Shown in pieces: positions 1 to 64,000 of a DNA stretch of 64,000 nt. Numbering within the stretch: position 1 is the stretch's first letter; each line of letters opens with the position of its first letter. The position numbers were made by a program, and so were the translations under genes. Location of the stretch: assembly GCF_025770785.1 (NCBI RefSeq), contig NZ_JANZLA010000001.1, forward strand, positions 1 to 64,000. The letters are read 5' to 3'. The stretch comes from Cellulomonas sp. SG140. Its GTDB lineage: Bacteria > Actinomycetota > Actinomycetes > Actinomycetales > Cellulomonadaceae. The notes below the pieces were generated by a model. It saw nothing but the letters and a program-made list of their open reading frames with translations. It was not told the origin of the DNA and searched no databases.

Positions 1-2538
1 CGCCTGGCGGGCGCGGGCGCGTTCCCGCTCCGCGGCACGCTCGCGCGCCGTCCGTTCCGCGGCAGCGGCACGCTCGAGCGAGTCGGCGCGGCCTGCGAGC
101 GCGCGCGCCCGCTCCTCGGCGGTGCGGAGCGTCAGCCGGGCATCGGTCTCGCGGCCGCGGGCCGCCGTGGCGAGGGCCGCCGTCCGGTCACGCTCGGACG
201 TGCGCTCGGCGACCGCGTCCTCGCCGTCCGCCGGCTGGTCCTGCGCGGCAGCCAGCCGCTCGGTCAGCTCGGCGAGCGCCTCGGTGTCCTCCTGCAGCGT
301 CCGCTCGGCAGCGTCGAGCGACTGCTGGACCCGCTCCGCCTCCGCACGGGCGGACCGCGCCGTCGAGCCCAGCGTGGCGAGCTGCTCCGCGACCGCCGCA
401 AGCGCGGCGTCGGACTCGTTGAGCCGGTCGAGGGTCTCCTGGTAGGCCTGTCGAGCAGCGGTCTGCTGGTCACGTGCGCCCGCCAGCTCGAACCGCAGCC
501 GTTCCGCCAGAGCCTGCGCCTGCTCGGCCCCCGAGCGCGCCTGGTCGAGCGCGGCCTGCAGGTGCAGGGCGCTGGGCGCCTCGGCGGAGCCCCCGGACGC
601 GCGGTGGGCGGACAGCAGGTCACCGGTGCGGGTGGCGACGACGAGGTCCGAGCGGGCACCGAGCACGGCGCGGGCCGTGGCGAGGTCGTCGACGACGACG
701 ACACCGGCCAGGGCGGCCGCCACCGCGTCCCGCACTGCCGGCGGGCAGCGGACCAGGTCGACGGCGCGGTCGGCACCGGTGGGCAGCGGGAGGTCGTCGA
801 CCGGGCCGGCACCGGCGGGCGCCGCCGAGCCGACCAGCAGCCCCGACCGCCCGGCGTCCTGCTCGCGCAGGTAGCGGATGGCGTCGACGGCCGCGTCGAC
901 ACCGTCGACCGCCACCGCGTCCGCGAGCGGTCCCAGGGCTGCGACCACCGCCTCCTCGTCGCGTGGGTCCACCGAGAGCAGGGCGGCCACCGACCCGATG
1001 GTCCCGCGCAGGCCGTCGGCGGCGAGCAGCGCGCCCGCACCGTCCTTGCGCGACAGGCTCAGCTCGAGCGTCTCGGCGCGAGCCGCCAGCGTGCTGCGCT
1101 CCCGCTCGGCCTCCGCCAGCCGCTCCGTCAGGTCCGCGACGCGCTCCGTCGCCGCCTCCAGGGCGTCGGCCGCGGTCTCGTGGGCCGCGTCCAGCCCCTC
1201 CTCGCCCTCCTCGGCGCCGGCCACCTGGCCCTCGAGGGCCGCGAACTGGGTGGTCGCCTCCTCCGCGCGGCGCTGCGCGGCCGCGTGCGCCCCGCGCAGC
1301 CGGCCGATCTCCTCGCCGGTCGCCTCGAGGCGGCTGCGGCGGGCGGCGACCTGTCCGGCCAGCCGCGCCACGCCCTCACGACGGTCCGCCGCCGCCCGCA
1401 GCACGGAGGCCAACGCCTTCTCCGCCTCGGTGGCCACCGCCTCCGCCTGCTGCCGCGCGGTCACCGCACCCTCGAGCGCCGCGCGTGCCAGGTCCACCTC
1501 GGTGCCCAGCTCCGCCTCGGCCGCCCGGACGCGCGCCGCCTGTGCGACCAGGTCGTCGGGGTCCTGACCGCCGGACCGCTCCGGTGCGGCGGCGCCGAGC
1601 AGGCGCACCCGGTCCGCCGCCAACGACGCCGTGCCGCGCAGCCGCTCACGCAGCGCCGACAGCCGGTACCACAGCTCGCCGGCCTCCGTGACGGCGGGTG
1701 CGGCCTCGGCTGCCGCCCGCTCGAGCGTGGCCAGCTGGTCGCGGGTGGCCGCGAGCTCGGTGCCGACCTCCTCGCGCCGGGCGAGGAGCGCCGTCTCGTC
1801 GGCCGTCTCCTGCGCCATCGCGGCGGTCAGCTGCGCCAGGTCGTCGGCGAGCAGCCGGGCCCGGGCGTCGCGCACGTCCGTCTGCACCACGGCCGCCTTG
1901 CGCGCGACCTCGGCCTGGCGACCCAGCGGGCCGAGCTGCCGGCGGATCTCGGTGGTGAGGTCCGCCAGCCGGGTCAGGTTGGCCTGCATCGCGTCGAGCT
2001 TGCGGAGCGCCTTCTCCTTGCGCCGGCGGTGCTTGAGCACCCCCGCCGCCTCCTCGATGAAGCCGCGACGCTCCTCCGGCGTGGCGCGCAGGACGGTGTC
2101 GAGGCGCCCCTGGCCGACGATGACGTGCATCTCGCGGCCCATGCCGGTGTCCGACAGCAGCTCCTGGATGTCCAGCAGCCGGCAGGAGCGGCCGTTGATC
2201 GCGTACTCCGACCCACCGTTGCGGAACAGGGTCCGCGAGATCGACACCTCGGTGTAGTCGATCGGCAGCGCGCCGTCGGTGTTGTCGATGGTCAGTGACA
2301 CCTCGGCACGGCCGAGCGGCGGCCGGCCGGCGGTGCCGGCGAAGATGACGTCCTCCATGGTGCCGCCGCGCAGCGACTTGGCGCCCTGCTCGCCCATCAC
2401 CCAGGCGAGGGCGTCCACCACGTTGGACTTGCCGGAGCCGTTGGGCCCGACGACGCACGTGATGCCCGGCTCGAAGCTCAGGGTCGTCGCGGAGGCGAAC
2501 GACTTGAAGCCCCGCAGCGTCAGGGTCTTCAGGTGCAC
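1..2538 (-). CDS. smc: Chromosome segregation ATPase SMC (N-terminal part; runs off the window)
   Basis: Structural maintenance of chromosomes protein, which with ScpA/ScpB organises and segregates the chromosome. The first 846 codons are visible. The N-terminal head carries the Walker A motif GPNGSGKS at about residue 32 and the downstream RTLFRNGGSEYAINGR stretch typical of SMC heads. Long Ala/Glu/Arg-rich coiled coil follows. A globular hinge with the LRGTIGS motif lies around residues 500-570, after which coiled coil resumes to the edge. The C-terminal head is outside the window. The start is a GTG with little Shine-Dalgarno upstream; an alternative start is unlikely because VHLKTLTLRGFKSF is the conserved N-terminus. 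ndk lies 49 bp upstream on the same strand. Confidence 0.96.
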   Translation of the reverse strand, partial: MHLKTLTLRGFKSFASATTLSFEPGITCVVGPNGSGKSNVVDALAWVMGEQGAKSLRGGTMEDVIFAGTAGRPPLGRAEVSLTIDNTDGALPIDYTEVSISRTLFRNGGSEYAINGRSCRLLDIQELLSDTGMGREMHVIVGQGRLDTVLRATPEERRGFIEEAAGVLKHRRRKEKALRKLDAMQANLTRLADLTTEIRRQLGPLGRQAEVARKAAVVQTDVRDARARLLADDLAQLTAAMAQETADETALLARREEVGTELAATRDQLATLERAAAEAAPAVTEAGELWYRLSALRERLRGTASLAADRVRLLGAAAPERSGGQDPDDLVAQAARVRAAEAELGTEVDLARAALEGAVTARQQAEAVATEAEKALASVLRAAADRREGVARLAGQVAARRSRLEATGEEIGRLRGAHAAAQRRAEEATTQFAALEGQVAGAEEGEEGLDAAHETAADALEAATERVADLTERLAEAERERSTLAARAETLELSLSRKDGAGALLAADGLRGTIGSVAALLSVDPRDEEAVVAALGPLADAVAVDGVDAAVDAIRYLREQDAGRSGLLVGSAAPAGAGPVDDLPLPTGADRAVDLVRCPPAVRDAVAAALAGVVVVDDLATARAVLGARSDLVVATRTGDLLSAHRASGGSAEAPSALHLQAALDQARSGAEQAQALAERLRFELAGARDQQTAARQAYQETLDRLNESDAALAAVAEQLATLGSTARSARAEAERVQQSLDAAERTLQEDTEALAELTERLAAAQDQPADGEDAVAERTSERDRTAALATAARGRETDARLTLRTAEERARALAGRADSLERAAAAERTARERAAERERARARQA

Positions 2539-2587
2539 GGGGGCAGCCTACGGTCGGGCACCGCGCGCGCCGCGGAGGCGGCGTCGG

Positions 2588-3022
2588 TCACAGGTGCGGG
2601 AACCAGAGCGCGATCTCACGCGCTGCGGACTCGGGCGAGTCCGAGCCGTGCACGATGTTCTGGATCGCCGAGGTGCCCCAGTCGCGCGCCAGGTCGCCGC
2701 GGATGGTGCCGGGGGCGGCGGCGGTCGGGTCGGTGGCGCCGGCGAGCGAGCGGAAGCCCTCGATCACCTTGTGACCCTCGGCCACCACGGCGACGAGGGG
2801 CCCGGACGTCATGAAATCGATCAGCGCCGGCAGCCACGGCTTGCCGAGGTGCTCGGCGTAGTGCTGCTCGAAGATCGCGCGGTCGGCGGTCCGCAGCTCG
2901 ACGGCGGCCAGCGTGTAGCCCTTCGCCTCGATGCGGCGCAGCACCTCGCCCACCAGGCCGCGGCCGACGCCGTCGGGCTTGACGAGGACAAGGGTGCGCT
3001 GAACGGAAGGTGCGTCGGCCAT
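2588..3022 (-). CDS. ndk: Nucleoside diphosphate kinase
   Basis: Transfers the gamma phosphate of ATP to NDPs through a phosphohistidine, keeping NTP pools balanced. The protein is 144 residues, near the usual length (about 136-150). It has the [11 protein letters not shown]-terminal strand and the active-site motif NIVHGSDS containing the catalytic His. The frame stays open further upstream, but the ATG at 3022 ([18 protein letters not shown]) fits the family N-terminus. It is preceded by the DUF4233 gene 38 bp upstream, the usual actinobacterial neighbour, and followed by smc. Confidence 0.97.
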
Positions 3023-3060
3023 GGCGGAAACCCTAGTGCCGGTCTCGGAGCCGGCCGGCG

Positions 3061-3474
3061 TCAGACCCGACGACGGGGCCGGGCGGGCTCCACGGCGTCC
3101 GGGTGCGCGGCGTCGAAGACGGCCCGCTCGGCGTCGATCCGCACCCCGAGCCACAGGAACAGCACCCAGAGGACGGCGAACAGGCCACCGACGCCGAACA
3201 TCATCGGCACGACGAACCCGCAGGCCAGCACCGGCAGCTGCGCCACGGTGCCGGCGACGGAGCCCCAGCGCGGACGCTGCAGGCCGGCGAGCACCAGCAG
3301 CAGCGCCGCCAGCCCCCCGCCGACGGACCAGATCGCCGCCGGCGGCGCCGACCGCAGGCCGAACGCCACCAGGGCGGCGAAGAGCACGACGAAGGCCTCG
3401 AGCAGCAGCATCGTCTGGCCGAGGACGATGCGCGCCGGGCGCTTGCGTCGCACGGCGGGCGCGGGGCTGGTCAC
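3061..3474 (-). CDS. DUF4233 integral membrane protein
   Basis: A 137-residue protein with about four hydrophobic segments (starting near residues 20, 48, 75 and 95) and basic ends. The family has no known function, but in actinobacteria it typically sits between folC and ndk. Here the ndk side is kept (38 bp) while three dihydroxyacetone kinase genes separate it from folC. The start is GTG with a weak ribosome binding site. The call rests on topology, length and position rather than a catalytic motif. Confidence 0.8.
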
Positions 3475-3558
3475 GCCGTCAGGCTACCGGCGGGTCTCGG
3501 CGAGCCCCGCCGCACCCGTTCGTCTGCCCGGGCCGAGCAGCCGGCCCGCGCGCGGCGC

Positions 3559-4284
3559 TCAGTCCTCGCCGAACTTGTCCTCGAACAGGGCGACCACCGC
3601 GTCGACCGCCTGCTGAGCCTGCTCGCCGCTGCCCTCGAGGACCAGGTCCGTGCCGTTCGCCACGCCCAGCGCCATCAGCTGGAGCACGCTCGCGGCGTCC
3701 ACGCCGCCGAGCCGCACGTGCGCGTCGAAGCCGGCGACCGTCCGGGCGACGATCGCCGCGGGCCGCGCGTGCAGCCCCAGCCTGTTGGTCACCGTCACGG
3801 TGGTGCGGACCGCGCCGGGTTCCGTGGACAGCTCGGTGGTCGAGGACTGCTCGGCCGCGGTGTGGCCGGGGTGCGGGTGCAGGACGTCCGCGAACGTGGC
3901 GACGGCGCCCTCGGCCGCCGCGAGGACGCCCTGCACCCCTGCCCCGCCCTGCGCGGCCACCGCAGCGGCCACCGCACCCTCGACCAGCGGTGCGTCGGCC
4001 AGGAGCACGCGCTCCGCGACCGGCTCGTCGAGCATCTCGAGGACGGACTGCGCGGTCATCACGGCGGATCCGAGGTCCGTGAGGACCACGGCCGAGCGGC
4101 CGTCAGCGGTCGCCTGCTCCAGGGCGGCCTCGATGGCGTCGTAGCTGGTGCCGAGGCCGCCGTCGGGCATGCCGCCGGCCGGGAGCAGCGTGACGTCCGG
4201 GGCCATCTGCCCCGCGAGCTCGGCCAGCCCCTCGGCGATCAGGCGCGAGTGCGAGACCAGCACCAACGCCACCTGGACGGTCAT
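3559..4284 (-). CDS. dhaM: PTS-dependent dihydroxyacetone kinase, phosphotransferase subunit DhaM
   Basis: Relays phosphate from the PTS to the ADP held by DhaL, so that DhaK-bound dihydroxyacetone is phosphorylated. The 241-residue protein has an N-terminal EIIA-mannose-type domain, with VSHS supplying the phospho-acceptor His near residue 12. An HPr-like domain follows, with the phosphohistidine motif NRLGLHARPAA around residue 165. There is no EI domain, so this is the two-domain actinobacterial form and needs general PTS EI. The start codon overlaps the dhaL stop (ATGA), implying translational coupling. Confidence 0.95.
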   Translation of the reverse strand: MTVQVALVLVSHSRLIAEGLAELAGQMAPDVTLLPAGGMPDGGLGTSYDAIEAALEQATADGRSAVVLTDLGSAVMTAQSVLEMLDEPVAERVLLADAPLVEGAVAAAVAAQGGAGVQGVLAAAEGAVATFADVLHPHPGHTAAEQSSTTELSTEPGAVRTTVTVTNRLGLHARPAAIVARTVAGFDAHVRLGGVDAASVLQLMALGVANGTDLVLEGSGEQAQQAVDAVVALFEDKFGED

Positions 4285-4916
4285 GCGCCGGCCGCGTCCG
4301 CCGCGGCGCGCAGCAGCAGCTCGGTCGACCGGGCGCCGGGGTCCAGGTGGCCGATGGAGCGCTCGCCGAGGTACGACGCACGGCCCTTCGTGGCCAGGAG
4401 CGGGATGGTCGCCTGCGCTCCCGTGGCCGCGGCGTCGGCCGCCGCTGCCAGCACCGCGGCGGGCGAGCCGCCGTTGTCGGCCACGGACTCCGCGGCCTCG
4501 ACCGCGGGAGTCCACGCGTCGACCATCGTCTTCTCGCCCGTGTGCGCCTTGCCGCGGGCGACTATGCCCTCCAGGGCCGCCTCCAGGACGGCGACCGCAG
4601 CAGCCGAGTCGAGCTCGGCCGCCGCGGCCGCCTTGGCCGCCCGCAGGTAGGCGGTGCCGTACAGCGGGCCGGCGGCACCGCCGACCGTGGACATCAGGGT
4701 CGTGGCGACCAGCTTGAGCACGTCACCGACCTGCTCCGGTGGCGCCTCGAGGCCGTCGAGCTTGGCCACGACGGCGGTGAACCCGCGGTTCATGTTCTCG
4801 CCGTGGTCACCGTCGCCGATCTGCCGGTCGAGCTCGATCAGCTCCTCGCGGTGCTCCTTGACCACCTTCGCCGAGAGGCGCACCCACTCGACCGCCCACG
4901 CCACGTCCAGACTCAT
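4281..4916 (-). CDS. dhaL: Dihydroxyacetone kinase ADP-binding subunit DhaL
   Basis: The ADP-carrying subunit that donates phosphate to dihydroxyacetone bound on DhaK. It is 211 residues long, the usual length. The Asp-rich magnesium/ADP loop reads IGDGDHGENM near residue 31, and GGAAGPLYG near residue 80 matches the conserved DhaL glycine loop. The ATG has an AGGGAG ribosome binding site. It lies 72 bp after dhaK and overlaps dhaM by 4 bp. Confidence 0.96.
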   Translation of the reverse strand: MSLDVAWAVEWVRLSAKVVKEHREELIELDRQIGDGDHGENMNRGFTAVVAKLDGLEAPPEQVGDVLKLVATTLMSTVGGAAGPLYGTAYLRAAKAAAAAELDSAAAVAVLEAALEGIVARGKAHTGEKTMVDAWTPAVEAAESVADNGGSPAAVLAAAADAAATGAQATIPLLATKGRASYLGERSIGHLDPGARSTELLLRAAADAAGA

Positions 4917-4988
4917 CCCGCGCTCCCTGGCTCGTCCGACCCGCTCACCGTCGCCGATGCCCCCGGCGACCGTCCTACCAGGCGCGCC

Positions 4989-5984
<996 letters not shown>

Positions 5985-6138
5985 TCCGGCGACCTGCCTT
6001 CCTCGGGTGGGCAGCTGTGCGGCGTCCCGAGGGTGGCGCCGATCGGCGTCGGCCGGCCCGGGACACGGCGACCGGGACGCCGTCGTCCCGTGAGGCTCAC
6101 CCTCGCCGGGGCCCGCACCGGACGCAAGTGCGCTGCCG

Positions 6139-6154
6139 CTGCACGTTCGTGCAG
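6139..6154. promoter_or_regulatory. Inverted repeat upstream of dhaK (possible operator)
   Basis: CTGCACG-TT-CGTGCAG is a 7-bp perfect inverted repeat in the folC-dhaK gap, 155 bp before the dhaK start and only 5 bp past the folC stop. It could be an operator for a sugar-type repressor or a weak folC terminator. No T-tract follows, so I lean towards a protein-binding site, with low confidence. Confidence 0.3.
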
Positions 6155-6158
6155 ATGG

Positions 6159-7547
6159 TCAGGGGCGACCCAGCAGCACACGCGCCTCGGCGACCAGCAG
6201 CAGCGAACCGGTGACCAGGACGCCCGCGCCGCGCTCGACCTCGCTCTCCGCACGCTCGACCGCGACGGCGATCGCCTCGTCCAGCCGCTCCGCGACGTGC
6301 ACCCGCTCCTCGCCGAACACGTCCCGGGCCAGGTCCGCCAGCTCCGCCACGTCCAGGGCCCGCGGCGACCCGGCGTGGGTCACGACCACCTCGGCCAGCA
6401 CGGGTTCCAGGAGGCCCAGCATCGCCTCCGGGTCCTTGTCCGCCATCACGCCCACCACGCCGACCAGCCGCTCGAAGGCGAACGCCTCGTCCAGCGCCGC
6501 GACCATCGCCTCGACGCCGGCCGGGTTGTGCGCACCGTCCACGAGGACCGTCGGGCTGGACCGGACCACCTCGAGGCGGCCCGGCGACGTGACGTCCGCG
6601 AAGGCAGCACCGACGACGTCGCCGTCCAGCGCGCCTCCACCGGTGAGCAACGCCTCGGTCGCCGCGAGCGCCAGCAGGGCGTTGTGGGCCTGGTGCTCCC
6701 CGTGCAGCGGAAGGAACACGTCCTGGTACACCCCGCCGAGCCCGCGCAGGGTGAGCAGCTGGCCGCCGACCGCCACCTGGCGCTCGAGGACGGCGATCTC
6801 CTGCTCGTCGCGCACCAGCCGGGCGCCGTGCTCGGCAGCCGCCGCCTCGATCACCGCCTCGGCCGACTCGGCCTGCGCCGAGACCACCACCGTGCCGCCG
6901 TCCTCGATGATCCCCGCCTTCTGGGTGGCGATCTCCCCCAGCGTGTGGCCGAGGTAGCGCTCGTGGTCCATCGCGACCGGCGTGATCACCTGCACCTGCG
7001 AGCGGACGACGTTGGTGGAGTCCCAGAGGCCGCCCATGCCGACCTCGACGACCGCGACGTCCACCGGCGCATCGGCGAACGCCGCGAACGCCATCACGGT
7101 GAACACCTCGAAGAAGGACAGCCGGGGGCCACCGGCGTCGACCGACCGCTGGTCGACCAGCTCGACGTAGGGCGCCACGTCGTTCCACACCGCGACGAAC
7201 TGCTCGTCGCTGATCGGCTCGCCGTCGATCGCGATGCGCTCGTTGACCCGGGTCAGGTGCGGGCTGGTGAACCGACCGGTGCGCAGACCGTGCTCGCGCA
7301 GCAGGCGCTCGACCATGCGGGCCGTGGACGTCTTGCCGTTGGTGCCGGTGACGTGCACCACCCGGTAGGCGTCCTGCGGGTCGCCGAGCAGCTCGCACAC
7401 CTGCCGCACGCGGTCGAGCGTCGGGTCGATCTCGTGCTCCGGTGCGCGGGCGACGATCGCGGCGTAGACGCGGTCGGCCTCGTGGCGCGCGGCCTCGGCC
7501 TGCTGGTCGCGGCGGTGGTCGGCGCCCGACGAGCCGCGGCGGCTCAT
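6159..7547 (-). CDS. folC: Bifunctional folylpolyglutamate synthase / dihydrofolate synthase
   Basis: Mur-ligase-family enzyme that adds glutamate to dihydropteroate and to folates. It is 462 residues. The P-loop [10 protein letters not shown] is near residue 66, the folate-binding [11 protein letters not shown] follows, and a magnesium-site stretch [12 protein letters not shown] comes next. HNPAG lies in the C-terminal domain ([11 protein letters not shown]). The ATG overlaps the ileS stop (ATGA). The open frame continues far upstream through ileS, but the [13 protein letters not shown] start is the only one consistent with coupling. Confidence 0.95.
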
Positions 7548-10500
7548 GCCTCCACCCGGCTGACCTGGACGGTGAGCTCGTCGCCCGGCGTCACGTCGAA
7601 CGAGGTCGCCAGCGTCTCCCGGGCGACGAACTCGCGGTGCGCCTCGACGGCCGGGACCTGCGCGGCCGGCACCTGCAGGCGCAGGTCGATCCGGTCGCTC
7701 ACCCGAAGTCCGGCCGCCTTGCGGGCGTCCTGCACCGCACGGACGACGTCGCGGGCGTACCCCTCGGCGAGCAGCGCGTCGTCGAGGCCCAGGTCGAGCA
7801 CCACGAACCCGCCGCCACCGGGCAGCACCGCCGCGGCGACGTCCGCGCCGGCCGCGCCGTCGACCACGGTGGTCAGGTCGTACTCCGCCGGCAGCAGCGG
7901 CACGTCGGTGCCGTCCTCCAGGGTCACCACCACACCGTCCTCGGTCGCCCGCCACGAGCCGGCCTTGGCCGCGCGGATCGCCGTCTGCACGCCCTTGCCC
8001 AGGCGCGGGCCGGCGGCCCGCGCGTTCACCGCGAGGCGCTGCGTGATGCCGAACCGGGCGGCCGCGTCCTCGTCGTCGGCGACCAGCTCGACGCGCTTGA
8101 CGTTGAGCTCGGCCGCGACCAGGTCCGTGTACGGCACGGCCGCCGCCGGGTCGGCCACCGCGACGGTCAGCGAGCGCAGCGGCTGCCGCACGCGCAGCTG
8201 GTGGGCCTTGCGCAGCCCCAGCGCGGTCGACACCGCCGAGCGCACCTGGTCGACCACGGCCGCCAGGTTCTCGTCGGCGCCGTGGCCGCCCGGCACGTGC
8301 GTCGGCCAGTCCGTCAGGTGCACCGAGCGCTGCCCGGTCAGGCCTCGCCAGACCTCCTCGGTCACCAGGGGCGCGAGCGGCGCCATCACCCGGGTGAGCA
8401 CCTCGAGCGCGGTCCACAGCGTGTCGAAGGCGTCGTGGTCCTCGACCCAGAACCGGTCGCGCTGCGTGCGCACGTACCAGTTGGTCAGCACGTCGAGGTG
8501 CTCGCGCACCAGGGCGCACGCCGCGGCGATCTCGTAGGAGTCGAGCGCCGCGGTGACCGCGCCCACCAGCTCACCGGTCCGGGCCAGCAGGTACCGGTCC
8601 ATCACCGGCAGGCCGGCCACGCGCTCGTCGTCCACCGGCCGGGCGACGTAGCCCCGCCCCTCGTCGGCCGCGCCCGCGTACAGCGTGAAGAAGTAGTACG
8701 TGCTCCACAGCGGCAGCACCACCTGGCGCACGGCCTCGCGGATGTTCTCCTCCGCCACCACCAGGTTGCCGCCGCGCAGCACCGGCGAGCTCATCAGCGA
8801 CCACCGCACGGCGTCGGAGCCGTAGGTGTCGAACATCTCCATCGGGTCGGGGAAGTTGCGCAGCGACTTGGACGCCTTGCGGCCGTCGTCGCCCAGCACG
8901 ATGCCGTGGCAGATCACCGAGGTGAACGCCGGCCGGTCGAACAGCGCCGTGGCCAGCACGTGCAGCAGGTAGAACCAGCCGCGCGTCTGGCCGACGTACT
9001 CGACGATGAAGTCGCCCGGGAAGTGGTGCTCGAACCAGTCGGCGTTCTCGAACGGGTAGTGCACCTGCGCGTACGGCATGGAGCCGGAGTCGAACCACAC
9101 GTCCAGCACGTCCGGGATGCGGCGCATGGTGCTCTGCCCGGTCGGGTCGTCCGGGTTGGGCCGCGTCAGCTCGTCGATGAACGGCCGGTGCAGGTCCGGC
9201 TCGCCGGCCTCGTTGAGCGGCAGCCGGCCGAAGTCGGCCTCCAGCTCGGCGAACGAGCCGTAGACGTCGACGCGCGGGTGGGCCGGGTCGTCGGACACCC
9301 ACACCGGGATGGGCGTGCCCCAGTACCGGTTGCGGGACACCGACCAGTCGCGAGCACCCTCGAGCCACTTGCCGAACTGCCCGTCGCGGATGTGCTCCGG
9401 CGTCCACGCGATCTGCTGGTTCAGCTCGATCATCCGGTCACGGAACTGGGTCACCCGCACGAACCAGGAGGAGACGGCCTTGTAGATCAAGGGGTTCCGG
9501 CAGCGCCAGCAGTGCGGGTAGGAGTGCACGTAGGAGGCCTGGCGCAGCAGCCGGCCGTCCTCGCGCAGCCGGCGGGTGATCGGCATGTTCGCCTCGAACA
9601 CCTGCTGGCCCTCGAAGTCGGGCACCACGGCGGTGAACCTCCCGGCGTCGTCCACCGACAGCAGCGTGGGGATGCCGGCGGCGTCGCAGGCACCCTGGTC
9701 GACCTCGCCGTAGGCGGGTGCCAGGTGCACGATGCCGGTGCCGTCCTCCGTGGTGACGAAGTCGCCGACCAGCACCTGCCAGGCGTCCTGCGTGCCGTAC
9801 TTCTCGGTGTCGGCGAAGTAGTCGAACAGCCGCTCGTAGCGCAGGCCGGCCAGCTCGGCGCCGGGGAGCTCGCGGGTGACGGCCGTGACGGCGTCGTCGG
9901 GTGCGGCGTAGCCGAGGTCCTTGGCGTAGCCGGGCAGCAGGTCGCGGGCGAGCAGGAACGGGCCGGTGCCGGCGGAGGTCCCGGCGGGCCCGGCGGGCAC
10001 GACGACGTAGGTGATCTCGGCGCCGACCGCGAGGGCCTCGTTGGTCGGCAGCGTCCACGGCGTCGTCGTCCACGCGACCGCCCGGACACCGGCCAGGCCG
10101 AGAGCCTCCGCCCGCTCCCCCACCAGCGGGAACGTGACGGTCACGGTCTGGTCCTGACGTTCCTGGTAGACGTCCGCGTCCATGCCGAGCTCGTGGTTGG
10201 ACAGCGGCGTCTGGTCTCGCCAGCAGTACGGCAGCACGCGGTAGCCCGAGTACGCCAGCCCCTTGTCGTACAGCTGCTTGAACGCCCAGATCACCGACTC
10301 CATGAACGTCGGGTCCAGCGTCTTGTAGTCGTGCTCGAAGTCCACCCAGCGGGCCTGGCGGGTGACGTAGTCCTCCCACTCGTGGGTGTACGTCAGCACC
10401 GACTCGCGGCACGCCGCGTTGAACGCCGCGATGCCCATCTGCTCGATCTGCGACTTGTCGGTGATGCCGAGGATCCGCTCGGCCTCGAGCTCGGCCGGCA

Positions 10501-10825
10501 GCCCGTGGGTGTCCCAGCCGAACCGTCGCTCGACGCGGTGGCCGCGCATGGTCTGGTAGCGGGGCACGACGTCCTTCACGTAGCCCGTCAGCAGGTGACC
10601 GTAGTGCGGCAGGCCGTTGGCGAACGGCGGGCCGTCGTAGAAGACGAACTCGTTGGAGCCGTCGGGACCGGCCTCACGCGCCTCGACCGAGGCGACGAAG
10701 GTGCCGTCGGCCTTCCAGTAGGCGAGCACGTCCTGCTCGAGCGCAGGCAGGTCCGGGGAGGCGGGCACGCCCTGCGGCTCGGACGACTGGTCGGACGACG
10801 AGGGACGGTGCAGCGGATACGCCAC
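7544..10825 (-). CDS. ileS: Isoleucyl-tRNA synthetase
   Basis: Charges tRNA-Ile. The 1093-residue protein is the long class also found in mycobacteria. The HIGH-type signature appears as GLPHYGH near residue 70 and the KMSKS-type loop as KASKS. A large editing (CP1) domain lies between them, and the C-terminal anticodon-binding region ends at the folC overlap. The start is a GTG with GGAGAG seven bases upstream. The frame stays open into the leader, but those codons belong to the T-box RNA. The long HYGH type is often linked to low mupirocin sensitivity; that is family knowledge, not shown here. Confidence 0.97.
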
Positions 10826-10894
10826 GGCGAGACTCTCCTGGTTGCACGCACCCGGGCGGGTGCGGACGACTCCGGTCACGAGGACGACGACGTC

Positions 10895-11085
10895 CGGACC
10901 GGCCGGACCCCACCGCGGTACCACCTCGTTTGCCGGGCCCCGAGGGGTCCGGCCGCTCGCCTGCGGCTGTGACGGGCCTGCCCCGTCCGGTTCTACTGGG
11001 GACCGCGGTGCTGCTGCGGCCCTGTTCTTCCGGAGGCTCGCCGGTGATGGCCGGGTCGACGCCTGTGCCCGCAGTGTATGTCGTA
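10895..11085 (-). ncRNA. T-box leader RNA of ileS (tRNA-Ile sensing)
   Basis: On the minus strand 5' of ileS the T-box consensus AACGAGGTGGTACCGCGG is present (10913-10930), including the TGGTACCGCG core that pairs with the uncharged tRNA acceptor end. Upstream are a stem containing GGCCATCACC, whose ATC (11046-11048) is a plausible Ile specifier, and the segment CCAGTAGAACCGGACGGG, which resembles stem III of actinobacterial ileS T-boxes. Leaders of this kind are of the ultrashort stem I, translationally acting type. No intrinsic terminator with a U-tract follows, which agrees with control of ribosome access. The 5' end is estimated. Confidence 0.9.
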
Positions 11086-11087
11086 CG

Positions 11088-12713
11088 TCAGTAGGTGAAC
11101 CCCGCGACCTGCGACCGCAGCCCCGCGGCGAGCCGCGCGAGCTCGCCCGTCGACTGGTTGAGCTGCGACAGCGCCCGGGTGGAGGACTGCGCGGCGTCGG
11201 CGACGCCGACGATGTTCCCGGCGATCTCACCGGAGCCCGTCGCGGCCTCCGTCACGGAGCGGGACATCTCGTTGGTGGTGGCCGTCTGCTCCTCGACGGC
11301 CGAGGCGATGGTCAGCTGGTGGGTGTTGATCTCCGCGATGATCTGCGCGATCTGCCCGATCGCCTCGACGGCGCCGTCGGTGTCCGCCTGGATCGCGGCG
11401 ACCCGCCGGGCGATGTCCTCCGTCGCGGTGGCCGTCTCCCGGGCGAGGTCCTTCACCTCGCCGGCCACGACCGCGAACCCCTTGCCGGCCTCGCCGGCGC
11501 GCGCAGCCTCGATGGTGGCGTTCAGGGCCAGCAGGTTGGTCTGCTCGGCGATGCTGGTGATCACCTTGACGACGTTGCCGATCTCCTGGCTCGAGGCGCC
11601 GAGGCGGGACACCGACTCGTTGGTCCGGTCGGCCACCTGGGTGGCCTGCTCGGCGACGCGCGCCGCCTCGTTGGCGGACACGGCGATCTCGCGGATCGAG
11701 GCGCCCATCTGCTCGGCCCCCGCTGCGACCGCCTGCACGTTCCGGCTGACCTGCTCCGCGGCGGCGGCGACCGCGCCGGCCTGGGCGCTGGTCTCCTCCG
11801 AGCCGGACGCCACCTGGGTGGAGATCGCCGACATCTCCTCCGAGGCCGACGAGACCGTCAGCACGGCGTCCCCGACGCCGCGCATGGTGGCCCGCAGGGT
11901 GCCCTGCGCCGTGACCAGGGCCCGGGCCATCTGACCGATCTCGTCCCCGGAGAGCACGCGCGGCTCCCGCGTCAGGTCGCCCTGCGCCAGGGCGTCCACC
12001 GAGCGCTTCACCTCCGCGACGGCCCGTCGGATGGAGCCCGCCATGCGCACGCCGATCACCGCCGACAGCAGCAGGCCCGCCGCCAGCGCTGCGACCGTCA
12101 GCTGCAGCGCCCGGTCGCCCGCGGCCTTCGAGGCCTTGGCCTGGCGCGTCATCGCGGCGGTCACCTCCGTCTCCACGTCGGTGAGCGCGCTGACCATCGC
12201 CCCGCCCAGGGACGCGGCGCTGCTGTCACGCACCTGCGCCCACGCCGCCTGGTCGCCGCTGAGGGCCGCCTGCATGAGGTCGCCGTCGACCACCTTCCGG
12301 TAGGCCGCGAGCGCATCGACGAAGCCCTGCCAGTGCGTCGGCGCGGCGCCCTGGGAGGCGGTGAAGGCGTCCACGAACGTCGCCTGGGCCTTGTCCAGGC
12401 CCTGGTAGGCGGTCGCCAGCTTGTCCGACTGCGCCTTCTTGGCGCTCTGCGGGTAGGCGGCGACGGCGGTCACCTGGTTGCGGACCGTCCACAGCGCGTC
12501 CTTCAGCGCGGTGAGCGAGGTCCCGACGGTGGCCTGCGTGTGCGCGAGCCGCGCGGCGTCGGCGGTGATCTGGGTGATCTGGACGGCGGCCACGCCGCCG
12601 AGCGCGACGGCGACGACCGCGAAGGTGGCCACGAGCCCGAGGATCTTGCCGCGCACCGTCAGGTGCGCACGGCGGGCGGGCTGGGCGGACGGTGCGGTCG
12701 TGGGCGCGGTCAT
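11088..12713 (-). CDS. Methyl-accepting chemotaxis protein
   Basis: Membrane chemoreceptor of 541 residues. It has a short cytoplasmic N-terminus, a first transmembrane helix ([20 protein letters not shown], from about residue 20) and a helical extracellular sensor of roughly 150 residues rich in Ala/Lys (four-helix-bundle type). A second transmembrane helix near residue 205 and a HAMP domain follow. The signalling helix carries the conserved hairpin tip [21 protein letters not shown]. There is no C-terminal CheR pentapeptide. The start at 12713 has GGAG eight bases upstream; in-frame upstream ATGs would run into the divergent promoter region. No che genes are adjacent, so this is an orphan receptor. 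Confidence 0.93.
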
Positions 12714-12823
12714 CGGGTGCTCCGGGTCGATGTGGACGGCTGTCCAACCCATCGGCAGCTCGGGCACGGTCCTGACCAGATCGGTGGGCGGTGCCCCGCC
12801 GCGACCGCTGGGACAATCGTGGG

Positions 12824-13537
12824 ATGAGCCCTGCACCGCTCGTCCTGCTCGACCTCGACGGCACCCTGACGGACTCGGCACCGGGGATCGTGGCGTCGGC
12901 GCGGGCCGCCTATGCCGACCTGGCCCTGCCGACGCCCGACGCCGCCACGCTGCGCACCTTCGTCGGACCGCCGATCGCCGGGTCGTTCCTGGCCCACGGC
13001 GTGCCCGCGGAGCGCGTCGCCGAGGCGATCGCCGCGTACCGGCGGTACTTCCGGGCCGGGGGCATGTTCGACAACGCGGTCTTCGAGGGAGTGCCGGAAG
13101 CGCTGCGTGACCTGCGCGCCGCCGGGGCCCGGCTGCTCGTCGCGACGTCCAAGCCGACGATGTTCGCCCGGCCGATCGTCGAGCACTTCGGCCTGGCGGA
13201 GCTGCTGGACGGGGTGTTCGGGGCTCCGCCGGACGACGTGCCGTCCTCGAAGGCGACGGTGATCGCCGAGGCGCTGGCGTCCCTCGGGCCCGACGGCTTC
13301 GACCCGGCGACCACGCTGATGGTGGGCGACCGGGAGCACGACGTCATCGGCGCCCGCACCCACGGCATCGACACGCTCGGGGTGGGGTGGGGGTACGCCG
13401 TCCCCGGCGAGCTGCGCAGCGCCGGCGCCGTCGCGGTGCTGGACCGGCCCGCCGAGCTGCTGCCCGCGGTGGCGGACCGCCTGCCGCTCAGCCCGCAGAA
13501 GGCGCGACCGGAGGCTGCGCCGACCACGGGAAGGTGA
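12824..13537 (+). CDS. HAD-superfamily hydrolase, phosphoglycolate phosphatase-like
   Basis: A 237-residue HAD phosphatase of the Gph/PpaX group. Motif I is LLDLDGTLTDS with the nucleophile Asp, motif II is VATSKPT, and motif III/IV is the Lys in SSKATV followed by MVGDREHD. The cap domain falls between residues 15 and 80. Substrate cannot be fixed from sequence; phosphoglycolate, other small phosphosugars or nucleoside monophosphates are typical. It is divergent from the MCP gene (110 bp), and its last 50 bp overlap the convergent phosphoribosyltransferase gene. Confidence 0.88.
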   Translation: MSPAPLVLLDLDGTLTDSAPGIVASARAAYADLALPTPDAATLRTFVGPPIAGSFLAHGVPAERVAEAIAAYRRYFRAGGMFDNAVFEGVPEALRDLRAAGARLLVATSKPTMFARPIVEHFGLAELLDGVFGAPPDDVPSSKATVIAEALASLGPDGFDPATTLMVGDREHDVIGARTHGIDTLGVGWGYAVPGELRSAGAVAVLDRPAELLPAVADRLPLSPQKARPEAAPTTGR

Positions 13538-14015
13538 TCCACCGGTCGGTGCGCCGCCACACGTAGTCCGGGTCGACGACCGACCGGGGCTTGGCGTACA
13601 GCACCGCGGTGCGCGCCTCCTCGCAGTGCTCGGCCACCAGCCGCTGCACCAGCGCCAGCGTCTCCCCCGTGTCGGCCACGTCGTCGACGACGAGCGCCCG
13701 CAGCCCGTGCAGCGCCGAGGTGTCGAGCAGCGGCGGCAGCACCGCCGGCGCGGCGAGCCGCTCGTCGACACCCGTGTAGAACTCGACGTTCAGCGTGCCG
13801 ACGGCCTTGGTGCCCAGCGCGTACGCGAGCGCGCCGCCGGGAGGCAGGCCGCCGCGCGCCACCGCCACCACGACGTCCGGACGGAAGCCGGAGTCGACCA
13901 CCGCCTGGGCCAGCTCGCGGACCGCGGTGCCGAACAGCTCCCAGCCGAGCACCTCGCGGGCGTCTGCCAGCTCGGCACCGGACTCGTCAACCGGGGTCGG
14001 GCGTCCGATCGTCAT
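13488..14015 (-). CDS. Phosphoribosyltransferase (purine/xanthine type)
   Basis: A 175-residue type I PRTase. The PRPP-binding loop reads LVVDDVADTGET with the acidic pair followed by DTGET. A PPi-loop-like VAVARGGLPPGG lies earlier. C-terminal KPRSVVDPDYVWRRTDRWITFPW resembles the hood of xanthine/guanine PRTases such as Gpt. The likely role is purine base salvage. It overlaps the 3' end of the HAD gene by 50 bp tail to tail and is divergent from the DUF1206 gene. The exact base specificity is inferred only. Confidence 0.85.
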   Translation of the reverse strand: MTIGRPTPVDESGAELADAREVLGWELFGTAVRELAQAVVDSGFRPDVVVAVARGGLPPGGALAYALGTKAVGTLNVEFYTGVDERLAAPAVLPPLLDTSALHGLRALVVDDVADTGETLALVQRLVAEHCEEARTAVLYAKPRSVVDPDYVWRRTDRWITFPWSAQPPVAPSAG

Positions 14016-14119
14016 CGGCACAGGGTAGGGGCGCCGCGTTGCCACCAGGTTGCGCACCCGGCGGCGGCCGGGGCGCCTTCGGCGCGCGGGTGCGAGCACC
14101 CGGTGCGATCCTGCGAGCC

Positions 14120-14893
14120 ATGGACCACACCGTGCGCGCGTCGGCCGTCCGGGCCGGCAACCACCCCGTGATCGAGAACGGTGCCCGGCTGGGCTACGCG
14201 GCCAGCGGGGTGCTGCACCTGCTGCTGGGCTGGCTCGCCCTGCAGCTCGCCCTGGGCCACGCTGCCACGGCGGACCAGACGGGCGCGCTCGCGGCCCTGG
14301 CCAGCACCGGCATCGGCAAGGTGCTGCTGTGGGTGCTGCTGGCGGGGTTCATCCTGCTCGGCGTCTGGCAGGTGGCCGAGGCGATCGGCCGGTACGGCAA
14401 GCAGCGGATCAAGCCGGCCGCCAAGGCCGTGGTGTACCTGGCGCTCGCGTGGACCGCGTTCAGCGTGCTGCGCGGTTCCGGGGCGACCGGCAACCAGCAG
14501 TCCTCCGGCACCGCAGCCCGGCTGATGACCTACCCGGCTGGCCGGCTGCTGGTCGGCGCGATCGGCGTGCTGGTGGTCGTCGTCGGCGTCTACCACGTCG
14601 TCAAGGGCTGGAAGAAGAAGTTCCTCACCGACCTGCGCGAGCACCCCAACGGCGGCGTCGTGCTCGCCGGCCGCATCGGCTACGTGGCCAAGGGCGTCGC
14701 GCTCGCCCTGGTGGGTGCCCTGTTCGTGTCCGCGGCGGTGAGCGCCGACCCGACCAAGGCCAAGGGCCTGGACGGCGCGCTGCGCAGCCTGCTGGCCCTA
14801 CCCCTCGGTCGGGTGCTGCTGGTCCTCGTGGCGGTGGGCCTGGCGGCGTACGGGATCTACTCCTTCGCCCGCGCGCGGTACGCCCGCGTCTGA
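14120..14893 (+). CDS. DUF1206 integral membrane protein
   Basis: A 257-residue protein with six predicted membrane segments arranged as three repeated pairs. Each pair contains an ARLGYAASGVLHLLLG or GRIGYVAKGVALALVG type motif, the hallmark of the DUF1206 repeat. Function is unknown. The last 96 bp lie opposite the C-terminal coding part of the convergent PAP2 gene. Confidence 0.85.
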   Translation: MDHTVRASAVRAGNHPVIENGARLGYAASGVLHLLLGWLALQLALGHAATADQTGALAALASTGIGKVLLWVLLAGFILLGVWQVAEAIGRYGKQRIKPAAKAVVYLALAWTAFSVLRGSGATGNQQSSGTAARLMTYPAGRLLVGAIGVLVVVVGVYHVVKGWKKKFLTDLREHPNGGVVLAGRIGYVAKGVALALVGALFVSAAVSADPTKAKGLDGALRSLLALPLGRVLLVLVAVGLAAYGIYSFARARYARV

Positions 14894-15787
14894 GACCGCC
14901 ACCGGCGGTGCGGACTCAGGCAGTGCCGACGCGGGCGGGGCTGCGTGCCGCCCGGTTCGCAGCGGCGCCGGCCCGGCCGCCGGTGCGAGCACCGGCGTAG
15001 GCGAGGTCAGCGCCGGCGAGCCCGGTGCGGGCGGCGTCAGGTCCGGGGTGAACCGGCCGTGCCCGGACGTCGTGCGGTCGGGAGCGTCGTCGACCCGGAC
15101 CGTCCGGGCGGTGTCCCGCCGCAGGTACCCGTACGCGAGAGCCGCGCAGACGGCACCGTTGAGGAACCCGGCCGCGACGTCGGTGGCGCTGTGCATGCCG
15201 CGGTACATCCGGGAGTAGGCGACGGCGAACGGCACCAGCGCGCAGAGCACGGTCACCAGGACCCGGACCCACACCGTCCGGATGCGCTGCGCGAGCAGCG
15301 CGAGGCTCAACCACAGGGCCGTCGACGCGCCGGTGTGGCCGCTGGGATAGCTGGACGTCGGCGGCGCCTGGTCGAGGTGCGGCACGTCGGGGCGCGGCCG
15401 CCCGACGATCAGCGACGCGCTCAAGAACACCGCGAGTTCGAGCAGCACCGCGATCGCCGGCACCACCGCGGACCACCACTCGCGCGTCGCCCACCACAGC
15501 AGCAGCACGGCGAGGAGGGTGCAGACGGCGATGACGCCCGTGCTGCCCGTGAGCGAGCCGTAGCGGGTCAGCGTGTTCATCAGCGGCGTGCGGCCGTCGG
15601 CGAGCGCCTGGCTCAGCGCACGCTCGGACGGCACGCCGTGCAGGGGCCCGGTCAGCACCAGGCCCAGGCCGAGCACCACGCCGAAGAGCAGCACGGCGGG
15701 CAGGGCGGCACGGACCAGCGCGTCACGGACGGCCTCGCGCACCGTGGGCGCGGACCGGTCGGCGTCGTACCGGGTCAGGGCGCTCAT
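14798..15787 (-). CDS. PAP2-family phosphatase, membrane bound (copy 1, downstream)
   Basis: A lipid phosphatase of the PAP2/BcrC type with 329 residues. The tripartite active site is present: KxxxxxxRP-like VGRPRPDVPHL, then SYPSGHTG, then SRMYRGMHSATDV with the second catalytic His. About six transmembrane helices are followed by a Pro/Ala-rich hydrophilic tail of about 80 residues. The tail reads over the 3' end of the DUF1206 gene, so its last 30 or so residues could be an accident of a missing stop. The ATG overlaps the stop of the next PAP2 gene (TGATG), making a tandem pair. Likely substrates are undecaprenyl or phosphatidic acid phosphates. Confidence 0.88.
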   Translation of the reverse strand: MSALTRYDADRSAPTVREAVRDALVRAALPAVLLFGVVLGLGLVLTGPLHGVPSERALSQALADGRTPLMNTLTRYGSLTGSTGVIAVCTLLAVLLLWWATREWWSAVVPAIAVLLELAVFLSASLIVGRPRPDVPHLDQAPPTSSYPSGHTGASTALWLSLALLAQRIRTVWVRVLVTVLCALVPFAVAYSRMYRGMHSATDVAAGFLNGAVCAALAYGYLRRDTARTVRVDDAPDRTTSGHGRFTPDLTPPAPGSPALTSPTPVLAPAAGPAPLRTGRHAAPPASALPESAPPVAVSDAGVPRAGEGVDPVRRQAHRHEDQQHPTEG

Positions 15788-16509
15788 CAGGGCTCCTTCG
15801 GGGACGGCGGGGCGGTGGAGGGACGATCGACCGAGGGCGTGGGCCTGGCCGGCGCAGCGGGGCCGCGACCGAGGTAGCCGAGCGCCGAGCCGGCAGCGAC
15901 GGCCGCACCGAAGAGGTAGCCGCCGAGCACGTCGGACGGGAAGTGGGCGCCGAGCATCACGCGGTCCAGGCCGATGAGCAGCGCCACGGCCACGGCGAGC
16001 ACCACACCGGTCGCACGTCCTCGGCGACGCAGCAGCGGCCAGAGCAGCACCAGCAGGACGACCGCCGCGACCGTCGTGTTGGTGGCGTGCCCTGACGGGA
16101 AGCTGTAGCCGGGGGCGTGGTCGACGGCGTGCTCGACGACGGGCCGGGCGCGACCGACCAGCGCCTTGACGGCGTTGCTCAGGCCCCAGCCGAGGAGCAC
16201 CGTCACGATCGCCCACAGCGCCCGCGTACCGAGCCCGCGGCGTCGCCAGGCCCACACGCAGACCAGCGCGACGACCAGGTTGACCCACGGCGGCTGGAAC
16301 GCGGCCTGGCCGGCGAGCAGCACGCTGCGCACGGTCGCATCCGTCTGCGCGAGCGGCGTCATGGTACGGATCGCTGCGTCGTCGAGCCGGATCACGTCGG
16401 GCACGCCCACGCGGACGACGAAGGCGAGCACGGCTGCGGGGACGCTGAAGGCGAGGGACAGCCCCACGGCGCGCAGCAGCCGCCTGCGGCGGGACACCGT
16501 GGCCTTCAT
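15787..16509 (-). CDS. PAP2-family phosphatase, membrane bound (copy 2, upstream)
   Basis: A 240-residue PAP2 phosphatase with an N-terminal transmembrane helix after a basic start. It carries KALVGRARPVVEH, YSFPSGHATN and LDRVMLGAHFPSDVLGG, which give the Lys/Arg, first His and second His of the active site. It ends in a Pro-rich tail. The two tandem copies are clearly divergent in sequence and so are not a recent duplication. It is preceded on the same strand by the lipoprotein gene after 140 bp. Confidence 0.88.
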   Translation of the reverse strand: MKATVSRRRRLLRAVGLSLAFSVPAAVLAFVVRVGVPDVIRLDDAAIRTMTPLAQTDATVRSVLLAGQAAFQPPWVNLVVALVCVWAWRRRGLGTRALWAIVTVLLGWGLSNAVKALVGRARPVVEHAVDHAPGYSFPSGHATNTTVAAVVLLVLLWPLLRRRGRATGVVLAVAVALLIGLDRVMLGAHFPSDVLGGYLFGAAVAAGSALGYLGRGPAAPARPTPSVDRPSTAPPSPKEP

Positions 16510-16649
16510 GCCTGCACGGTAGGGGTGGCGCCCGACGACCGCGCGTCGAGCCGTGCGCAACGGCGGACGACTGCAGGTGGCCGGTCCCCGCGCAGGTCGA
16601 GCACGGTGTCCGACCCGCAGCTCGGTTCCGAAGATGGCGGGCGCAGAGG

Positions 16650-17558
16650 TCAGCAGGCGAGGATGTCGATGCTCCAGCCGGTGCCGGGGGTGTAGACGGC
16701 CGTGAACGGGAGGCCGCCCCCGACGTCTCCGGCGGACGCCTCCGGGAGGAGCGCGCCGGTCCGCGTCGTGGCGGACGCCGGCGCCTGGTCCCAGACGATG
16801 GTCGACACCTCGGTCTGCACGAAGCCGCCGCAGGCGCCGCAGCCACGGTTGCGCAAGACGATCTCCGCCAGCCGCACGTCGACCTCGGCCCGCGCGAGCG
16901 AGGCCGGGTCCACCGTCGGCAGTGGTGGTGTCGATCCCGCGGCGGTCACCACGGCCGCGAGGTCCGCATCGAAGCGTTGCGCTGCGACGGTGCCGTTGCC
17001 GAGGCACAGAACCATGTCCTCGCCCTCCGCCCGGGCCGTCGTCCCCTCAGGCGGGATGCGGGTGTACGTCCTGTCCGCGAAGCGGAAGGGACTCATCGCC
17101 AGCGTGCGGGAGACGAGGTCGCTGTAGGTGGTCAGCACCCGCCGCATCAGCTCGCGAGGCAGGGCGCCGGGGATCGCAGAGCCGACGGCGCCGAGGTCGA
17201 GGCCCTGCACTGCGGCGGCCGTCGACCGGTCGACCACGACGGCGTCCGCGTGGACACCCGTGTTGATCAGGGCTGCTGCGGCATGCAGCCGCCTGTCGAG
17301 GTCGCGCGCCGCGTCGACGAAGGGGGCGAGGTCACGCTGCGCCGAGGCGCTCGTCACGGGCGCCCTCGACGGCGGCGGGGTCGACGGCGCCGAGGACAGG
17401 GCCGACGACGGCGCCTCGAGGGTGGGCGCCGGCGGCGACGAGACGGGCACGCCGGACGGTGCCGGCGACGGCGTGCCGGGGGACGCTCCCGAGCAGGCGC
17501 CGACCCCCAGAACGAGGAGGACCGTCAGGCAGACCCCGCCCCTGCGCAGCCGGCACAT
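16650..17558 (-). CDS. Secreted lipoprotein of unknown function
   Basis: A 302-residue protein not recognised as any named family. The signal peptide MCRLRRGGVCLTVLLVLG ends at a lipobox GVGAC, placing the lipidated Cys near residue 24. A Pro/Ser/Ala linker of about 50 residues follows, then a helical region. A C-terminal domain has a CGAC pair (RNRGCGACGG), possibly a disulfide or metal site. The ATG at 17558 has GGGAG eight bases upstream; upstream in-frame ATGs lack this and would spoil the signal peptide. It faces the MerR promoter divergently. Confidence 0.75.
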   Translation of the reverse strand: MCRLRRGGVCLTVLLVLGVGACSGASPGTPSPAPSGVPVSSPPAPTLEAPSSALSSAPSTPPPSRAPVTSASAQRDLAPFVDAARDLDRRLHAAAALINTGVHADAVVVDRSTAAAVQGLDLGAVGSAIPGALPRELMRRVLTTYSDLVSRTLAMSPFRFADRTYTRIPPEGTTARAEGEDMVLCLGNGTVAAQRFDADLAAVVTAAGSTPPLPTVDPASLARAEVDVRLAEIVLRNRGCGACGGFVQTEVSTIVWDQAPASATTRTGALLPEASAGDVGGGLPFTAVYTPGTGWSIDILAC

Positions 17559-17693
17559 GGTGCAGCTCCCTGCGAGGCCGGGCGCCACCGACGGGCACCG
17601 GCCCGCAGCTCGACTGTCGAACCCCGAGCGAGGCCTGCGCCAGGGCACGAGGTCCCGACCTGACGGGCACCCGCGATCGCGGTCGGTCGTCGG

Positions 17694-17724
17694 TTGACAT
17701 TGACGCGGCGTCAACCCCTACCGT
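17694..17724 (+). promoter_or_regulatory. MerR-type promoter with operator in a 19-bp spacer
   Basis: The -35 element TTGACA (17694-17699) and the -10-like TACCGT (17719-17724) are separated by 19 bp. That spacer contains the perfect palindrome TTGACGCGGCGTCAA (17700-17714). This is the classic layout at which MerR-family regulators twist DNA to activate transcription. It lies 58 bp upstream of the MerR-family gene itself, indicating autoregulation. Confidence 0.85.
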
Positions 17725-17781
17725 CGAGCAGGTTCGACGACAGGCGGCCTGACCAGGCCCTCGACCCCGAGAGGTGCACCG

Positions 17782-18537
17782 ATGGAGTCCTCCATCCAGG
17801 AGGTGGCACGGCTGACCGGCACGACCAGCCGGGCACTGCGCCACTACGACCACGTGGGCCTGCTGCGGCCGTCGCGGGTCGGCTCCAACGGCATGCGGTT
17901 CTACGACGCCGCGGCGCTGCTGCGGCTGCAGCGGATCCTGCTGCTGCGCGAGCTGGGGCTCGGGCTGACCGAGGTGCGCCGGGTGCTCGAGCGCGAGGTC
18001 GACGACGTGGCGGCGCTGCGTCGCCACCTCGCCGTGCTGCGCGCGGAGCAGGAGCGCCTCGCCCGGCAGATCGCCTCCGTCGAACGGACCGTCACGGCAC
18101 GAGAGGCAGGAGAAGCACTCATGAGCAACGAGATGTTCGACGGGTTCGACCACACCGTCTACCGCGAGGAGGTGGAGCAGCGCTGGGGCGTGGCCGCCTA
18201 CGCGGAGTCCGACCGCTGGTGGCGGGGGCTCGGCGAGGAGGGTCGTGCCGCCTGGCAGGCCCGGCAGGCGGCGCTGCAGGCCGACTGGCGCGCGGCGGCG
18301 GAGCGCGACGTGGAGCCGGGCTCCGACGAGGCGCAGCAGCTGGCCGCACGGCACGTGGCGTGGTTGGCCGACGTGCCGGGAACACCGGGTCACGGCGGCA
18401 CCCCGGTGCGCGCGTACGTCGAGGGGCTGGCCGACATATACGTCGCCGACCCGCGGTTCGCGGCGCACTACGGCGGGCAGCACGGCGCCGAGCTGGTGCG
18501 GGACGCGCTGCACGCGTACGCCGAGCAGCACCTGTGA
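17782..18537 (+). CDS. MerR-family regulator with TipAS-like ligand-binding domain
   Basis: A 251-residue transcription factor. The N-terminal winged helix (IQEVARLTGTTSRALRHYDH) and the effector-linking coiled coil (to about residue 110) are followed by a TipAS antibiotic-recognition-type domain. That domain starts at MFDGFDHTVYREEVEQRWG, and its central region ends in ADPRFAAHYGGQHGAELV. TipA-type proteins sense thiopeptides or other peptides and activate multidrug genes, often including their own. An internal ATG at 18121 after the coiled coil could yield a TipAS-only product as in Streptomyces. It is probably autoregulated through the promoter just upstream. Confidence 0.92.
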   Translation: MESSIQEVARLTGTTSRALRHYDHVGLLRPSRVGSNGMRFYDAAALLRLQRILLLRELGLGLTEVRRVLEREVDDVAALRRHLAVLRAEQERLARQIASVERTVTAREAGEALMSNEMFDGFDHTVYREEVEQRWGVAAYAESDRWWRGLGEEGRAAWQARQAALQADWRAAAERDVEPGSDEAQQLAARHVAWLADVPGTPGHGGTPVRAYVEGLADIYVADPRFAAHYGGQHGAELVRDALHAYAEQHL

Positions 18538-18569
18538 CAGGACGGCGCCCGGGGGGCACCACACCCGAC

Positions 18570-18650
18570 GGGGGGACGGGGCCCCCCCCCCGGCCCCCGG
18601 GGGGGCCGGTTTCCCGTCCCGGGTTTGGGGGGTTCTTCCCCGGGCGCCGG
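18570..18650. other. Extreme G/C homopolymer tract between convergent genes
   Basis: Between the MerR gene and the convergent peptidase gene lies a stretch of G and C runs of 5 to 10 bases, including ten consecutive C, with several self-complementary blocks. It might act as a bidirectional terminator-like structure. It is also the kind of sequence where assemblies err. No reading frame is evident. See the findings. Confidence 0.6.
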
Positions 18651-18657
18651 TCCCGGA

Positions 18658-19065
18658 TCAGGTGCCGGCCGGCAGGCGGCGACCGACGAGCCGGCCGACC
18701 AGCGCCTCGCGGGGCAGGTACGGCTGCTGCCACGAGCGGGCGTCGTCGGAGGCGTCGCGGTCGTCGCCGAGCAGCAGGTAGTGGTCCGGCGGCACGCGGA
18801 ACGTGCCGCGGAAGACCGACGGGCGCGCGTACGGCTCGTCCAGCGGACGCCCGTCGACGGTGATCCGGCCGTCGGTAAGCACCAGCCGCTCCCCCGGCAG
18901 CCCGACCACGCGTTTGACGATGCGGCGGCCCAGCTCGGCGGAGTCCGCCACCACCACGTCCCCGCGGCGCACGGCACGCCGCCCGAACGACCGGGTCAGC
19001 CACCACGTCCCGGCCCGGAGCGTCGGTTCCATCGACCTGGACCGGACCACGGTGAGCCAGGCCAT
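18658..19065 (-). CDS. S26-family peptidase, nickel-SOD maturation protease (SodX)-like
   Basis: A 135-residue signal-peptidase-like serine protease. The Ser box is VVRSRSMEPTLRAG (Ser near residue 11) and the Lys box is RIVKRVVGLPGE (general base near residue 51). GDDRDASDDARSW is the conserved C-terminal box. Unlike housekeeping signal peptidases it lacks a clear N-terminal membrane anchor, and its size matches the small proteases that trim Ni-SOD precursors in front of an HCD motif. No sodN lies nearby. Its ATG overlaps the stop of a DUF6448 gene whose product has an internal HCD motif, a plausible substrate. Confidence 0.85.
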   Translation of the reverse strand: MAWLTVVRSRSMEPTLRAGTWWLTRSFGRRAVRRGDVVVADSAELGRRIVKRVVGLPGERLVLTDGRITVDGRPLDEPYARPSVFRGTFRVPPDHYLLLGDDRDASDDARSWQQPYLPREALVGRLVGRRLPAGT

Positions 19066-19682
19066 CAGCTGGCGCGCTGGGTGGGCAGCGCGCCGAGGTG
19101 CGCGTGCGGTCGGTGGCCGCCCGCCGCGTCGCTGCCGTGGCCGGCCGCGTAGTGCACGTAGTCGACGTAGGCCGCGACCGCGGCGCGTGCCGCGGGCAGG
19201 TCGCCGGTGTCGTGGTGCTGGAGCGCGCTCGCGGCGGCGAACCGCTCCACGACCCCCGGCCAGCGATCGGCCTCGACCAGGCCGTGCAGCGGGACGAGCG
19301 AGCCGGTCTCGAGCGCCCGGTCGGCGGCCGTGACGGCGGGTGGCTGCGGCGTCCCGGACGGCTTGATGCCGTCGAAGCCGGCACCCTCACCGGCGCGGTG
19401 CAGGCGCACCAGCGTCTCGAGGAAGCGCCGGTCGGCCCCGACCCGCTCCGGGCCGAGCCCGGCGACCACGGCGGTGAACGCGGCCCGGACCTCGTCCTCG
19501 TCGGCAGCGCGCACCCACGCCAGCGCGTGGTTGACGTCGCCGCTGATCAGCGCACGTCGGCCGGCCTTCACCACCGGGCCGTCCTCGGTGTCGCAGTGCG
19601 CGCTGGCCGGTCGCACGACGAGCCGCACCGCTGCCCGCAGGCCGCGCGCGATCGTCCGGGTGAGGGTCCTGCTGTGGGTCAT
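19065..19682 (-). CDS. DUF6448-type protein with His-Cys-Asp motif
   Basis: A 205-residue protein of unknown function. After 28 basic residues (many Arg/Thr; not a classical hydrophobic signal) comes AHCDTEDGPVVKAGRRAL, the signature region of this family, with His29-Cys30-Asp31. The rest is predicted helical (LISGDVNHALAWV onwards), with a DYVHYAAGHG and HRPHAHLG histidine-rich tail. The ATG has AAGGAG seven bases upstream. It overlaps the SodX-like protease gene by 1 bp (TGATG) and has an FNR-type site in its promoter. I infer a metal or redox role, possibly after cleavage before His29; this is not established. Confidence 0.75.
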   Translation of the reverse strand: MTHSRTLTRTIARGLRAAVRLVVRPASAHCDTEDGPVVKAGRRALISGDVNHALAWVRAADEDEVRAAFTAVVAGLGPERVGADRRFLETLVRLHRAGEGAGFDGIKPSGTPQPPAVTAADRALETGSLVPLHGLVEADRWPGVVERFAAASALQHHDTGDLPAARAAVAAYVDYVHYAAGHGSDAAGGHRPHAHLGALPTQRAS

Positions 19683-19703
19683 CGTCCGCTCCTTCGTCGT
19701 CGG

Positions 19704-19753
19704 TGACGCGACGGTACGAAGGCTGGCGACCCGGCGCCTTGACGCAGGTCAAG
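19704..19753 (-). promoter_or_regulatory. FNR/CRP-type promoter of the DUF6448-peptidase operon
   Basis: On the minus strand CTTGACCTGCGTCAAG (19738-19753) is an FNR-like palindrome (TTGAC-N4-GTCAA). It is followed after 21 bp by a -10-like TACCGT (19711-19716). If transcription starts about 6-7 bases later (near 19704), the site centre is at about -41.5, the classical class II activator position. The regulator gene immediately upstream encodes a recognition helix (ETLSRR) of the FNR type. Confidence 0.75.
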
Positions 19754-19756
19754 CGC

Positions 19757-20518
19757 TCAGGAGGACGCGCGCAGCTCCAACCCCGTCGGGTCGAGGATCG
19801 CGACGTCGCGCCCCGGGAGCACCTCGACCAGACCGTCGCGCTCCAGCGCCCGCAGCCGCCGGCTGAGCGTCTCCGGCGTCGTGCCGAGGTACGCGGCCAC
19901 CTGGTTCTTGGGCAGCGGCAGGTGGACCGTGGCGCGCCCGGCGTCCCAGGTGCTCGGGGCGTCGAGCAGGTAGGCGGCCACCCGCGCCCCCACGTCGGCG
20001 GACGCGAGCGCCGCGAGCATGCGCTCCGCGGAGGTCAGCTTGGCGGCGACGGCGCGCAGCATCCCCACACCGATGTCCGGCATGCGCGCGAGCAGGTGCG
20101 CCAGCTCGGCGTGCTCCAGCGTGCACAGCCGGGAAGGCTCGACGGCGGTGGCGTCCTCCTCGGCGGGTGCGCCGGTCAGGAACGCCGCCTCGCCCGAGAC
20201 GTCGCCGGGCCCCAGCACCCGCAGGATCGTGCGGTGCCCGCTCGCGCTGGTGCGGGACACGGTGACCCGGCCCTCGTGGACCACGAGCAGCCGCGAGGAC
20301 CGCTCCCCCGCACGCACCACGACGTCGCCGGCGTCGACCGAGACGGGACGCACGTGCCGGGCGACCTCCGCCTGCTGCTCGGGTGACAGGCCGGCGAACA
20401 CAGGCACCCGCGCGACGCACGGGTCCGGCGACGCCGTGGTGGACGATCCCGACGGGGGCACGCCGGCATCGTCGCACCGGCCCGGGCCATCGTGACCGGC
20501 ACCCGCAGGGTCGGTCAT
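19757..20518 (-). CDS. Crp/Fnr-family transcriptional regulator (FNR-like)
   Basis: A 253-residue regulator with an N-terminal cyclic-nucleotide-like beta-barrel (GLSPEQQAEVARHV to about residue 150), a dimerisation helix and a C-terminal winged helix. The recognition helix LGTTPETLSRRLRAL has the E--SR pattern that reads TTGAT/TTGAC half sites. N-terminal cysteines (residues 14 and 34) are fewer than the three of oxygen-sensing E. coli FNR, so an iron-sulfur cluster is uncertain. Its ATG overlaps the crtI stop (ATGA). The target site at 19738 lies just after its stop codon. Confidence 0.9.
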   Translation of the reverse strand: MTDPAGAGHDGPGRCDDAGVPPSGSSTTASPDPCVARVPVFAGLSPEQQAEVARHVRPVSVDAGDVVVRAGERSSRLLVVHEGRVTVSRTSASGHRTILRVLGPGDVSGEAAFLTGAPAEEDATAVEPSRLCTLEHAELAHLLARMPDIGVGMLRAVAAKLTSAERMLAALASADVGARVAAYLLDAPSTWDAGRATVHLPLPKNQVAAYLGTTPETLSRRLRALERDGLVEVLPGRDVAILDPTGLELRASS

Positions 20519-22047
20519 CGTCGCGCAGCTCCCGGCCGGTCGATGCCGAGGTCGTCGAGCACCCGTTCCGCGGCCAGCCGGCCGGACACGAGCGCGGTGG
20601 GCACGCCGGTGCCCGGGTGGGTGCTGGCGCCCGCGAAGTAGAGGTTGCGGTAGCGCGCGTGCCGGTTGTGCGGTCGCAGGTAGGCCAGCTGGGGCAGCGT
20701 GTGCGCCAGCCCGTGCGTCGCGCCCCAGGCCAGGTTGTGGTGCGCCTGCCAGGTCAGCGGCGTCGCGGTCGCCTCGACGGTCACGTGCGCGTCGAGGTCG
20801 TCGATGCCGACCTGGGACAGCCGCCGCAGCACGGCGGCACGAGCGCGTGCCAGCTCACCGGCCCACAGCTCACGCTCGCGCGCGCGGCGCTCGGGGTCGG
20901 TGCCGTCGTAGGTCAGGTGCCCCGACGGCACCACCGCTATCAGCGTCTCCCGGCCGTCCGGCGCCGCGGTCGGATCCACCGAGGCGGGGGCGTGCACGTA
21001 CACGCTGGGGTCGTCCGGCAGCGGCTCGTTGCGGTCGATGCTGTCGAAGTTCTCCCGGTAGCGGTCGCCGAGGAAGAGCGTGTGCGTCCGCAGCTGCGGG
21101 TACCGGCGGTCGAGCCCCCAGTAGAAGCTGATCGTCGAGCCGGAGAACGTCTTGCGGGCCAGCCGCGCCGCAGGACCGGGGTCCGGCAGCAGCGCGCGGT
21201 ACACGTACGGCAGGTCCGCGTTGGCGACGACGACGTCCGCGGGCAGCACACCGTCGTCCTGCAGGCGGACGCCCGTCGCCCGGCCGCCCTCCACCTCGAT
21301 GCGCCGCACCGGCTCGTCGTACCGGAACCGAACGCCCGCCTCGTCCGCGAGCGCCGCGAGCACCTCGACGATCCGGTACATGCCCCCGGTCGGGTACCAG
21401 ACGCCGTGCGCGAGCTCGCTGTGCGGCGTCAGGGAGAACGTCGACGGCGCGCTGAACGGGCTCAGCCCCATGTAGACGTCCTGGCAGGTGAACGCCGCCT
21501 TCAGCTTCGGGGAGGTGAAGAAGCGGGACATGTGGCGGTAGTGCGGCAGCAGGGCGTGGACCCGCAGGGCGAGGGCCAGGCTGCGGGGGTTGACGAAGTC
21601 GACAGCCCGGCGGAAGTCGCGCTCGACCAGGCCCGGCATCGACAGGTCGTAGTGCCGGCGGCCCTCCTCGAGGTAGCGCAGCAGGCCGCCGAACGAGCCG
21701 GGCTCGATCGCCTCGAGCTGGCGGCGCATCGCCTCCAGGTCGGACGTCATGGCGAGCCGGGTGCCGTCGTCGAACACCATGTCGTACGTCGGGTCGACCC
21801 GGACGGGGGCCAGATCACGGTCGAGGTCGGCGCCCAGGTGCGCCAGCTCGCTGCGGTAGAGCAGCGGCATGATCAGCAGGGTCGGACCGGTGGAGAACCG
21901 ATGACCCTCCCGCGTGAACTGCCCGAGCCGGCCACCGGGGGCACCGTTCTTCTCCACGACGGTCACGGCGACGCCCTGCCGGGCGAGGTGGATCGCCGTC
22001 GACAGACCGCCGACCCCCGCACCGACCACCACGGCGGTCGTCCTCAT
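20515..22047 (-). CDS. crtI: Phytoene desaturase (carotene desaturase CrtI family)
   Basis: FAD-dependent desaturase of carotenoid synthesis, 510 residues, the usual length. The dinucleotide-binding motif VVGAGVGGLSTAIHLARQG is at the N-terminus, followed by VVEKNGAPGGR. The C-terminal FAD motif region contains NLYFAGASTHPGTGVPTAL. It would convert phytoene to a more conjugated product such as lycopene. ATGA overlaps join it to crtB upstream and to the FNR-like gene downstream, so the three are probably co-translated. Confidence 0.95.
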   Translation of the reverse strand: MRTTAVVVGAGVGGLSTAIHLARQGVAVTVVEKNGAPGGRLGQFTREGHRFSTGPTLLIMPLLYRSELAHLGADLDRDLAPVRVDPTYDMVFDDGTRLAMTSDLEAMRRQLEAIEPGSFGGLLRYLEEGRRHYDLSMPGLVERDFRRAVDFVNPRSLALALRVHALLPHYRHMSRFFTSPKLKAAFTCQDVYMGLSPFSAPSTFSLTPHSELAHGVWYPTGGMYRIVEVLAALADEAGVRFRYDEPVRRIEVEGGRATGVRLQDDGVLPADVVVANADLPYVYRALLPDPGPAARLARKTFSGSTISFYWGLDRRYPQLRTHTLFLGDRYRENFDSIDRNEPLPDDPSVYVHAPASVDPTAAPDGRETLIAVVPSGHLTYDGTDPERRARERELWAGELARARAAVLRRLSQVGIDDLDAHVTVEATATPLTWQAHHNLAWGATHGLAHTLPQLAYLRPHNRHARYRNLYFAGASTHPGTGVPTALVSGRLAAERVLDDLGIDRPGAARR

Positions 22048-23006
22048 GCGCCGACCGCCTGCCGCGCGGCGGGTGCGCGGTTGCGCGACCCGCCCAGCGC
22101 CGACCGCGCGGTGCCCACCGCGATCCGCACCCCGCCGCGCCACGTCGCCCGCTCGGGGTAGGACGGCCGCAGCCGGAAGCCCTCCCGCTCGATCGTGTCC
22201 AGCACCCACTCGAACCGGGCGACGTACGCGTGACCGGCCAGCCGGCACCGGCGGCTCTCCACCGCGGCGAACGACCGCCGGCCCGCCGCGAAGCAGGACC
22301 GGGCGAGCGCCACGCGGTCCCGCACCCAGGCCCGCACGTCCGGCTCGTGCACCCACTCCGACGGGCGGGCGTCGTGGCGCACCAGCTGCGCCGGGAGGTT
22401 GAGGTACCCCGCCTCGACGTCCTCGACCAGGTCGCGCAGCATGTGCGCGACGTGGGCACCGCGCACGGCGACGTACCGGTCGGCACCGTGCGGCGCGCCT
22501 GCGCCGTGCCCGATGCAGTGGTGCAGGGCCTCCGTCACCGCGACGGACAGGCTCTGGGTGTAGGCGTCGAGCGTCGCGGCGTCGACCGCTCGTCCGCGCC
22601 GGCCGGCGTCGACCTGCATCACGTCGAGCATCGAGCGCAGGCACAGCAGCAGCCCCTCGTCGTCGGGCGCGCCGCCGGCCGGACGCTGGGGTCGGCGGGC
22701 TCGGTCGCGGTCGACGAGCCCGACCAGCAGGGTCTCTTCCGGGCGCAGCACCCCGCCCGGCCGTCCGTCGACCGCCGCCGCCAGCACGGCTCGCTGCTGC
22801 GCGACGAAGGCGAGTCGCGCCGGCTCGTCGGGAAGGTGCTCGTCGACCTGGTCGTCCAGCCAGCGGAAGTAGGCGTACAGCCCGTACCCGTCCGCCCGGA
22901 AGGCCGGGTCGGCGAGCCACCGCACCGTCAGGTACGACTGCAGGCTCGCCGCCCTGGTGACCGACGCGGCCAGCGCGTCCTGGGCCGTGCCGCCGTGCCC
23001 TGGCAT
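22044..23006 (-). CDS. crtB: Phytoene/squalene synthase
   Basis: Head-to-head prenyl transferase of 320 residues. The two Asp-rich motifs are WLDDQVDE (near residue 50) and DLVEDVEAGYLN (near residue 185), which bind the diphosphates through magnesium. With crtI downstream the product is most likely phytoene from two GGPP. No crtE, cyclase or glycosylase gene is in the window, so the final pigment is unknown. The start at 23006 (MPGHGGTAQDALAASVTRA) was chosen because upstream codons are low-complexity. Confidence 0.9.
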   Translation of the reverse strand: MPGHGGTAQDALAASVTRAASLQSYLTVRWLADPAFRADGYGLYAYFRWLDDQVDEHLPDEPARLAFVAQQRAVLAAAVDGRPGGVLRPEETLLVGLVDRDRARRPQRPAGGAPDDEGLLLCLRSMLDVMQVDAGRRGRAVDAATLDAYTQSLSVAVTEALHHCIGHGAGAPHGADRYVAVRGAHVAHMLRDLVEDVEAGYLNLPAQLVRHDARPSEWVHEPDVRAWVRDRVALARSCFAAGRRSFAAVESRRCRLAGHAYVARFEWVLDTIEREGFRLRPSYPERATWRGGVRIAVGTARSALGGSRNRAPAARQAVGA

Positions 23007-23190
23007 CCGCCGCCACCCTCGATGTGCCGTCCGGCTCCCCGGCCCTGTGCGCCCCGTCCGCCCCTGCGCGGAGGACGCCGCGCGGGGCCCTCCTGGGCAA
23101 CGTAGCCACGGCCCCGAGCACTCCGCGCGGGCCCTCCGACCCATCCGAGCGATCTGCGTCACACCTCGGGACGTTCGTCCTCGACCGGGA

Positions 23191-23218
23191 TATAGTGAAC
23201 AACGTGTCCAGTAATACC
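23191..23218 (+). promoter_or_regulatory. Promoter of the TetR gene, leaderless, with possible operator
   Basis: TATAGT (23191-23196) is a good -10 element, and the GTG start of the TetR gene follows after seven bases, so transcription should begin at or next to the start codon (leaderless). The imperfect repeat TGAACA-ACG-TGTCCA overlaps this site and could be the regulator's own operator. I see no convincing -35. Confidence 0.5.
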
Positions 23219-23812
23219 GACACCGCCCGACCGGGCCGGCCCCGCTCGGAGGCGCGGCGCACCGCGATCCTCGAGGCCGCCGCCGAGCTCGCCCTGGCCG
23301 GGGGGTCGATCCCGACCATGGACGCCATCGCCGCACGCGCCGGCGTCTCCCGCACCACGCTCTACAAGTGGTGGCCGTCGGCCGCCACGGTGCTCCTCGA
23401 GGGGCTGCTCGAGCACTTCCACGAGAGCATCGAGTTCGACGACGACCTGCCGGTCCGCCAGGCGCTGACCGCCCAGGTGGACGCACTGGTGCACCTGCTG
23501 CGCGACACCTCCGCCGGGATGCTGCTGCGGCAGCTGATGGCGGCGTCGATCACCGAGCGCGACGTGGCCGCCGCGATGCTCGAGCACTGGCTCGAACCGC
23601 GTCGCCACGCCGCCATGCACCACCTCGAGCGCGGCATCGCCACCGGCGTCGTCCGCCCGGGCACCGACACCGGACTGGTGACGGACGCCTTGTTCGCACC
23701 CGCGTACTACCGCCTGATCTGGGGGCACACCGAGCTGGGCGACGACCTCGCCGAGCAGGTGTGCGCGCTGGTCTGGCCGGCCGTCGCCACCCCCGGACCC
23801 CCCGTCCCCTGA
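23204..23812 (+). CDS. TetR-family transcriptional regulator
   Basis: A 202-residue repressor-type protein. The helix-turn-helix is AILEAAAELALAGG followed by MDAIAARAGVSRTTLYKWW, and the C-terminal half is an all-helical ligand-binding domain. It is divergent from crtB (about 197 bp) and lies 56 bp upstream of poxB in the same direction, so either could be its target. The GTG was chosen from the -10 spacing and the position of the HTH. Confidence 0.9.
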   Translation: MSSNTDTARPGRPRSEARRTAILEAAAELALAGGSIPTMDAIAARAGVSRTTLYKWWPSAATVLLEGLLEHFHESIEFDDDLPVRQALTAQVDALVHLLRDTSAGMLLRQLMAASITERDVAAAMLEHWLEPRRHAAMHHLERGIATGVVRPGTDTGLVTDALFAPAYYRLIWGHTELGDDLAEQVCALVWPAVATPGPPVP

Positions 23813-23868
23813 TCCCCCACCGCACCCGCACCGCCCGCCACCACAGGCCCACCACGAAGAAGGTCCAC

Positions 23869-25590
23869 ATGGTCACCGTCGCCAAGAACATGGTCGACAC
23901 GCTCGTCGCCGCCGGGGTCAAGCGCGTCTACGGCATCCCCGGCGACTCGCTCAACGGCTTCACCGACGCCCTGCGCGGCTCCGGCATCGACTGGGTGCAC
24001 GTGCGGCACGAGGAGGCCGCGGCGTTCGCCGCCGGTGCCGAGGCGGCGCTCACCGGTGAGCTGGCGGTGTGCGTCGGCAGCGCCGGCCCGGGCAACCTGC
24101 ACCTGATCAACGGGCTGTTCGACGCGCAGCGGTCGGGCGCGCCGGTGCTGGCGATCGCGGCGCACATCCCCACGTCGGAGATCGGCAGCGGCTACTTCCA
24201 GGAGACCCACCCGCAGGAGCTGTTCCGCGAGTGCTCGGTGTACTCGGAGTACGCCAGCTCGCCGACCCAGATGCCGCGCATCCTGCGCACCGCGATGCAG
24301 ACGGCGCTGGAGAAGAAGGGCGTCGCCGTCGTCGTGATCCCCGGGGACGTCGCGCTCGCCGACGCGCAGGACACGACCGTGACGCCGGTGCGCGCCAGCC
24401 GGCCGCGCATCCTGCCCTCGGCCGCGGAGCTGGAGCAGGCGGCCCAGCTGCTCGGTGCGGGACGCAAGGTGACGATCCTCGCCGGTGCGGGCGTCGAGGG
24501 TGCCCACGACGAGGTCGTGGCGCTGGCGGACCGCCTGGCCGCGCCGATCGTGCACACGCTGCGCTCCAAGCAGTTCGTCGAGCACGACAACCCGTTCGAC
24601 GTCGGCATGACCGGGCTGCTCGGCTTCGCCTCCGGCTACCGCGCGCTCGAGGCGTGCGACACCCTGCTGATGCTCGGCACCGACTTCCCGTACCGGCCGT
24701 TCCTCCCCGAGAAGGCCACCGTGATCCAGGTGGACATCCGGGGCGAGAACCTCGGCCGCCGCACGCCGCTGGCGCTCGGCATGGTCGGCGACGTCAAGGA
24801 GACGGTCACCGCGCTGCTGCCGCTGCTGGCCAAGAAGACCGACCGCTCGCACCTGGACGACTCCCTGGCCCACTACCGCACCACGCGCACCAAGCTCGAC
24901 GACCTGGCGACCCCACGCAAGGGTGACCAGCCGCTGCACCCGCAGTACGTCGCGAAGGTGATCGACGAGGTCGCCTCGAAGGACGCCGTGTTCATCCCCG
25001 ACGTCGGCTCCCCCGTCATCTGGGCCGCCCGGTACCTGACCATGAACGGCGACCGGAAGGTGATCGGCTCGTTCATCCACGGGTCGATGGCCAACGCCCT
25101 GCCGCAGGCCGTCGGCGCGCAGGCGGCGTTCCCGGGCCGTCAGGTGGTGGCGATGTCCGGTGACGGCGGCGTGGCGATGCTGCTCGGCGAGCTGCTGACG
25201 TTCACCCAGAACAAGCTGCCGGTGAAGATCGTCGTGTTCAACAACTCCTCGCTGAACTTCGTCGAGCTGGAGATGAAGGCCGCCGGCTTCGTCACCAACG
25301 CCACCGGGCTGGAGAACCCGAGCCTCGCGGGGATCGCCGCGGCCGCGGGTCTCAAGGCGTTCCGGGTGGAGCGCTCCGCCGACCTGCGGCAGGCGCTGGA
25401 GGAGGCGTTCGCGTACGACGGGCCCGCCTTCGTCGACGTGGTCACCGAGCGGCAGGAGCTGACCATCCCGCCGTCGATCAAGCTCGACCAGGCCAAGGGC
25501 TTCGCGCTCTACGCGCTGCGCACCCTGCTGTCGGGCCGCGGCGACGAGCTGCTGGACCTGGGCCGGGCGAACCTGCGCCAGGTGTTCTGA
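23869..25590 (+). CDS. poxB: Pyruvate oxidase / pyruvate:quinone oxidoreductase
   Basis: Thiamine-diphosphate- and FAD-dependent enzyme that oxidises pyruvate to acetate and CO2, passing electrons to membrane quinone. At 573 residues it is collinear with E. coli PoxB. It carries GIPGDSLNGF and RHEEAAAFAAGAEA with the catalytic Glu, GSAGPGNLHLINGLFD, SGYFQETHPQELFRECS, and the ThDP motif starting GDGGVAML and ending NNSS. The C-terminal amphipathic segment resembles the membrane-binding peptide of PoxB. GAAGAAGG precedes the ATG. It is followed by a strong terminator. Confidence 0.95.
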   Translation: MVTVAKNMVDTLVAAGVKRVYGIPGDSLNGFTDALRGSGIDWVHVRHEEAAAFAAGAEAALTGELAVCVGSAGPGNLHLINGLFDAQRSGAPVLAIAAHIPTSEIGSGYFQETHPQELFRECSVYSEYASSPTQMPRILRTAMQTALEKKGVAVVVIPGDVALADAQDTTVTPVRASRPRILPSAAELEQAAQLLGAGRKVTILAGAGVEGAHDEVVALADRLAAPIVHTLRSKQFVEHDNPFDVGMTGLLGFASGYRALEACDTLLMLGTDFPYRPFLPEKATVIQVDIRGENLGRRTPLALGMVGDVKETVTALLPLLAKKTDRSHLDDSLAHYRTTRTKLDDLATPRKGDQPLHPQYVAKVIDEVASKDAVFIPDVGSPVIWAARYLTMNGDRKVIGSFIHGSMANALPQAVGAQAAFPGRQVVAMSGDGGVAMLLGELLTFTQNKLPVKIVVFNNSSLNFVELEMKAAGFVTNATGLENPSLAGIAAAAGLKAFRVERSADLRQALEEAFAYDGPAFVDVVTERQELTIPPSIKLDQAKGFALYALRTLLSGRGDELLDLGRANLRQVF

Positions 25591-25607
25591 GCCGGGTGCC
25601 GGGACGC

Positions 25608-25648
25608 GAGGACGGCCCCGCAGCGACCGATGCTGCGGGGCCGTCCTC
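25608..25648. terminator. Bidirectional intrinsic terminator between poxB and the SDR gene
   Basis: A perfect 17-bp stem (25608-25624 with 25632-25648) with a 7-base loop lies 18 bp after the poxB stop and 9 bp before the stop of the convergent minus-strand SDR gene. There is no real T-tract, as is common in high-GC actinobacteria. It probably ends both transcripts. Confidence 0.85.
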
Positions 25649-25656
25649 GGCCGCCG

Positions 25657-26406
25657 TCAGACGCCCGTGCGAGCCGTGGTGGTGTTGTTGGCCTGCGCCC
25701 GCGGGCGGACGACGAGCAGGTCGACGTTGACGTGCGGCGGACGGCTCAGGGTCCACGCGATCGCGTCGGCGATGTCGTCGGCCACCAGCGGCTGGTAGCC
25801 CTCGTAGACCTTCGCCGCCCGCTCGGCGTCACCGCCGAACCGGACCAGGGAGAACTCCTCGGTGGCGACCGCGCCGGGCGCGATCTCGATGACGCGCAGC
25901 GGCTCGCCGACGATCTCCCAGCGCAGGGTGGTGGTCAGCATCTGCTCGGCGGCCTTGACCCCCGTGTAGCCGGCTCCGCCCGGGTAGGCGCCGTGCGCCG
26001 CGGTGGACGTCACGACGACCACGTCACCCGCTCCGCGCTCGCGCAGCAGGGGCAGCACGGCCTTGGTCACGCGCAGGGTGCCGAGCACGTTGAGCTCGTA
26101 CATGGTGCGCCACTGGTCCAGGTCGGCGTGCTCGACCGGCTCCAGACCCAGTGCGCCGCCGGCGTTGTTCACCACGGCGTCCAGGCCGCCGGTCGCGGCC
26201 AGGTGGGTCACCAGTGCGGCGACGTCGCCGTCGCTGGTCACGTCGGCGGGGTACGCCTCGGCGCCGGTCTCCTCCGCGAGCGCCGCGAGACGGTCCGCGC
26301 GACGGGCCGTGGCGACGACGTCCCAGCCGTCGGCCCGCAGGCGACGCACCGTGGCGGCGCCGATCCCGGACGAGGCGCCCGTCACCAGGGCGCGGCGGGC
26401 GCTCAC
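25657..26406 (-). CDS. SDR-family oxidoreductase, YdfG-like (likely malonic semialdehyde reductase)
   Basis: A 249-residue short-chain dehydrogenase. It has the cofactor motif TGASSGIG, NNAG, and the catalytic Ser (VVVTST) with YTGVK (Tyr-x3-Lys). It is closest in layout to YdfG-type 3-hydroxy acid dehydrogenases, including the EFSLVRFGGD segment. YdfG reduces malonic semialdehyde in uracil catabolism. Its GTG start overlaps the stop of the aminotransferase gene whose expected product is malonic semialdehyde, so the same job is inferred here. It is the last gene of the operon. Confidence 0.85.
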   Translation of the reverse strand: MSARRALVTGASSGIGAATVRRLRADGWDVVATARRADRLAALAEETGAEAYPADVTSDGDVAALVTHLAATGGLDAVVNNAGGALGLEPVEHADLDQWRTMYELNVLGTLRVTKAVLPLLRERGAGDVVVVTSTAAHGAYPGGAGYTGVKAAEQMLTTTLRWEIVGEPLRVIEIAPGAVATEEFSLVRFGGDAERAAKVYEGYQPLVADDIADAIAWTLSRPPHVNVDLLVVRPRAQANNTTTARTGV

Positions 26407-27764
26407 GCGGCACCGCCCGCGGTCACGGCGGTCAGCGCGGCGTCGATGATCGCCAGGCCGCGCTCGGCGTCGGCGCGGCTGATCACGCACGGCGGCACCA
26501 CGTGGATGCGGTTGTCGGAGACGAAGGGCAGCAGGCCACGGTCGAGGAGGGCGCGTTTCACGGCGCCCATCGTCGCAGGGCTCACCGGCTGCCGGCTGTC
26601 CCGGTCGGCCACCAGCTCCACCGCCCAGAACACCCCCGTGCCGCGCACCTCGCCCACCAGCGGCTGGCGGGCCGCCAGCTCGGCGAGCCCCGGGGCCAGC
26701 ACGTCGGCACCGATAGCGGCGGCGTTGGCCACCACCCCCTCGTCCTCCATCGCGGTGATGGTCGCCTCGATCGCCGCCATCGCCAGCGGGTGGCCGGAGT
26801 ACGTCAGGCCACCGGGGAACACCCGCTCGTCGAACGTCGCGGCGACCGCGTCGCTGATCAGCACGCCGCCGGCCGGCACGTACCCGGAGTTCACCCCCTT
26901 GGCGAAGGTGATCAGGTCCGGCACCACGTCGTGCTGCTCGAACGCGAACCACGAGCCGGTGCGGCCGAACCCGGCCATCACCTCGTCCAGGATCAGCACG
27001 ATCCCGTACCGGTCGGCGATCGCCCGCACCCCCGCCAGGTAGCCGCGCGGGGGCACCAGGACTCCCGCGGTGCCCGGGACGGACTCGAACAGGATCGCGG
27101 CGACCGTCTCCGGACCCTCGCACTGGATCACCCGCTCCAGGTGCTGCAGCGCACGCTCGCACTCCTGATCCGGGGTCGTCGCCCAGAACTCCGTGCGGTA
27201 CAGGTAGGGCGTGAACACGTGCACGTGACCGCGCGCGTACTCGTTGGGCATCCGTCGCCAGTCGCCCGTCGCGTTCACCGCCGCGCCGGTGTTGCCGTGG
27301 TAGGAGCGGTAGCCGCTGACCACCTTGTCCCGGCCGGTGTGCAGCCGCGCCATCCGGATCGCGTTCTCGTTGGCGTCCGCGCCGGCGTTGGTGAAGAAGA
27401 CCTTGGAGAAGCCGGTGGGTGCGTGCTCGACGATCTTGGCCGCCGCCCGACCACGGGTCAGGTTCGCGGTGGCCGGCGCGATGGTGGTCAGCAGGTCCGC
27501 CTGCTCGTGGATCGCGGCGACGACCTTGGGGTGCTGGTACCCGATGTTGACGTTGACCAGCTGGCTGGAGAAGTCGAGGTAGCGGTGGCCGGAGTGGTCC
27601 CACAGCTCGCAGCCCGCGCCGCCCGCCAGCACGAACGGCGTCAGGTGGGCCTGCGCCGACCAGGAGTGGAACAGGTGCGCGCGGTCCAGGCTCGCCGCGA
27701 GGGCGTCCAGGTCCGGTCCGGTCGGGGCCGCGGCGGTCGGGACGGCCGGGGCTGCGTGTGGCAT
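26403..27764 (-). CDS. Class III omega-aminotransferase (likely beta-alanine transaminase)
   Basis: PLP-dependent aminotransferase of 453 residues. LILDEVMAGFGRTG provides the Asp that contacts the PLP nitrogen, and LITFAKGVNSGY holds the Schiff-base Lys. FTNAGADANENAIRMAR binds the phosphate region. Operon context after dihydropyrimidinase and beta-ureidopropionase predicts beta-alanine as donor, giving malonic semialdehyde. AGGAG precedes the ATG. Downstream coupling to the SDR gene supports a two-step channel. 4-aminobutyrate or similar donors are alternatives. Confidence 0.88.
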   Translation of the reverse strand: MPHAAPAVPTAAAPTGPDLDALAASLDRAHLFHSWSAQAHLTPFVLAGGAGCELWDHSGHRYLDFSSQLVNVNIGYQHPKVVAAIHEQADLLTTIAPATANLTRGRAAAKIVEHAPTGFSKVFFTNAGADANENAIRMARLHTGRDKVVSGYRSYHGNTGAAVNATGDWRRMPNEYARGHVHVFTPYLYRTEFWATTPDQECERALQHLERVIQCEGPETVAAILFESVPGTAGVLVPPRGYLAGVRAIADRYGIVLILDEVMAGFGRTGSWFAFEQHDVVPDLITFAKGVNSGYVPAGGVLISDAVAATFDERVFPGGLTYSGHPLAMAAIEATITAMEDEGVVANAAAIGADVLAPGLAELAARQPLVGEVRGTGVFWAVELVADRDSRQPVSPATMGAVKRALLDRGLLPFVSDNRIHVVPPCVISRADAERGLAIIDAALTAVTAGGAA

Positions 27765-27818
27765 GAGCGTGGCTCCTCGTGGCGGTGCTGGTCGGTGGTG
27801 CCGTGCGCGGATGGTGGG

Positions 27819-27857
27819 GACGGGCGTCGGGCGGGACCGCCCGCCCCCACGCCCGTC
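27819..27857 (-). terminator. Intercistronic hairpin between the importer lipoprotein and aminotransferase genes
   Basis: Arms 27819-27827 and 27849-27857 (GACGGGCGT/ACGCCCGTC) are perfectly complementary and enclose a further GC-rich stem. The hairpin starts at the stop codon of the substrate-binding protein gene. It probably acts as a partial terminator or as a 3' stabiliser, making importer mRNA more abundant than the downstream enzymes. Confidence 0.6.
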
Positions 27858-29035
27858 TAGTTGCCGCCCTCGGCGAGGGTGACCGTGATCGGCTTGAAGC
27901 TCGAGCCCGTCACGTCGACCCCCTCGGCCTTGAGCTCGGCGAGCGCCTTGGTGACGTAGTCGTTGGTGTACGCGTCGGCGTCCGGCTTCTTGGTGATGAC
28001 GGTCGCGCCCTGGTCGTTCTTGGTGCCCAGCGCGATGGACACGGTCTGGTCCCAGGCCTTCTGGTCGATCATCCCGGCGCCGTCCGGCGACGGCCAGATC
28101 AGCTTGTTCACCTCGTTGGTCTGCCACAGCTGGTGGCTCTGGCCGAGCTTGGACCCGGCGGCGACGATGATGTCGCGGGCGGCCTCCGGGTTGTCCCGGA
28201 CGTACACCCAGCCCTTGATGCTGGCCTTGATGAACTTGACTGTCGTGTCCTGGTACGCCTTGTCGGACTTGAGCTTGTCGGTGTTGGCCCAGATCGCGTC
28301 CTGCAGCATGGCGGTGCCCTCGGTGTTCCAGTCGACGACGTTGAAGTCGTCGGCCGTGTACTGCTTGCCGGTCGCCGGGTTCTTCGCCTCGAGCAGCTGG
28401 GCGTACTCGTTGTAGACCATCGCCTGGGCCGCGTCGATGTCACCGGCGAGGAACGCGTTCATGTCGAACTGCTGCTGCACCAGCGTGACGTCCTTCGCCG
28501 GGTCGAGCCCCGCCTTGGTCATGCCGGCGAACAGCTCGAACTCGTTGCCGAAGCCCCAGTTGCCCACCTTCTTGCCCTTGAGGGCCGCGGCGGTGGTGAT
28601 GTTCTTGTCCTTGAACGAGACCTGCAGCGTGCCGGAGCGCTGGAAGATCTGCGCGACGTCGGTGATCCCGGCACCCTGCTCGCGCGAGGCGAGCGCCTTG
28701 GGCACCCACGCCAGCGCGTAGTCCACCGACCCGTTGGCCAGCTGGGTCTGCGGCACGATGTCGGTGCCTCCCTCGACGATCTGCACGTCGAGACCCTCGT
28801 CCTTGTAGTAGCCCTGCTTCAGCGCCGCGTAGTAGCCGGCGAACTGCGCCTGCGTGAACCACTGCAGCTGCAGCTTGACCGGGGTGAGCGTGCCGGAGCC
28901 GCCCGTCCCGGACGCGGAGGCTGCCGGTGCGGCGGCCGAGCCGCTGCTGCTGCAGCCGGTGAGCGCGAGCGCGGCAGCGGTCGCGGCGACGGTCAGGCCC
29001 CACGCGGTGCGCCTGGTGAGTCTCATCTGGCTCAT
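27857..29035 (-). CDS. ABC importer substrate-binding lipoprotein (NMT1/ThiY-like)
   Basis: A 392-residue secreted lipoprotein. The signal peptide is followed by lipobox ALTGC with Cys28 and a Ser/Ala/Gly linker. The binding domain begins VKLQLQWFTQAQFAGYYAALKQGYYKDEGLDV, the signature of the NMT1/ThiY family that binds pyrimidine-like and taurine-like ligands. GGTDIVPQT and VGNWGFGNEFEL follow. In this operon a pyrimidine, dihydropyrimidine or hydantoin is the likely ligand. GAGG seven bases before ATG 29035 supports that start over the second ATG nine bases later. Confidence 0.9.
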   Translation of the reverse strand: MSQMRLTRRTAWGLTVAATAAALALTGCSSSGSAAAPAASASGTGGSGTLTPVKLQLQWFTQAQFAGYYAALKQGYYKDEGLDVQIVEGGTDIVPQTQLANGSVDYALAWVPKALASREQGAGITDVAQIFQRSGTLQVSFKDKNITTAAALKGKKVGNWGFGNEFELFAGMTKAGLDPAKDVTLVQQQFDMNAFLAGDIDAAQAMVYNEYAQLLEAKNPATGKQYTADDFNVVDWNTEGTAMLQDAIWANTDKLKSDKAYQDTTVKFIKASIKGWVYVRDNPEAARDIIVAAGSKLGQSHQLWQTNEVNKLIWPSPDGAGMIDQKAWDQTVSIALGTKNDQGATVITKKPDADAYTNDYVTKALAELKAEGVDVTGSSFKPITVTLAEGGN

Positions 29036-29141
29036 CCCTTTCCTCGGTGCGGGGTGCGGCTCGCGGAGGGGCGAGACGCGGGGTCGGCCGGCCTGGCGCC
29101 GATGGCAGGCGGGACGGGTGGTGGGGTCCGGCGGCGCCGGC

Positions 29142-29906
29142 TCAGGCGGCCCCCTGCCGGCGGGCGACGGCGTGCTCGGCCGCGAGCGTGACCAGGTAGA
29201 ACACGAGCCCGAGCGCGATCGCGCCGACGACGAAGGCCCACGCCCGGGCGTAGGCGGAGTTGGACGCGGCGGCGGTGATCCGCGAACCGAGCCCGTTCTG
29301 CAGCCCGCCGAAGTACTCGGCGACGATCGCGGCGATCACGCCGGTGGACGAGGCGATCCGCAGACCGGTGAACAGGTACGGCAGCGCACCGGGCACCGTG
29401 ACGGTCCGGGCGAGCTGGCCGGGGGTGGCGGCGTAGGCCCGCAGCAGGTCCCGGTGCACGGGCAGCACCTGGCGCAGCCCGCGCAGGGTATTGACGAACA
29501 CCGGGGCGAACACCACCACGGCGACGATCAGCCGGCGAGGGGTCGTGGTGGTGGTGCCGAACATCGTGTTCAGCGCCGGGGCGAGCGCGACGATCGGCAT
29601 CACGGCCACCGCCGCGGCGGTGGGCGACATCAGCGCGTCCACCACGCGGCTGCGGGCGGCGAGCAGCGCGGCGCCGACCGCGCCGAGCGCGCCCAGCAGC
29701 AGGCCCACGAGCACGTTGGTGCCCGTCGCCAGCGCGGAGCGCCACACCAGCGGCCACACCGTCACCAGCTGCGTCCAGATCGCGCTCGGAGCCGGCAGCA
29801 GGTACGGCTTCACGCCGCTGACCTGCACGAACAGCTGCCAGCCCAGCAGCGCCAGCGCGCCCAGCACCACGGGCGCCAGCCACCGGCGGACCGCGGCGGC
29901 CGTCAT
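29142..29906 (-). CDS. ABC importer permease (SsuC/ThiX-type), first
   Basis: A 254-residue BPD-type permease with about six membrane helices. The cytoplasmic EAA-like loop appears at YAATPGQLARTVTVPGALPYLFTGLRI. The ATG overlaps the ATPase gene stop (ATGA). It is separated from the downstream lipoprotein gene by 106 bp without a recognisable promoter. The full importer is two permeases, one ATPase and one binding protein. Confidence 0.9.
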   Translation of the reverse strand: MTAAAVRRWLAPVVLGALALLGWQLFVQVSGVKPYLLPAPSAIWTQLVTVWPLVWRSALATGTNVLVGLLLGALGAVGAALLAARSRVVDALMSPTAAAVAVMPIVALAPALNTMFGTTTTTPRRLIVAVVVFAPVFVNTLRGLRQVLPVHRDLLRAYAATPGQLARTVTVPGALPYLFTGLRIASSTGVIAAIVAEYFGGLQNGLGSRITAAASNSAYARAWAFVVGAIALGLVFYLVTLAAEHAVARRQGAA

Positions 29907-30751
29907 CGCAGGTCCACCCCTCGCGCGGCGGTCGCCCCACCGTGCAGCGCCTCGCGCACCGCCGTGACGTCGGCGAAGAACGCGCTGTCCTCGCGGGTGC
30001 CGTCGGTCCGGCTGGCCGTCGCCGCCAAGGAGATCGGCACCACCTGGCTGATCCGGCCCGGGCGGGCGCTCATCACCACCACGCGGTGGGACAGGAACAC
30101 CGCCTCCGGGATCGAGTGCGTGACGAACAGCACCGCCGCGCCGCTCTCCGCGCAGATGCGCACCAGCTCGGTCTGCATCCGCTCGCGGGTCATCTCGTCG
30201 AGCGCCCCGAACGGCTCGTCCATCAGCAGCAGGCTCGGTCGCTCCGCCAGCGACCGGGCGATCGCGACCCGCTGCTGCATGCCGCCCGACAGCTGGCCGG
30301 GCAGGTGGCCGGCGAAGTCGGCGAGCCCCACCATCTCGAGCAGCTCGGCGGCCCGCGCGGCGCGCTGCCGGCGTCCGACGCCGTGCAGCTCCAGCGGCAG
30401 CTCGACGTTGGCCTTGACGGTGCGCCACGGCAGGAGCCCCGCCTGCTGGAACGCGATGCCGTAGTCCTGCCCCTCGCGGGCCACCCGCGGTGGCTTGCCG
30501 AACACGGTCAGGTCGCCGGACGTCGGCTCGTCGAGGTCGGCCACCAGCCGCAGCAGCGTGGACTTGCCGCACCCGGAGGGGCCGATCAGGGAGACGAACT
30601 CCCCCGCGGCGACGGTGAGGTCGACGCCCTCGAGCGCGACCACCTCGCCGCTGCGGGTGCGGAAGGTCTTGCCGACGCCGCGCGCGACCACGGCCGCGGC
30701 GGGGTGGGTGGCGACCGGCGCCGGCGTGGGGACCGGGGTGGGCATGGTCAT
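29903..30751 (-). CDS. ABC importer ATP-binding protein (SsuB/TauB-type)
   Basis: A 282-residue ATPase. Walker A is IGPSGCGKST, the Q-loop is IAFQQAGLLPWRTV, the signature is LSGGMQQRVAIARSL, and Walker B is LLMDEPFGALD with His in VTHSIPEA. The PWRTV Q-loop is typical of nitrate/sulfonate/taurine/pyrimidine-type importers. The N-terminal Pro/Thr-rich 25 residues are an extension. ATGA overlaps on both sides couple it to the two permeases. Confidence 0.93.
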   Translation of the reverse strand: MTMPTPVPTPAPVATHPAAAVVARGVGKTFRTRSGEVVALEGVDLTVAAGEFVSLIGPSGCGKSTLLRLVADLDEPTSGDLTVFGKPPRVAREGQDYGIAFQQAGLLPWRTVKANVELPLELHGVGRRQRAARAAELLEMVGLADFAGHLPGQLSGGMQQRVAIARSLAERPSLLLMDEPFGALDEMTRERMQTELVRICAESGAAVLFVTHSIPEAVFLSHRVVVMSARPGRISQVVPISLAATASRTDGTREDSAFFADVTAVREALHGGATAARGVDLR

Positions 30752-31632
30752 GAGGACACCTCCGCGTAGCGGTAGCGGCGCAGCAGCAGCCCGACGAGGC
30801 CGACGAGCCCGGCGGCGAGCAGGCCGAGAGCGGCGGCGGCCACGATCGCCGCCCACGGCTTCCCGGGGTCGCCGCTGGCAGACTGCGCGTACGAGATGAT
30901 CAGCCGCCCGATGCCGCCCGGGGTCCCGGTGGACACCTCGGCGACGATGGCGCCCACCACGGCGGTGGCGGCGCCGAGCCGCAGCGCGGGCAGCACGTAC
31001 GGCACGCTGGCCGGGAGCCGCAGCGAGACGAGGGTCCGCCACCACCCCGCGGCCTGGGCGCGGAACAGGTCGGTCTGCGCCGGGGTGGGTGACTGCAGCC
31101 CCCGAAGGGCGCCGACCGCGACCGGGAAGAAGGCCAGGTAGGACGCGATCGCGGCCACCGACATCCAGCGCTGCCACTCGAAGGCGCCGAGGTGGATGCG
31201 ACCGCCCCAGCCGACCACCAGCGGTGCCAGCGCGATCAGCGGGACCGTCTGGCTGAGCACCACCCACGGCAGCACGGCGGCCTCCGCCAGCCGGCGCCTG
31301 GCCATCAGCACCGCCAGCGCCATCCCGGCGACCACGCCGACCAGCCAGCCGGCCAGCGCCACGCGCAGCGTGAACCAGCCCGCCTTGGCCATGGCGACCA
31401 GCACCGAGTCGGCGCCGCGTGCGGACGTCTCCGACCGCCCCATCCGGGCGACCACGTCCCAGACGTGCGGCATCGCGTGGTCGTCGGTGCGCGGCAGCAC
31501 GCTGGCCCCGAGCACGTGCACGCCGCCGGCGGGCACCACGGCCTTGACCAGCTCCCAGACCAGGCAGAACAGCACCAGCGCGGCCAGCCCGTAGGCCGTC
31601 GAGCGCAGGGCACGCGCCCGGGGGCCGGTCAT
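30748..31632 (-). CDS. ABC importer permease, second
   Basis: A 294-residue permease with an N-terminal membrane helix, a periplasmic insertion (about residues 40-75) and the remaining five helices. The EAA loop is FRAQAAGWWRTLVSLRLPASVPYVLPALRLG. It differs strongly from the first permease, so the transporter is a heterodimer. It overlaps the LLM oxidoreductase stop by ATGA, tying transport and the first enzymatic step together. Confidence 0.9.
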   Translation of the reverse strand: MTGPRARALRSTAYGLAALVLFCLVWELVKAVVPAGGVHVLGASVLPRTDDHAMPHVWDVVARMGRSETSARGADSVLVAMAKAGWFTLRVALAGWLVGVVAGMALAVLMARRRLAEAAVLPWVVLSQTVPLIALAPLVVGWGGRIHLGAFEWQRWMSVAAIASYLAFFPVAVGALRGLQSPTPAQTDLFRAQAAGWWRTLVSLRLPASVPYVLPALRLGAATAVVGAIVAEVSTGTPGGIGRLIISYAQSASGDPGKPWAAIVAAAALGLLAAGLVGLVGLLLRRYRYAEVSS

Positions 31633-32660
31633 GCCGTCGCCACCACGGGTTCGGCGAGCGCCGGGATCACGCGTTCGCCGTAGAGCCGCATCGTCTCCTC
31701 CTTGTTGTCGTGCTGGAGGTAGAGCGCGTACTGCGTGCAGCCCAGGGACTCGAGCACCCGCAGCTTCTCCACGTGCTCGTACGGCGATCCGAGCAGGCAG
31801 AACCGCTCGACGATCTCGTCCGGCACGAAGGTCGTGTGGGTGTTCCCGGCGCGGCCGTGCTGGTTGTAGTCGTAGCCCTCGCGGTCGCGGATGTAGTCGG
31901 TCAGCGCCTTCGGCACCGCCGAGTCCGTGCCGTACCGCCGGACGATCTCCGCGACGTGGTTGCCGACCATCCCGCCGAACCAGCGGCACTGCTCACGCAT
32001 GTGCGCCCGTTCGGCCGGCGACTGACCGTCACCGACGTAAGCCGGTGCCGCGACGCAGAACTGGACCTCGTCGGGATCGCGGCCGGCGGCCTCCGCCGAG
32101 TCGCGGACCGCCTTGATCATCCACGTGGCGATGTCCGGGTCCGCCAGCTGCAGGATGAACGCGTCACCCACCTCACCGGTGAGCTTGAGCGCCTGCGGGC
32201 CGTAGGCGGCGACCCACACCTCCAGCTGCGAACGCGTCGCCCACGGGAACCGGACCGTGCGGTCGTTGAGGTTCGCGGCACGACCGTTGGCCAGCTCACG
32301 GATCACCTGCACCGCCTCGCGCAGCGTCGCGAGGTTCGACGGCTTGCCGTTCAGGGTGCGCACCGCCGAGTCGCCGCGCCCGATGCCGCACACCGTCCGG
32401 TTGCCGTACATCTCGTTCAGCGTCGCGAACAGGGAGGCGATCACCGTCCAGTCGCGGGTGGCCGGGTTGGTGACCATCGGACCGACCTTGACCGTGTGCG
32501 TCGCAGCCAGGATCGCCGAGTAGATGACGAACGGCTCCTGCCACAGCAGGTGCGAGTCGAACGTCCACACGTAGTCGAAGCCGTGGGTCTCGGCCTGGCG
32601 GGCCAGGTCGACCGTCCGCCAGGCGGGTGGGTTGGTCTGCAGGACGACGCCGAAGTCCAT
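31629..32660 (-). CDS. LLM-class (F420-type) oxidoreductase, CPS_4091-like; candidate dihydropyrimidine dehydrogenase
   Basis: A 343-residue luciferase-like TIM barrel. The N-terminus MDFGVVLQTNPPAWRTVDLARQ, the segment GPMVTNPATRDWTV and the segment CGIGRGDSAVR match the F420-binding LLM superfamily, close to the group named TIGR03842. It sits between dihydropyrimidinase and a pyrimidine-type importer, where a dihydropyrimidine dehydrogenase is expected but no PydA/PreT gene exists. F420 synthesis and import genes lie 4 kb away. I infer that it may reduce uracil/thymine with F420H2. FMN-dependent monooxygenation (as in RutA) is the alternative. GAGG precedes the ATG. Confidence 0.85.
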   Translation of the reverse strand: MDFGVVLQTNPPAWRTVDLARQAETHGFDYVWTFDSHLLWQEPFVIYSAILAATHTVKVGPMVTNPATRDWTVIASLFATLNEMYGNRTVCGIGRGDSAVRTLNGKPSNLATLREAVQVIRELANGRAANLNDRTVRFPWATRSQLEVWVAAYGPQALKLTGEVGDAFILQLADPDIATWMIKAVRDSAEAAGRDPDEVQFCVAAPAYVGDGQSPAERAHMREQCRWFGGMVGNHVAEIVRRYGTDSAVPKALTDYIRDREGYDYNQHGRAGNTHTTFVPDEIVERFCLLGSPYEHVEKLRVLESLGCTQYALYLQHDNKEETMRLYGERVIPALAEPVVATA

Positions 32661-32667
32661 GTGCGCC

Positions 32668-34089
32668 TCAGACCAGGTACTGCGACAGGTCGCGCTTGAG
32701 GAACTGCCCGTGGCCGACGGTGCCGAGGAACTGCCCGTCGTCCACGACCACGGAACCGCGGGAGATCACGGTGTCGACGTGCCCGTCGATCTCGTAGCCC
32801 TCCCAGGCCGAGTAGTCCATGTTCATGTGGTGGGTCTTGCCCACCCCGATCGACGTGTGGCCGTTCGGGTCGTAGACCACCACATCGGCGTCGGCGCCCG
32901 GCGCCAGCACCCCCTTGCGGCCGTACAGCCCGAACATCCGGGCCGGGGTGACGGCGATCAGCTCCACCCAGCGCTCCAGGCTGATCTGGCCGGTGACCAC
33001 CCCTTGGTAGAGCAGGTCGACGCGGTGCTCCACCGAGCCGATGCCGTTGGGGATCTTGGAGAAGTCGCCGAGCCCCAGCTCCTTCTGCCCCTTCATGCAG
33101 AACGGGCAGTGGTCGGTGGACACCACCTGCAGGTCGTTGGTGCGCAGCGCCTGCCACATGTGCTCCTGGTGATGCTCCGCCTTGGAGCGCAGCGGCGTGG
33201 AGCACACCCACTTGGCCCCCTCGAAGCCGGGGGCGCCGAGCTGGTCCTCCAGGGTCAGGTACAGGTACTGCGGGCACGTCTCGCCGAACACGTTCTGGCC
33301 GGTGTCCCGGGCGGCGGCGATCTGCGCGACGGCCTGCTTGGCCGAGACGTGCACCACGTACAGCGGGGCGCCGGTGTACTGCGCCAGCATGATCGCCCGG
33401 TGGGTGGCCTCCTCCTCGGCCTGCCACGGCCGGGAGATGCCGTGGTAGTACGGGTCGGTCTTGCCCTCGGCGACCAGCTGCTGCACCACGGTGTCGATCC
33501 ACGACCCGTTCTCCGCGTGCATCATGACCAGCGCGCCGTTGTCCGCCGCCTTCTGCATGGCCCGCAGGATCTGGCCGTCATCGGACAGGAACACGCCCTT
33601 GTAGGCCTGGAACAGCTTGAAGCTGCTCACGCCCTCGGCCACCAGCTCGTCCATCGCGTCCAGGGACGAGTCCTGGACGTCGCTCAGGATCTGGTGGAAC
33701 CCGTAGTCGATCGCACAGTTCCCGGCGGCCTTCTGGTGCCACAGCGCGTACTGGTCCAGCGGGTTCTCCCCGGCGTACTGGACGACGAAGTCGATGATGC
33801 TCGTCGTCCCGCCCCAGGCCGCCGCCGTGGTGCCCGTCTCGAACGTGTCCGAGGCGAACGTGCCGCCGAACGGCATCTCCATGTGCGTGTGCGCGTCGAT
33901 CCCGCCGGGGATCACGTACTTGCCGGTGGCGTCGACGACGCGGTCGACCGAGGACGCGAGGTCGTGGCCGAGCAGGGTCGAGCCGGGCTCGAGGATCGCG
34001 ACGATCTTCTCGCCGTCGATCAGGACGTCGGCGGCGCCGCGGCCGGTGGCGTTGACCACCGTGCCCCCGGTGATGAGCGTGGTGGGCAT
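32668..34089 (-). CDS. hydA: Dihydropyrimidinase (D-hydantoinase)
   Basis: Amidohydrolase-superfamily enzyme of 473 residues that opens dihydrouracil/dihydrothymine to N-carbamoyl-beta-amino acids. Metal ligands are visible: DAHTHMEMPFGG, the carboxylated Lys in SSFKLFQAYKG, His in MMHAENG, His in VVHVSAKQA, and Asp in STDHCPF. C-terminal GKGVLAPGADADVVVYDP-like sequence is conserved. AAGGGAG precedes the ATG. It is the second gene of the operon, and the LLM gene follows after 7 bp. Confidence 0.94.
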   Translation of the reverse strand: MPTTLITGGTVVNATGRGAADVLIDGEKIVAILEPGSTLLGHDLASSVDRVVDATGKYVIPGGIDAHTHMEMPFGGTFASDTFETGTTAAAWGGTTSIIDFVVQYAGENPLDQYALWHQKAAGNCAIDYGFHQILSDVQDSSLDAMDELVAEGVSSFKLFQAYKGVFLSDDGQILRAMQKAADNGALVMMHAENGSWIDTVVQQLVAEGKTDPYYHGISRPWQAEEEATHRAIMLAQYTGAPLYVVHVSAKQAVAQIAAARDTGQNVFGETCPQYLYLTLEDQLGAPGFEGAKWVCSTPLRSKAEHHQEHMWQALRTNDLQVVSTDHCPFCMKGQKELGLGDFSKIPNGIGSVEHRVDLLYQGVVTGQISLERWVELIAVTPARMFGLYGRKGVLAPGADADVVVYDPNGHTSIGVGKTHHMNMDYSAWEGYEIDGHVDTVISRGSVVVDDGQFLGTVGHGQFLKRDLSQYLV

Positions 34090-34132
34090 GGGGCTCCCTT
34101 CGGGAGGGCCTGCGGGTGGGGTGGGCAGCGGG

Positions 34133-34981
34133 TCAGGGCGCGACGATCGGCCCGTACTGGTCCGGCCGGCGGTCGCGGAAGAACTGCCAGCGCTCGCGCA
34201 CCTCGCGGATCTGCTCCAGGTCCAGGTCGCGGACGATCAGCTGGTCCTCGGTGCTCGACCCGACCTCGCCGACGTAGTTGCCGTCCGGTCCGACCGCGTA
34301 CGACGAGCCGTAGAAGTTGACGGCCTCGTCCCCGTACTCGTTGTCCTCGAGGCCCACGCGGTTGTTCGCGACGACGAAGTAGCCGTTCGCGATGGCCGCG
34401 GCGGGCTGCTCGATCTCCCACAGCCGGTTGGACACGCCCGGGGCGGTCGCGTTGGGGTTGAACACGATCTGAGCGCCGTTGAGCGCCAGGTTCCGCCAGC
34501 CCTCCGGGAAGTGCCGGTCGTAGCAGATGTTCACGCCGATCTTGCCGACCGCGGTGTCGAACACCGGCCAGCCGCTGTTCCCGGGCCGGAAGTAGAACTT
34601 CTCCCAGAACTTCGGCAGGTGCGGGATGTGGTGCTTGCGGTACTTGCCCAGCACGGTGCCGTCCGCGTCGATCACCACCGCGGTGTTGTAGAGCACCCCG
34701 GGCTGGTCCTCCTCGTAGATCGGCAGCACGACCACGATGCCCAGCTCGGCGGCCAGCGCCGCGAACCGGTCGACCGTCGGGCCGGGGATCGTCTCGGCGT
34801 AGTCGTAGTAGGCGGTGTCCTGCGTGATGCCGAAGTACGGCCCGTAGAACAGCTCCTGGAAGCCGATCACCTGCGCGCCGGCGGAGGCCGCCTCACGCGT
34901 CCACGCCTCGTGCAGCGCGATCATCGACTCCCTGTCCCCGGTCCAGGTGGCCTGGGTGAAGGCGACACGTACGACGGTCAT
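34133..34981 (-). CDS. Beta-ureidopropionase / nitrilase-superfamily N-carbamoyl amidohydrolase
   Basis: A 282-residue carbon-nitrogen hydrolase. The catalytic triad is Glu in FQELFYGPYFG, Lys in GKYRKHHIPH, and Cys in NICYDRHFPEG. The FYGPYF and HHIPHLPKFWEK segments match beta-ureidopropionases, which turn N-carbamoyl-beta-alanine into beta-alanine, CO2 and ammonia. It is the first gene of the operon, with a GAGGAG site. The divergent MocR-type regulator lies across a 215-bp region rich in inverted repeats. Confidence 0.92.
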   Translation of the reverse strand: MTVVRVAFTQATWTGDRESMIALHEAWTREAASAGAQVIGFQELFYGPYFGITQDTAYYDYAETIPGPTVDRFAALAAELGIVVVLPIYEEDQPGVLYNTAVVIDADGTVLGKYRKHHIPHLPKFWEKFYFRPGNSGWPVFDTAVGKIGVNICYDRHFPEGWRNLALNGAQIVFNPNATAPGVSNRLWEIEQPAAAIANGYFVVANNRVGLEDNEYGDEAVNFYGSSYAVGPDGNYVGEVGSSTEDQLIVRDLDLEQIREVRERWQFFRDRRPDQYGPIVAP

Positions 34982-35099
34982 GTCCGGCTCCTCGGTGGTG
35001 CTCGACAGCGGGCGAGAAGCGGTACGTCGGGTCCGGCGGAGGCCGTCCCGGCCGCGCCGCCTGGAATGTGACTGTCGAGGTTGGACATTTCTGCGGCGT

Positions 35100-35163
35100 T
35101 TCCCGGCATTTGCCGTCCGGGAACTTCCGGACCACCGCGTGTAAACAGTGGGGACCTTGGTCC
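35100..35163. promoter_or_regulatory. Inverted repeats in the pyrimidine-operon/MocR divergent region
   Basis: TTCCCGG-N10-CCGGGAA (35100-35123) is a perfect 7-bp inverted repeat, and GGACC-TT-GGTCC (35152-35163) is a second. Both lie between the start of the catabolic operon (34981) and the start of the MocR-type gene. They are candidate operators for that regulator. Exact promoters are not clear. Confidence 0.5.
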
Positions 35164-35196
35164 GCGCCGACCGCGCCGAGCACGGACGATGCCGTC

Positions 35197-36615
35197 GTGG
35201 ACCAGGGGGATGCGCGGGGGGACTCGCAACGGGCGCCGAACCGCGGGCGCGAGGAGCTCCACGTCGGCCACGGCCGGGCCGCGGCGGCTCGCCTCGCCGA
35301 CCTGGTCGTGGACCGCAGCCCGCGGGGCATCGCAGCCACCGTCGCCCGGCTGGTGCACACCGGCGGCCTGAGACCCGGCGACCGGCTGCCGACCGTCCGG
35401 GCCCTGGCCGCGGAGCTCGCGGTCAGCCCCGCCACCGTCGGGTCGGCGTGGCACGCCCTGTCCGTCGTCGGCCTCGTGTCGTCCCGCGGCCGGGCCGGTA
35501 CCACCGTGCTGCCCTCACCGGAGGACCGGGTACCCCCGCGCTACCGCGACCTGACCGGTGGGGCCCCGGGCCGCCTCGACCTGTCCACCGGCACACCGGA
35601 CCCCGAGCTGCTGCCCGAGCTGGGCCCGGCGCTGGCGCGGGTGTCGGCCCGCATGCCCGCGGCCGAGACGGCCAGCTACGTCGCGCCGTCCTTGGTGCCG
35701 GAGCTCGAGCACCTGCTGCGGGGCACGTGGCCCTTCCCGCCGCAACGGCTGACCGTGGTCGACGGGGCGGTCGACGCGCTGGCGCGCACGCTCGACGTCA
35801 CGTGCGGGTACGGCGACCGCGTCGCCGTGGAGGACCCCGGCTTCCCGCCGCTGTTCGACCTGCTGGACCAGCTGGGGCTCGAGCGCGTGCCCGTCGCGCT
35901 GGACTCTCACGGCATGGTGCCGGACTCGCTCGCGGCGGCGCTGGCCGCCGGTGCGTCCGCCGTGGTGCTGCAGCCCCGCGCGCACAACCCCACGGGCGTC
36001 AGCCTGACGCCGACCCGTGCGCGGGAGCTCGCAGCCGCCGTGCGCGCCGCCCCCCAGCCCGTCTGGGTGCTGGAGGACGACCACTCCGGCCAGATCTCCT
36101 CCGCACGGGACGTCAGCCTGGGTGCGCTGCTGCCCGACCGGGTGGTGCACGTGCGCTCGTACTCCAAGTCGCACGGTCCGGACCTGCGCATCGCCGCCGT
36201 CGGTGGACCCGCCACCGTGCTCGACGCGCTCGTCGCCCGCCGCCTGCTCGGCCCCGGGTGGACCAGCCGCCTGCTGCAGCGTGTGCTGGCGGACCTGCTC
36301 ACCGACGGGTCCGCCGTGGACGCCGTCGAGCACGCCCGCCGCGTCTACCACGGACGGCAGCGCGCGCTCACGCAGGCGCTCACGCACCACGGCCTGGAGC
36401 TGGTCCCCGGGGACGGCGTGAACCTGTGGGTGCCGGTGGCGGACGAGCAGCGTGCGCTCGTGCGCCTCGGTGCGGCCGGGATCCGGGTGGCCCGCGGCCG
36501 GCCGTTCGCCGCCACGGGTCAGGAGGGTGGCGGTCACCTGCGCGTGACGGTCAGCGCGCTGCGCCAGGACGTCGACGCGGTCGCTCGCGCGCTAGCCCTC
36601 GCGGCGGCACCGTGA
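35197..36615 (+). CDS. MocR-type regulator (GntR HTH fused to aminotransferase domain)
   Basis: About 472 residues. The N-terminal GntR winged helix (PGDRLPTVRALAAELAVSPA, near residue 75) is joined to a fold-type-I aminotransferase domain with the PLP-binding Lys in VRSYSKSHGPDLRI and Asp in WVLEDDHSG. MocR proteins use PLP and amino compounds as effectors. Its divergent position from the pyrimidine operon suggests it senses a pathway intermediate such as beta-alanine. The start is uncertain: the frame is open to 35068, and GTG 35197 is my choice because the sequence upstream holds the operator-like repeats. Confidence 0.88.
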   Translation: MDQGDARGDSQRAPNRGREELHVGHGRAAAARLADLVVDRSPRGIAATVARLVHTGGLRPGDRLPTVRALAAELAVSPATVGSAWHALSVVGLVSSRGRAGTTVLPSPEDRVPPRYRDLTGGAPGRLDLSTGTPDPELLPELGPALARVSARMPAAETASYVAPSLVPELEHLLRGTWPFPPQRLTVVDGAVDALARTLDVTCGYGDRVAVEDPGFPPLFDLLDQLGLERVPVALDSHGMVPDSLAAALAAGASAVVLQPRAHNPTGVSLTPTRARELAAAVRAAPQPVWVLEDDHSGQISSARDVSLGALLPDRVVHVRSYSKSHGPDLRIAAVGGPATVLDALVARRLLGPGWTSRLLQRVLADLLTDGSAVDAVEHARRVYHGRQRALTQALTHHGLELVPGDGVNLWVPVADEQRALVRLGAAGIRVARGRPFAATGQEGGGHLRVTVSALRQDVDAVARALALAAAP

Positions 36616-36790
36616 CCGGCCGGTTGTGGGGCTCCGACCTGCGTGCCTAGGGTGTGCGCCGGAACCCCACCGGATGTTGGCGAGGGCCGCGCCGTCCCCA
36701 CTGGGCGGTGCGATTCCGGGGAGCGACGTGCTCCCGTGTGAGCGGCGACGACGACGTGCGCCGACCCGCCACCTGCCGAGGAGCCCTCCC
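36616..36790 (+). ncRNA. Structured leader with cobalamin-riboswitch-like core
   Basis: The 175-bp leader of the F420-0 importer genes contains GGTGCGATTCCGGGGAGCGA (36707-36726) followed by CGTGCTCCCGTGTGAGCGG. These resemble the conserved GTGCGAATC...GG...GACGCGC..CGGT block of the B12 riboswitch core and also form local stems (CCCC..GGGG). The canonical B12-box (GCCACTG) is only approximated near 36767 and the usual AGGGAA is missing. It is therefore either a divergent cobalamin riboswitch or a related element. GAGGAG, the ribosome binding site, lies eight bases before the ATG. Confidence 0.45.
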
Positions 36791-37843
36791 ATGCACCGCC
36801 GTGCCGTCCCGTCCCGTCTGATGCTCCCCGTGGTGCTCGCGCCCGTCCTGGCGCTCGGCGCCTGCGCCTCCGGCGCGTCCGGCGCCCCGTCGTCGTCCAC
36901 GACCGCAGCCGCCACGACGGCGACCTTCGCCCCCGTCTCGCTGGACGACTGCGGCACGCAGGTGACGGTCACCAAGCCGCCCACCCGCGTGGTGACGATC
37001 AAGTCCAGCGCGACCGAGATGATGCTCGCGCTCGGCCTCGGCGACCGCCTGGTCGGCACCGCCTTCGCCGACGGGCCGGTGCCCAGCCAGTGGGCGGCGG
37101 CCGCCGCCAAGGTGCCGGTGCTCGGCGACACGGTGCCCAGCCAGGAGGCGCTGCTCGCGGCGAACCCGGACTTCGTCTACGCCGGCTGGGAGTCGAACGT
37201 GTCGTCGTCCGGCGTCGGCGACCGGGCGACGCTCGCCTCGCGCGGGATCGGCACCTACGTCTCCCCCGCGGCGTGCAAGGAGAAGGGCTCCATGCCCGAC
37301 CCGCTGACGTTCGACACCGTGTTCGGCGAGATCGGCCAGGTGGGGCAGATCTTCGGCGTGCCGGACCGGGCGCAGGCGCTGGTCGCGAAGCAGAAGGCCG
37401 ACCTCGCGGCCGTCCACAAGCTGCCCGGTCACCACACGGCGCTGTGGTACTCCTCCGGGAACGACACCCCGTACGTCGGCGCCGGCATCGGGGCGCCGCA
37501 GATGATCATGGACGCCGCCGGGCTGACCAACGTGTTCGCGAACGTGCACGACACGTGGACGTCCGTCGGCTGGGAGAAGGTGGTCGCGGCGAACCCCGAC
37601 GTGATCGTCCTGGTCGACGCGACGTGGAACACCGCGGCGTCGAAGATCACCGCGCTCGAGCAGAACCCGGCGACCGCCCAGCTGGCCGCCGTCAAGCAGC
37701 ACCGGTACGTGGTGGTGCCGTTCGCCGCCACCGAGGCCGGTGTCCGCAACGTCGAGGCGGTGCAGGCGGTCGTCGCCGGTGTGAGCGCGCTGGACGGTGT
37801 GGGGGCGCTCGGCACCCCCAGCGCCACGCCCAGCGCCGGCTGA
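36791..37843 (+). CDS. Proposed F420-0 (or Fo) ABC importer, substrate-binding lipoprotein
   Basis: A 350-residue BtuF/FecB-like lipoprotein. The signal peptide ends at lipobox LGAC with Cys25, followed by a Ser/Thr/Ala linker. TRVVTIKSSATEMMLALGLGDRLVG is the metal-chelate-type binding fold start. A three-gene BtuFCD-like cassette next to F420 genes matches the actinobacterial families TIGR03868/3869/3873, proposed to import F420-0. The ligand is unproven; cobalamin is an alternative, given the leader. Confidence 0.85.
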   Translation: MHRRAVPSRLMLPVVLAPVLALGACASGASGAPSSSTTAAATTATFAPVSLDDCGTQVTVTKPPTRVVTIKSSATEMMLALGLGDRLVGTAFADGPVPSQWAAAAAKVPVLGDTVPSQEALLAANPDFVYAGWESNVSSSGVGDRATLASRGIGTYVSPAACKEKGSMPDPLTFDTVFGEIGQVGQIFGVPDRAQALVAKQKADLAAVHKLPGHHTALWYSSGNDTPYVGAGIGAPQMIMDAAGLTNVFANVHDTWTSVGWEKVVAANPDVIVLVDATWNTAASKITALEQNPATAQLAAVKQHRYVVVPFAATEAGVRNVEAVQAVVAGVSALDGVGALGTPSATPSAG

Positions 37844-37848
37844 CGGCG

Positions 37849-38873
37849 GTGGCGACGGGGGTTCGTCGTCTTCCGCTGACCGTGCTGGTGGCCGTCGGCG
37901 TGGTGGCGCTCGTCGTCACCGTGCTCGTCGCCGTCACCATCGGGCCCGCTCGGCTCGCGGTCGGCGAGGTGGCCCGCAGCATCGGCCTGCACCTGCACCT
38001 GGTCGGCCAGACGGACGCCGTGGCGCCGCTGCACGATGCGATCGTCTGGGAGCTGCGCCTGCCCCGCGTGCTGACCGCCGCCGCCGTCGGCGCCGGGCTG
38101 GCGCTGTCCGGGGCCGTCATGCAGTCGCTGACCCGCAACCCGCTCGCCGACCCGTACCTGCTGGGCCTGTCCTCCGGGGCCTCGCTGGGCGCCGTCGCGG
38201 TGCTGGTGGTCGGGGTCGCACTGGTGCTGCCGGTCGCCGCCTTCGCCGGTGCGCTGCTGGCGCTGGTCGGCACGCTGACCCTGGCCCGGGCCGGCGGGAC
38301 GCTGACGCCGGGTCGGGCGGTGCTGGCGGGGCTGGCGGTGTCCCAGCTCGCGGCGGCCGGCACGTCGTTCGTCATCTTCTGGACGGCCACCGGGGACTCC
38401 TACCGGGAGATCCTCGCGTGGCTGATGGGGTCGCTGGCCGGAGCGACGTGGCGGTCGGTCGCCATCTCGGCGGGGGCGCTGCTGGTGGTCGGCACCGTGC
38501 TGGTGGTCAGCGGGACACGGCTGGACGCGTTCACGTTCGGGGACACCAGCGCCGCGGCGCTCGGCCTGCACGTGGACCGCACGCGGTGGACGCTGATGAC
38601 GCTGGTCGCCCTGCTGACCGGCGCGATGGTGGCGGTCAGCGGGGCGATCGGGTTCGTCGGGCTGGTGCTGCCGCACATCGTCTCCGCGCTCACCGGGCCC
38701 GCGCACCGGCGGCTGCTGCCGGTGGCGGCCCTGGCGGGCGGCACGTTCCTGGTCTGGGCGGACACGCTGGCGCGCACGGTGTTCGACCCGCGGGAGCTGC
38801 CGGTGGGGATCGTCACCGCGCTGATCGGCGTGCCGGTGTTCGCGGTGCTGCTGCGGCGGGGGCAGGGGTCGGC

Positions 38874-38883
<10 letters not shown>
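37849..38883 (+). CDS. Proposed F420-0 (or Fo) ABC importer, FecCD-type permease
   Basis: A 344-residue permease with about nine or ten membrane helices. Conserved FecCD segments are ELRLPRVLTAAAVGAGLALSG, QSLTRNPLADPYLLGLSSGA and GLVLPHIV. It starts with GTG five bases after the lipoprotein stop. Its end overlaps the ATPase gene by 10 bp. The family is a type II importer permease for large chelates or cofactors. Confidence 0.9.
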
Positions 38884-39715
<832 letters not shown>

Positions 39716-39719
<4 letters not shown>

Positions 39720-40702
39720 GGATCACCGTGCTGTCCGGCGGCGTCGGCGGCGCCCGGTTCACCCGCGGGCTGCTGGCGCTGCTGCGCGACCGGCTGCCCG
39801 ACGGCGCCGGGGGTACCACGGCACAGGTGACGGTCGTGGCCAACACCGGCGACGACATGTGGCTGCACGGCGTCCGCGTCTGCCCCGACCTGGACACGCT
39901 GATGTACACGCTGGGTGGTGCGGTGCACGAGGGGCAGGGCTGGGGCCGGCAGGACGAGACCAGCCGGGTCTCGGGCGATCTCGCGGCGTACGGCCTGGGC
40001 TGGGAGTGGTTCACGCTCGGTGACCTGGACCTGGCCACCCACCTGGCCCGTACGCAGCTGCTGCAGGAGGGCCTGACGTTGTCGCAGGTCACCGCGCGGC
40101 TCGCGGAGCGGTGGCGGCCGGGCGTACGGCTGCTGCCGATGAGCGACCAGCCGGTGGAGACGCACGTCGAGCTGGTCGACGGCCGGACCGTGCACTTCGA
40201 GGAGTGGTGGGTGCGCCTGCGGGCGGGAGTGCCGGCCCGGCGCTTCGTGCAGGTGGGCCTCGAGGCCGCGACCGCGGCACCCGGCGTCGTGGAGGCGCTG
40301 ACCGAGGCCGACGTGGTGGTGCTCCCGCCGTCCAACCCGGTGGTGTCGATCGGCACCATCCTGGCCGTGCCGGGGGTCCGCGCCGCGCTGGCCGGGACCG
40401 CCGCACCGGTGGTCGGCGTCAGCCCGGTGATCGGCGGCGCACCGGTGCGCGGCATGGCGGACGCGTGCCTGACGGCGATCGGGGTGGAGACGACGGCTGC
40501 CGCGGTGGCCCGGCACTACGGCTCCCGCTCGACCGGCGGCATCCTGGACGGCTGGTTGGTGGACGACGCGGACGGCGGTTCGGTGCCGGAGCTGGCTCTC
40601 GCCGGTCTCGCGGCGGCCGCGACGGACACCCTCATGACCGACGTGCCGACCACCGCGCGCATCGCCGCCGCCGCGCTGTCCCTGGTTGACCGGGCCTCGT
40701 AG
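39716..40702 (+). CDS. cofD: 2-phospho-L-lactate transferase CofD (FbiA)
   Basis: Transfers the phospholactyl (or phosphoenolpyruvyl in actinobacteria) group from its guanylyl carrier to Fo, making F420-0. The 328-residue protein has SGGVGGARFTRGL at the start, VANTGDDMWLHG, and NPVVSIGTILAV. The TTG start is supported by a perfect AGGAGG five to six bases upstream. The last 67 bp of coding sequence up to 40693 are identical to a second copy at 43494, and the final three codons come after the repeat. The gene seems intact. Confidence 0.94.
40627..40693. repeat. 67-bp direct repeat, copy 1 (3' end of cofD)
   Basis: Identical over 67 bp to 43494-43560 and in the same orientation. Both copies encode the CofD C-terminus (TLMTDVPTTARIAAAALSLV). 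Beyond the repeat the sequences diverge completely downstream. Upstream they are about 80 percent similar. They bound a 2.87-kb segment. Confidence 0.95.
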
Positions 40703-40920
40703 AGGACCCCTCAAGCAGGTTGGTCGGTCGCCGACGGACGCGAGCCGACGCGGCGGCCTCACGGCGTCGGCACGAATGCGCCACCCGCCTTCTCCGGGAC
40801 GGGAGGTCCCGGAGGTCGACGACGGCCAACATGGCGCCCGCTCCGACAACCGAATGTCCTGGCCCCGCGCTCACCCGGCCGGTCTGTGAGCCCGGCGCCC
40901 CGTCAACACCACGCCAGAAG
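40703..40920. other. Gap without a recognised gene
   Basis: These 218 bp start right after cofD inside the repeat-bounded segment. I see no frame with recognisable protein similarity, no RNA and no clear terminator. It may be decayed coding sequence or the 3' flank brought in with the segment. Confidence 0.5.
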
Positions 40921-41337
40921 TCATCTGCCTCGACGCGTGCTGGCCGTTCGCCGCATCGCGAGCCATGCGGCGAACGCTCCAACAGCGACACCGCCCGCTC
41001 CTTGAAAGAGACGGGCGCGGACCGGCAGGCCAAGACCGTACCGCGTGCTGAGAAGTATGCCGGCCGCCACGCTCGCGCTCGTCATGATCGCCACCAATAC
41101 AACACGCCTGCTCCCAGGGGTGAAGCTGCGACTCTCCAATGCGGTTCCGACGACGGTCGCGGCCACGACAAATCCATACATCAGATCGGAGCCAGACCAG
41201 CACCAGACCAAGCCATCGACCACATATGCGACGAAGACAAGCAGCCATCCACGTCGAAACCAGTGCGTCTGCCTGGCCTCACGAACCTGTTCTGGCCCGA
41301 CGGGACGCATAGGAACGAAGTCAGCGCCCACGTTCAC
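40921..41337 (-). CDS. Small integral membrane protein of the low-GC island
   Basis: A 138-residue protein, not recognised. It has four hydrophobic segments (WLLVFVAYVVDGLVWCW near residue 32, LMYGFVVAATVVG, VVLVAIMTSASVAAGILL, and GGVAVGAFAAWLAM) and an Arg-rich tail. The GTG start at 41337 has GAGGGG upstream; a second GTG six bases downstream is better spaced. It lies 46 bp after the secreted protein gene on the same strand, so the two look like an operon. GC content is lower than the flanks. It could be an immunity or export partner, which is pure inference from pairing. Confidence 0.65.
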   Translation of the reverse strand: MNVGADFVPMRPVGPEQVREARQTHWFRRGWLLVFVAYVVDGLVWCWSGSDLMYGFVVAATVVGTALESRSFTPGSRRVVLVAIMTSASVAAGILLSTRYGLGLPVRARLFQGAGGVAVGAFAAWLAMRRTASTRRGR

Positions 41338-41383
41338 ACCCCTCGCCGCCGTGCCGATATAACCCGAACCCCAACCGTTCCAG

Positions 41384-42391
41384 TCATTGGCAGTTGGACA
41401 ACGCCACGCGCGTCACTCTGTTATTCTCGGGCAGGATCCGGTTTTGATAGCAAGCTACCGGGTCGAGAGACCAAGCACCGACCGACGCGACCATGTCGAG
41501 GAACGTCGATATTCCAGTAGGTACGCCGATAAGCGTACACGCCTGCCCAATGATCGTGTTTCCAAAACGCATACAGACGTACGTCGACCCGAAGACCAAT
41601 GAGCTCCCTACGATGTAGGCCCACGACTTCCACTCGGCGCCAGACATATTCAGGTAAGCACCCATTCCGAAGGTCAACTTCGGGTCTGCCACCACGGGAT
41701 ACACCGTGTCGGCCAGGGGCCTGATTGCCTGAACGAGGCTGTGGCCGACCACGCGGTACGAAGTCGGTACTTGATTTCCCTTGGAATCCACCGCCCACGG
41801 AGAATCGACCGTTCCGCGAATGACTGTCAACCCTGGCGCCACTTCGGTGACGAGGCTCACAGTCCCGTCTGAGTTCGGCAACAGCGTCACATCTGAATCG
41901 AATGTATACGAGTAGTCACCAACTGCCACAGCGCTAGGGATTACGGTCTGGAGTCGAACCGCGCCATCATCCAGGATCTGGACCGCCGCGGCGGCATGTC
42001 TGTTGTCCGATGAGTACACCACAGTGCCATCCGCGGCAACGCGCGCGGCCGAGAGTCCCAGGTCATCCGGCACTCGAACTGTCAGGCCGACACCTTGCCC
42101 GCTCGCCCGCTGCATGACAATTGGCGAACGCGGGTCACTCGGAATGGAGACTCTGTTCGGCCCCGCTTGAGTGGCCACTGAAGGGTCCCCCACGCTGGCG
42201 CGGACCCGACTCCCCATTCCTTGAGTCGCACGGGCGACCGTTCGTGCGATCGAAGACACATTCTGCCCTGCGCCGTCGACGTTGGGCGTGGCGGCCGACG
42301 CGGGACCCGACAACGCCACCCCTATTGCCATCACGGTAACCGCTGCGACGCCTGAGCGGGTGAGCGACCAGACCATCCCCCTGCTCACCAT
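41384..42391 (-). CDS. Secreted protein of unknown function, YPVVADP type, low-GC island
   Basis: A 335-residue exported protein. The signal peptide from MVSRGMVWSLTRSG ends at a GPASAAT cleavage site. A central region (about residues 70-200) is beta-rich. A TVYPVVADPKLTFG motif, seen in many actinobacterial secreted hypothetical proteins, follows. The C-terminal 90 residues have two hydrophobic stretches and four Cys (VCMRFG, QACTL, VACYQ, SNCQ). The ATG at 42391 has GGAG six bases upstream and keeps the signal peptide intact. Codon use is much less GC-biased than in neighbours, indicating transfer. Bacteriocin- or toxin-like processing is possible but unproven. Confidence 0.7.
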   Translation of the reverse strand: MVSRGMVWSLTRSGVAAVTVMAIGVALSGPASAATPNVDGAGQNVSSIARTVARATQGMGSRVRASVGDPSVATQAGPNRVSIPSDPRSPIVMQRASGQGVGLTVRVPDDLGLSAARVAADGTVVYSSDNRHAAAAVQILDDGAVRLQTVIPSAVAVGDYSYTFDSDVTLLPNSDGTVSLVTEVAPGLTVIRGTVDSPWAVDSKGNQVPTSYRVVGHSLVQAIRPLADTVYPVVADPKLTFGMGAYLNMSGAEWKSWAYIVGSSLVFGSTYVCMRFGNTIIGQACTLIGVPTGISTFLDMVASVGAWSLDPVACYQNRILPENNRVTRVALSNCQ

Positions 42392-42450
42392 ACTGTCTCC
42401 AAGTAGTGAGCACTGCGTGTTGGCGGAGAACAAAACCTCCAGCACGCCGG

Positions 42451-42479
42451 AAGTTAGCGGCGCACTATAACCAAGTCAA
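42451..42479 (-). promoter_or_regulatory. Putative promoter of the secreted-protein operon
   Basis: Minus-strand TTGACT (42474-42479) and TAACTT (42451-42456) are separated by 17 bp, and a TATAGT (42464-42469) lies within the spacer. The AT-rich setting is unusual for this genome. The start codon follows about 60 bases downstream of the -10. Confidence 0.45.
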
Positions 42480-42689
42480 ACCATCTTTGACGGGCGTTTC
42501 ACCCTCACGCTGCTCCCAAATGTGGTAAAAGGCACCGGGACCGAAGCTCAGCGTCCGCCGCCCTGATCTTGTGGGACTCGCGCGGAACACTGGTCTGGGC
42601 CTACGCGGAAGTGTGGGCCGCACCCGGTGGGCGATTTCGTGCCCGTTCAACGCCTACAGCGGTGCGGCGTCACATGAGATTCCGGCAGC

Positions 42690-42993
42690 CGCAGGATGAG
42701 CGCCGCTGTGCGCCAGCAGGGCCACCGGCACCGGTGTCGAACCCGGTGCGCTGACCGGCGTGTGGCGGTTCGGGGACGACGGTCGCGCCCTCGAGCCCGG
42801 TCACCTCGGCGGCGACGGACGGATCGACGGTGACCACCAGCACCTGAGCCACCCGGTCGCACGCGAGGGCGGCCAGGAGCGTGTCGAGCGCCATCGCCCG
42901 GACCAGCTCGGCGCGATGGCCAGGCGAGAGCACGGCCGACAGCCGCGTCTTGCCGCGCCGCGCGTCCTTGACAGGCACCACGACGACCTACGT
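42690..42993 (-). pseudogene. Truncated cofC (FbiD) remnant
   Basis: A 5' fragment of a second cofC. VVPVKDARRGKTRLSAVLSP, then LVRAMALDTLLAAL and DRVAQVLVVTVDPSVAAEV, align with the intact cofC at 43625-44314 at roughly 75-80 percent. The similarity fades after about 100 codons into unrelated frame (GAGGPAGAQR). No C-terminal domain follows, so the fragment cannot be functional. Confidence 0.85.
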
Positions 42994-43199
42994 ACGCCGG
43001 TCGGCCGCCGCCGCGTCCACGGCGCTGCGCTCATCGTGCCCACTGCTCCCGTCCCGTTCTGAGCCCCTCCTCAGCCGGCTCACTGCCACGCGCGCCGCGC
43101 GGGACCTCGGCCGTGACGCCTGTCGCGTCGAGCCGGATCGCGAGGCTTCGCGAGGACGTCTGTCAGACGCCGGCGCCGGTGGACATCACGGGGTGTGAA

Positions 43200-43338
43200 C
43201 GTTCGCGACGGGCAGGGGGCCCGCTTCTCTCGGCCGTGGGACCAGTACGCGGGCGCATGTACGCGTACGCACGTCGGCACACGGACCCCGACAGCGCGCA
43301 GGACGTCGTCGCAGAGACGTTCCTGGTGGCGTGGCGAC
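43200..43338 (+). pseudogene. ECF sigma factor fragment
   Basis: One frame encodes MYAYARRHTDPDSAQDVVAE followed by TFLVAWR, the region 2 helix of an ECF sigma-70 factor. It is preceded by about 20 poorly conserved residues. It stops abruptly at the junction with the cofD fragment at about 43338. No region 4 exists nearby. It is a gene remnant left by rearrangement. Confidence 0.75.
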
Positions 43339-43339
43339 C

Positions 43340-43569
43340 ACGCCATCGGCGTGGAGACGAGCGCGGCGGGCGTCGCCCGCCACTACGGGGCACGGTCGTC
43401 CGGCGGGATCCTGGACGGCTGGTTGGTGGACCACGCGGACGCCGGCGCGGTGCCGGAGCTGGCCCTCGCCGGACTCGCGGCGGCCGCGACCGGCACCCTC
43501 ATGACCGACGTGCCGACCACCGCGCGCATCGCCGCCGCCGCGCTGTCCCTGGTTGACCGGCTGCCGTGA
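43340..43569 (+). pseudogene. cofD 3'-end fragment
   Basis: Encodes the last 75 or so residues of CofD: IGVETSAAGVARHYGARSSG, then ILDGWLVDHADAGAVPELAL, ending SLVDRLP. There is no start or N-terminal part. The part before 43494 is about 80 percent similar to the intact cofD, and the final 67-bp block is identical to it. Directly after it lies the convergent cofC, suggesting that cofD and cofC were once neighbours here. Confidence 0.9.
43494..43560. repeat. 67-bp direct repeat, copy 2
   Basis: Identical to 40627-40693 in the same orientation, 2867 bp apart. Together with copy 1 it marks the likely crossover site by which the intervening segment entered, and it could allow its loss by recombination. 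Confidence 0.95.
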
Positions 43570-43624
43570 CCCACAGCCGCGCCGGGACGCGGTCGGACGA
43601 ACGCGCCTGACCGGGCGGCCCGGG

Positions 43625-44314
43625 TCAGACCAGCCCGGGCAGCAGCGCGACCAGCGACGCCGTGCGCGGCCCCAGCGGCAGGGCCGCCGCCGCCCGCAGG
43701 TCGGCCGGGACGTCCACGTCCCGACGCAGCGTGGACGCCGCCGGCACGTCCAGCGGCACATGACCCAGCGCCCGGTGAGCCGCCGCCGACCCCGTCCCGA
43801 ACCGTGGCTCCAGCTCCGCGGACGGCCCGACCGTCAGCATGGTCGTCCCCGTACCGGGTGCGTCGGCCACCAGACCGCGGTCCACGCCGTCCGCCGCCGT
43901 GAGCGCCTCCGCGAGGTCGGACGGCCGCAGGGCCGGCACGTCGCCGAGCAGCACGGCCACCGGCGCCGGCCCGTCGCGCCGGGCCGCCGCGGCACCCGCG
44001 AGCACCGCCGCGTCGAGCCCGCTGCGCCGACCAGCGTGCGACGGTTCGCCGACCACCGTGACGCGCGGGAGCCGGGACGCCTCCTCGGCGACCGCGGGGT
44101 CCGCCGTCACCACCAGCACGCGGGCCACCCGGTCGCACCCGAGTGCCGCCTCGACCGTGTCGAGCGCCATCGCCCGCACCAGGTCGGCCCGGTGACCGGG
44201 TGCCAGCACCGCCGACAGGCGCGTCTTGCCGTGCCGGGCGTCCTTGACGGGTACCACCACGGCCCACGTCCGGCTGCCGGGCGCCGTCGTGCCGCCTGTG
44301 TGCTCGTCGTGCAC
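43625..44314 (-). CDS. cofC: 2-phospho-L-lactate / phosphoenolpyruvate guanylyltransferase CofC (FbiD)
   Basis: Activates 2-phospholactate or PEP with GTP for CofD in F420 synthesis. The 229-residue protein has a nucleotidyltransferase N-terminus AVVVPVKDARHGKTRLS, followed by VAVLLGDVPALRP with the metal-binding Asp. The GTG at 44314 has GGGAGC upstream; an upstream in-frame ATG at 44404 lacks a site. It is convergent with the cofD fragment. In actinobacteria this enzyme (FbiD) uses PEP. Confidence 0.92.
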   Translation of the reverse strand: MHDEHTGGTTAPGSRTWAVVVPVKDARHGKTRLSAVLAPGHRADLVRAMALDTVEAALGCDRVARVLVVTADPAVAEEASRLPRVTVVGEPSHAGRRSGLDAAVLAGAAAARRDGPAPVAVLLGDVPALRPSDLAEALTAADGVDRGLVADAPGTGTTMLTVGPSAELEPRFGTGSAAAHRALGHVPLDVPAASTLRRDVDVPADLRAAAALPLGPRTASLVALLPGLV

Positions 44315-44431
44315 GCCGCTCCCGTCGCCTCGCGCGGGCCGACCACCCGCGGGCACACCGTAACGGGCCCCGTGCGGCCGGTCCCGCGCGGTGGTGTGAT
44401 GCACGCATCACGGCTCCGGTGGAGGTGCGCG

Positions 44432-44722
44432 ATGGTCGTCACGATCCTGCAGGCCGAGGTCGACCCGGCACGGGCGGCGGACCTGGTCGGCGCCTACCGG
44501 GAGGGCGTCGGGGAGCTGGAGCCGGGCATCGTCGAGACGTACCTGCTGCACGACGCCCGCGACGACGCGCAGTGGCGGATCCACACCGTGTGGGCGTCGC
44601 TCGAGGCGCTCGACGTGATGCGGGCCACCGGGCAGACGCCTCGAGGTGTGCAGTTCTTCGCCGCGGCGGGCGCGCAGGCCACCCTGACCGTGCTGGGTGT
44701 CGTCGAGCACGCGTCGGCCTGA
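44432..44722 (+). CDS. Antibiotic biosynthesis monooxygenase (ABM)-like small protein
   Basis: A 96-residue dimeric alpha-beta-barrel-type protein. VVTILQAEVDPARAADLVGAYRE, then ETYLLHDARDDAQWRIHTVW and QFFAAAGAQATLTVLGVVEH, match the ABM fold. No heme ligand or substrate can be assigned. GGAGG precedes the ATG by six bases. It is divergent from cofC with 117 bp between starts; a link to F420 is only positional. Confidence 0.75.
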   Translation: MVVTILQAEVDPARAADLVGAYREGVGELEPGIVETYLLHDARDDAQWRIHTVWASLEALDVMRATGQTPRGVQFFAAAGAQATLTVLGVVEHASA

Positions 44723-44842
44723 CCGGCCCGCGTCGGTCGGCCGGGGTAGGACGCATCGGCGGGGCGGCCGCACCGCGCCGACACGCCAGCTCGGCGTGGG
44801 ACGGGTTGGCGTCGAGCGCCTCCGCACCGCAGACTCCCCGGC

Positions 44843-46051
44843 ATGAGAAGAACGGGCCCGCTGGTCGCCGTGTCGGTGTCCGCCCTCCTGATCCTGTCCG
44901 CGTGCACGGCCGGACCCTCCGGCACCCCGCGTTCCACGTCGGCAGCGGACGCGGCGTCCGGCGCACCCTCGTCCGCATCCTCGTCCGCACCGGCCGCGAG
45001 CTCGCCCGCCGCGACGACCCCGTCCCCGACGCCGACCGCCACCACCGCGTGGCCGCCCGCCGCACCGGCCGGCACCCCCGGCTACCTCGCGGCCGGCTCG
45101 GACCCCAGCGTGCTGCCCGGTCCGATCCTCATCGCGGACAAGAAGAACAACCGCCTCGTGGTGGTCAGCCCGCAGGGGCAGGTGCTGTGGCAGTGGCCGC
45201 AGGCCGGCGACCTGGCCCCCGGCCAGACGTTCCTCATCCCCGACGACGCCTTCTTCACGCCCGACGGCAAGAGCATCGTCGCGACGGAGGAGGACAACTT
45301 CGTCATCACCCAGATCGATATCGCCAGCCGCAAGATCGTCTGGCGCTACGGCACCCCCGGCACGCACGGCTCGGGTCCGAACCAGCTGTGGAACCCGGAC
45401 GACGGCATGATGCTGCCGGACCACACGGTCATCGCCCCGGACATCAAGAACTGCCGGATCGTCGACCTGTCGCCGTCCTCGCAGAGCCCGCTGTGGACGC
45501 TCGGCACCCTCGGCTCCTGCCAGCACAACCCGCCGTCGCACTTCGGCAGCCCCAACGGCGTGTTCCCCCTGCCGAACGGGCACTTCCTGGTGACCGAGAT
45601 CAACGGCGACTGGGTCGAGGAGATGGACCGCTCGGGCCACGTCTACTGGTCCACGCACCCGCCGGCCATCGCCTACCCGTCGGACTCCAGCCAGTACAAG
45701 CCCGGCCAGTACGTCACCGTCGACTACTCGAGCCCGGGTCAGGTGGTGCTGTTCGACCAGTCCGGCAAGGCGCTGTGGCGGTGGAACCCCGCCAGCGGTG
45801 ACGGGAGGCTGAACCACCCGTCGCTGGCCGAGGGCCTGCCGAACGGCGACGTGATCCTCAACGACGACGCCAACCACCGCGTGATCGTCATCGACCCGAC
45901 GCAGAACAAGATCGTGTGGCAGTACGGGCACACCGGGCAGGCCGGCGACCAGCCGGGCTACCTGAACACCCCGGACGGGCTGGACCCGGTGCCGCCGCAC
46001 TCGTACGCGACGGTCGTCGGGCTCACCGCACCGGCTCCGGGCGCCTGGTGA
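44843..46051 (+). CDS. Beta-propeller lipoprotein, arylsulfotransferase/PQQ-like
   Basis: A 402-residue secreted lipoprotein. Lipobox ILSAC gives Cys21, then an Ala/Ser/Pro/Thr linker of about 60 residues. Repeated blades follow, such as NRLVVVSPQGQVLWQW, GKSIVATEEDNFVITQID, HFLVTEINGDWVEEMD and VVLFDQSGKALWRWN. The pattern resembles arylsulfotransferase-like or NHL propellers. The catalytic His of true arylsulfotransferases cannot be confirmed, so the role may be extracytoplasmic binding. It is convergent with another propeller lipoprotein. Confidence 0.8.
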   Translation: MRRTGPLVAVSVSALLILSACTAGPSGTPRSTSAADAASGAPSSASSSAPAASSPAATTPSPTPTATTAWPPAAPAGTPGYLAAGSDPSVLPGPILIADKKNNRLVVVSPQGQVLWQWPQAGDLAPGQTFLIPDDAFFTPDGKSIVATEEDNFVITQIDIASRKIVWRYGTPGTHGSGPNQLWNPDDGMMLPDHTVIAPDIKNCRIVDLSPSSQSPLWTLGTLGSCQHNPPSHFGSPNGVFPLPNGHFLVTEINGDWVEEMDRSGHVYWSTHPPAIAYPSDSSQYKPGQYVTVDYSSPGQVVLFDQSGKALWRWNPASGDGRLNHPSLAEGLPNGDVILNDDANHRVIVIDPTQNKIVWQYGHTGQAGDQPGYLNTPDGLDPVPPHSYATVVGLTAPAPGAW

Positions 46052-46095
46052 CGGGCGCGCCGGCCGCCCGGTAGCAGCGCGCCGGCCCTCGGCCG

Positions 46096-47151
46096 CTACG
46101 GGGCCAGCTGGATCCGGACGACGGTCGAGAGCGCGGACGTCTTCCCGGCCGCGTCCGCGGTCTCGCCGCCGACGACGTAGGCGGAGTCCCCGAGCACCGC
46201 CATCCCCGGGTCGGAGGTGGGCGCGGGCAGGTGCCCGACGGCGGTGACCTGCCCAGAGGCCGGGTCCAGGCGGTACACGACGTCCTGGTGCGCGGCGCCG
46301 CGCGTGCCGCCGACCAGGAGCACCGCACCGCCGAGGGTCGCGGCTGCGGCGTGCGACAGCGGTGCCGGCAGGTGCCCGGCGACGGTGACGGCGCCGCTGG
46401 TCAGGTCGATGCGCTGCACCAGGTCGATCGCCGTGCCCTGGTGCTCCCCACCCAGCACCCACAGCGCCCCGCCGGCCACGGCAGCGGCGGCGTACCGCAC
46501 GGTGGTCGGCAGGTGCGCGACGGTGCGGAACGTGGTGCCGTCGGTGGTGGCGAGCACGTCCGCCAGCTCGGCGCTCGCGGCATACCCGCCGACGACGTAG
46601 GCCGTGCCGCCGTCCACCGCCACCGCGTGGTCGGACCGCGCCTGCGGCAGGTGGCCCACCACGGTCCCCGTGCCGCCGGTGGTGGCGATGGCCTGCACCG
46701 GGTCCGTGGACGCACTGACGCCGCCGCCCAGCACCACGGCACGCCCGCCGAGCACCGCTCCCCCGGCGTCGTGCGTCGGCTGCGCCAGGTGCCCCACGAC
46801 CGAGGTCGCACCGGTGCTGGGGTCCAACGTGAGGACGTTCGCGGTGGTGGTGCCGCCCGCCAGGCCGCCGAGTAGCAGCAGGCGGTCGCCGACGGGCAGC
46901 ACCACCATGCGGGACGACGGCGTCGGCAGGTGCGTGGCGAGCGTGGTCACGGTGAGCCGGGCGGCCGAGGCAGCCGACGCCGACGCGGCGGGGGCCGAGG
47001 CGGTGGAGGCCGTCGCCGAGGTCGGTGCACCCCCGGCGGTGGCCGAGGCGGCACCGTGCACACCGGCGGGCGCGGGCGTCGACGGGCTGCACGCCGCCAC
47101 CAGCCCCACCGCGATCGCGGCGGCCGTCCCGCTGACCCGACGTGCTCGCAT
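46096..47151 (-). CDS. Kelch-like beta-propeller lipoprotein
   Basis: A 351-residue secreted lipoprotein with lipobox VAAC (Cys near 21) and an Ala/Ser/Thr linker of about 45 residues. At least six blades follow, each with the pattern GHLPxPxSDxAxAVxGGxxYVVGG, for example GTVVGHLPQARSDHAVAVDG. The consecutive repeats make a kelch-type propeller. Function is unknown; a cell-surface scaffold or carbohydrate/lipid binding are typical. GGAGG precedes the ATG. Confidence 0.8.
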   Translation of the reverse strand: MRARRVSGTAAAIAVGLVAACSPSTPAPAGVHGAASATAGGAPTSATASTASAPAASASAASAARLTVTTLATHLPTPSSRMVVLPVGDRLLLLGGLAGGTTTANVLTLDPSTGATSVVGHLAQPTHDAGGAVLGGRAVVLGGGVSASTDPVQAIATTGGTGTVVGHLPQARSDHAVAVDGGTAYVVGGYAASAELADVLATTDGTTFRTVAHLPTTVRYAAAAVAGGALWVLGGEHQGTAIDLVQRIDLTSGAVTVAGHLPAPLSHAAAATLGGAVLLVGGTRGAAHQDVVYRLDPASGQVTAVGHLPAPTSDPGMAVLGDSAYVVGGETADAAGKTSALSTVVRIQLAP

Positions 47152-47273
47152 GCGTCCTCCGTGCCTGGTGCGGGCGCGGCGGCGTAGGGAGCCGGCCGCG
47201 GACGGCCGCTCACCGGCCGGACGGCCCATCAGACGACGTCCGGCGCGTCGTGTCCAGCCGGGCCCGGCCGGTC

Positions 47274-48878
47274 TCAGCGGGCGGCGCGCCTCGGCAGGGC
47301 GAACGTCGCGACCAGGCCGGCGGCCAGCGCCACGGCGGCCAGGCCCGTGGTGACCTGGCTCGCGTGCACCATCGCGTCGCCCGCAGCCGTCGCCGCGGCC
47401 TGCATGCCGGGAGCGCCCTGCAGCCCGGCGATCGCGATGCCGGCGCTGTCCTTCACCGCCGCGGTCAGGCCGTCCACCGTGGCCGGGGGCAGGCCGGCGC
47501 CCGCGAGGTTGGCGCGGGTGCTCGAGGCCAGCGTGGACACCAGGAGGCCGCCCAGCAGGGCGACGCCCAGCGCCGAGCCCAGCTGGCGCACGGTGCTCTG
47601 CAGCCCGGAGGCCTGTCCGCTCTCCTGCACCGGCACGTCGGACAGCAGCAGCGAGGTCAGCTGCGCGGTGGCCATGCCGACACCGACCCCGTAGCCGAAC
47701 AGCCACAGGCACAGCGCGAGCGTCGAGATGCTGGTCGACAGGCTGAGCGCCAGCCCGCCGACCGCGACCGCCTCGAGCGCGAGCCCGGTCTGCACGATCG
47801 CCCGCTGGGACATCCGGCCGCTCAGCCGCGGCAGCGCGGCGGACACCAGGAACGTGCCCATCGCGAGGCACAGGATCACGCCGCCGGTCCCGAGCGCCGT
47901 GTAGCCGAGGGTGCCCTGCAGCAGCAGCGGCAGCGTGAACAGCAACCCGAACTCGCCGAAGGCGACGATCAGCGCCGCCACGATCCCGGCCCGGAACGTG
48001 CGCACCCGCAGCAGGGACAGGTCCACCAGCACGTGCTGCCCGGCGCGCGCGCGGCGCAGCTCGACGACCACGAACGCGACCACCGCCAGCACCCCGCCCA
48101 CCAGGGCGAACGGGACCGGGGACAGCGCGCCGGACGGCTGCCGCGTCCAGCCGAACCAGGAGGACTCGATGAGCGCGAAGACGATGCCGCCCATGCCCAC
48201 CGCGCTCAGCAGCACGCCCCACGGGTCGCGTCCCGGCGCCGCGGTGGCGTCCCGGGTCTCCGGCACCGCCCGCACGATGCCCACCACCACCAGCAGCCCG
48301 ACCGGGATGTTCAGCCAGAACGCCCAGCGCCACGACACGTCGGTGGCCAGCCAGCCGCCCAGCAGGGGGCCGATGGCGGCCATGCCGCCGATCGCGGACC
48401 CCCACACGGCGAACCCGATCGCGCGCGCCCGCCCGGTGAACGTTGCGTTGAGCGTCGAGAGGGTGCTCGGCACCACCATCGCCGCGCCGAGCCCCTGCAC
48501 CAGCCGGGCGGCGATCAGCTGCGGCGCACCACCGCTCAGCCCGGCCACCAGGGACGCCGCCATGAACAGCACGATCCCGGCCGCGAACAGCCGCCGCCGG
48601 CCGTGCAGGTCGCCCAGCCGCCCCACGGTGATCAGCACGGCGGCGAACACCAGGGCGTAGGAGGCGTTGAGCCACTGGGCGTCGGCGGCGGTCAGGTGCA
48701 GGTCCGCCATCACCACCGGCAGGGCGACGTTGACGATCGTCGCGTCCATGATCACCAGCGCGACGCCGAACCCGATGGTGAGCAGCGCCGCCCAGGCGCG
48801 ACGGTCGAGAGTCACGCCCCCGGACGGCCCGCTCGGCGGGGTGGGGACGGCGGGGGGTGCGGCGGCGGGTCGGGTCAC
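47274..48878 (-). CDS. MFS drug exporter, DHA2 (14-helix) family
   Basis: A 534-residue transporter with 14 predicted helices. Motif A is GRLGDLHGRRR after the second helix, and motif D1-like sequence MDATIVNVALP lies in helix 1. It probably exports cationic drugs or dyes by proton antiport. The GTG start lies seven bases after a -10 element, so the mRNA is probably leaderless. The divergent TetR gene and a palindromic operator in the promoter show the likely control. Confidence 0.92.
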   Translation of the reverse strand: MTRPAAAPPAVPTPPSGPSGGVTLDRRAWAALLTIGFGVALVIMDATIVNVALPVVMADLHLTAADAQWLNASYALVFAAVLITVGRLGDLHGRRRLFAAGIVLFMAASLVAGLSGGAPQLIAARLVQGLGAAMVVPSTLSTLNATFTGRARAIGFAVWGSAIGGMAAIGPLLGGWLATDVSWRWAFWLNIPVGLLVVVGIVRAVPETRDATAAPGRDPWGVLLSAVGMGGIVFALIESSWFGWTRQPSGALSPVPFALVGGVLAVVAFVVVELRRARAGQHVLVDLSLLRVRTFRAGIVAALIVAFGEFGLLFTLPLLLQGTLGYTALGTGGVILCLAMGTFLVSAALPRLSGRMSQRAIVQTGLALEAVAVGGLALSLSTSISTLALCLWLFGYGVGVGMATAQLTSLLLSDVPVQESGQASGLQSTVRQLGSALGVALLGGLLVSTLASSTRANLAGAGLPPATVDGLTAAVKDSAGIAIAGLQGAPGMQAAATAAGDAMVHASQVTTGLAAVALAAGLVATFALPRRAAR

Positions 48879-48884
48879 GGTAGC

Positions 48885-48915
48885 GACTTTACCGACACCG
48901 TGTCGGCAAAATCAA
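48885..48915 (-). promoter_or_regulatory. TetR-controlled promoter of the MFS gene
   Basis: On the minus strand TTGATT and TAAAGT (48885-48890) are 18 bp apart, and the spacer contains the perfect palindrome CCGACACCGTGTCGG (48892-48906), flanked by TTT and AAA. A repressor bound there would block RNA polymerase. The -10 is followed by seven bases and then the GTG, which fits leaderless transcription. Confidence 0.75.
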
Positions 48916-49018
48916 TCGGTGCCGCCCGGGGGTCTCGACACCCCGTCGTTATCATGAGTCCGACCCGGCTCCGCGGCTCCGCGCTCGCGCAGCCCAACCC
49001 GGCAGCGAGGAGGCCGCC

Positions 49019-49609
49019 GTGCCCCGCATCCAGGCACCGACCGTCGCCGAGCACCGCGCGGCGCAGCGGACCGCGCTGCTCGACGCCGCCCGCGGCCTGC
49101 TGTCGGAGGGCGCGACGGAGGCGCCGGCTCTGGCGGACGTGGCCCAACGGGCCGGCCTGGCCCGGTCGAGCGTCTACTCCTACTTCAGCTCCCGTGAGGA
49201 CCTGCTCGACGCCCTGGTCGCCGACACGTTCCCGCGGTGGTCCGGCTACGTGCACCAGCGCATGGCCCGCCAGTCGACGCCCGGCGGCAAGGTGCTCGCG
49301 TACGTCGACGCGAACGTCCACCTCGTCGCGCGGGGCGATCACGCGCTCGCGATGACCCTCGCCTCGGTCGCTCGCTCGGACGCCCTCGCCGAGTCGACGC
49401 ACCTGCTGCACGAGGAGCTGCGCACGCCCCTCGTCGCCGCGCTCCGGGAGCACGGCAGCAGCGACCCGGACCGCACGGCCGAGCTGATCCAGGCCCTGGT
49501 GTACGCCGTGAGCCGCATGGTGGAGGACGGCGTCAGCGAACGCCGCGCCCGCGGCCTCGCGCACGAGCTGCTGGAGCCCTACCTCCGGCCCGCCCCGCCC
49601 ACCGACTGA
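49019..49609 (+). CDS. TetR-family transcriptional regulator
   Basis: A 196-residue repressor. The HTH is LADVAQRAGLARSSVYSYFSSRED, followed by a helical ligand-binding domain. It starts with GTG and has GAGGAGG. It is divergent from the MFS exporter with a palindromic operator between them, so it most likely represses the exporter until a drug binds. Its 3' end overlaps the convergent SHOCT gene by 31 bp. Confidence 0.92.
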   Translation: MPRIQAPTVAEHRAAQRTALLDAARGLLSEGATEAPALADVAQRAGLARSSVYSYFSSREDLLDALVADTFPRWSGYVHQRMARQSTPGGKVLAYVDANVHLVARGDHALAMTLASVARSDALAESTHLLHEELRTPLVAALREHGSSDPDRTAELIQALVYAVSRMVEDGVSERRARGLAHELLEPYLRPAPPTD

Positions 49610-49866
49610 CGCCGGAGCGCCCGGGTCCGCTCCCCCAGCTCCCGCTCGTCGATCTCTCCCCGGGCGTACCGCGCCCGGACGATCTCCAGCGCGGGGTCCC
49701 GGTTCCCGACCTGGCCCACGGGTGCCGGGGCACGACGCAGCGCGCGCAGCGCGACCGGGATCGCCGCGGCCCAGAACAGCAGGTACGCGGCCATCGACAC
49801 CAGCCCCAGCGCGCGGGTGTCCCGGTCCGTCACCAGCCGGGCGCTGTGCTCGTAGAACGGGTGCAC
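49579..49866 (-). CDS. Small membrane protein with SHOCT domain
   Basis: A 95-residue protein with one membrane helix (LVSMAAYLLFWAAAIPVALR, near residue 22) and a C-terminal SHOCT motif DPALEIVRARYARGEIDERE. SHOCT domains are short oligomerisation modules. The GTG at 49866 has AGGAG six bases upstream. It directly follows the radical SAM gene and is likely co-transcribed with it. Confidence 0.8.
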   Translation of the reverse strand: MHPFYEHSARLVTDRDTRALGLVSMAAYLLFWAAAIPVALRALRRAPAPVGQVGNRDPALEIVRARYARGEIDERELGERTRALRRQSVGGAGRR

Positions 49867-49867
49867 G

Positions 49868-51202
49868 TCAGCTCCTCTCAGCGGGCCGGACACCGTCGGG
49901 CGCCCGGCGTTCGGTCAGCGCCCGAGCCAGCCACCACAACGGGCCGCTGCGCCCTCGGGCGGGTCGGGCCCAGCCGCCCGCTGCCTGCACCGCCCCGCCC
50001 GCGTGCTCACGCAGCATCTGGGCCCACAGCGGTTCGATCAGCCCGTACGTCACCGCACGCTCGAGGTCGTGGAACCGGTCGTAGCCGCGCGGCGTCAGCC
50101 GCAGCAGCCCGTCGTCCGGGCTGACCAGCCCGAAGGCCCGCGCGACGCCCGTCAGGGCCCGCACCGGTCCGGCACCCAGCGCGCCGTAGGCCGCGGCGAG
50201 GGCGGCCGGGTCGACCGCACCGGCGTAGGCCTGCCAGAACGCCTCGTACGCCGCTCCGCCGACCGCGCCGAGGTGGAAGCGTCGGGCGAGCGGCAGCCGG
50301 CCGGCGGCGACCGCCGCCTCGTACGCCGCCAGGCCGAAGTGGTTCACCAGCAGGTCCCTGCCGGTGACGGAGGAGGCGCCGGCACCCATGCCGAGGAACC
50401 GGCGCCGGGTGATGGACGTGTACGGCGCGCTGCCCACGCGGTTGAACGTCCACACCGAGCGGCGCTCGTAGCCGCGGCGACGCGCGAGCTCCGCGACGTG
50501 CGACAGCACGGCGTGCTCACGGCGACGCGCGTGCGGCGCGAGACCGAACGGCGTGTAGCCGAAGCGCATCAACGGGTACGTCGACACCTGGTCGACGCCG
50601 GTCTCGAAGCACCAGGCGACGTCGTCGAGGAACGTGCGGACGGCGGTCGCGGCGGCCGGCGAGGATCCCGGCAGCGCGACGTCGACGATGAGGTCGACGT
50701 CCACCACGGCGAAGCGCCCGACCGCCGCCAGCACCGCCTGGCGGGAGGCGGCCGCGTCGTGCGGCCGGCCGAGCCGACGCAGCACCGGGTCGTGGAACGA
50801 CTGCGCGCCGATGCTGACCGCGTCGAACCCCGCGGCGGCGAGGACGTCGAGCCGTGCGGACGTGGCGTGGGTCGGCAGCACCTCGACGGCGCGCCGCCCC
50901 GTCGTCGGCACGCGATCGACCAGGTCGGCCAGCACCTCCGGGAACAGCGTGGGCGTCCCGCCCCCGACGTACAGCGAGGTGAACGACCCGAACCGGGCGG
51001 TGTGCGCGCCGACGACCGCGTCGACCTCCCGGCGCAGGGCCTCCAGGTACGGCACGGCAGGCACGTCGCCCAGCCGCACCTTGTTGTACGGGCAGAACGG
51101 GCAGATGGACGAGCAGAACGGGACGTGCACGTAGGCGCCGGCCGGGGCGTCGAGCAGCCGCACCACATCGTCGGCCCCCGCGAGCGACGTCCCGACGGGC
51201 AC
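49868..51202 (-). CDS. Radical SAM protein, HemW/coproporphyrinogen oxidase-like
   Basis: A 444-residue radical SAM enzyme. The iron-sulfur motif CSSICPFCPYNKVRLG (CxxxCxxC, near residue 27) has the extra aromatic HemW-like spacing. YVGGGTPTLFPE binds SAM, and the C-terminal half has a HemN-type domain (LRLTPRGYDRFHDLERAVTY). True oxygen-independent coproporphyrinogen oxidase or heme chaperone HemW are both possible; the housekeeping hemW usually sits by hrcA/dnaJ2, so this is a paralogue. The start is ambiguous between GTG 51202 and GTG 51211. Confidence 0.85.
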   Translation of the reverse strand: MPVGTSLAGADDVVRLLDAPAGAYVHVPFCSSICPFCPYNKVRLGDVPAVPYLEALRREVDAVVGAHTARFGSFTSLYVGGGTPTLFPEVLADLVDRVPTTGRRAVEVLPTHATSARLDVLAAAGFDAVSIGAQSFHDPVLRRLGRPHDAAASRQAVLAAVGRFAVVDVDLIVDVALPGSSPAAATAVRTFLDDVAWCFETGVDQVSTYPLMRFGYTPFGLAPHARRREHAVLSHVAELARRRGYERRSVWTFNRVGSAPYTSITRRRFLGMGAGASSVTGRDLLVNHFGLAAYEAAVAAGRLPLARRFHLGAVGGAAYEAFWQAYAGAVDPAALAAAYGALGAGPVRALTGVARAFGLVSPDDGLLRLTPRGYDRFHDLERAVTYGLIEPLWAQMLREHAGGAVQAAGGWARPARGRSGPLWWLARALTERRAPDGVRPAERS

Positions 51203-51255
51203 GGCACCCACCTCTCGCTCTCCGGGCCGACCTCCGACCAGCCGCTGGTCGCCCG

Positions 51256-52404
51256 TCAGGTCGACCCGCGGTCGCCGGCGCGCGCCGCCCGACGGCGGCC
51301 CACCACCACCGCCGCCGCGGTCCCCCCGAGCAGCACCAGCCCGGCCACGAGGAAGGTCAGCGCGGGGCCCATCGTCCGGTTGCCGATCAGGACCACGGCC
51401 AGGAACGCAGCACCGACGGCACCGACCATCCACGCCCACAACGGGTCGCGCAGGTAGGTGACGACGGCAGCGACGGCGAGGACACCGAGGAGGGCGGCGG
51501 CCACGGGCATCCCCCGACCGGCGGTGGTCGGGGCACCGATCACCGCCGCGACCAGCCCGAGCGCCACACCGAGCTGTCGGTGCGGCAGCCGGCGCGACAC
51601 CAGCCAGGCCCAGACCACCCCGTACCCGAACAGCAGCAGGCCCCTCGTCAGGTCCGTCCGCGCGAAGTCGTAGACGTCGCCCGCTCCCTGGGGTACCGGC
51701 CACACGGCCTCCGGGACCATCCCCAGGAGAACGGCACCTGCGCCGAACATCGCCAGCTCCGCCACCACGCTCGGCGCCACCAGGTGCACGGCGAGCATCA
51801 GGACGAGCGCGACGCCGGCGGCCACGACGCCGGACCACCGGGCCTCCCGGACCAGGAGCACCGCGGTGGCCGCCGCCAGGGCGACCGCGAGGGTCAGCAC
51901 CACGCTCGCGGACCGCCGACGCACCGCGTGCCGGGGGTCGGTGCCGACCACCTGCGGTCGCACCGGCCAGCCGACCAGCAGCCCGGCCACCGCAGCCACG
52001 GCGGTGAGGCCGCCGGCGAGCAGCAGCTGCGTGCTCCGCGAGATCGTCGACCACGACTGCTGCACCACCAGCGCGACGGCAGCCAGCACGAAGACGCTGC
52101 CGAGGTACACGCCCGCCTCGAGCAGCCGGCCGCGCCACGCGGGGACCGGCTGCCCGACCGGCGCCGCGACGGACGCCGCGGGTGACGCAGCAGCGACTGC
52201 GGCCGGCGGTGTCGCCGCCGGCGAGGTGCCGGGCGGAGCGGCCTCCGAACGGGCGATCGCGGTCAGCACCGCGTCGCCCTGGGCCGGGCTCAGCGTGCCG
52301 TCGGCCACGAGGGCCGCGAGCGCCGCATGCACCGGGCCGCGAGGGGGTGTGCCGCCGGACGGTTCGAGCGCCGGTCCGGCCGGGGGAACGGGTGTCGTCG
52401 TCAT
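51256..52404 (-). CDS. Multi-pass membrane protein (DUF2157-like)
   Basis: A 382-residue protein. The N-terminal 80 residues are Pro/Ala-rich and include ALVADGTLSPAQGDAVLTAI, which resembles the short helical module preceding DUF2157 membrane domains. About ten hydrophobic helices follow, starting at LLEAGVYLGSVFVLAAVALV. No transport or catalytic motif is visible. AGGGAG supports the start at 52404 (MTTTPVPPAG). Confidence 0.65.
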   Translation of the reverse strand: MTTTPVPPAGPALEPSGGTPPRGPVHAALAALVADGTLSPAQGDAVLTAIARSEAAPPGTSPAATPPAAVAAASPAASVAAPVGQPVPAWRGRLLEAGVYLGSVFVLAAVALVVQQSWSTISRSTQLLLAGGLTAVAAVAGLLVGWPVRPQVVGTDPRHAVRRRSASVVLTLAVALAAATAVLLVREARWSGVVAAGVALVLMLAVHLVAPSVVAELAMFGAGAVLLGMVPEAVWPVPQGAGDVYDFARTDLTRGLLLFGYGVVWAWLVSRRLPHRQLGVALGLVAAVIGAPTTAGRGMPVAAALLGVLAVAAVVTYLRDPLWAWMVGAVGAAFLAVVLIGNRTMGPALTFLVAGLVLLGGTAAAVVVGRRRAARAGDRGST

Positions 52405-52493
52405 CGCTGACTCCCTGCTCACGCACTGCGCGAGTCCTGGTTCCAGCGTCCTCCTTCGGGGCCCGGATGCAACCCCCAGCGGCTGGCCGACGG

Positions 52494-53207
52494 TCAGTAG
52501 GCCCGCGTCGCCGCCTCCGCGCGGGACCGCTCGACCAGCGGCTCGTCGATCGGCTCGAGCTGCGCCGGCTCACCACGTCGCGCCAGCGCCAGGGACAGCA
52601 GGGCGTCCGCCAGCACGGGGTTCGCCGGCAGCAGGGGGCCGTGCAGGTAGGTGCCGATGGCGTTGCCCGTGCGGGCGCCCTCGGTGCCGTCCTCTCCGTT
52701 GTTCCCGTTGCCGCGCAGCACCCGGCCCAGCGGCTGCTGGTCGGCACCGAGCCGGGTGCGGCCGCTGTGGTTCTCGAAGCCGTAGAGCGTGCCGAACGCC
52801 TCGGTCTGCACCGCCGCGTTGCCGATCAGCCGCCGGTCCCCGCCGATGGTCTCCACGTCGAACACGCCGATGCCGGCGATCTCCTCGCCCTCGTGCGTGC
52901 GGAACCGCCGGCCGAGCAGCTGGTACGTGCCGCACACCATCAGCATCGGCACGCCGTCGCGGACCAGCTGGTGCAGCCGGTCGCCCTTGCGCAGCACGTC
53001 CGCCTGGATGTCCGCCTGCGCCGAGTCCTGGCCGCCACCGCCCAGCACCAGGTCGGTCTCCTCCGGGAAGTCGTCGCCGATGCCGACGAAGTGCACCACC
53101 GGGTCGAGGCCGCGCCACCGGGCCCGCTGCAGCAGCGTCAGCCGGTTGCCGCGGTCCCCGTACGTGTTCATCTCGTCCGGGTACAGGTGCACCAGGTGCA
53201 GGGTCAT
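52494..53207 (-). CDS. gatD: Lipid II glutaminyl synthase, glutamine amidotransferase subunit GatD
   Basis: A 237-residue class I glutamine amidotransferase-like protein that supplies ammonia for amidating the D-Glu of lipid II. The nucleophile Cys is in MLMVCGTYQLLG and the catalytic His in GTYLHGPLL. HLYPDEMNTYGDRGN is the GatD/CobQ-type N-terminus. ATGA overlap with the Mur-ligase partner confirms the pair. Confidence 0.93.
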   Translation of the reverse strand: MTLHLVHLYPDEMNTYGDRGNRLTLLQRARWRGLDPVVHFVGIGDDFPEETDLVLGGGGQDSAQADIQADVLRKGDRLHQLVRDGVPMLMVCGTYQLLGRRFRTHEGEEIAGIGVFDVETIGGDRRLIGNAAVQTEAFGTLYGFENHSGRTRLGADQQPLGRVLRGNGNNGEDGTEGARTGNAIGTYLHGPLLPANPVLADALLSLALARRGEPAQLEPIDEPLVERSRAEAATRAY

Positions 53208-54523
53208 CGTGCGGTCCCCTTCGCGGCCGATGCCGAGAGCATGGTGTGCAGCCGCAGCATGGCGGTGTAGGTGGAGAACACCACCGTCTCCCCCGGCGTG
53301 CCGGCGACGAGCGCCACCGCCGCCTCCAGGTCCGGCTCGATGCGACCGACCGGCACGTCGTCGTACCTCAGCCGCAACGCCATGTCGACCGCCCGGATCC
53401 CCGTCGTCATCGCCACCTCGCGCCCGGCGAGCGGCGAGAAGTCCACGTCCCACAGCCAGGACAGGTCCCTGCCGTCCGCGACCAGGTCGTTGACCGCGAC
53501 GACGACCGTGGTCCCCTCCCGCACGTAGGACGCGAGGCCCTGCCGGAAGCTGGCCGGGTTCTTCACCAGGTTCAGCTGCACACGCCCGCCGCCCGGCAGC
53601 GCGTACACCTGGCCCCGGCCGAACGCGGGTCGCACGTCGGCCAGCTGGTCCACGAGCGTGCGCACCGGCACGTCCGGCAGCAGGGCGTGCACCAGGGCCA
53701 GCGCCGCGGCACCGTTCTGGAAGTTGTGCTGACCGGTCACCTGCAGGCGCGCGTCGACCTCCTGGTCATCCACCCGGTAGCGCGCACGGTCACCGTCGAA
53801 CGCGAGCAGCTCCACCCCTGGCACCGGCGGGACCGGGGCCGGCTCCTCGAGCTCACCGGTCACCGTGCCGGGCGCCATGTGCGTCGCAGCGCCCGTTCCG
53901 GTGCGCACCAGCTCGTCGTCCCGCGGGAAGTACCGCAGCAGGTCCGGTGCCACCCCGAACCGCTCCACGCGCACCCCTGTGGTCGGGGCGCCGGAGGACA
54001 GCCGGGGGTCGTCACCGTTGACCACCACACCGGTGCTCGCCGCGCGCATCGCGCTGGTGATCAGCCGCGCGACGGTGTCCACCTCGCCGAACCGGTCCAG
54101 CTGGTCGCGGCTGGCGTTCAGCGCGAGCACCCACGCCGGCGGCGCGGCGGCCGCCACCTGGGGGGCGTAGGCCTCGTCCAGCTCGAACACCGCGATGTCG
54201 AACGGCAGCCGCCCGGTCAGGTGCGCCTGCTGGCTGACGCTGCTGATGATGCCGCGCGTCATGTTGCTGCCGGTCGCGTTGGTCAGCACGCGCAGCCCGT
54301 TGGCCCGCAGCACCTCGACCACCATCTTGGTGGTGGTCGTCTTGCCGTTGGTCCCCGTGACCATGACCACGCCGCGCGGCAGCTGTCCCAGCACGGCGGC
54401 CAGGTAGCCCGGCACCAGCCGCTCGACCACCCGCCCCGGCATCGCCTGCCCCGCGCTGCGTCCGCGCAGCCGCACCGCGGCGGCGACCGCCTTGCCGGTC
54501 AGTGTGCCGAGAAGCCTTCGCAC
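53204..54523 (-). CDS. murT: Lipid II glutaminyl synthase, Mur-ligase-like subunit MurT
   Basis: A 439-residue Mur-ligase-family ATPase that with GatD amidates peptidoglycan D-Glu to D-isoGln. The P-loop is [14 protein letters not shown], the substrate-domain motif is ALNASRDQLDRFGE, and the C-terminal DUF1727-type domain ends in TAMLRLHTML. Oddly, the stretch between FGVAPDLLRYF and the RYRVDDQEV strand has no cysteines, whereas known MurT proteins carry a four-Cys zinc ribbon there. The start is GTG 54523 with GAGGG upstream; the frame is open to 54673. Confidence 0.88.
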   Translation of the reverse strand: MRRLLGTLTGKAVAAAVRLRGRSAGQAMPGRVVERLVPGYLAAVLGQLPRGVVMVTGTNGKTTTTKMVVEVLRANGLRVLTNATGSNMTRGIISSVSQQAHLTGRLPFDIAVFELDEAYAPQVAAAAPPAWVLALNASRDQLDRFGEVDTVARLITSAMRAASTGVVVNGDDPRLSSGAPTTGVRVERFGVAPDLLRYFPRDDELVRTGTGAATHMAPGTVTGELEEPAPVPPVPGVELLAFDGDRARYRVDDQEVDARLQVTGQHNFQNGAAALALVHALLPDVPVRTLVDQLADVRPAFGRGQVYALPGGGRVQLNLVKNPASFRQGLASYVREGTTVVVAVNDLVADGRDLSWLWDVDFSPLAGREVAMTTGIRAVDMALRLRYDDVPVGRIEPDLEAAVALVAGTPGETVVFSTYTAMLRLHTMLSASAAKGTAR

Positions 54524-54682
54524 GCGTTCTGCCCTCTGCTCGACGGGCCCGGGTTCCCCTGCGGGCGCCCCGACCTTACCCGGCGCCGGGACGACGACGC
54601 CCGTCGCGGCGTTGCCCGGCGGCTGCGCCCACCCCCGCCGAGACGGTCCGCGCGTCCGCGCCTCCGCGACCAAGGGATCTCC

Positions 54683-55177
54683 TCACGGCTCGCGACGCCC
54701 GCTCAGCCGGTGGTACGTCCGGTCCCGGTAGACCAGGGGGTGCGCCTCCCGACGGTCGGAGGCCTGCTGCGCAAGCACCGCCACCAGGTAGCTGCTGCCC
54801 ACCGGCGCGCGCTGCACCACCTCGCCCTGGATCCAGGCCACGGCGCGCTCGATCACGGGCTCGCCGGTCGGCAGCAGGTGCCACCCGCCGTCCGCGAACC
54901 GGTCGATGCCGTGCCGCGCGAACCGCGCCGCGAGCTCGTGCTGGTCGTCGGCGAGAAAGCTGACTGCCAGCGTCCGGGCCGCCTGCACCGCCGGCCACGA
55001 CGACGACGTGGAGGCGATGGAGAACGCCAGGATCGGCGGTTCGGCGGAGACCGAGATCACCGAGGTGACGGTCAGGCCCACCAGGGCACCGTCCGGTCCC
55101 CGCAGCCCCACCACGGCGACGCCTGCAGGGTGCCCACGGAACAGGTCCTTGAACCGCCCGGTCTCCAGGGGGCTCAC
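54683..55177 (-). CDS. Flavin reductase-like protein
   Basis: A 164-residue FMN-binding split-barrel protein of the flavin reductase-like family. FKDLFRGHPAGVAVVGL, then TVTSVISVSAEPPILAFSIA (flavin-binding Ser/Thr loop), and the ending YLVAVLAQQASDRREAHPLV with YRDRTYHRL are typical. It would reduce free FMN/FAD with NAD(P)H for a partner monooxygenase. No partner is adjacent. The GTG start has GGAGG nine bases upstream. Confidence 0.88.
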   Translation of the reverse strand: MSPLETGRFKDLFRGHPAGVAVVGLRGPDGALVGLTVTSVISVSAEPPILAFSIASTSSSWPAVQAARTLAVSFLADDQHELAARFARHGIDRFADGGWHLLPTGEPVIERAVAWIQGEVVQRAPVGSSYLVAVLAQQASDRREAHPLVYRDRTYHRLSGRREP

Positions 55178-55254
55178 GGCCGCCGCCTCCGTCCGTCGAT
55201 CGTCTCGCAGGTCACCGTACGTCCCTCCACCGTCGGACCGCGCCGGGAGACGAC

Positions 55255-55806
55255 GTGCCACCATCTGTCCTCATGACCCCCGGTGCGGACTCGGTTCTCG
55301 CGAGGCTTGCCGTCGACGAGTACATCGTGTGGACCGGTCACCCGGACCCGGCCGTCGTCTTCGGGCCGCAGGACCTCCTGCTCGTCCCCTTCTCCGTGCT
55401 CTGGGCCGGGTTCGCGGTGTTCTGGGAGCTCGGCGTCGTCTCCTCAGGTGCTCCCCTGTTCTTCCGCCTCTGGGGAGTGCCCTTCGTGCTGATCGGGGCC
55501 TACATCACGGTCGGCCGATTCTTCGTGAAGCGCTGGACGGCCTCCCGATCCACGTACGTGCTGACCAACCGGAGAGCGGTCGCTGTGCTGCCCCGGAAGA
55601 CGGTGGAGCTTCGGATGCCCGGCCCGGCGGTCACCGTCCGGCGCAGCCGGAACGGGACGCACGCGACCGTGGGCTTCGGCTCCAGCATCTCGGGACGCGG
55701 CGGCTGGTGGTTGTCCGGGACGACGACCGCCCACGAGGTCGAGTTCAGAGACGTCGCCAACCCTGACGACCTGCTCCGCGCACTGGATCAGCTTCCCGCT
55801 CGGTGA
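55255..55806 (+). CDS. Membrane protein with bacterial PH-like domain
   Basis: A 183-residue protein with a short N-terminus, two membrane helices (LLLVPFSVLWAGFAVFW and FVLIGAYITVG) and a C-terminal bacterial PH-like domain marked by STYVLTNRRAVAV. The family is of unknown function and often membrane-associated. The start is GTG 55255 with GGGAG six bases upstream; ATG 55273 is the alternative but has no site. Confidence 0.7.
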   Translation: MPPSVLMTPGADSVLARLAVDEYIVWTGHPDPAVVFGPQDLLLVPFSVLWAGFAVFWELGVVSSGAPLFFRLWGVPFVLIGAYITVGRFFVKRWTASRSTYVLTNRRAVAVLPRKTVELRMPGPAVTVRRSRNGTHATVGFGSSISGRGGWWLSGTTTAHEVEFRDVANPDDLLRALDQLPAR

Positions 55807-55827
55807 CGCGGCCGGCCGGCGCCTCCG

Positions 55828-56736
55828 TCAGGCGAACCGGACGATCGACAGCACCCCGGCCACCAGGCAGTACACGGCGAACGGCGTCAGCGTCCTCGTC
55901 TTGAACCACCGCTGCAGGAACGTCGCTGCCGCGAGCGCCGCCACGAACGCCGCACCGGCGCCCGCCAGGCTCTGCCCACGGATGCCCTCGCCCAGTGGTC
56001 CCATCAGGTCCGGCACCTTGAGCACGCCGGCCGCGAGGATGATCGGCGTCGCCAGGAGAAAGGCGAACCGCACGGCCTCCTCGTGGGTCAGCCCGCGCAG
56101 CAGGCCGCCCGCCATCGTGATGCCGGACCGGCTGATGCCGGCGAGCAGCGCACCGCTCTGCAGCAGGCCGATCACGCTCGCGTCCCGCACGCTCACCTGC
56201 TGCGTCATCGCGACGTCGAGGCCGGGTACCGGGCCCTCCGCGTCGACCGCGTCCGGTGCCGGACGGTGCCTCGGCGCACGCCGGCGCAGCCGCTCGGCGG
56301 CGAACAGGACCAGGCCGTTCAGGGTGAGGAACACGGCGGCGAACAGCGGCTTGGCGAACAGGGTCCGCAGCGAGTGCTCCAGCACCAGGCCGAGGAGCCC
56401 TGCCGGGATGGTGGCGACCACGATCAGCCAGGCCAGCCGCTCGTGGGTGGTCTCGATGCGGCGGCGCAGCAGGGAGGTGAAGAAGCCGCGGACGATGCCG
56501 ACCCAGTCCCGCCAGAACAGGGCGACCAGCGCGAGGGCGGTCGCCACGTGCAGGCCCACGATGAAGGCCAGGTAGGGCGACTCCGCCTTCGACTGGTCAG
56601 TGACCAGCGCCGTCCAGCTCCCGCCGATCCAGGCCGGCACCAGGATCGAGTGACCCAGGCTCGAGATGGGGAACAGCTCGGTCACGCCCTGCAGCAGCCC
56701 GATGACGACGGCCTGGAAGTAGCTGATGTGGTCCAC
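55828..56736 (-). CDS. uppP: Undecaprenyl-diphosphatase UppP (BacA)
   Basis: Recycles undecaprenyl diphosphate to the monophosphate carrier for peptidoglycan synthesis. The 302-residue membrane protein has the catalytic QGVTELFPISSLGH and the AGISRSGITMAGGL motif, both with the conserved Glu/Ser/Arg. About eight helices are present. An additional hydrophilic loop around residues 155-180 is longer than usual. It starts with GTG. Confidence 0.95.
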   Translation of the reverse strand: MDHISYFQAVVIGLLQGVTELFPISSLGHSILVPAWIGGSWTALVTDQSKAESPYLAFIVGLHVATALALVALFWRDWVGIVRGFFTSLLRRRIETTHERLAWLIVVATIPAGLLGLVLEHSLRTLFAKPLFAAVFLTLNGLVLFAAERLRRRAPRHRPAPDAVDAEGPVPGLDVAMTQQVSVRDASVIGLLQSGALLAGISRSGITMAGGLLRGLTHEEAVRFAFLLATPIILAAGVLKVPDLMGPLGEGIRGQSLAGAGAAFVAALAAATFLQRWFKTRTLTPFAVYCLVAGVLSIVRFA

Positions 56737-57002
56737 GCGCGGAGTCTAGGTGGCGGGTCTGAGGCTCCTGTCGGGGCGCTCGGCGACGGCTGGGCACGTC
56801 CGGCGCAGGTGTTGCGGGAACCCTGTGCAGGCGCACGACGGCGGTCCGCGTGCGGCGCCTGGCCTCGGGCCCGCGGTTCGGGGCAGTATCGGGTCCGGTC
56901 GCCCGGCGCTCCGTCAGGTCGCCGCACCGTCGCGGCGTGCGTCGGCCGGTCGGCCGACACGCTCGCCGGCACGTCCGGCGACCTACCCGCACAGGAGCGG
57001 AC
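56737..57002. other. Divergent intergenic region uppP/uxuA
   Basis: These 266 bp hold the ribosome binding site of uxuA (AGGAG) and presumably both promoters. A GCAGTAT (about 56884-56890) could be a -10 element, and GTCGGCCGGTCGGCCGAC (about 56943-56960) is a near-palindrome that may be an operator. Nothing firmer is visible. Confidence 0.4.
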
Positions 57003-58118
57003 ATGAAGATGGGTTTCCGCTGGTACGGCGAGGGGAACGACACCGTCTCCCTCGACGACATCCGCCAGATCCCCGGCGTGCAGACCGTCGTCTGGTCGCT
57101 GCACCACAAGCAGGCCGGCGAGGTCTGGGAGGAGGCGGAGATCGCGGCGGAGATCGCGACGATCACCCAGCTGACCGACGAGCACCGCGCCCGGGGCGTC
57201 ACCAAGACGCTCGACGCCGAGGTGGTCGAGTCCGTCAACGTGCACGAGTCGATCAAGCTCGGCACCACCGTCCTGGGCATGAGCCGCGACGAGGCGATCG
57301 CGAACTACGTCACCACGATCGAGCGCCTCGGCCGGGCCGGCGTCAAGGTCGTCTGCTACAACTTCATGCCCGTCTTCGACTGGCTGCGCACCGACCTGTT
57401 CCACCCGCTGCCGGACGGGTCCACCGCGCTCTTCTACGACCAGAAGGTCGTGGACGGGCTGACCCCGGAGAAGCTGATCGCCGACATGGCCGCCGGCACG
57501 GGCGCCCTGACGATGCCCGGCTGGGAGCCCGAGCGCCTCGCGCACTTCGCCGAGCTGAACGAGGCCTACCAGGGCGTGACGCACGGCGACATGTACGCGC
57601 ACTACAAGTACTTCCTCGACGCGGTGATCCCCACCTGCGAGGAGTACGACGTCAAGCTGGGCGTGCACCCGGACGACCCGGCGTTCGACCTGTTCGGCTG
57701 GCCGCGCGTCGTCTCCACCAAGGACGACCTGGCGACGGTGCTGGCTCTGAACGACAGCGTCTACAACGGCCTGACGCTGTGCCTGGGCAGCTTCTCGTCG
57801 AACCCCGAGGCCGATGCCGTGGACGCGGTACGCACCTTCATGGACCGCATCCACTTCACGCACGTCCGCAACATCAAGCACCTGCCCGGCGGCAGCTTCA
57901 CCGAGGTCGGCCACCGCGCCTCCGAGGGTTCCGTCGACACGATCGGGATCATGAAGGCCTACGCCGAGGCGGGCTTCACCGGCTACGTCCGTCCGGACCA
58001 CGGCCGGCACCTGTGGGACGAGAACACGACGCGGCGACCCCGGCCCGGCTACGGCCTGTACGACCGGGCGCTGGGCACCCAGTACCTGCTCGGGCTGTGG
58101 GACGCCTTCCGCTCCTGA
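57003..58118 (+). CDS. uxuA: Mannonate dehydratase
   Basis: Converts D-mannonate to 2-keto-3-deoxy-D-gluconate in glucuronate catabolism. The 371-residue TIM-barrel protein has MKMGFRWYGEGNDTVSLDDI at the start, the conserved CYNFMPVFDWLRTDL, and metal/substrate motifs GVHPDDPAFDLFG, HVRNIKHLPGG and YVRPDHGRHLW. AGGAG precedes the ATG by seven bases. No other hexuronate gene is adjacent; a LacI/GntR regulator is also missing, so its control is unknown. Confidence 0.95.
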   Translation: MKMGFRWYGEGNDTVSLDDIRQIPGVQTVVWSLHHKQAGEVWEEAEIAAEIATITQLTDEHRARGVTKTLDAEVVESVNVHESIKLGTTVLGMSRDEAIANYVTTIERLGRAGVKVVCYNFMPVFDWLRTDLFHPLPDGSTALFYDQKVVDGLTPEKLIADMAAGTGALTMPGWEPERLAHFAELNEAYQGVTHGDMYAHYKYFLDAVIPTCEEYDVKLGVHPDDPAFDLFGWPRVVSTKDDLATVLALNDSVYNGLTLCLGSFSSNPEADAVDAVRTFMDRIHFTHVRNIKHLPGGSFTEVGHRASEGSVDTIGIMKAYAEAGFTGYVRPDHGRHLWDENTTRRPRPGYGLYDRALGTQYLLGLWDAFRS

Positions 58119-58157
58119 CCGACGTCGGGCATCCGCGGGCGCCCCGCGTCGCTCGGC

Positions 58158-58550
58158 TCAGCCGAGATCGGAGAGCCGCTGGTAGCGCACGTACGCCGTC
58201 AGCCGGCCGCCGTGCAGCTGGACGCCGGTGCAGACGGTGCGGCGATCGATCCAGCTGCGCGCCGCGCACGTCTCTCGGCTCCCGGCGGCGAGCACGTCGT
58301 CCTGCGCGCCCGTCGCGGGTTCCAGCGCAAGCTGCCACCAGCAGCCGCCCGACCCGCACTGGCGCTCCTGACCGACCTCCTCGACGCCGGCCGGCAGCCG
58401 TGCCGCGGACACCGGCGGCGTGGCACCCTCGTCGACCTCGAGCCAGAGGACCGGGCCCAGGGCCACCGCCGCCACGACGGCCACGACGGTCGCCGTCCAC
58501 GCTGCGAGCGTCCGTCCCCGCACCCGACGGTCGCGGCCTGCCGCCCCCAT
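58158..58550 (-). CDS. Small membrane-anchored/secreted protein of unknown function
   Basis: A 130-residue protein with a basic N-terminus, one hydrophobic segment (LAAWTATVVAVVAAVALGP) and an extracytoplasmic domain with four Cys (QCGSGGCWWQ, ETCAARSW, RTVCTGVQL). The cysteines suggest disulfides. Its ATG overlaps the stop of the upstream regulator gene (TGATG). It is not recognised as a known family. Confidence 0.6.
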   Translation of the reverse strand: MGAAGRDRRVRGRTLAAWTATVVAVVAAVALGPVLWLEVDEGATPPVSAARLPAGVEEVGQERQCGSGGCWWQLALEPATGAQDDVLAAGSRETCAARSWIDRRTVCTGVQLHGGRLTAYVRYQRLSDLG

Positions 58551-59473
58551 CAGCGCCCAGCCGTCGGCGGTGCCCATGCCGGGTCGCCGTCGAGCGCCGC
58601 CGCCAGCTCTGTGGCGGCCCACGAGGCGAGCAGCCGCAGGCCGTCGTCGGACGCCGAGCCCGGCGCGGCGGTGTAGACGTTCAGCTGCAGACCCGGGTCG
58701 GCCGGCAGCGTCAGCACCTCGTAGTCCAGGTCGAGGCGGCCGACGACCGGGTGGTGGAACACCTTGCTGCCCGACCGGTTGTGCCGCACGTCGTGCGAGG
58801 CCCACAGGCGCCGGAAGTCGTCGCTGCGGGTGGACAGCTCCCCGACCAGGTCGGTCAGCCGCCGGTCGTAGGGGTTGCGGCCGGCCTCGGCGCGCAGACT
58901 GGCGACGGCGTCGTGCGCCAGCTGCTCGAGCCTGTCCCCGGAGAACGCCGCGGCCGCAGCCGGGTCGAGGAACTGGAAGCGCGCGACGTTCACCGGGTGT
59001 CCCGGGTCGTGGGTCGGCGAGTCGTAGAGCGGCGCGTACAGCGCGCGGCCGAGCAGGTTGGCGCCCAGCACGTCGAGCACGCCGTTGCGGACGAACGCCG
59101 GTGAGTCGATCACCTCGAGGATCCGTGCCACCTCGGGCCGCACGGCGGGCGGCGGGGTCCGGCGGGCCCGGGAGCGAGCGACGCCGGAGGCGTTGGCCGC
59201 CCGCGCCAGGTCGAGCAGGTGGCCGCGCTCGGCCTCGTCGAGCTGCAGGGCGTCCGCGAGGGACTCCAGCACCTCGTCCGAGACGCCGGCCAGGTTCCCG
59301 CGGTCCATCCGGGTGTAGTAGTCGATGCTCACGCCCGCGAGCATCGCGACCTCCTCCCGCCGCAGCCCCGGCACGCGTCGGGTGCGCCCGTACGCGGGGA
59401 GGTTCGCCTGCTGCGGCGAGATCCGGGCCCGGCGGCTCCTGAGGAACTCACGCGTCTCGGCTCTCAGGTCCAT
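58550..59473 (-). CDS. XRE-family regulator with MmyB-like ligand-binding domain
   Basis: A 307-residue transcription factor. The N-terminal HTH is GLRREEVAMLAGVSIDYYTR, and the C-terminal MmyB-like sensor includes NPYDRRLTDLVGELSTRSDD, RLWASHDV, and HPVVGRLDLDYEVLTLP. MmyB domains bind small hydrophobic ligands. The divergent MFS exporter 101 bp away is its probable target. Confidence 0.92.
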   Translation of the reverse strand: MDLRAETREFLRSRRARISPQQANLPAYGRTRRVPGLRREEVAMLAGVSIDYYTRMDRGNLAGVSDEVLESLADALQLDEAERGHLLDLARAANASGVARSRARRTPPPAVRPEVARILEVIDSPAFVRNGVLDVLGANLLGRALYAPLYDSPTHDPGHPVNVARFQFLDPAAAAAFSGDRLEQLAHDAVASLRAEAGRNPYDRRLTDLVGELSTRSDDFRRLWASHDVRHNRSGSKVFHHPVVGRLDLDYEVLTLPADPGLQLNVYTAAPGSASDDGLRLLASWAATELAAALDGDPAWAPPTAGR

Positions 59474-59574
59474 GGGCCGACGGTACGGTCCGCCCGCACC
59501 CGCTGGGAGGTACGGGCGTTACCCGGAACGTCCCGCCCTCCCCCGCGGTGCGGGTCCGTCGTTGCCTTGGCGGC

Positions 59575-60978
59575 ATGACGACGACGCAGAACCAGGTCAC
59601 CTCGACGCCCGGCCGCGCACCCCGGGCGGCCGACGCCCCACCGCACCCCCGCGCCGTGCTCGGGATCATCCTCGTGGGCTACTTCATGGTGGTGCTCGAC
59701 AACTCGATCGTGATCACCGGCCTGCCGCACATCGGTGCGGAGCTCGCGATGAGCCGTACGTCACTGGCCTGGGTGGTGAACGCGTACCTGCTGGCCTTCG
59801 GCGGGCTGCTGCTGCTCGGCGCGAGGACCGGCGACGTCCTGGGCCGCCGCCGCACGTTCGTCGTCGGCCTGGTGCTGTTCACGCTCGCCTCCGCCGCGGT
59901 GGGGCTCGCCCCGACGGGCGCCCTGCTGGTCGGCGCCCGCGCCGCCCAGGGGCTGGGGTCCGCCGTCCTCGCCCCCTCGACGCTCGCGCTGCTCACGGCC
60001 TCCTTCCCCGACGGGCCGCAGCGGACCAGGGCCACGACGGCGTACGGCGCGGTGGCGGGCATCGGCGCGAGCGTCGGCCTCGTCGCGGGCGGGCTGCTGG
60101 CCGACCTGGTCACGTGGCGGGCCGGCTTCCTCATCAACGTGCCGATCGGGATCGCGATGCTCGCCGCCGGCCTGCGCGTACTGCCCGAGACGCCCCGCTC
60201 GCGCGGGCGGCTGGACCTGCCCGGGGCTGCGCTCGCGACGGCCGGACCCGCAGCGCTCGTGTACGCACTGGTGCGCGTCGGGCAGCGCGGCTGGACCGAC
60301 CCCGGGGTGCTCGTCGCCATGCTGGCGGGCGTGCTCCTCGTCGCCGGGCTGGTGCTCGTCGAGCGGTCGGCCGCCCAGCCCGTGCTGGTGCTCGGGCTCT
60401 TCCGCGACCGCGAGCGCGTCGGCGCCTACACCGCTCGCGCCCTGTTCATGGGCGCGATGATGGGCTTCTTCGTGTTCACCAGCCAGTTCATGCAGGCGCG
60501 GTGGGGCTGGTCGGCGCTCGCCGCGGGGCTCGGCTTCTTCCCCATGACCACCGTGAACTTCGCCGTCGCGGTCTCCGTCACCCGGCTGCAGCGTCGGGTG
60601 CCCGCCGGTGTGCTCCTGGTCACCGGGCTGGCGCTGGCGGCCGTCGGCACCGCGGCTCTCGGCCTGGTCGGTCCGAGCAGCGCCTACCTGCCGGGCGTCG
60701 CCCTGCCCATGGTGCTGGTCGGTGCCGGCCAGGGGCTGGCCTTCGGACCCCTCACGGCGTCCGGCATCGCTCGCGTCGACCCGACGCAGGCCGGGGCCGC
60801 CTCCGGCGTGGTGAACTCGGTGCACCAGCTCGGTGGTGCACTGGGCATGAGCCTCGTCCTGGCCGTCTCGGGCTCCTACGCCGCGTCGATGCGCGACGGC
60901 GCCGTCCTGATCGCCCTGGCGGTGCTGACCGCCGCGGCGCTCGTCGTGCCGGCTGCGGCCAGGCGGCGCACGGCGTGA
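59575..60978 (+). CDS. MFS drug exporter, DHA2 family
   Basis: A 467-residue transporter with 12-14 helices. Helix 1 has VVLDNSIVITGLP, and the cytoplasmic loop ARTGDVLGRRRTF is motif A. It shares family but little close identity with the exporter at 47274-48878. The start is the ATG at 59575 (MTTTQNQVTST). Regulation by the divergent MmyB-type protein is likely. Substrate unknown. Confidence 0.9.
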   Translation: MTTTQNQVTSTPGRAPRAADAPPHPRAVLGIILVGYFMVVLDNSIVITGLPHIGAELAMSRTSLAWVVNAYLLAFGGLLLLGARTGDVLGRRRTFVVGLVLFTLASAAVGLAPTGALLVGARAAQGLGSAVLAPSTLALLTASFPDGPQRTRATTAYGAVAGIGASVGLVAGGLLADLVTWRAGFLINVPIGIAMLAAGLRVLPETPRSRGRLDLPGAALATAGPAALVYALVRVGQRGWTDPGVLVAMLAGVLLVAGLVLVERSAAQPVLVLGLFRDRERVGAYTARALFMGAMMGFFVFTSQFMQARWGWSALAAGLGFFPMTTVNFAVAVSVTRLQRRVPAGVLLVTGLALAAVGTAALGLVGPSSAYLPGVALPMVLVGAGQGLAFGPLTASGIARVDPTQAGAASGVVNSVHQLGGALGMSLVLAVSGSYAASMRDGAVLIALAVLTAAALVVPAAARRRTA

Positions 60979-61052
60979 GGGGACGACGCGGGACGACGCG
61001 GGACGACGACGGTGCGGCAGGCCAGATGCCGCTCGCGGGTGCGGTGGACCGA

Positions 61053-61409
61053 CTACCGGTCGGAGGTCCGCGGCCGGGCAGGCTGGGCCGCGCCTGGCAC
61101 CGCTGGGGGCAGGCCGGCGTAGATGCTCCGGTCCTCGGCGCGCCGGTCGCGGCCGCGGGGCCGGGCTCCCGCCCTGCGCGTCGGAGACGCCGTCCGCGGC
61201 GGCTCGGGCGCGGCGGCTCGGTCGCGCAGCCGCGACCACCACCCGCGCACCGCGTGCCCCCTCGGCACCAGCTTCAGCACCGCCAACGTCGCGTACATCA
61301 GCGTGTTGAGGGCGACGAACGTCGCCAGGATCTCGAAGCCGGGGCTGTGCAGCAGGCGCTCCGGCAGCAGCACGCCCGCGTGCACCGTCCACACCAGCGC
61401 GGCGCTCAC
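61053..61409 (-). CDS. Small membrane protein coupled to the GT2 gene
   Basis: A 118-residue protein with two hydrophobic segments (LVWTVHAGVLLP and LATFVALNTLMYATLAVLKLV) and an Arg/Pro-rich cytoplasmic tail. Its GTG overlaps the GT2 stop (GTGA), so it is co-translated and may be a partner or regulator of the glycosyltransferase. Family not recognised. Confidence 0.65.
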   Translation of the reverse strand: MSAALVWTVHAGVLLPERLLHSPGFEILATFVALNTLMYATLAVLKLVPRGHAVRGWWSRLRDRAAAPEPPRTASPTRRAGARPRGRDRRAEDRSIYAGLPPAVPGAAQPARPRTSDR

Positions 61410-63046
61410 CGCGCCACCGCCGTGGCGACGTCGGTCGGCGAGACCTCCGTCGCGGGCGCCGGGGCGGCGTGCACCACGTGGTTCCACCCGGCGCGCCTGC
61501 CCAGCAGGATGTCGACCACGCCGCGCACGTACACCACGTCGAGGAAGGCGGCGAACACCAGCTCGGGCAGCAGCAGGGCCGCGAGCGCACGCGCCCGCCA
61601 TCCCCCGGCCCACACCGTCACCACCCGCTCCACGGCGAACAGCGCACCCATGCCCATCCAGAACGGGAACCACACCCACCGGTCGACGGACAGCACCGTC
61701 AGCGCGGTGAGCAGCGCGTACGCGCCCAGCGCCATCACCCCGTACCCGATGCCGAGCTGCTGCGACCAGTACCGCAGCGTGGTGGGGGTCAACCCGTAGG
61801 CCGCGAGGTTCTCCAGCGCGCCGCGCTGCCACCTCAGCCGCTGCCGCCACAGCGCCCGCCACGTCGGCATCACCTCGGTGACCACCGTGCAGGCGGCGGG
61901 CGAGATCATCAGAGCGCCGAGCGACTTCAGCGCGATGGTCAGCTCGTTGTCCTCGGTCAGCGCCGCGGTGTCGTACACGTCGCCGTGCGTGCCCGGCAGC
62001 GACGTGCCGCGCTGCTCGGCGACGGTCCGCAGGGCAGCCGGCCGGAACATGGACGCCGTCCCGGTCAGCACGAAGACGCGCCCGCGGCGCCGCCCGATGT
62101 CCCGGCTGTACCGGCTGTACTCGTTGCGCTGGAACTGGCCCAGCACGCCGGCACCTTCCTCGCCGTAGAACAGCCCACCGACCGCCATCAGGGCACGGTC
62201 CGAGGTGAAGCGGGCGACCGCCGCCTCGAGGAATCCCTGGTCGAGCCGCGTGTCCGCGTCGACGACCATCACCACGTCGTTGTCGCCCTGACCCGGCAGC
62301 AGCCCGCGCAGCACCTGGTTGAGCGCACCCGCCTTCTTCTGCGTGTTCCCGACGGTCTCGACCACCTCCACGCCCGCGCGACGGGCGACGTCGACGGTCG
62401 CATCGGTGCAGTTGTCGGCGATCACCACGATCCGCTCGGGCGGATGCGGCTGGTCCACCAGTGAGGCGAGGGTCTGCGGCAGCGACGCCTCTTCGTCGTG
62501 CGCCGGGATGAGCACGGTGACGGTCACGGGCCCGGCGAACACGCCTGCGGTCCGGGCCATCACCGGCTTCGGGGCGAGCGGGTGTCCCAGGCCGTCGGCG
62601 GAGCGACGCGCTCGGTTGGCGATGCGCAGCTCGACGACCGCGACGCCCAGGGCCAGCAGCACGGCGAGCGCCACGGCCGCGAGCGCCACCGGCACGGACG
62701 GCGCCTCGGTCGCGTAGAGCACCCGCCACAGGCCGAGCAGGTGACCCTCCATGGGCGCCATCTGCACCGGGTTGCCGATCGCGCTCGCCGTGAGCAGGAG
62801 CAGCGTGCCGGCGATCGCGGCCAGCCCGAAGACCGTCAGCCCGGCCATCCGCGCGAACGCCCCGGTGCTCGCCGGCCCACCGGCTCGCGCGGCGTCCGCC
62901 CGCTCGACGTCCTGCTGCGGACGCGGGGCCGGGACGACGGCGTCCGGCGGTTCGGTCGGTGACGTCTGCCCGCGCCGGGCCAGCACCGCCCGTCCGCGCG
63001 AGACGACGTCCCGCGGGACACCTGCTCCGGGCGCTGGCCGCTCCAC
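61406..63046 (-). CDS. GT2 glycosyltransferase, membrane polysaccharide synthase type
   Basis: A 546-residue processive-type family 2 glycosyltransferase. Two N-terminal helices (from about residues 70 and 118) precede the GT-A domain with VIADNCTDA, VVDADTRLD, the acceptor-site TEDNEL and the product-binding QRLRWQRG motif. Three or four helices follow. These D, DxD, ED and QxxRW motifs are those of cellulose/chitin/hyaluronan synthase relatives. The GTG start at 63046 has a GGGGGAA site; the frame is open further upstream. The polysaccharide made is unknown. Confidence 0.9.
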   Translation of the reverse strand: MERPAPGAGVPRDVVSRGRAVLARRGQTSPTEPPDAVVPAPRPQQDVERADAARAGGPASTGAFARMAGLTVFGLAAIAGTLLLLTASAIGNPVQMAPMEGHLLGLWRVLYATEAPSVPVALAAVALAVLLALGVAVVELRIANRARRSADGLGHPLAPKPVMARTAGVFAGPVTVTVLIPAHDEEASLPQTLASLVDQPHPPERIVVIADNCTDATVDVARRAGVEVVETVGNTQKKAGALNQVLRGLLPGQGDNDVVMVVDADTRLDQGFLEAAVARFTSDRALMAVGGLFYGEEGAGVLGQFQRNEYSRYSRDIGRRRGRVFVLTGTASMFRPAALRTVAEQRGTSLPGTHGDVYDTAALTEDNELTIALKSLGALMISPAACTVVTEVMPTWRALWRQRLRWQRGALENLAAYGLTPTTLRYWSQQLGIGYGVMALGAYALLTALTVLSVDRWVWFPFWMGMGALFAVERVVTVWAGGWRARALAALLLPELVFAAFLDVVYVRGVVDILLGRRAGWNHVVHAAPAPATEVSPTDVATAVAR

Positions 63047-63181
63047 GGCTTCCCCCCGTCCGGGGGCCGACGCGCGCAGACCCCTCGAACGAACCCATCG
63101 GCGGCCGTTCGCGCAGTTCAAGGAGTTCTGGACAAGTGACCAGGAATCGCCTCGCCGAGTGGTCGCGCGACCGCCGCGGCG

Positions 63182-63350
63182 TCAGCGGCGCAGCGCCAGG
63201 CGGATCCCCACGGCATGGGCGTGCTCGAGGTGCAGCCGCCCCAGCTCGGGTCGGCGCGATGCGGAGAACCGCGGCTCGATGCCGGTCAGGCTCAGGGCCC
63301 ACGCGCTCCTCGCGCAGCAGGCACTCGGTCTCGTCGCCCCGCCGTGCCGA
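63182..63350 (-). pseudogene. Decayed IclR-type regulator, C-terminal remnant
   Basis: Two adjacent frames together encode DETECLLREERVG and then ALSLTGIEPRFSASRRPELG through the end, the typical effector-domain C-terminus of IclR regulators. A frameshift near 63300 separates them, and no upstream DNA-binding part is found. This lies in the 340-bp gap between the GT2 start and the VOC gene. Confidence 0.7.
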
Positions 63351-63386
63351 GAAGGAGCGGGCACAACGGCCGGGGAATCGGCCCCG

Positions 63387-63767
63387 CTACTCCCAGCTGC
63401 GAGCGTGAGAGGCGAAGAACCCTGGCTCGGTGTGGACGGGGACGACACAGAGCAGGTGCCCGCCGGGAGCCCGCAGTGTTCTGCACTCGAGCCATTGCCC
63501 CACCTGGACCGCTCCGAGGGCGACCAAGCGCGCGGTCTCAGCCTCGACGTCGTCGGTCTCGATATCGAGGTGGAATCGGGGCGCATCGTCGACTGCCTGG
63601 ACGACGGTCGCCAGCCCCGGGATCGCATCATCCAACCGCGTGAACTGCGGCTCTGCGGGGATGGGGCGAACGGACGCACCTAGCGCCGCGGACCAGAAGG
63701 CTGTGGCGTCAGCAGCCTGCTGTTCCGGTGTGTCGAAGAGGAGCGCGAAGACACGGCTGCGATGCAT
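63387..63767 (-). CDS. VOC-family (glyoxalase-like) protein
   Basis: A 126-residue vicinal oxygen chelate protein. FALLFDTPEQQAADATAFWS, RFHLDIETDDVEAETARLVALGA and GGHLLCVVPV fit the glyoxalase-like two-module fold. Metal ligands are only partly evident (His in RFHLD, Glu in LECRTL). The substrate is unknown. ATG at 63767. Confidence 0.85.
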   Translation of the reverse strand: MHRSRVFALLFDTPEQQAADATAFWSAALGASVRPIPAEPQFTRLDDAIPGLATVVQAVDDAPRFHLDIETDDVEAETARLVALGAVQVGQWLECRTLRAPGGHLLCVVPVHTEPGFFASHARSWE

Positions 63768-63834
63768 GGCGTGACACTAGGTGATCCGAGACCTCCGGGC
63801 GCGACCTCGGGCGCTGACACCACGGGGTCCCGCC

Positions 63835-64000
63835 CTAGACGCCGATCAGCCTCTGGGCCAGCATCACCAGGATGCTGCTGGGGCCGCGCAGGTAGGTGAG
63901 CTTGTAGACGTCCCCGTACGTGGCGATGCCCCGCAGCGGGTGGTACCCGAGCGTCGCCGCGACGGCGACCGCCCGCTCGAGGTCGTCCACCGAGAACGCG
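63835..64000 (-). CDS. VOC-family protein, C-terminal fragment (continues past the window)
   Basis: The last 54 residues of a protein are visible, with FSVDDLERAVAVAATLGYHP and GDVYKLTYLRGPSSILVMLA before the TAG stop. The V-D-D-L helix followed by a GP-containing strand is typical of the second module of VOC proteins. The N-terminal part is outside the window. Confidence 0.7.
   Translation of the reverse strand, partial: AFSVDDLERAVAVAATLGYHPLRGIATYGDVYKLTYLRGPSSILVMLAQRLIGV

Follow-up and report, generated by a model that had tools for sequence, protein, structure and literature searches.

In nickel superoxide dismutase (Ni-SOD), the nickel hook carries the thiolates of Cys2 and Cys6. The Ni-SOD precursor carries a short leader ending in small-x-Ala right before His-Cys-Asp, and the neighboring gene encodes a small S26 protease, SodX (TIGR02754). 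We analyzed a stretch of 64,000 nucleotides from Cellulomonas sp. SG140, referred to here as the window, in which a DUF6448 (PF20046) protein and a small S26 peptidase are encoded in the same arrangement. The predicted mature protein would likewise have an N-terminal His and a Cys available for metal. Unlike Ni-SOD, DUF6448 is without detected sequence homology to that enzyme and without Cys6, its linked protease belongs to another tree group than SodX, and its locus in the window includes a Crp/Fnr-type box and regulator.

Other described systems resemble the locus in part. The N-terminal-His metalloproteins DUF4198, DUF6702, Ang-1, and Ang-2 were found by signal strapping in a 2025 search, and the N-terminal His left by signal-peptide removal binds Ni or other metals (PMC12537917). 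These proteins belong to other families than DUF6448, which that paper does not name, and they are processed by the ordinary signal peptidase. The window protease shares its S26 catalytic domain with signal peptidase I (TIGR02227; 90.5 bits, passing the cut-off of 47), but has no membrane anchor and is encoded beside one presumed substrate. In the HcpR and DNR regulons, a Crp/Fnr-type regulator is combined with an TTGACnnnnGTCAA or TTGATnnnnATCAA box and with targets such as hcp and norB, TTGACnnnnGTCAA being the HcpR motif of the delta-proteobacteria (PMC1274295). A literature search found no paper naming DUF6448 or PF20046, locus-tag searches for S. meliloti returned nothing on its DUF6448 gene, and the passages on unknown genes in PMC13370916 and PMC5701242 do not name the domain.

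The features of the locus are collected in Table 1. The window protein covered positions 1–147 of the 147 in the PF20046 profile with 151.5 bits, against a curated cut-off of 27, and a Pfam search at E up to 1 returned PF20046 alone and no Sod_Ni. As the first-pass annotation had stated, the translation has His-Cys-Asp at residues 29–31 behind a basic leader of 28 residues, MTHSRTLTRTIARGLRAAVRLVVRPASA, after which the sequence continues as HCDTEDGPVV; the best 15-residue hydropathy value of the leader was 0.74. The annotation was also right about a small anchorless S26 gene next door with a one-base overlap, since the DUF6448 stop codon lies at 19067–19065 and the S26 start at 19065. The peptidase begins with MAWLTVVRSRSMEPT, no N-terminal membrane anchor was found in it, and its Ser (in SMEPT) and Lys (in VKRVVG) are what we take, from the sequence and general knowledge of the family, to be the expected catalytic dyad. 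The Crp/Fnr regulator has a Cys in the N-terminal motif CVxxVPVFAGL. Just behind the S26 gene, the stretch 18540–18660 is very rich in G and C, with long runs of both, and a promoter and terminator scan including this stretch found none. We read the locus as a self-contained, Crp/Fnr-controlled cassette for nitric oxide (NO) or low oxygen, in which a dedicated protease would free a cytosolic metal hook protein with an N-terminal His-Cys-Asp; this reading may equally well be right or wrong.

Table 1. Features of the DUF6448-S26 locus in the window
Feature	Position	Strand	Basis or remark
DUF6448 precursor, 205 aa	19682-19065	minus	PF20046 151.5 bits + translation
Leader, 28 residues, basic	19599..19682	minus	not Sec-like; C-terminal A-S-A
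His29-Cys30-Asp31 codons	19590..19598	minus	residues 1-3 of proposed mature protein
S26 peptidase, 135 aa, anchorless	19065-18658	minus	PF10502 96 bits
Crp/Fnr-family regulator	20518-19757	minus	PF00027 + PF13545; upstream of DUF6448, same strand
Palindrome TTGACGCAGGTCAA	19739-19752	.	56 bases before DUF6448 start; directly behind Crp/Fnr gene

DUF6448 is a rare and patchy family. Searches with PF20046 found it in 11 of 150 genomes of the window's own family, 9 of 396 of its phylum, and 3 of 398 of the phylum of locus L019, and the tallies for the phyla of L030 and L034 were 5/235 and 8/288; the centre genome was counted each time. Since the PF20046 model starts after the HCD motif, the genes it finds are not selected for HCD. 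Apart from the window gene, 32 genes were found by PF20046 alone, one of them frame-broken, and HCD was present in 32/32. With the addition of a scan of named genomes and of plasmid records, HCDxxxGP was present in 64 of 64 distinct genes; the scan used six patterns, one containing HCD, and the 32/32 is the unbiased count. Genes present under two locus names (L024/L074, L028/L077, L060/L102, and L062/L069) contribute a single time each to the totals of 52, 58, and 64 used throughout. Judged from these sequences, the conservation of HCD is more than chance.

Four further residues, H67, R68, E71, and R138 (mature numbering), were invariant in an alignment of 58 genes picked by the HCD pattern. 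Position 6 of the mature protein is D in most genes, but E, N, A, R, S, and K also occur; five further genes with A, R, S, or K at this position led to D6 being dropped as a candidate ligand. In the C-terminal tail, His 165 and His 167 were nearly invariant in an alignment of 24 sequences. The nearest relative (L013:3085-3711) has a tail of repeated GDAHH units, and thus tail length differs between close relatives. Another member (L030:3079-4086) extends about 180 residues further at its C-terminus. This extension gave no Pfam match beyond DUF6448 at E up to 1e-4, and an ABM domain considered for it was dropped for want of such a match. At L028/L077, a PF13801 metal-resistance gene lies upstream of two tandem DUF6448 genes; the product of one has a Sec-like signal, that of the other a long hydrophobic N-terminus ending in WGIG-HCD.

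The palindrome in front of the window gene has the form TTGAC-N4-GTCAA, of which it is the single occurrence in the 3.81 Mb genome. The expected number was 0.01 per 64 kb by shuffles of the window and about 0.6 per genome, so the position of the box counts more than its number. The Crp/Fnr gene and the box resemble the NO regulons of HcpR and DNR, as the box fits the HcpR motif and is similar to the DNR box; unlike in these regulons, the strict box is found only once in the window genome, and the passages on the regulons do not name DUF6448 (PMC1274295). In 18 of 58 genes, the relaxed form TTGAY-N4-RTCAA was present in the 350 bases preceding HCD, where mononucleotide shuffles predicted 0.04, and its distribution was 17/25 among S26-linked genes versus 1/33 among the others (six of the 33 lying outside the S26 check). 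Of 53 loci, four repeats included, 18 have a Crp/Fnr gene at a distance of no more than 8 kb, and 15 of these 18 share the N-terminal Cys motif of the window regulator.

In other phyla, several close neighbors belong to NO metabolism. The norB gene adjoins DUF6448 at L083, 2 bases behind it if the first possible start is used, and at L171 it lies on the same strand about 20 bases before DUF6448. The hcp gene precedes DUF6448 by 90 bases at L177, and on a Pelobacter plasmid (L057) norV follows nrfA, hcp, and ric beside DUF6448. Additional neighbors are a DUF1858/DUF2249 protein encoded upstream at L079 and a hemerythrin at the Sinorhizobium locus. Beside DUF6448, a recognized NO gene was absent at most loci looked at. 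Pfam typing covered a hand-picked part of the neighbors, six sets of 10 proteins taken mostly from 305 near neighbors and one further list, and these occurrences stand without a background count. Cupin_2 proteins are encoded upstream of DUF6448 at L081:8615-8950 and L172:8005-8469; a cupin beside hcp is among the NO-raised genes listed in PMC5701242. The first-pass annotation had not foreseen that the regulation and some neighbors would point to NO or low oxygen rather than superoxide, and on this evidence a role under these conditions is modestly favored.

The best of the alternatives, whose probabilities overlap and do not sum to one, is that the protein serves as a scavenger, chaperone, or sensor for metal and not as an enzyme against NO stress, with the His-rich tail as its main feature. 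The nearly invariant tail His residues would suit this, as would the PF13801 heavy-metal-resistance genes upstream in L027, L077, L078, and L080, the zf-HC2 protein in L078, and the P-type ATPase genes near L072 and L088. A metal-resistance operon was not the rule at the loci looked at, however, and the FNR-like box and the norB, hcp, and norV neighbors point to NO. We consider this alternative rather unlikely, and because it partly overlaps with the preferred reading of an NO-related protein with an exposed metal hook, the two are not exclusive.

The exposure of such a hook was assessed from the leaders. Leaders were present in 42 of 52 genes, and in 42/42 a small-x-Ala/Gly motif stands at -3/-1 exactly before the His, with A at -1 in 39 and G in 3. 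The other 10 genes are leaderless, and HCD is always preceded by three residues, M-P-P, M-A-P, or GTG-P-P (10/10); ahead of the start, 4 to 6 bases match a ribosome site. A simple ribosome-site score was used to pick the starts, except for nine that were assigned manually, and L054 and L095 had no ribosome-site match. The leaderless class belongs to Actinomycetota (L088-L090, L092, and L096-L101, as well as L042). Its neighbors are varied, including a P-type ATPase, PhoH twice, a kinase, DUF2079, a CoA ligase, and aldehyde dehydrogenase twice, and no common neighbor was found among the Pfam-typed neighbors tried.

Whether a gene has an S26 neighbor largely follows its leader type. An S26 gene adjoins DUF6448 in 25 of 52 genes, HCD being kept in 25/25 of these, and the adjacency was seen in Actinomycetota, Pseudomonadota, Chloroflexota, and Bacillota (phyla taken from record titles). 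It was present with 22 of 25 non-Sec leaders versus 3 of 17 Sec-like leaders (Fisher p 1e-5), a p value that is too optimistic because the rows are related and the threshold was fixed after a first look. The hydropathy threshold for Sec-like leaders was 1.4; at 1.5 the split is 22/26 versus 3/16, and the value was lowered because the plain signal peptide of L076 scored 1.45. The three non-Sec leaders without S26 were those of L054, which has an N-out leader and no S26 gene within its 16.4 kb stretch, of one L077 gene, and of L082, which looks like a signal peptide. None of the 10 leaderless genes has an adjacent S26 gene. For L104 and L105, the S26 status was taken from annotation tables; the contigs of L095 and L100 are shorter than 5 kb, and the genes of L157-L170 were outside the S26 check. 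Neither the exported members with an ordinary Sec-like signal and mostly no linked protease nor the leaderless M[PA]P-HCD class, which keeps HCD without a cut site, had been anticipated by the first-pass annotation.

The leaderless class is the strongest objection to the hook reading. Because HCD is kept there in 10/10 genes without a cut site, a free His amine is maybe dispensable in this class and may not be universal in the family. The three residues HCD could act through internal side chains with no need for a free N-terminus, the leader then being a targeting or membrane-docking peptide whose removal is secondary. The constant spacing of three residues before the His and the lack of a linked S26 gene in leaderless members would agree with such a use of side chains, which is nevertheless improbable: the cut-like site lies exactly before the His in every leader-bearing gene, the presence of the protease follows leader type, and cells might trim M-P-P or M-A-P. 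Cleavage before His29 by the partner protease is regarded as likely, and most likely the mature product would be a cytosolic protein starting with His-Cys-Asp.

The AF2 model of the mature window protein had a mean pLDDT of 90, and of 97 for residues 1-10. The model is helical, and DSSP assigned strand or bridge only at residues 4 and 79, a pair that recurs in the precursor model (mature numbering). Going by DSSP letters alone, the hook thus seems to pack against the loop that comes next to the helix containing H67, R68, and E71, on its C-terminal side. The leader was modeled with low confidence as a helix at 4-20, followed by an extended stretch. A Foldseek search of the PDB gave 0 matches at E up to 0.001, so the fold offers no functional hint, and designed repeat proteins were the best matches of a PDB sequence search. 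With VIA, the best result was Z 5.6 over 53 residues of a DnaK lid, and apo Ni-SOD 1t6i gave Z 3.7 over 66 residues at an rmsd of 3.5, tied with unrelated bundles. These model-based comparisons show neither a new fold nor kinship.

A direct relation to Ni-SOD was sought in the genomes as well. As claimed at first, no sodN is present: a search of the 3.81 Mb window genome with PF09055 (Sod_Ni) gave no match, nor did 14 control genomes, and the same model, as a positive control, detected sodN in 4 of 6 other genomes of actinobacteria that lack DUF6448. Among the genomes searched, 6 of 41 with DUF6448 also have sodN, and 19 of 23 protease-linked genomes lack it, which bears out the suggested co-occurrence of the pair without sodN; the pairing itself was found in 25/52 genes and several phyla. 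The four protease-linked genomes with sodN (G548, G549, G550, and G557) have another S26-type gene beside sodN. The earlier concern that a sodN elsewhere might need this protease finds no support in the window genome or in these four, and the linked protease is, judged from gene content, not borrowed from Ni-SOD. Cys2 is present in DUF6448, but the counterpart of Cys6 is absent, position 6 being Asp in the window protein and Cys in the Ni-SOD sequences compared here. Profile comparison of DUF6448 and Ni-SOD by hhalign gave 0.2%, with shallow alignments of a diversity of about 2 per side, so that a distant kinship could be missed. Ni-SOD kinship was rejected as a demonstrated relation, given the missing Sod_Ni match and the hhalign value on shallow alignments.

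The linked protease was described by the first-pass annotation as SodX type, which was not supported. The window S26 protein scored 18.5 bits for TIGR02754, below the cut-off of 63.25, and a TIGR02754 search of the genome at E 0.001 gave no match; some DUF6448-linked proteases reach 22-29 bits. Only 2 of 10 sodN-linked S26 proteins pass this cut-off and 8/10 miss it; the cut-off is thus weak, and the tree weighs more against SodX. In a maximum-likelihood tree, the ten sodN-linked S26 rows lie on one side of a branch (93/93) without DUF6448-linked rows, and two changes are required for the 27 DUF6448-linked rows, since four LepB rows fall beside the Bacillota pair. These four were the LepB rows kept, the motif filter having missed others, and two identical pairs were included. 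On its score and tree placement, SodX membership of the window protein was rejected. What remains of the original proposal is a protease that would expose HCD on a non-SOD protein, which the recurrent pairing and the cut-like site in 42/42 leaders support, without the SodX identity. The invariance of HCD that it predicted was also found (64/64 distinct genes, 32/32 in the unbiased count), and no homologue that keeps the protease neighbor has lost HCD (25/25).

A Ni-SOD in disguise, with the hook binding nickel and dismutating superoxide and the S26 protein as its SodX, would share the HCD start and a leader that ends in much the same way (VSA, VHA, and others in Ni-SOD versus ASA, VHA, and VQA in DUF6448), and the weak structural alignment with 1t6i agrees with it. 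It is very unlikely, however, in view of the missing Cys6 and Sod_Ni match, the hhalign value, the separate tree position of the protease, and a Z of 3.7 that unrelated bundles attain equally. Nickel superoxide dismutation by DUF6448, taken as an activity on its own, is correspondingly given very little credence.

The pairing of DUF6448 with a dedicated protease is further described by topology, which was judged by eye from N-terminal sequences under the positive-inside rule, by which positive charges following a hydrophobic segment indicate N-out. The 17 anchorless proteases, that of the window included, pair by eye with leaders of hydropathy 1.78 or less. Eight linked proteases of other loci have an N-terminal anchor, by eye six N-out and two N-in. 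Among the six N-out proteases, the partners of five are N-out leaders with hydropathy of at least 2.63 and positive charges after the segment, and the sixth partner (L074) has a truncated leader; the start of the L075 protease is unsure. In two Bacillota plasmid pairs, an N-in protease accompanies an N-in Sec-like signal, both with positive charges before the segment. Read most simply, this agreement suggests that each protease sits on the same membrane side as its precursor, and that precursors out of reach of the housekeeping enzyme require a protease of their own.

Distances among the DUF6448 proteins also correlated with those among the linked proteases (mirror-tree r 0.73, 23 pairs, 0/2000 permutations), a value that still contains shared species history, with pairs spanning four phyla. 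The test excluded L065, whose protease frame is broken, L074, whose protease is truncated, and also L024 and L062. Judged from this co-variation and the adjacency, the recurrent precursor-protease pair is real, and where DUF6448 seems to stay inside the cell, a matching protease usually accompanies it. A role of the S26 protein as an additional signal peptidase of general use, adjacent through mere shared mobility, would suit its signal peptidase I score and the patchiness of DUF6448 (11/150 genomes of the window's family), but is highly improbable given a separate LepB elsewhere in the genome and an adjacency that recurs in four phyla with agreeing topology and mirrored distances.

The conservation of HCD, the position of the cut-like site, the agreement of protease and leader, the co-variation of the pair, the box, and the neighbors are read from the sequences themselves, and the following mechanism is built on them. 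The single TTGACGCAGGTCAA box is probably the binding site of the Crp/Fnr regulator, and the DUF6448-S26 operon would be induced under NO or low oxygen. The precursor, with its non-Sec leader, would remain in the cytosol, where the anchorless S26 peptidase would cut after A-S-A to give a mature protein starting with His-Cys-Asp. A metal site would then be formed near the invariant His67/Glu71 region by the Cys2 thiol together with the freed amine and the imidazole of the N-terminal His, the His-rich tail may collect the metal, and the product could be a metalloenzyme or metal-holding protein that protects against NO or nitrosative stress. Metal binding by the freed N-terminus has slightly the better of the chances. 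For DUF6448 precursors that carry a Sec signal, this cleavage would fall to the housekeeping signal peptidase.

For the family as a whole, we tentatively suggest unrecognized metalloproteins induced by NO or low oxygen, with an exposed His-Cys-Asp active site as an invention independent of the Ni-SOD hook, made on another fold, and with three maturation routes: export with the housekeeping signal peptidase, a topology-matched dedicated S26 protease, and the leaderless M[PA]P form. This comprehensive reading falls somewhat short of an even chance. If it is true, proteolytic exposure of a His-Cys-Asp hook would not be peculiar to Ni-SOD and would have arisen at least twice, each time with a dedicated protease, and a function would be assigned to DUF6448, a domain also present on plasmids of several phyla. 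With one protease, one substrate, and one operator in the genome, the window locus would provide a clear-cut test system.

Some minor observations were made along the way. Two records of 2.1 kb in the phage collection, OR847645.1 and OR849244.1, are named Listeria phage and contain a DUF6448-like stretch; they are too short to judge phage origin. L058 and L105 share a block encoding PepSY, DUF2271, ferric-reductase-like, response regulator, ATP-binding, AraC, and DUF6448 proteins, located on conjugative plasmids of Marinobacter and Citrobacter. In the window, a MerR-type regulator with a TipAS antibiotic-recognition domain is encoded at 17782-18537, convergent to the S26 gene.
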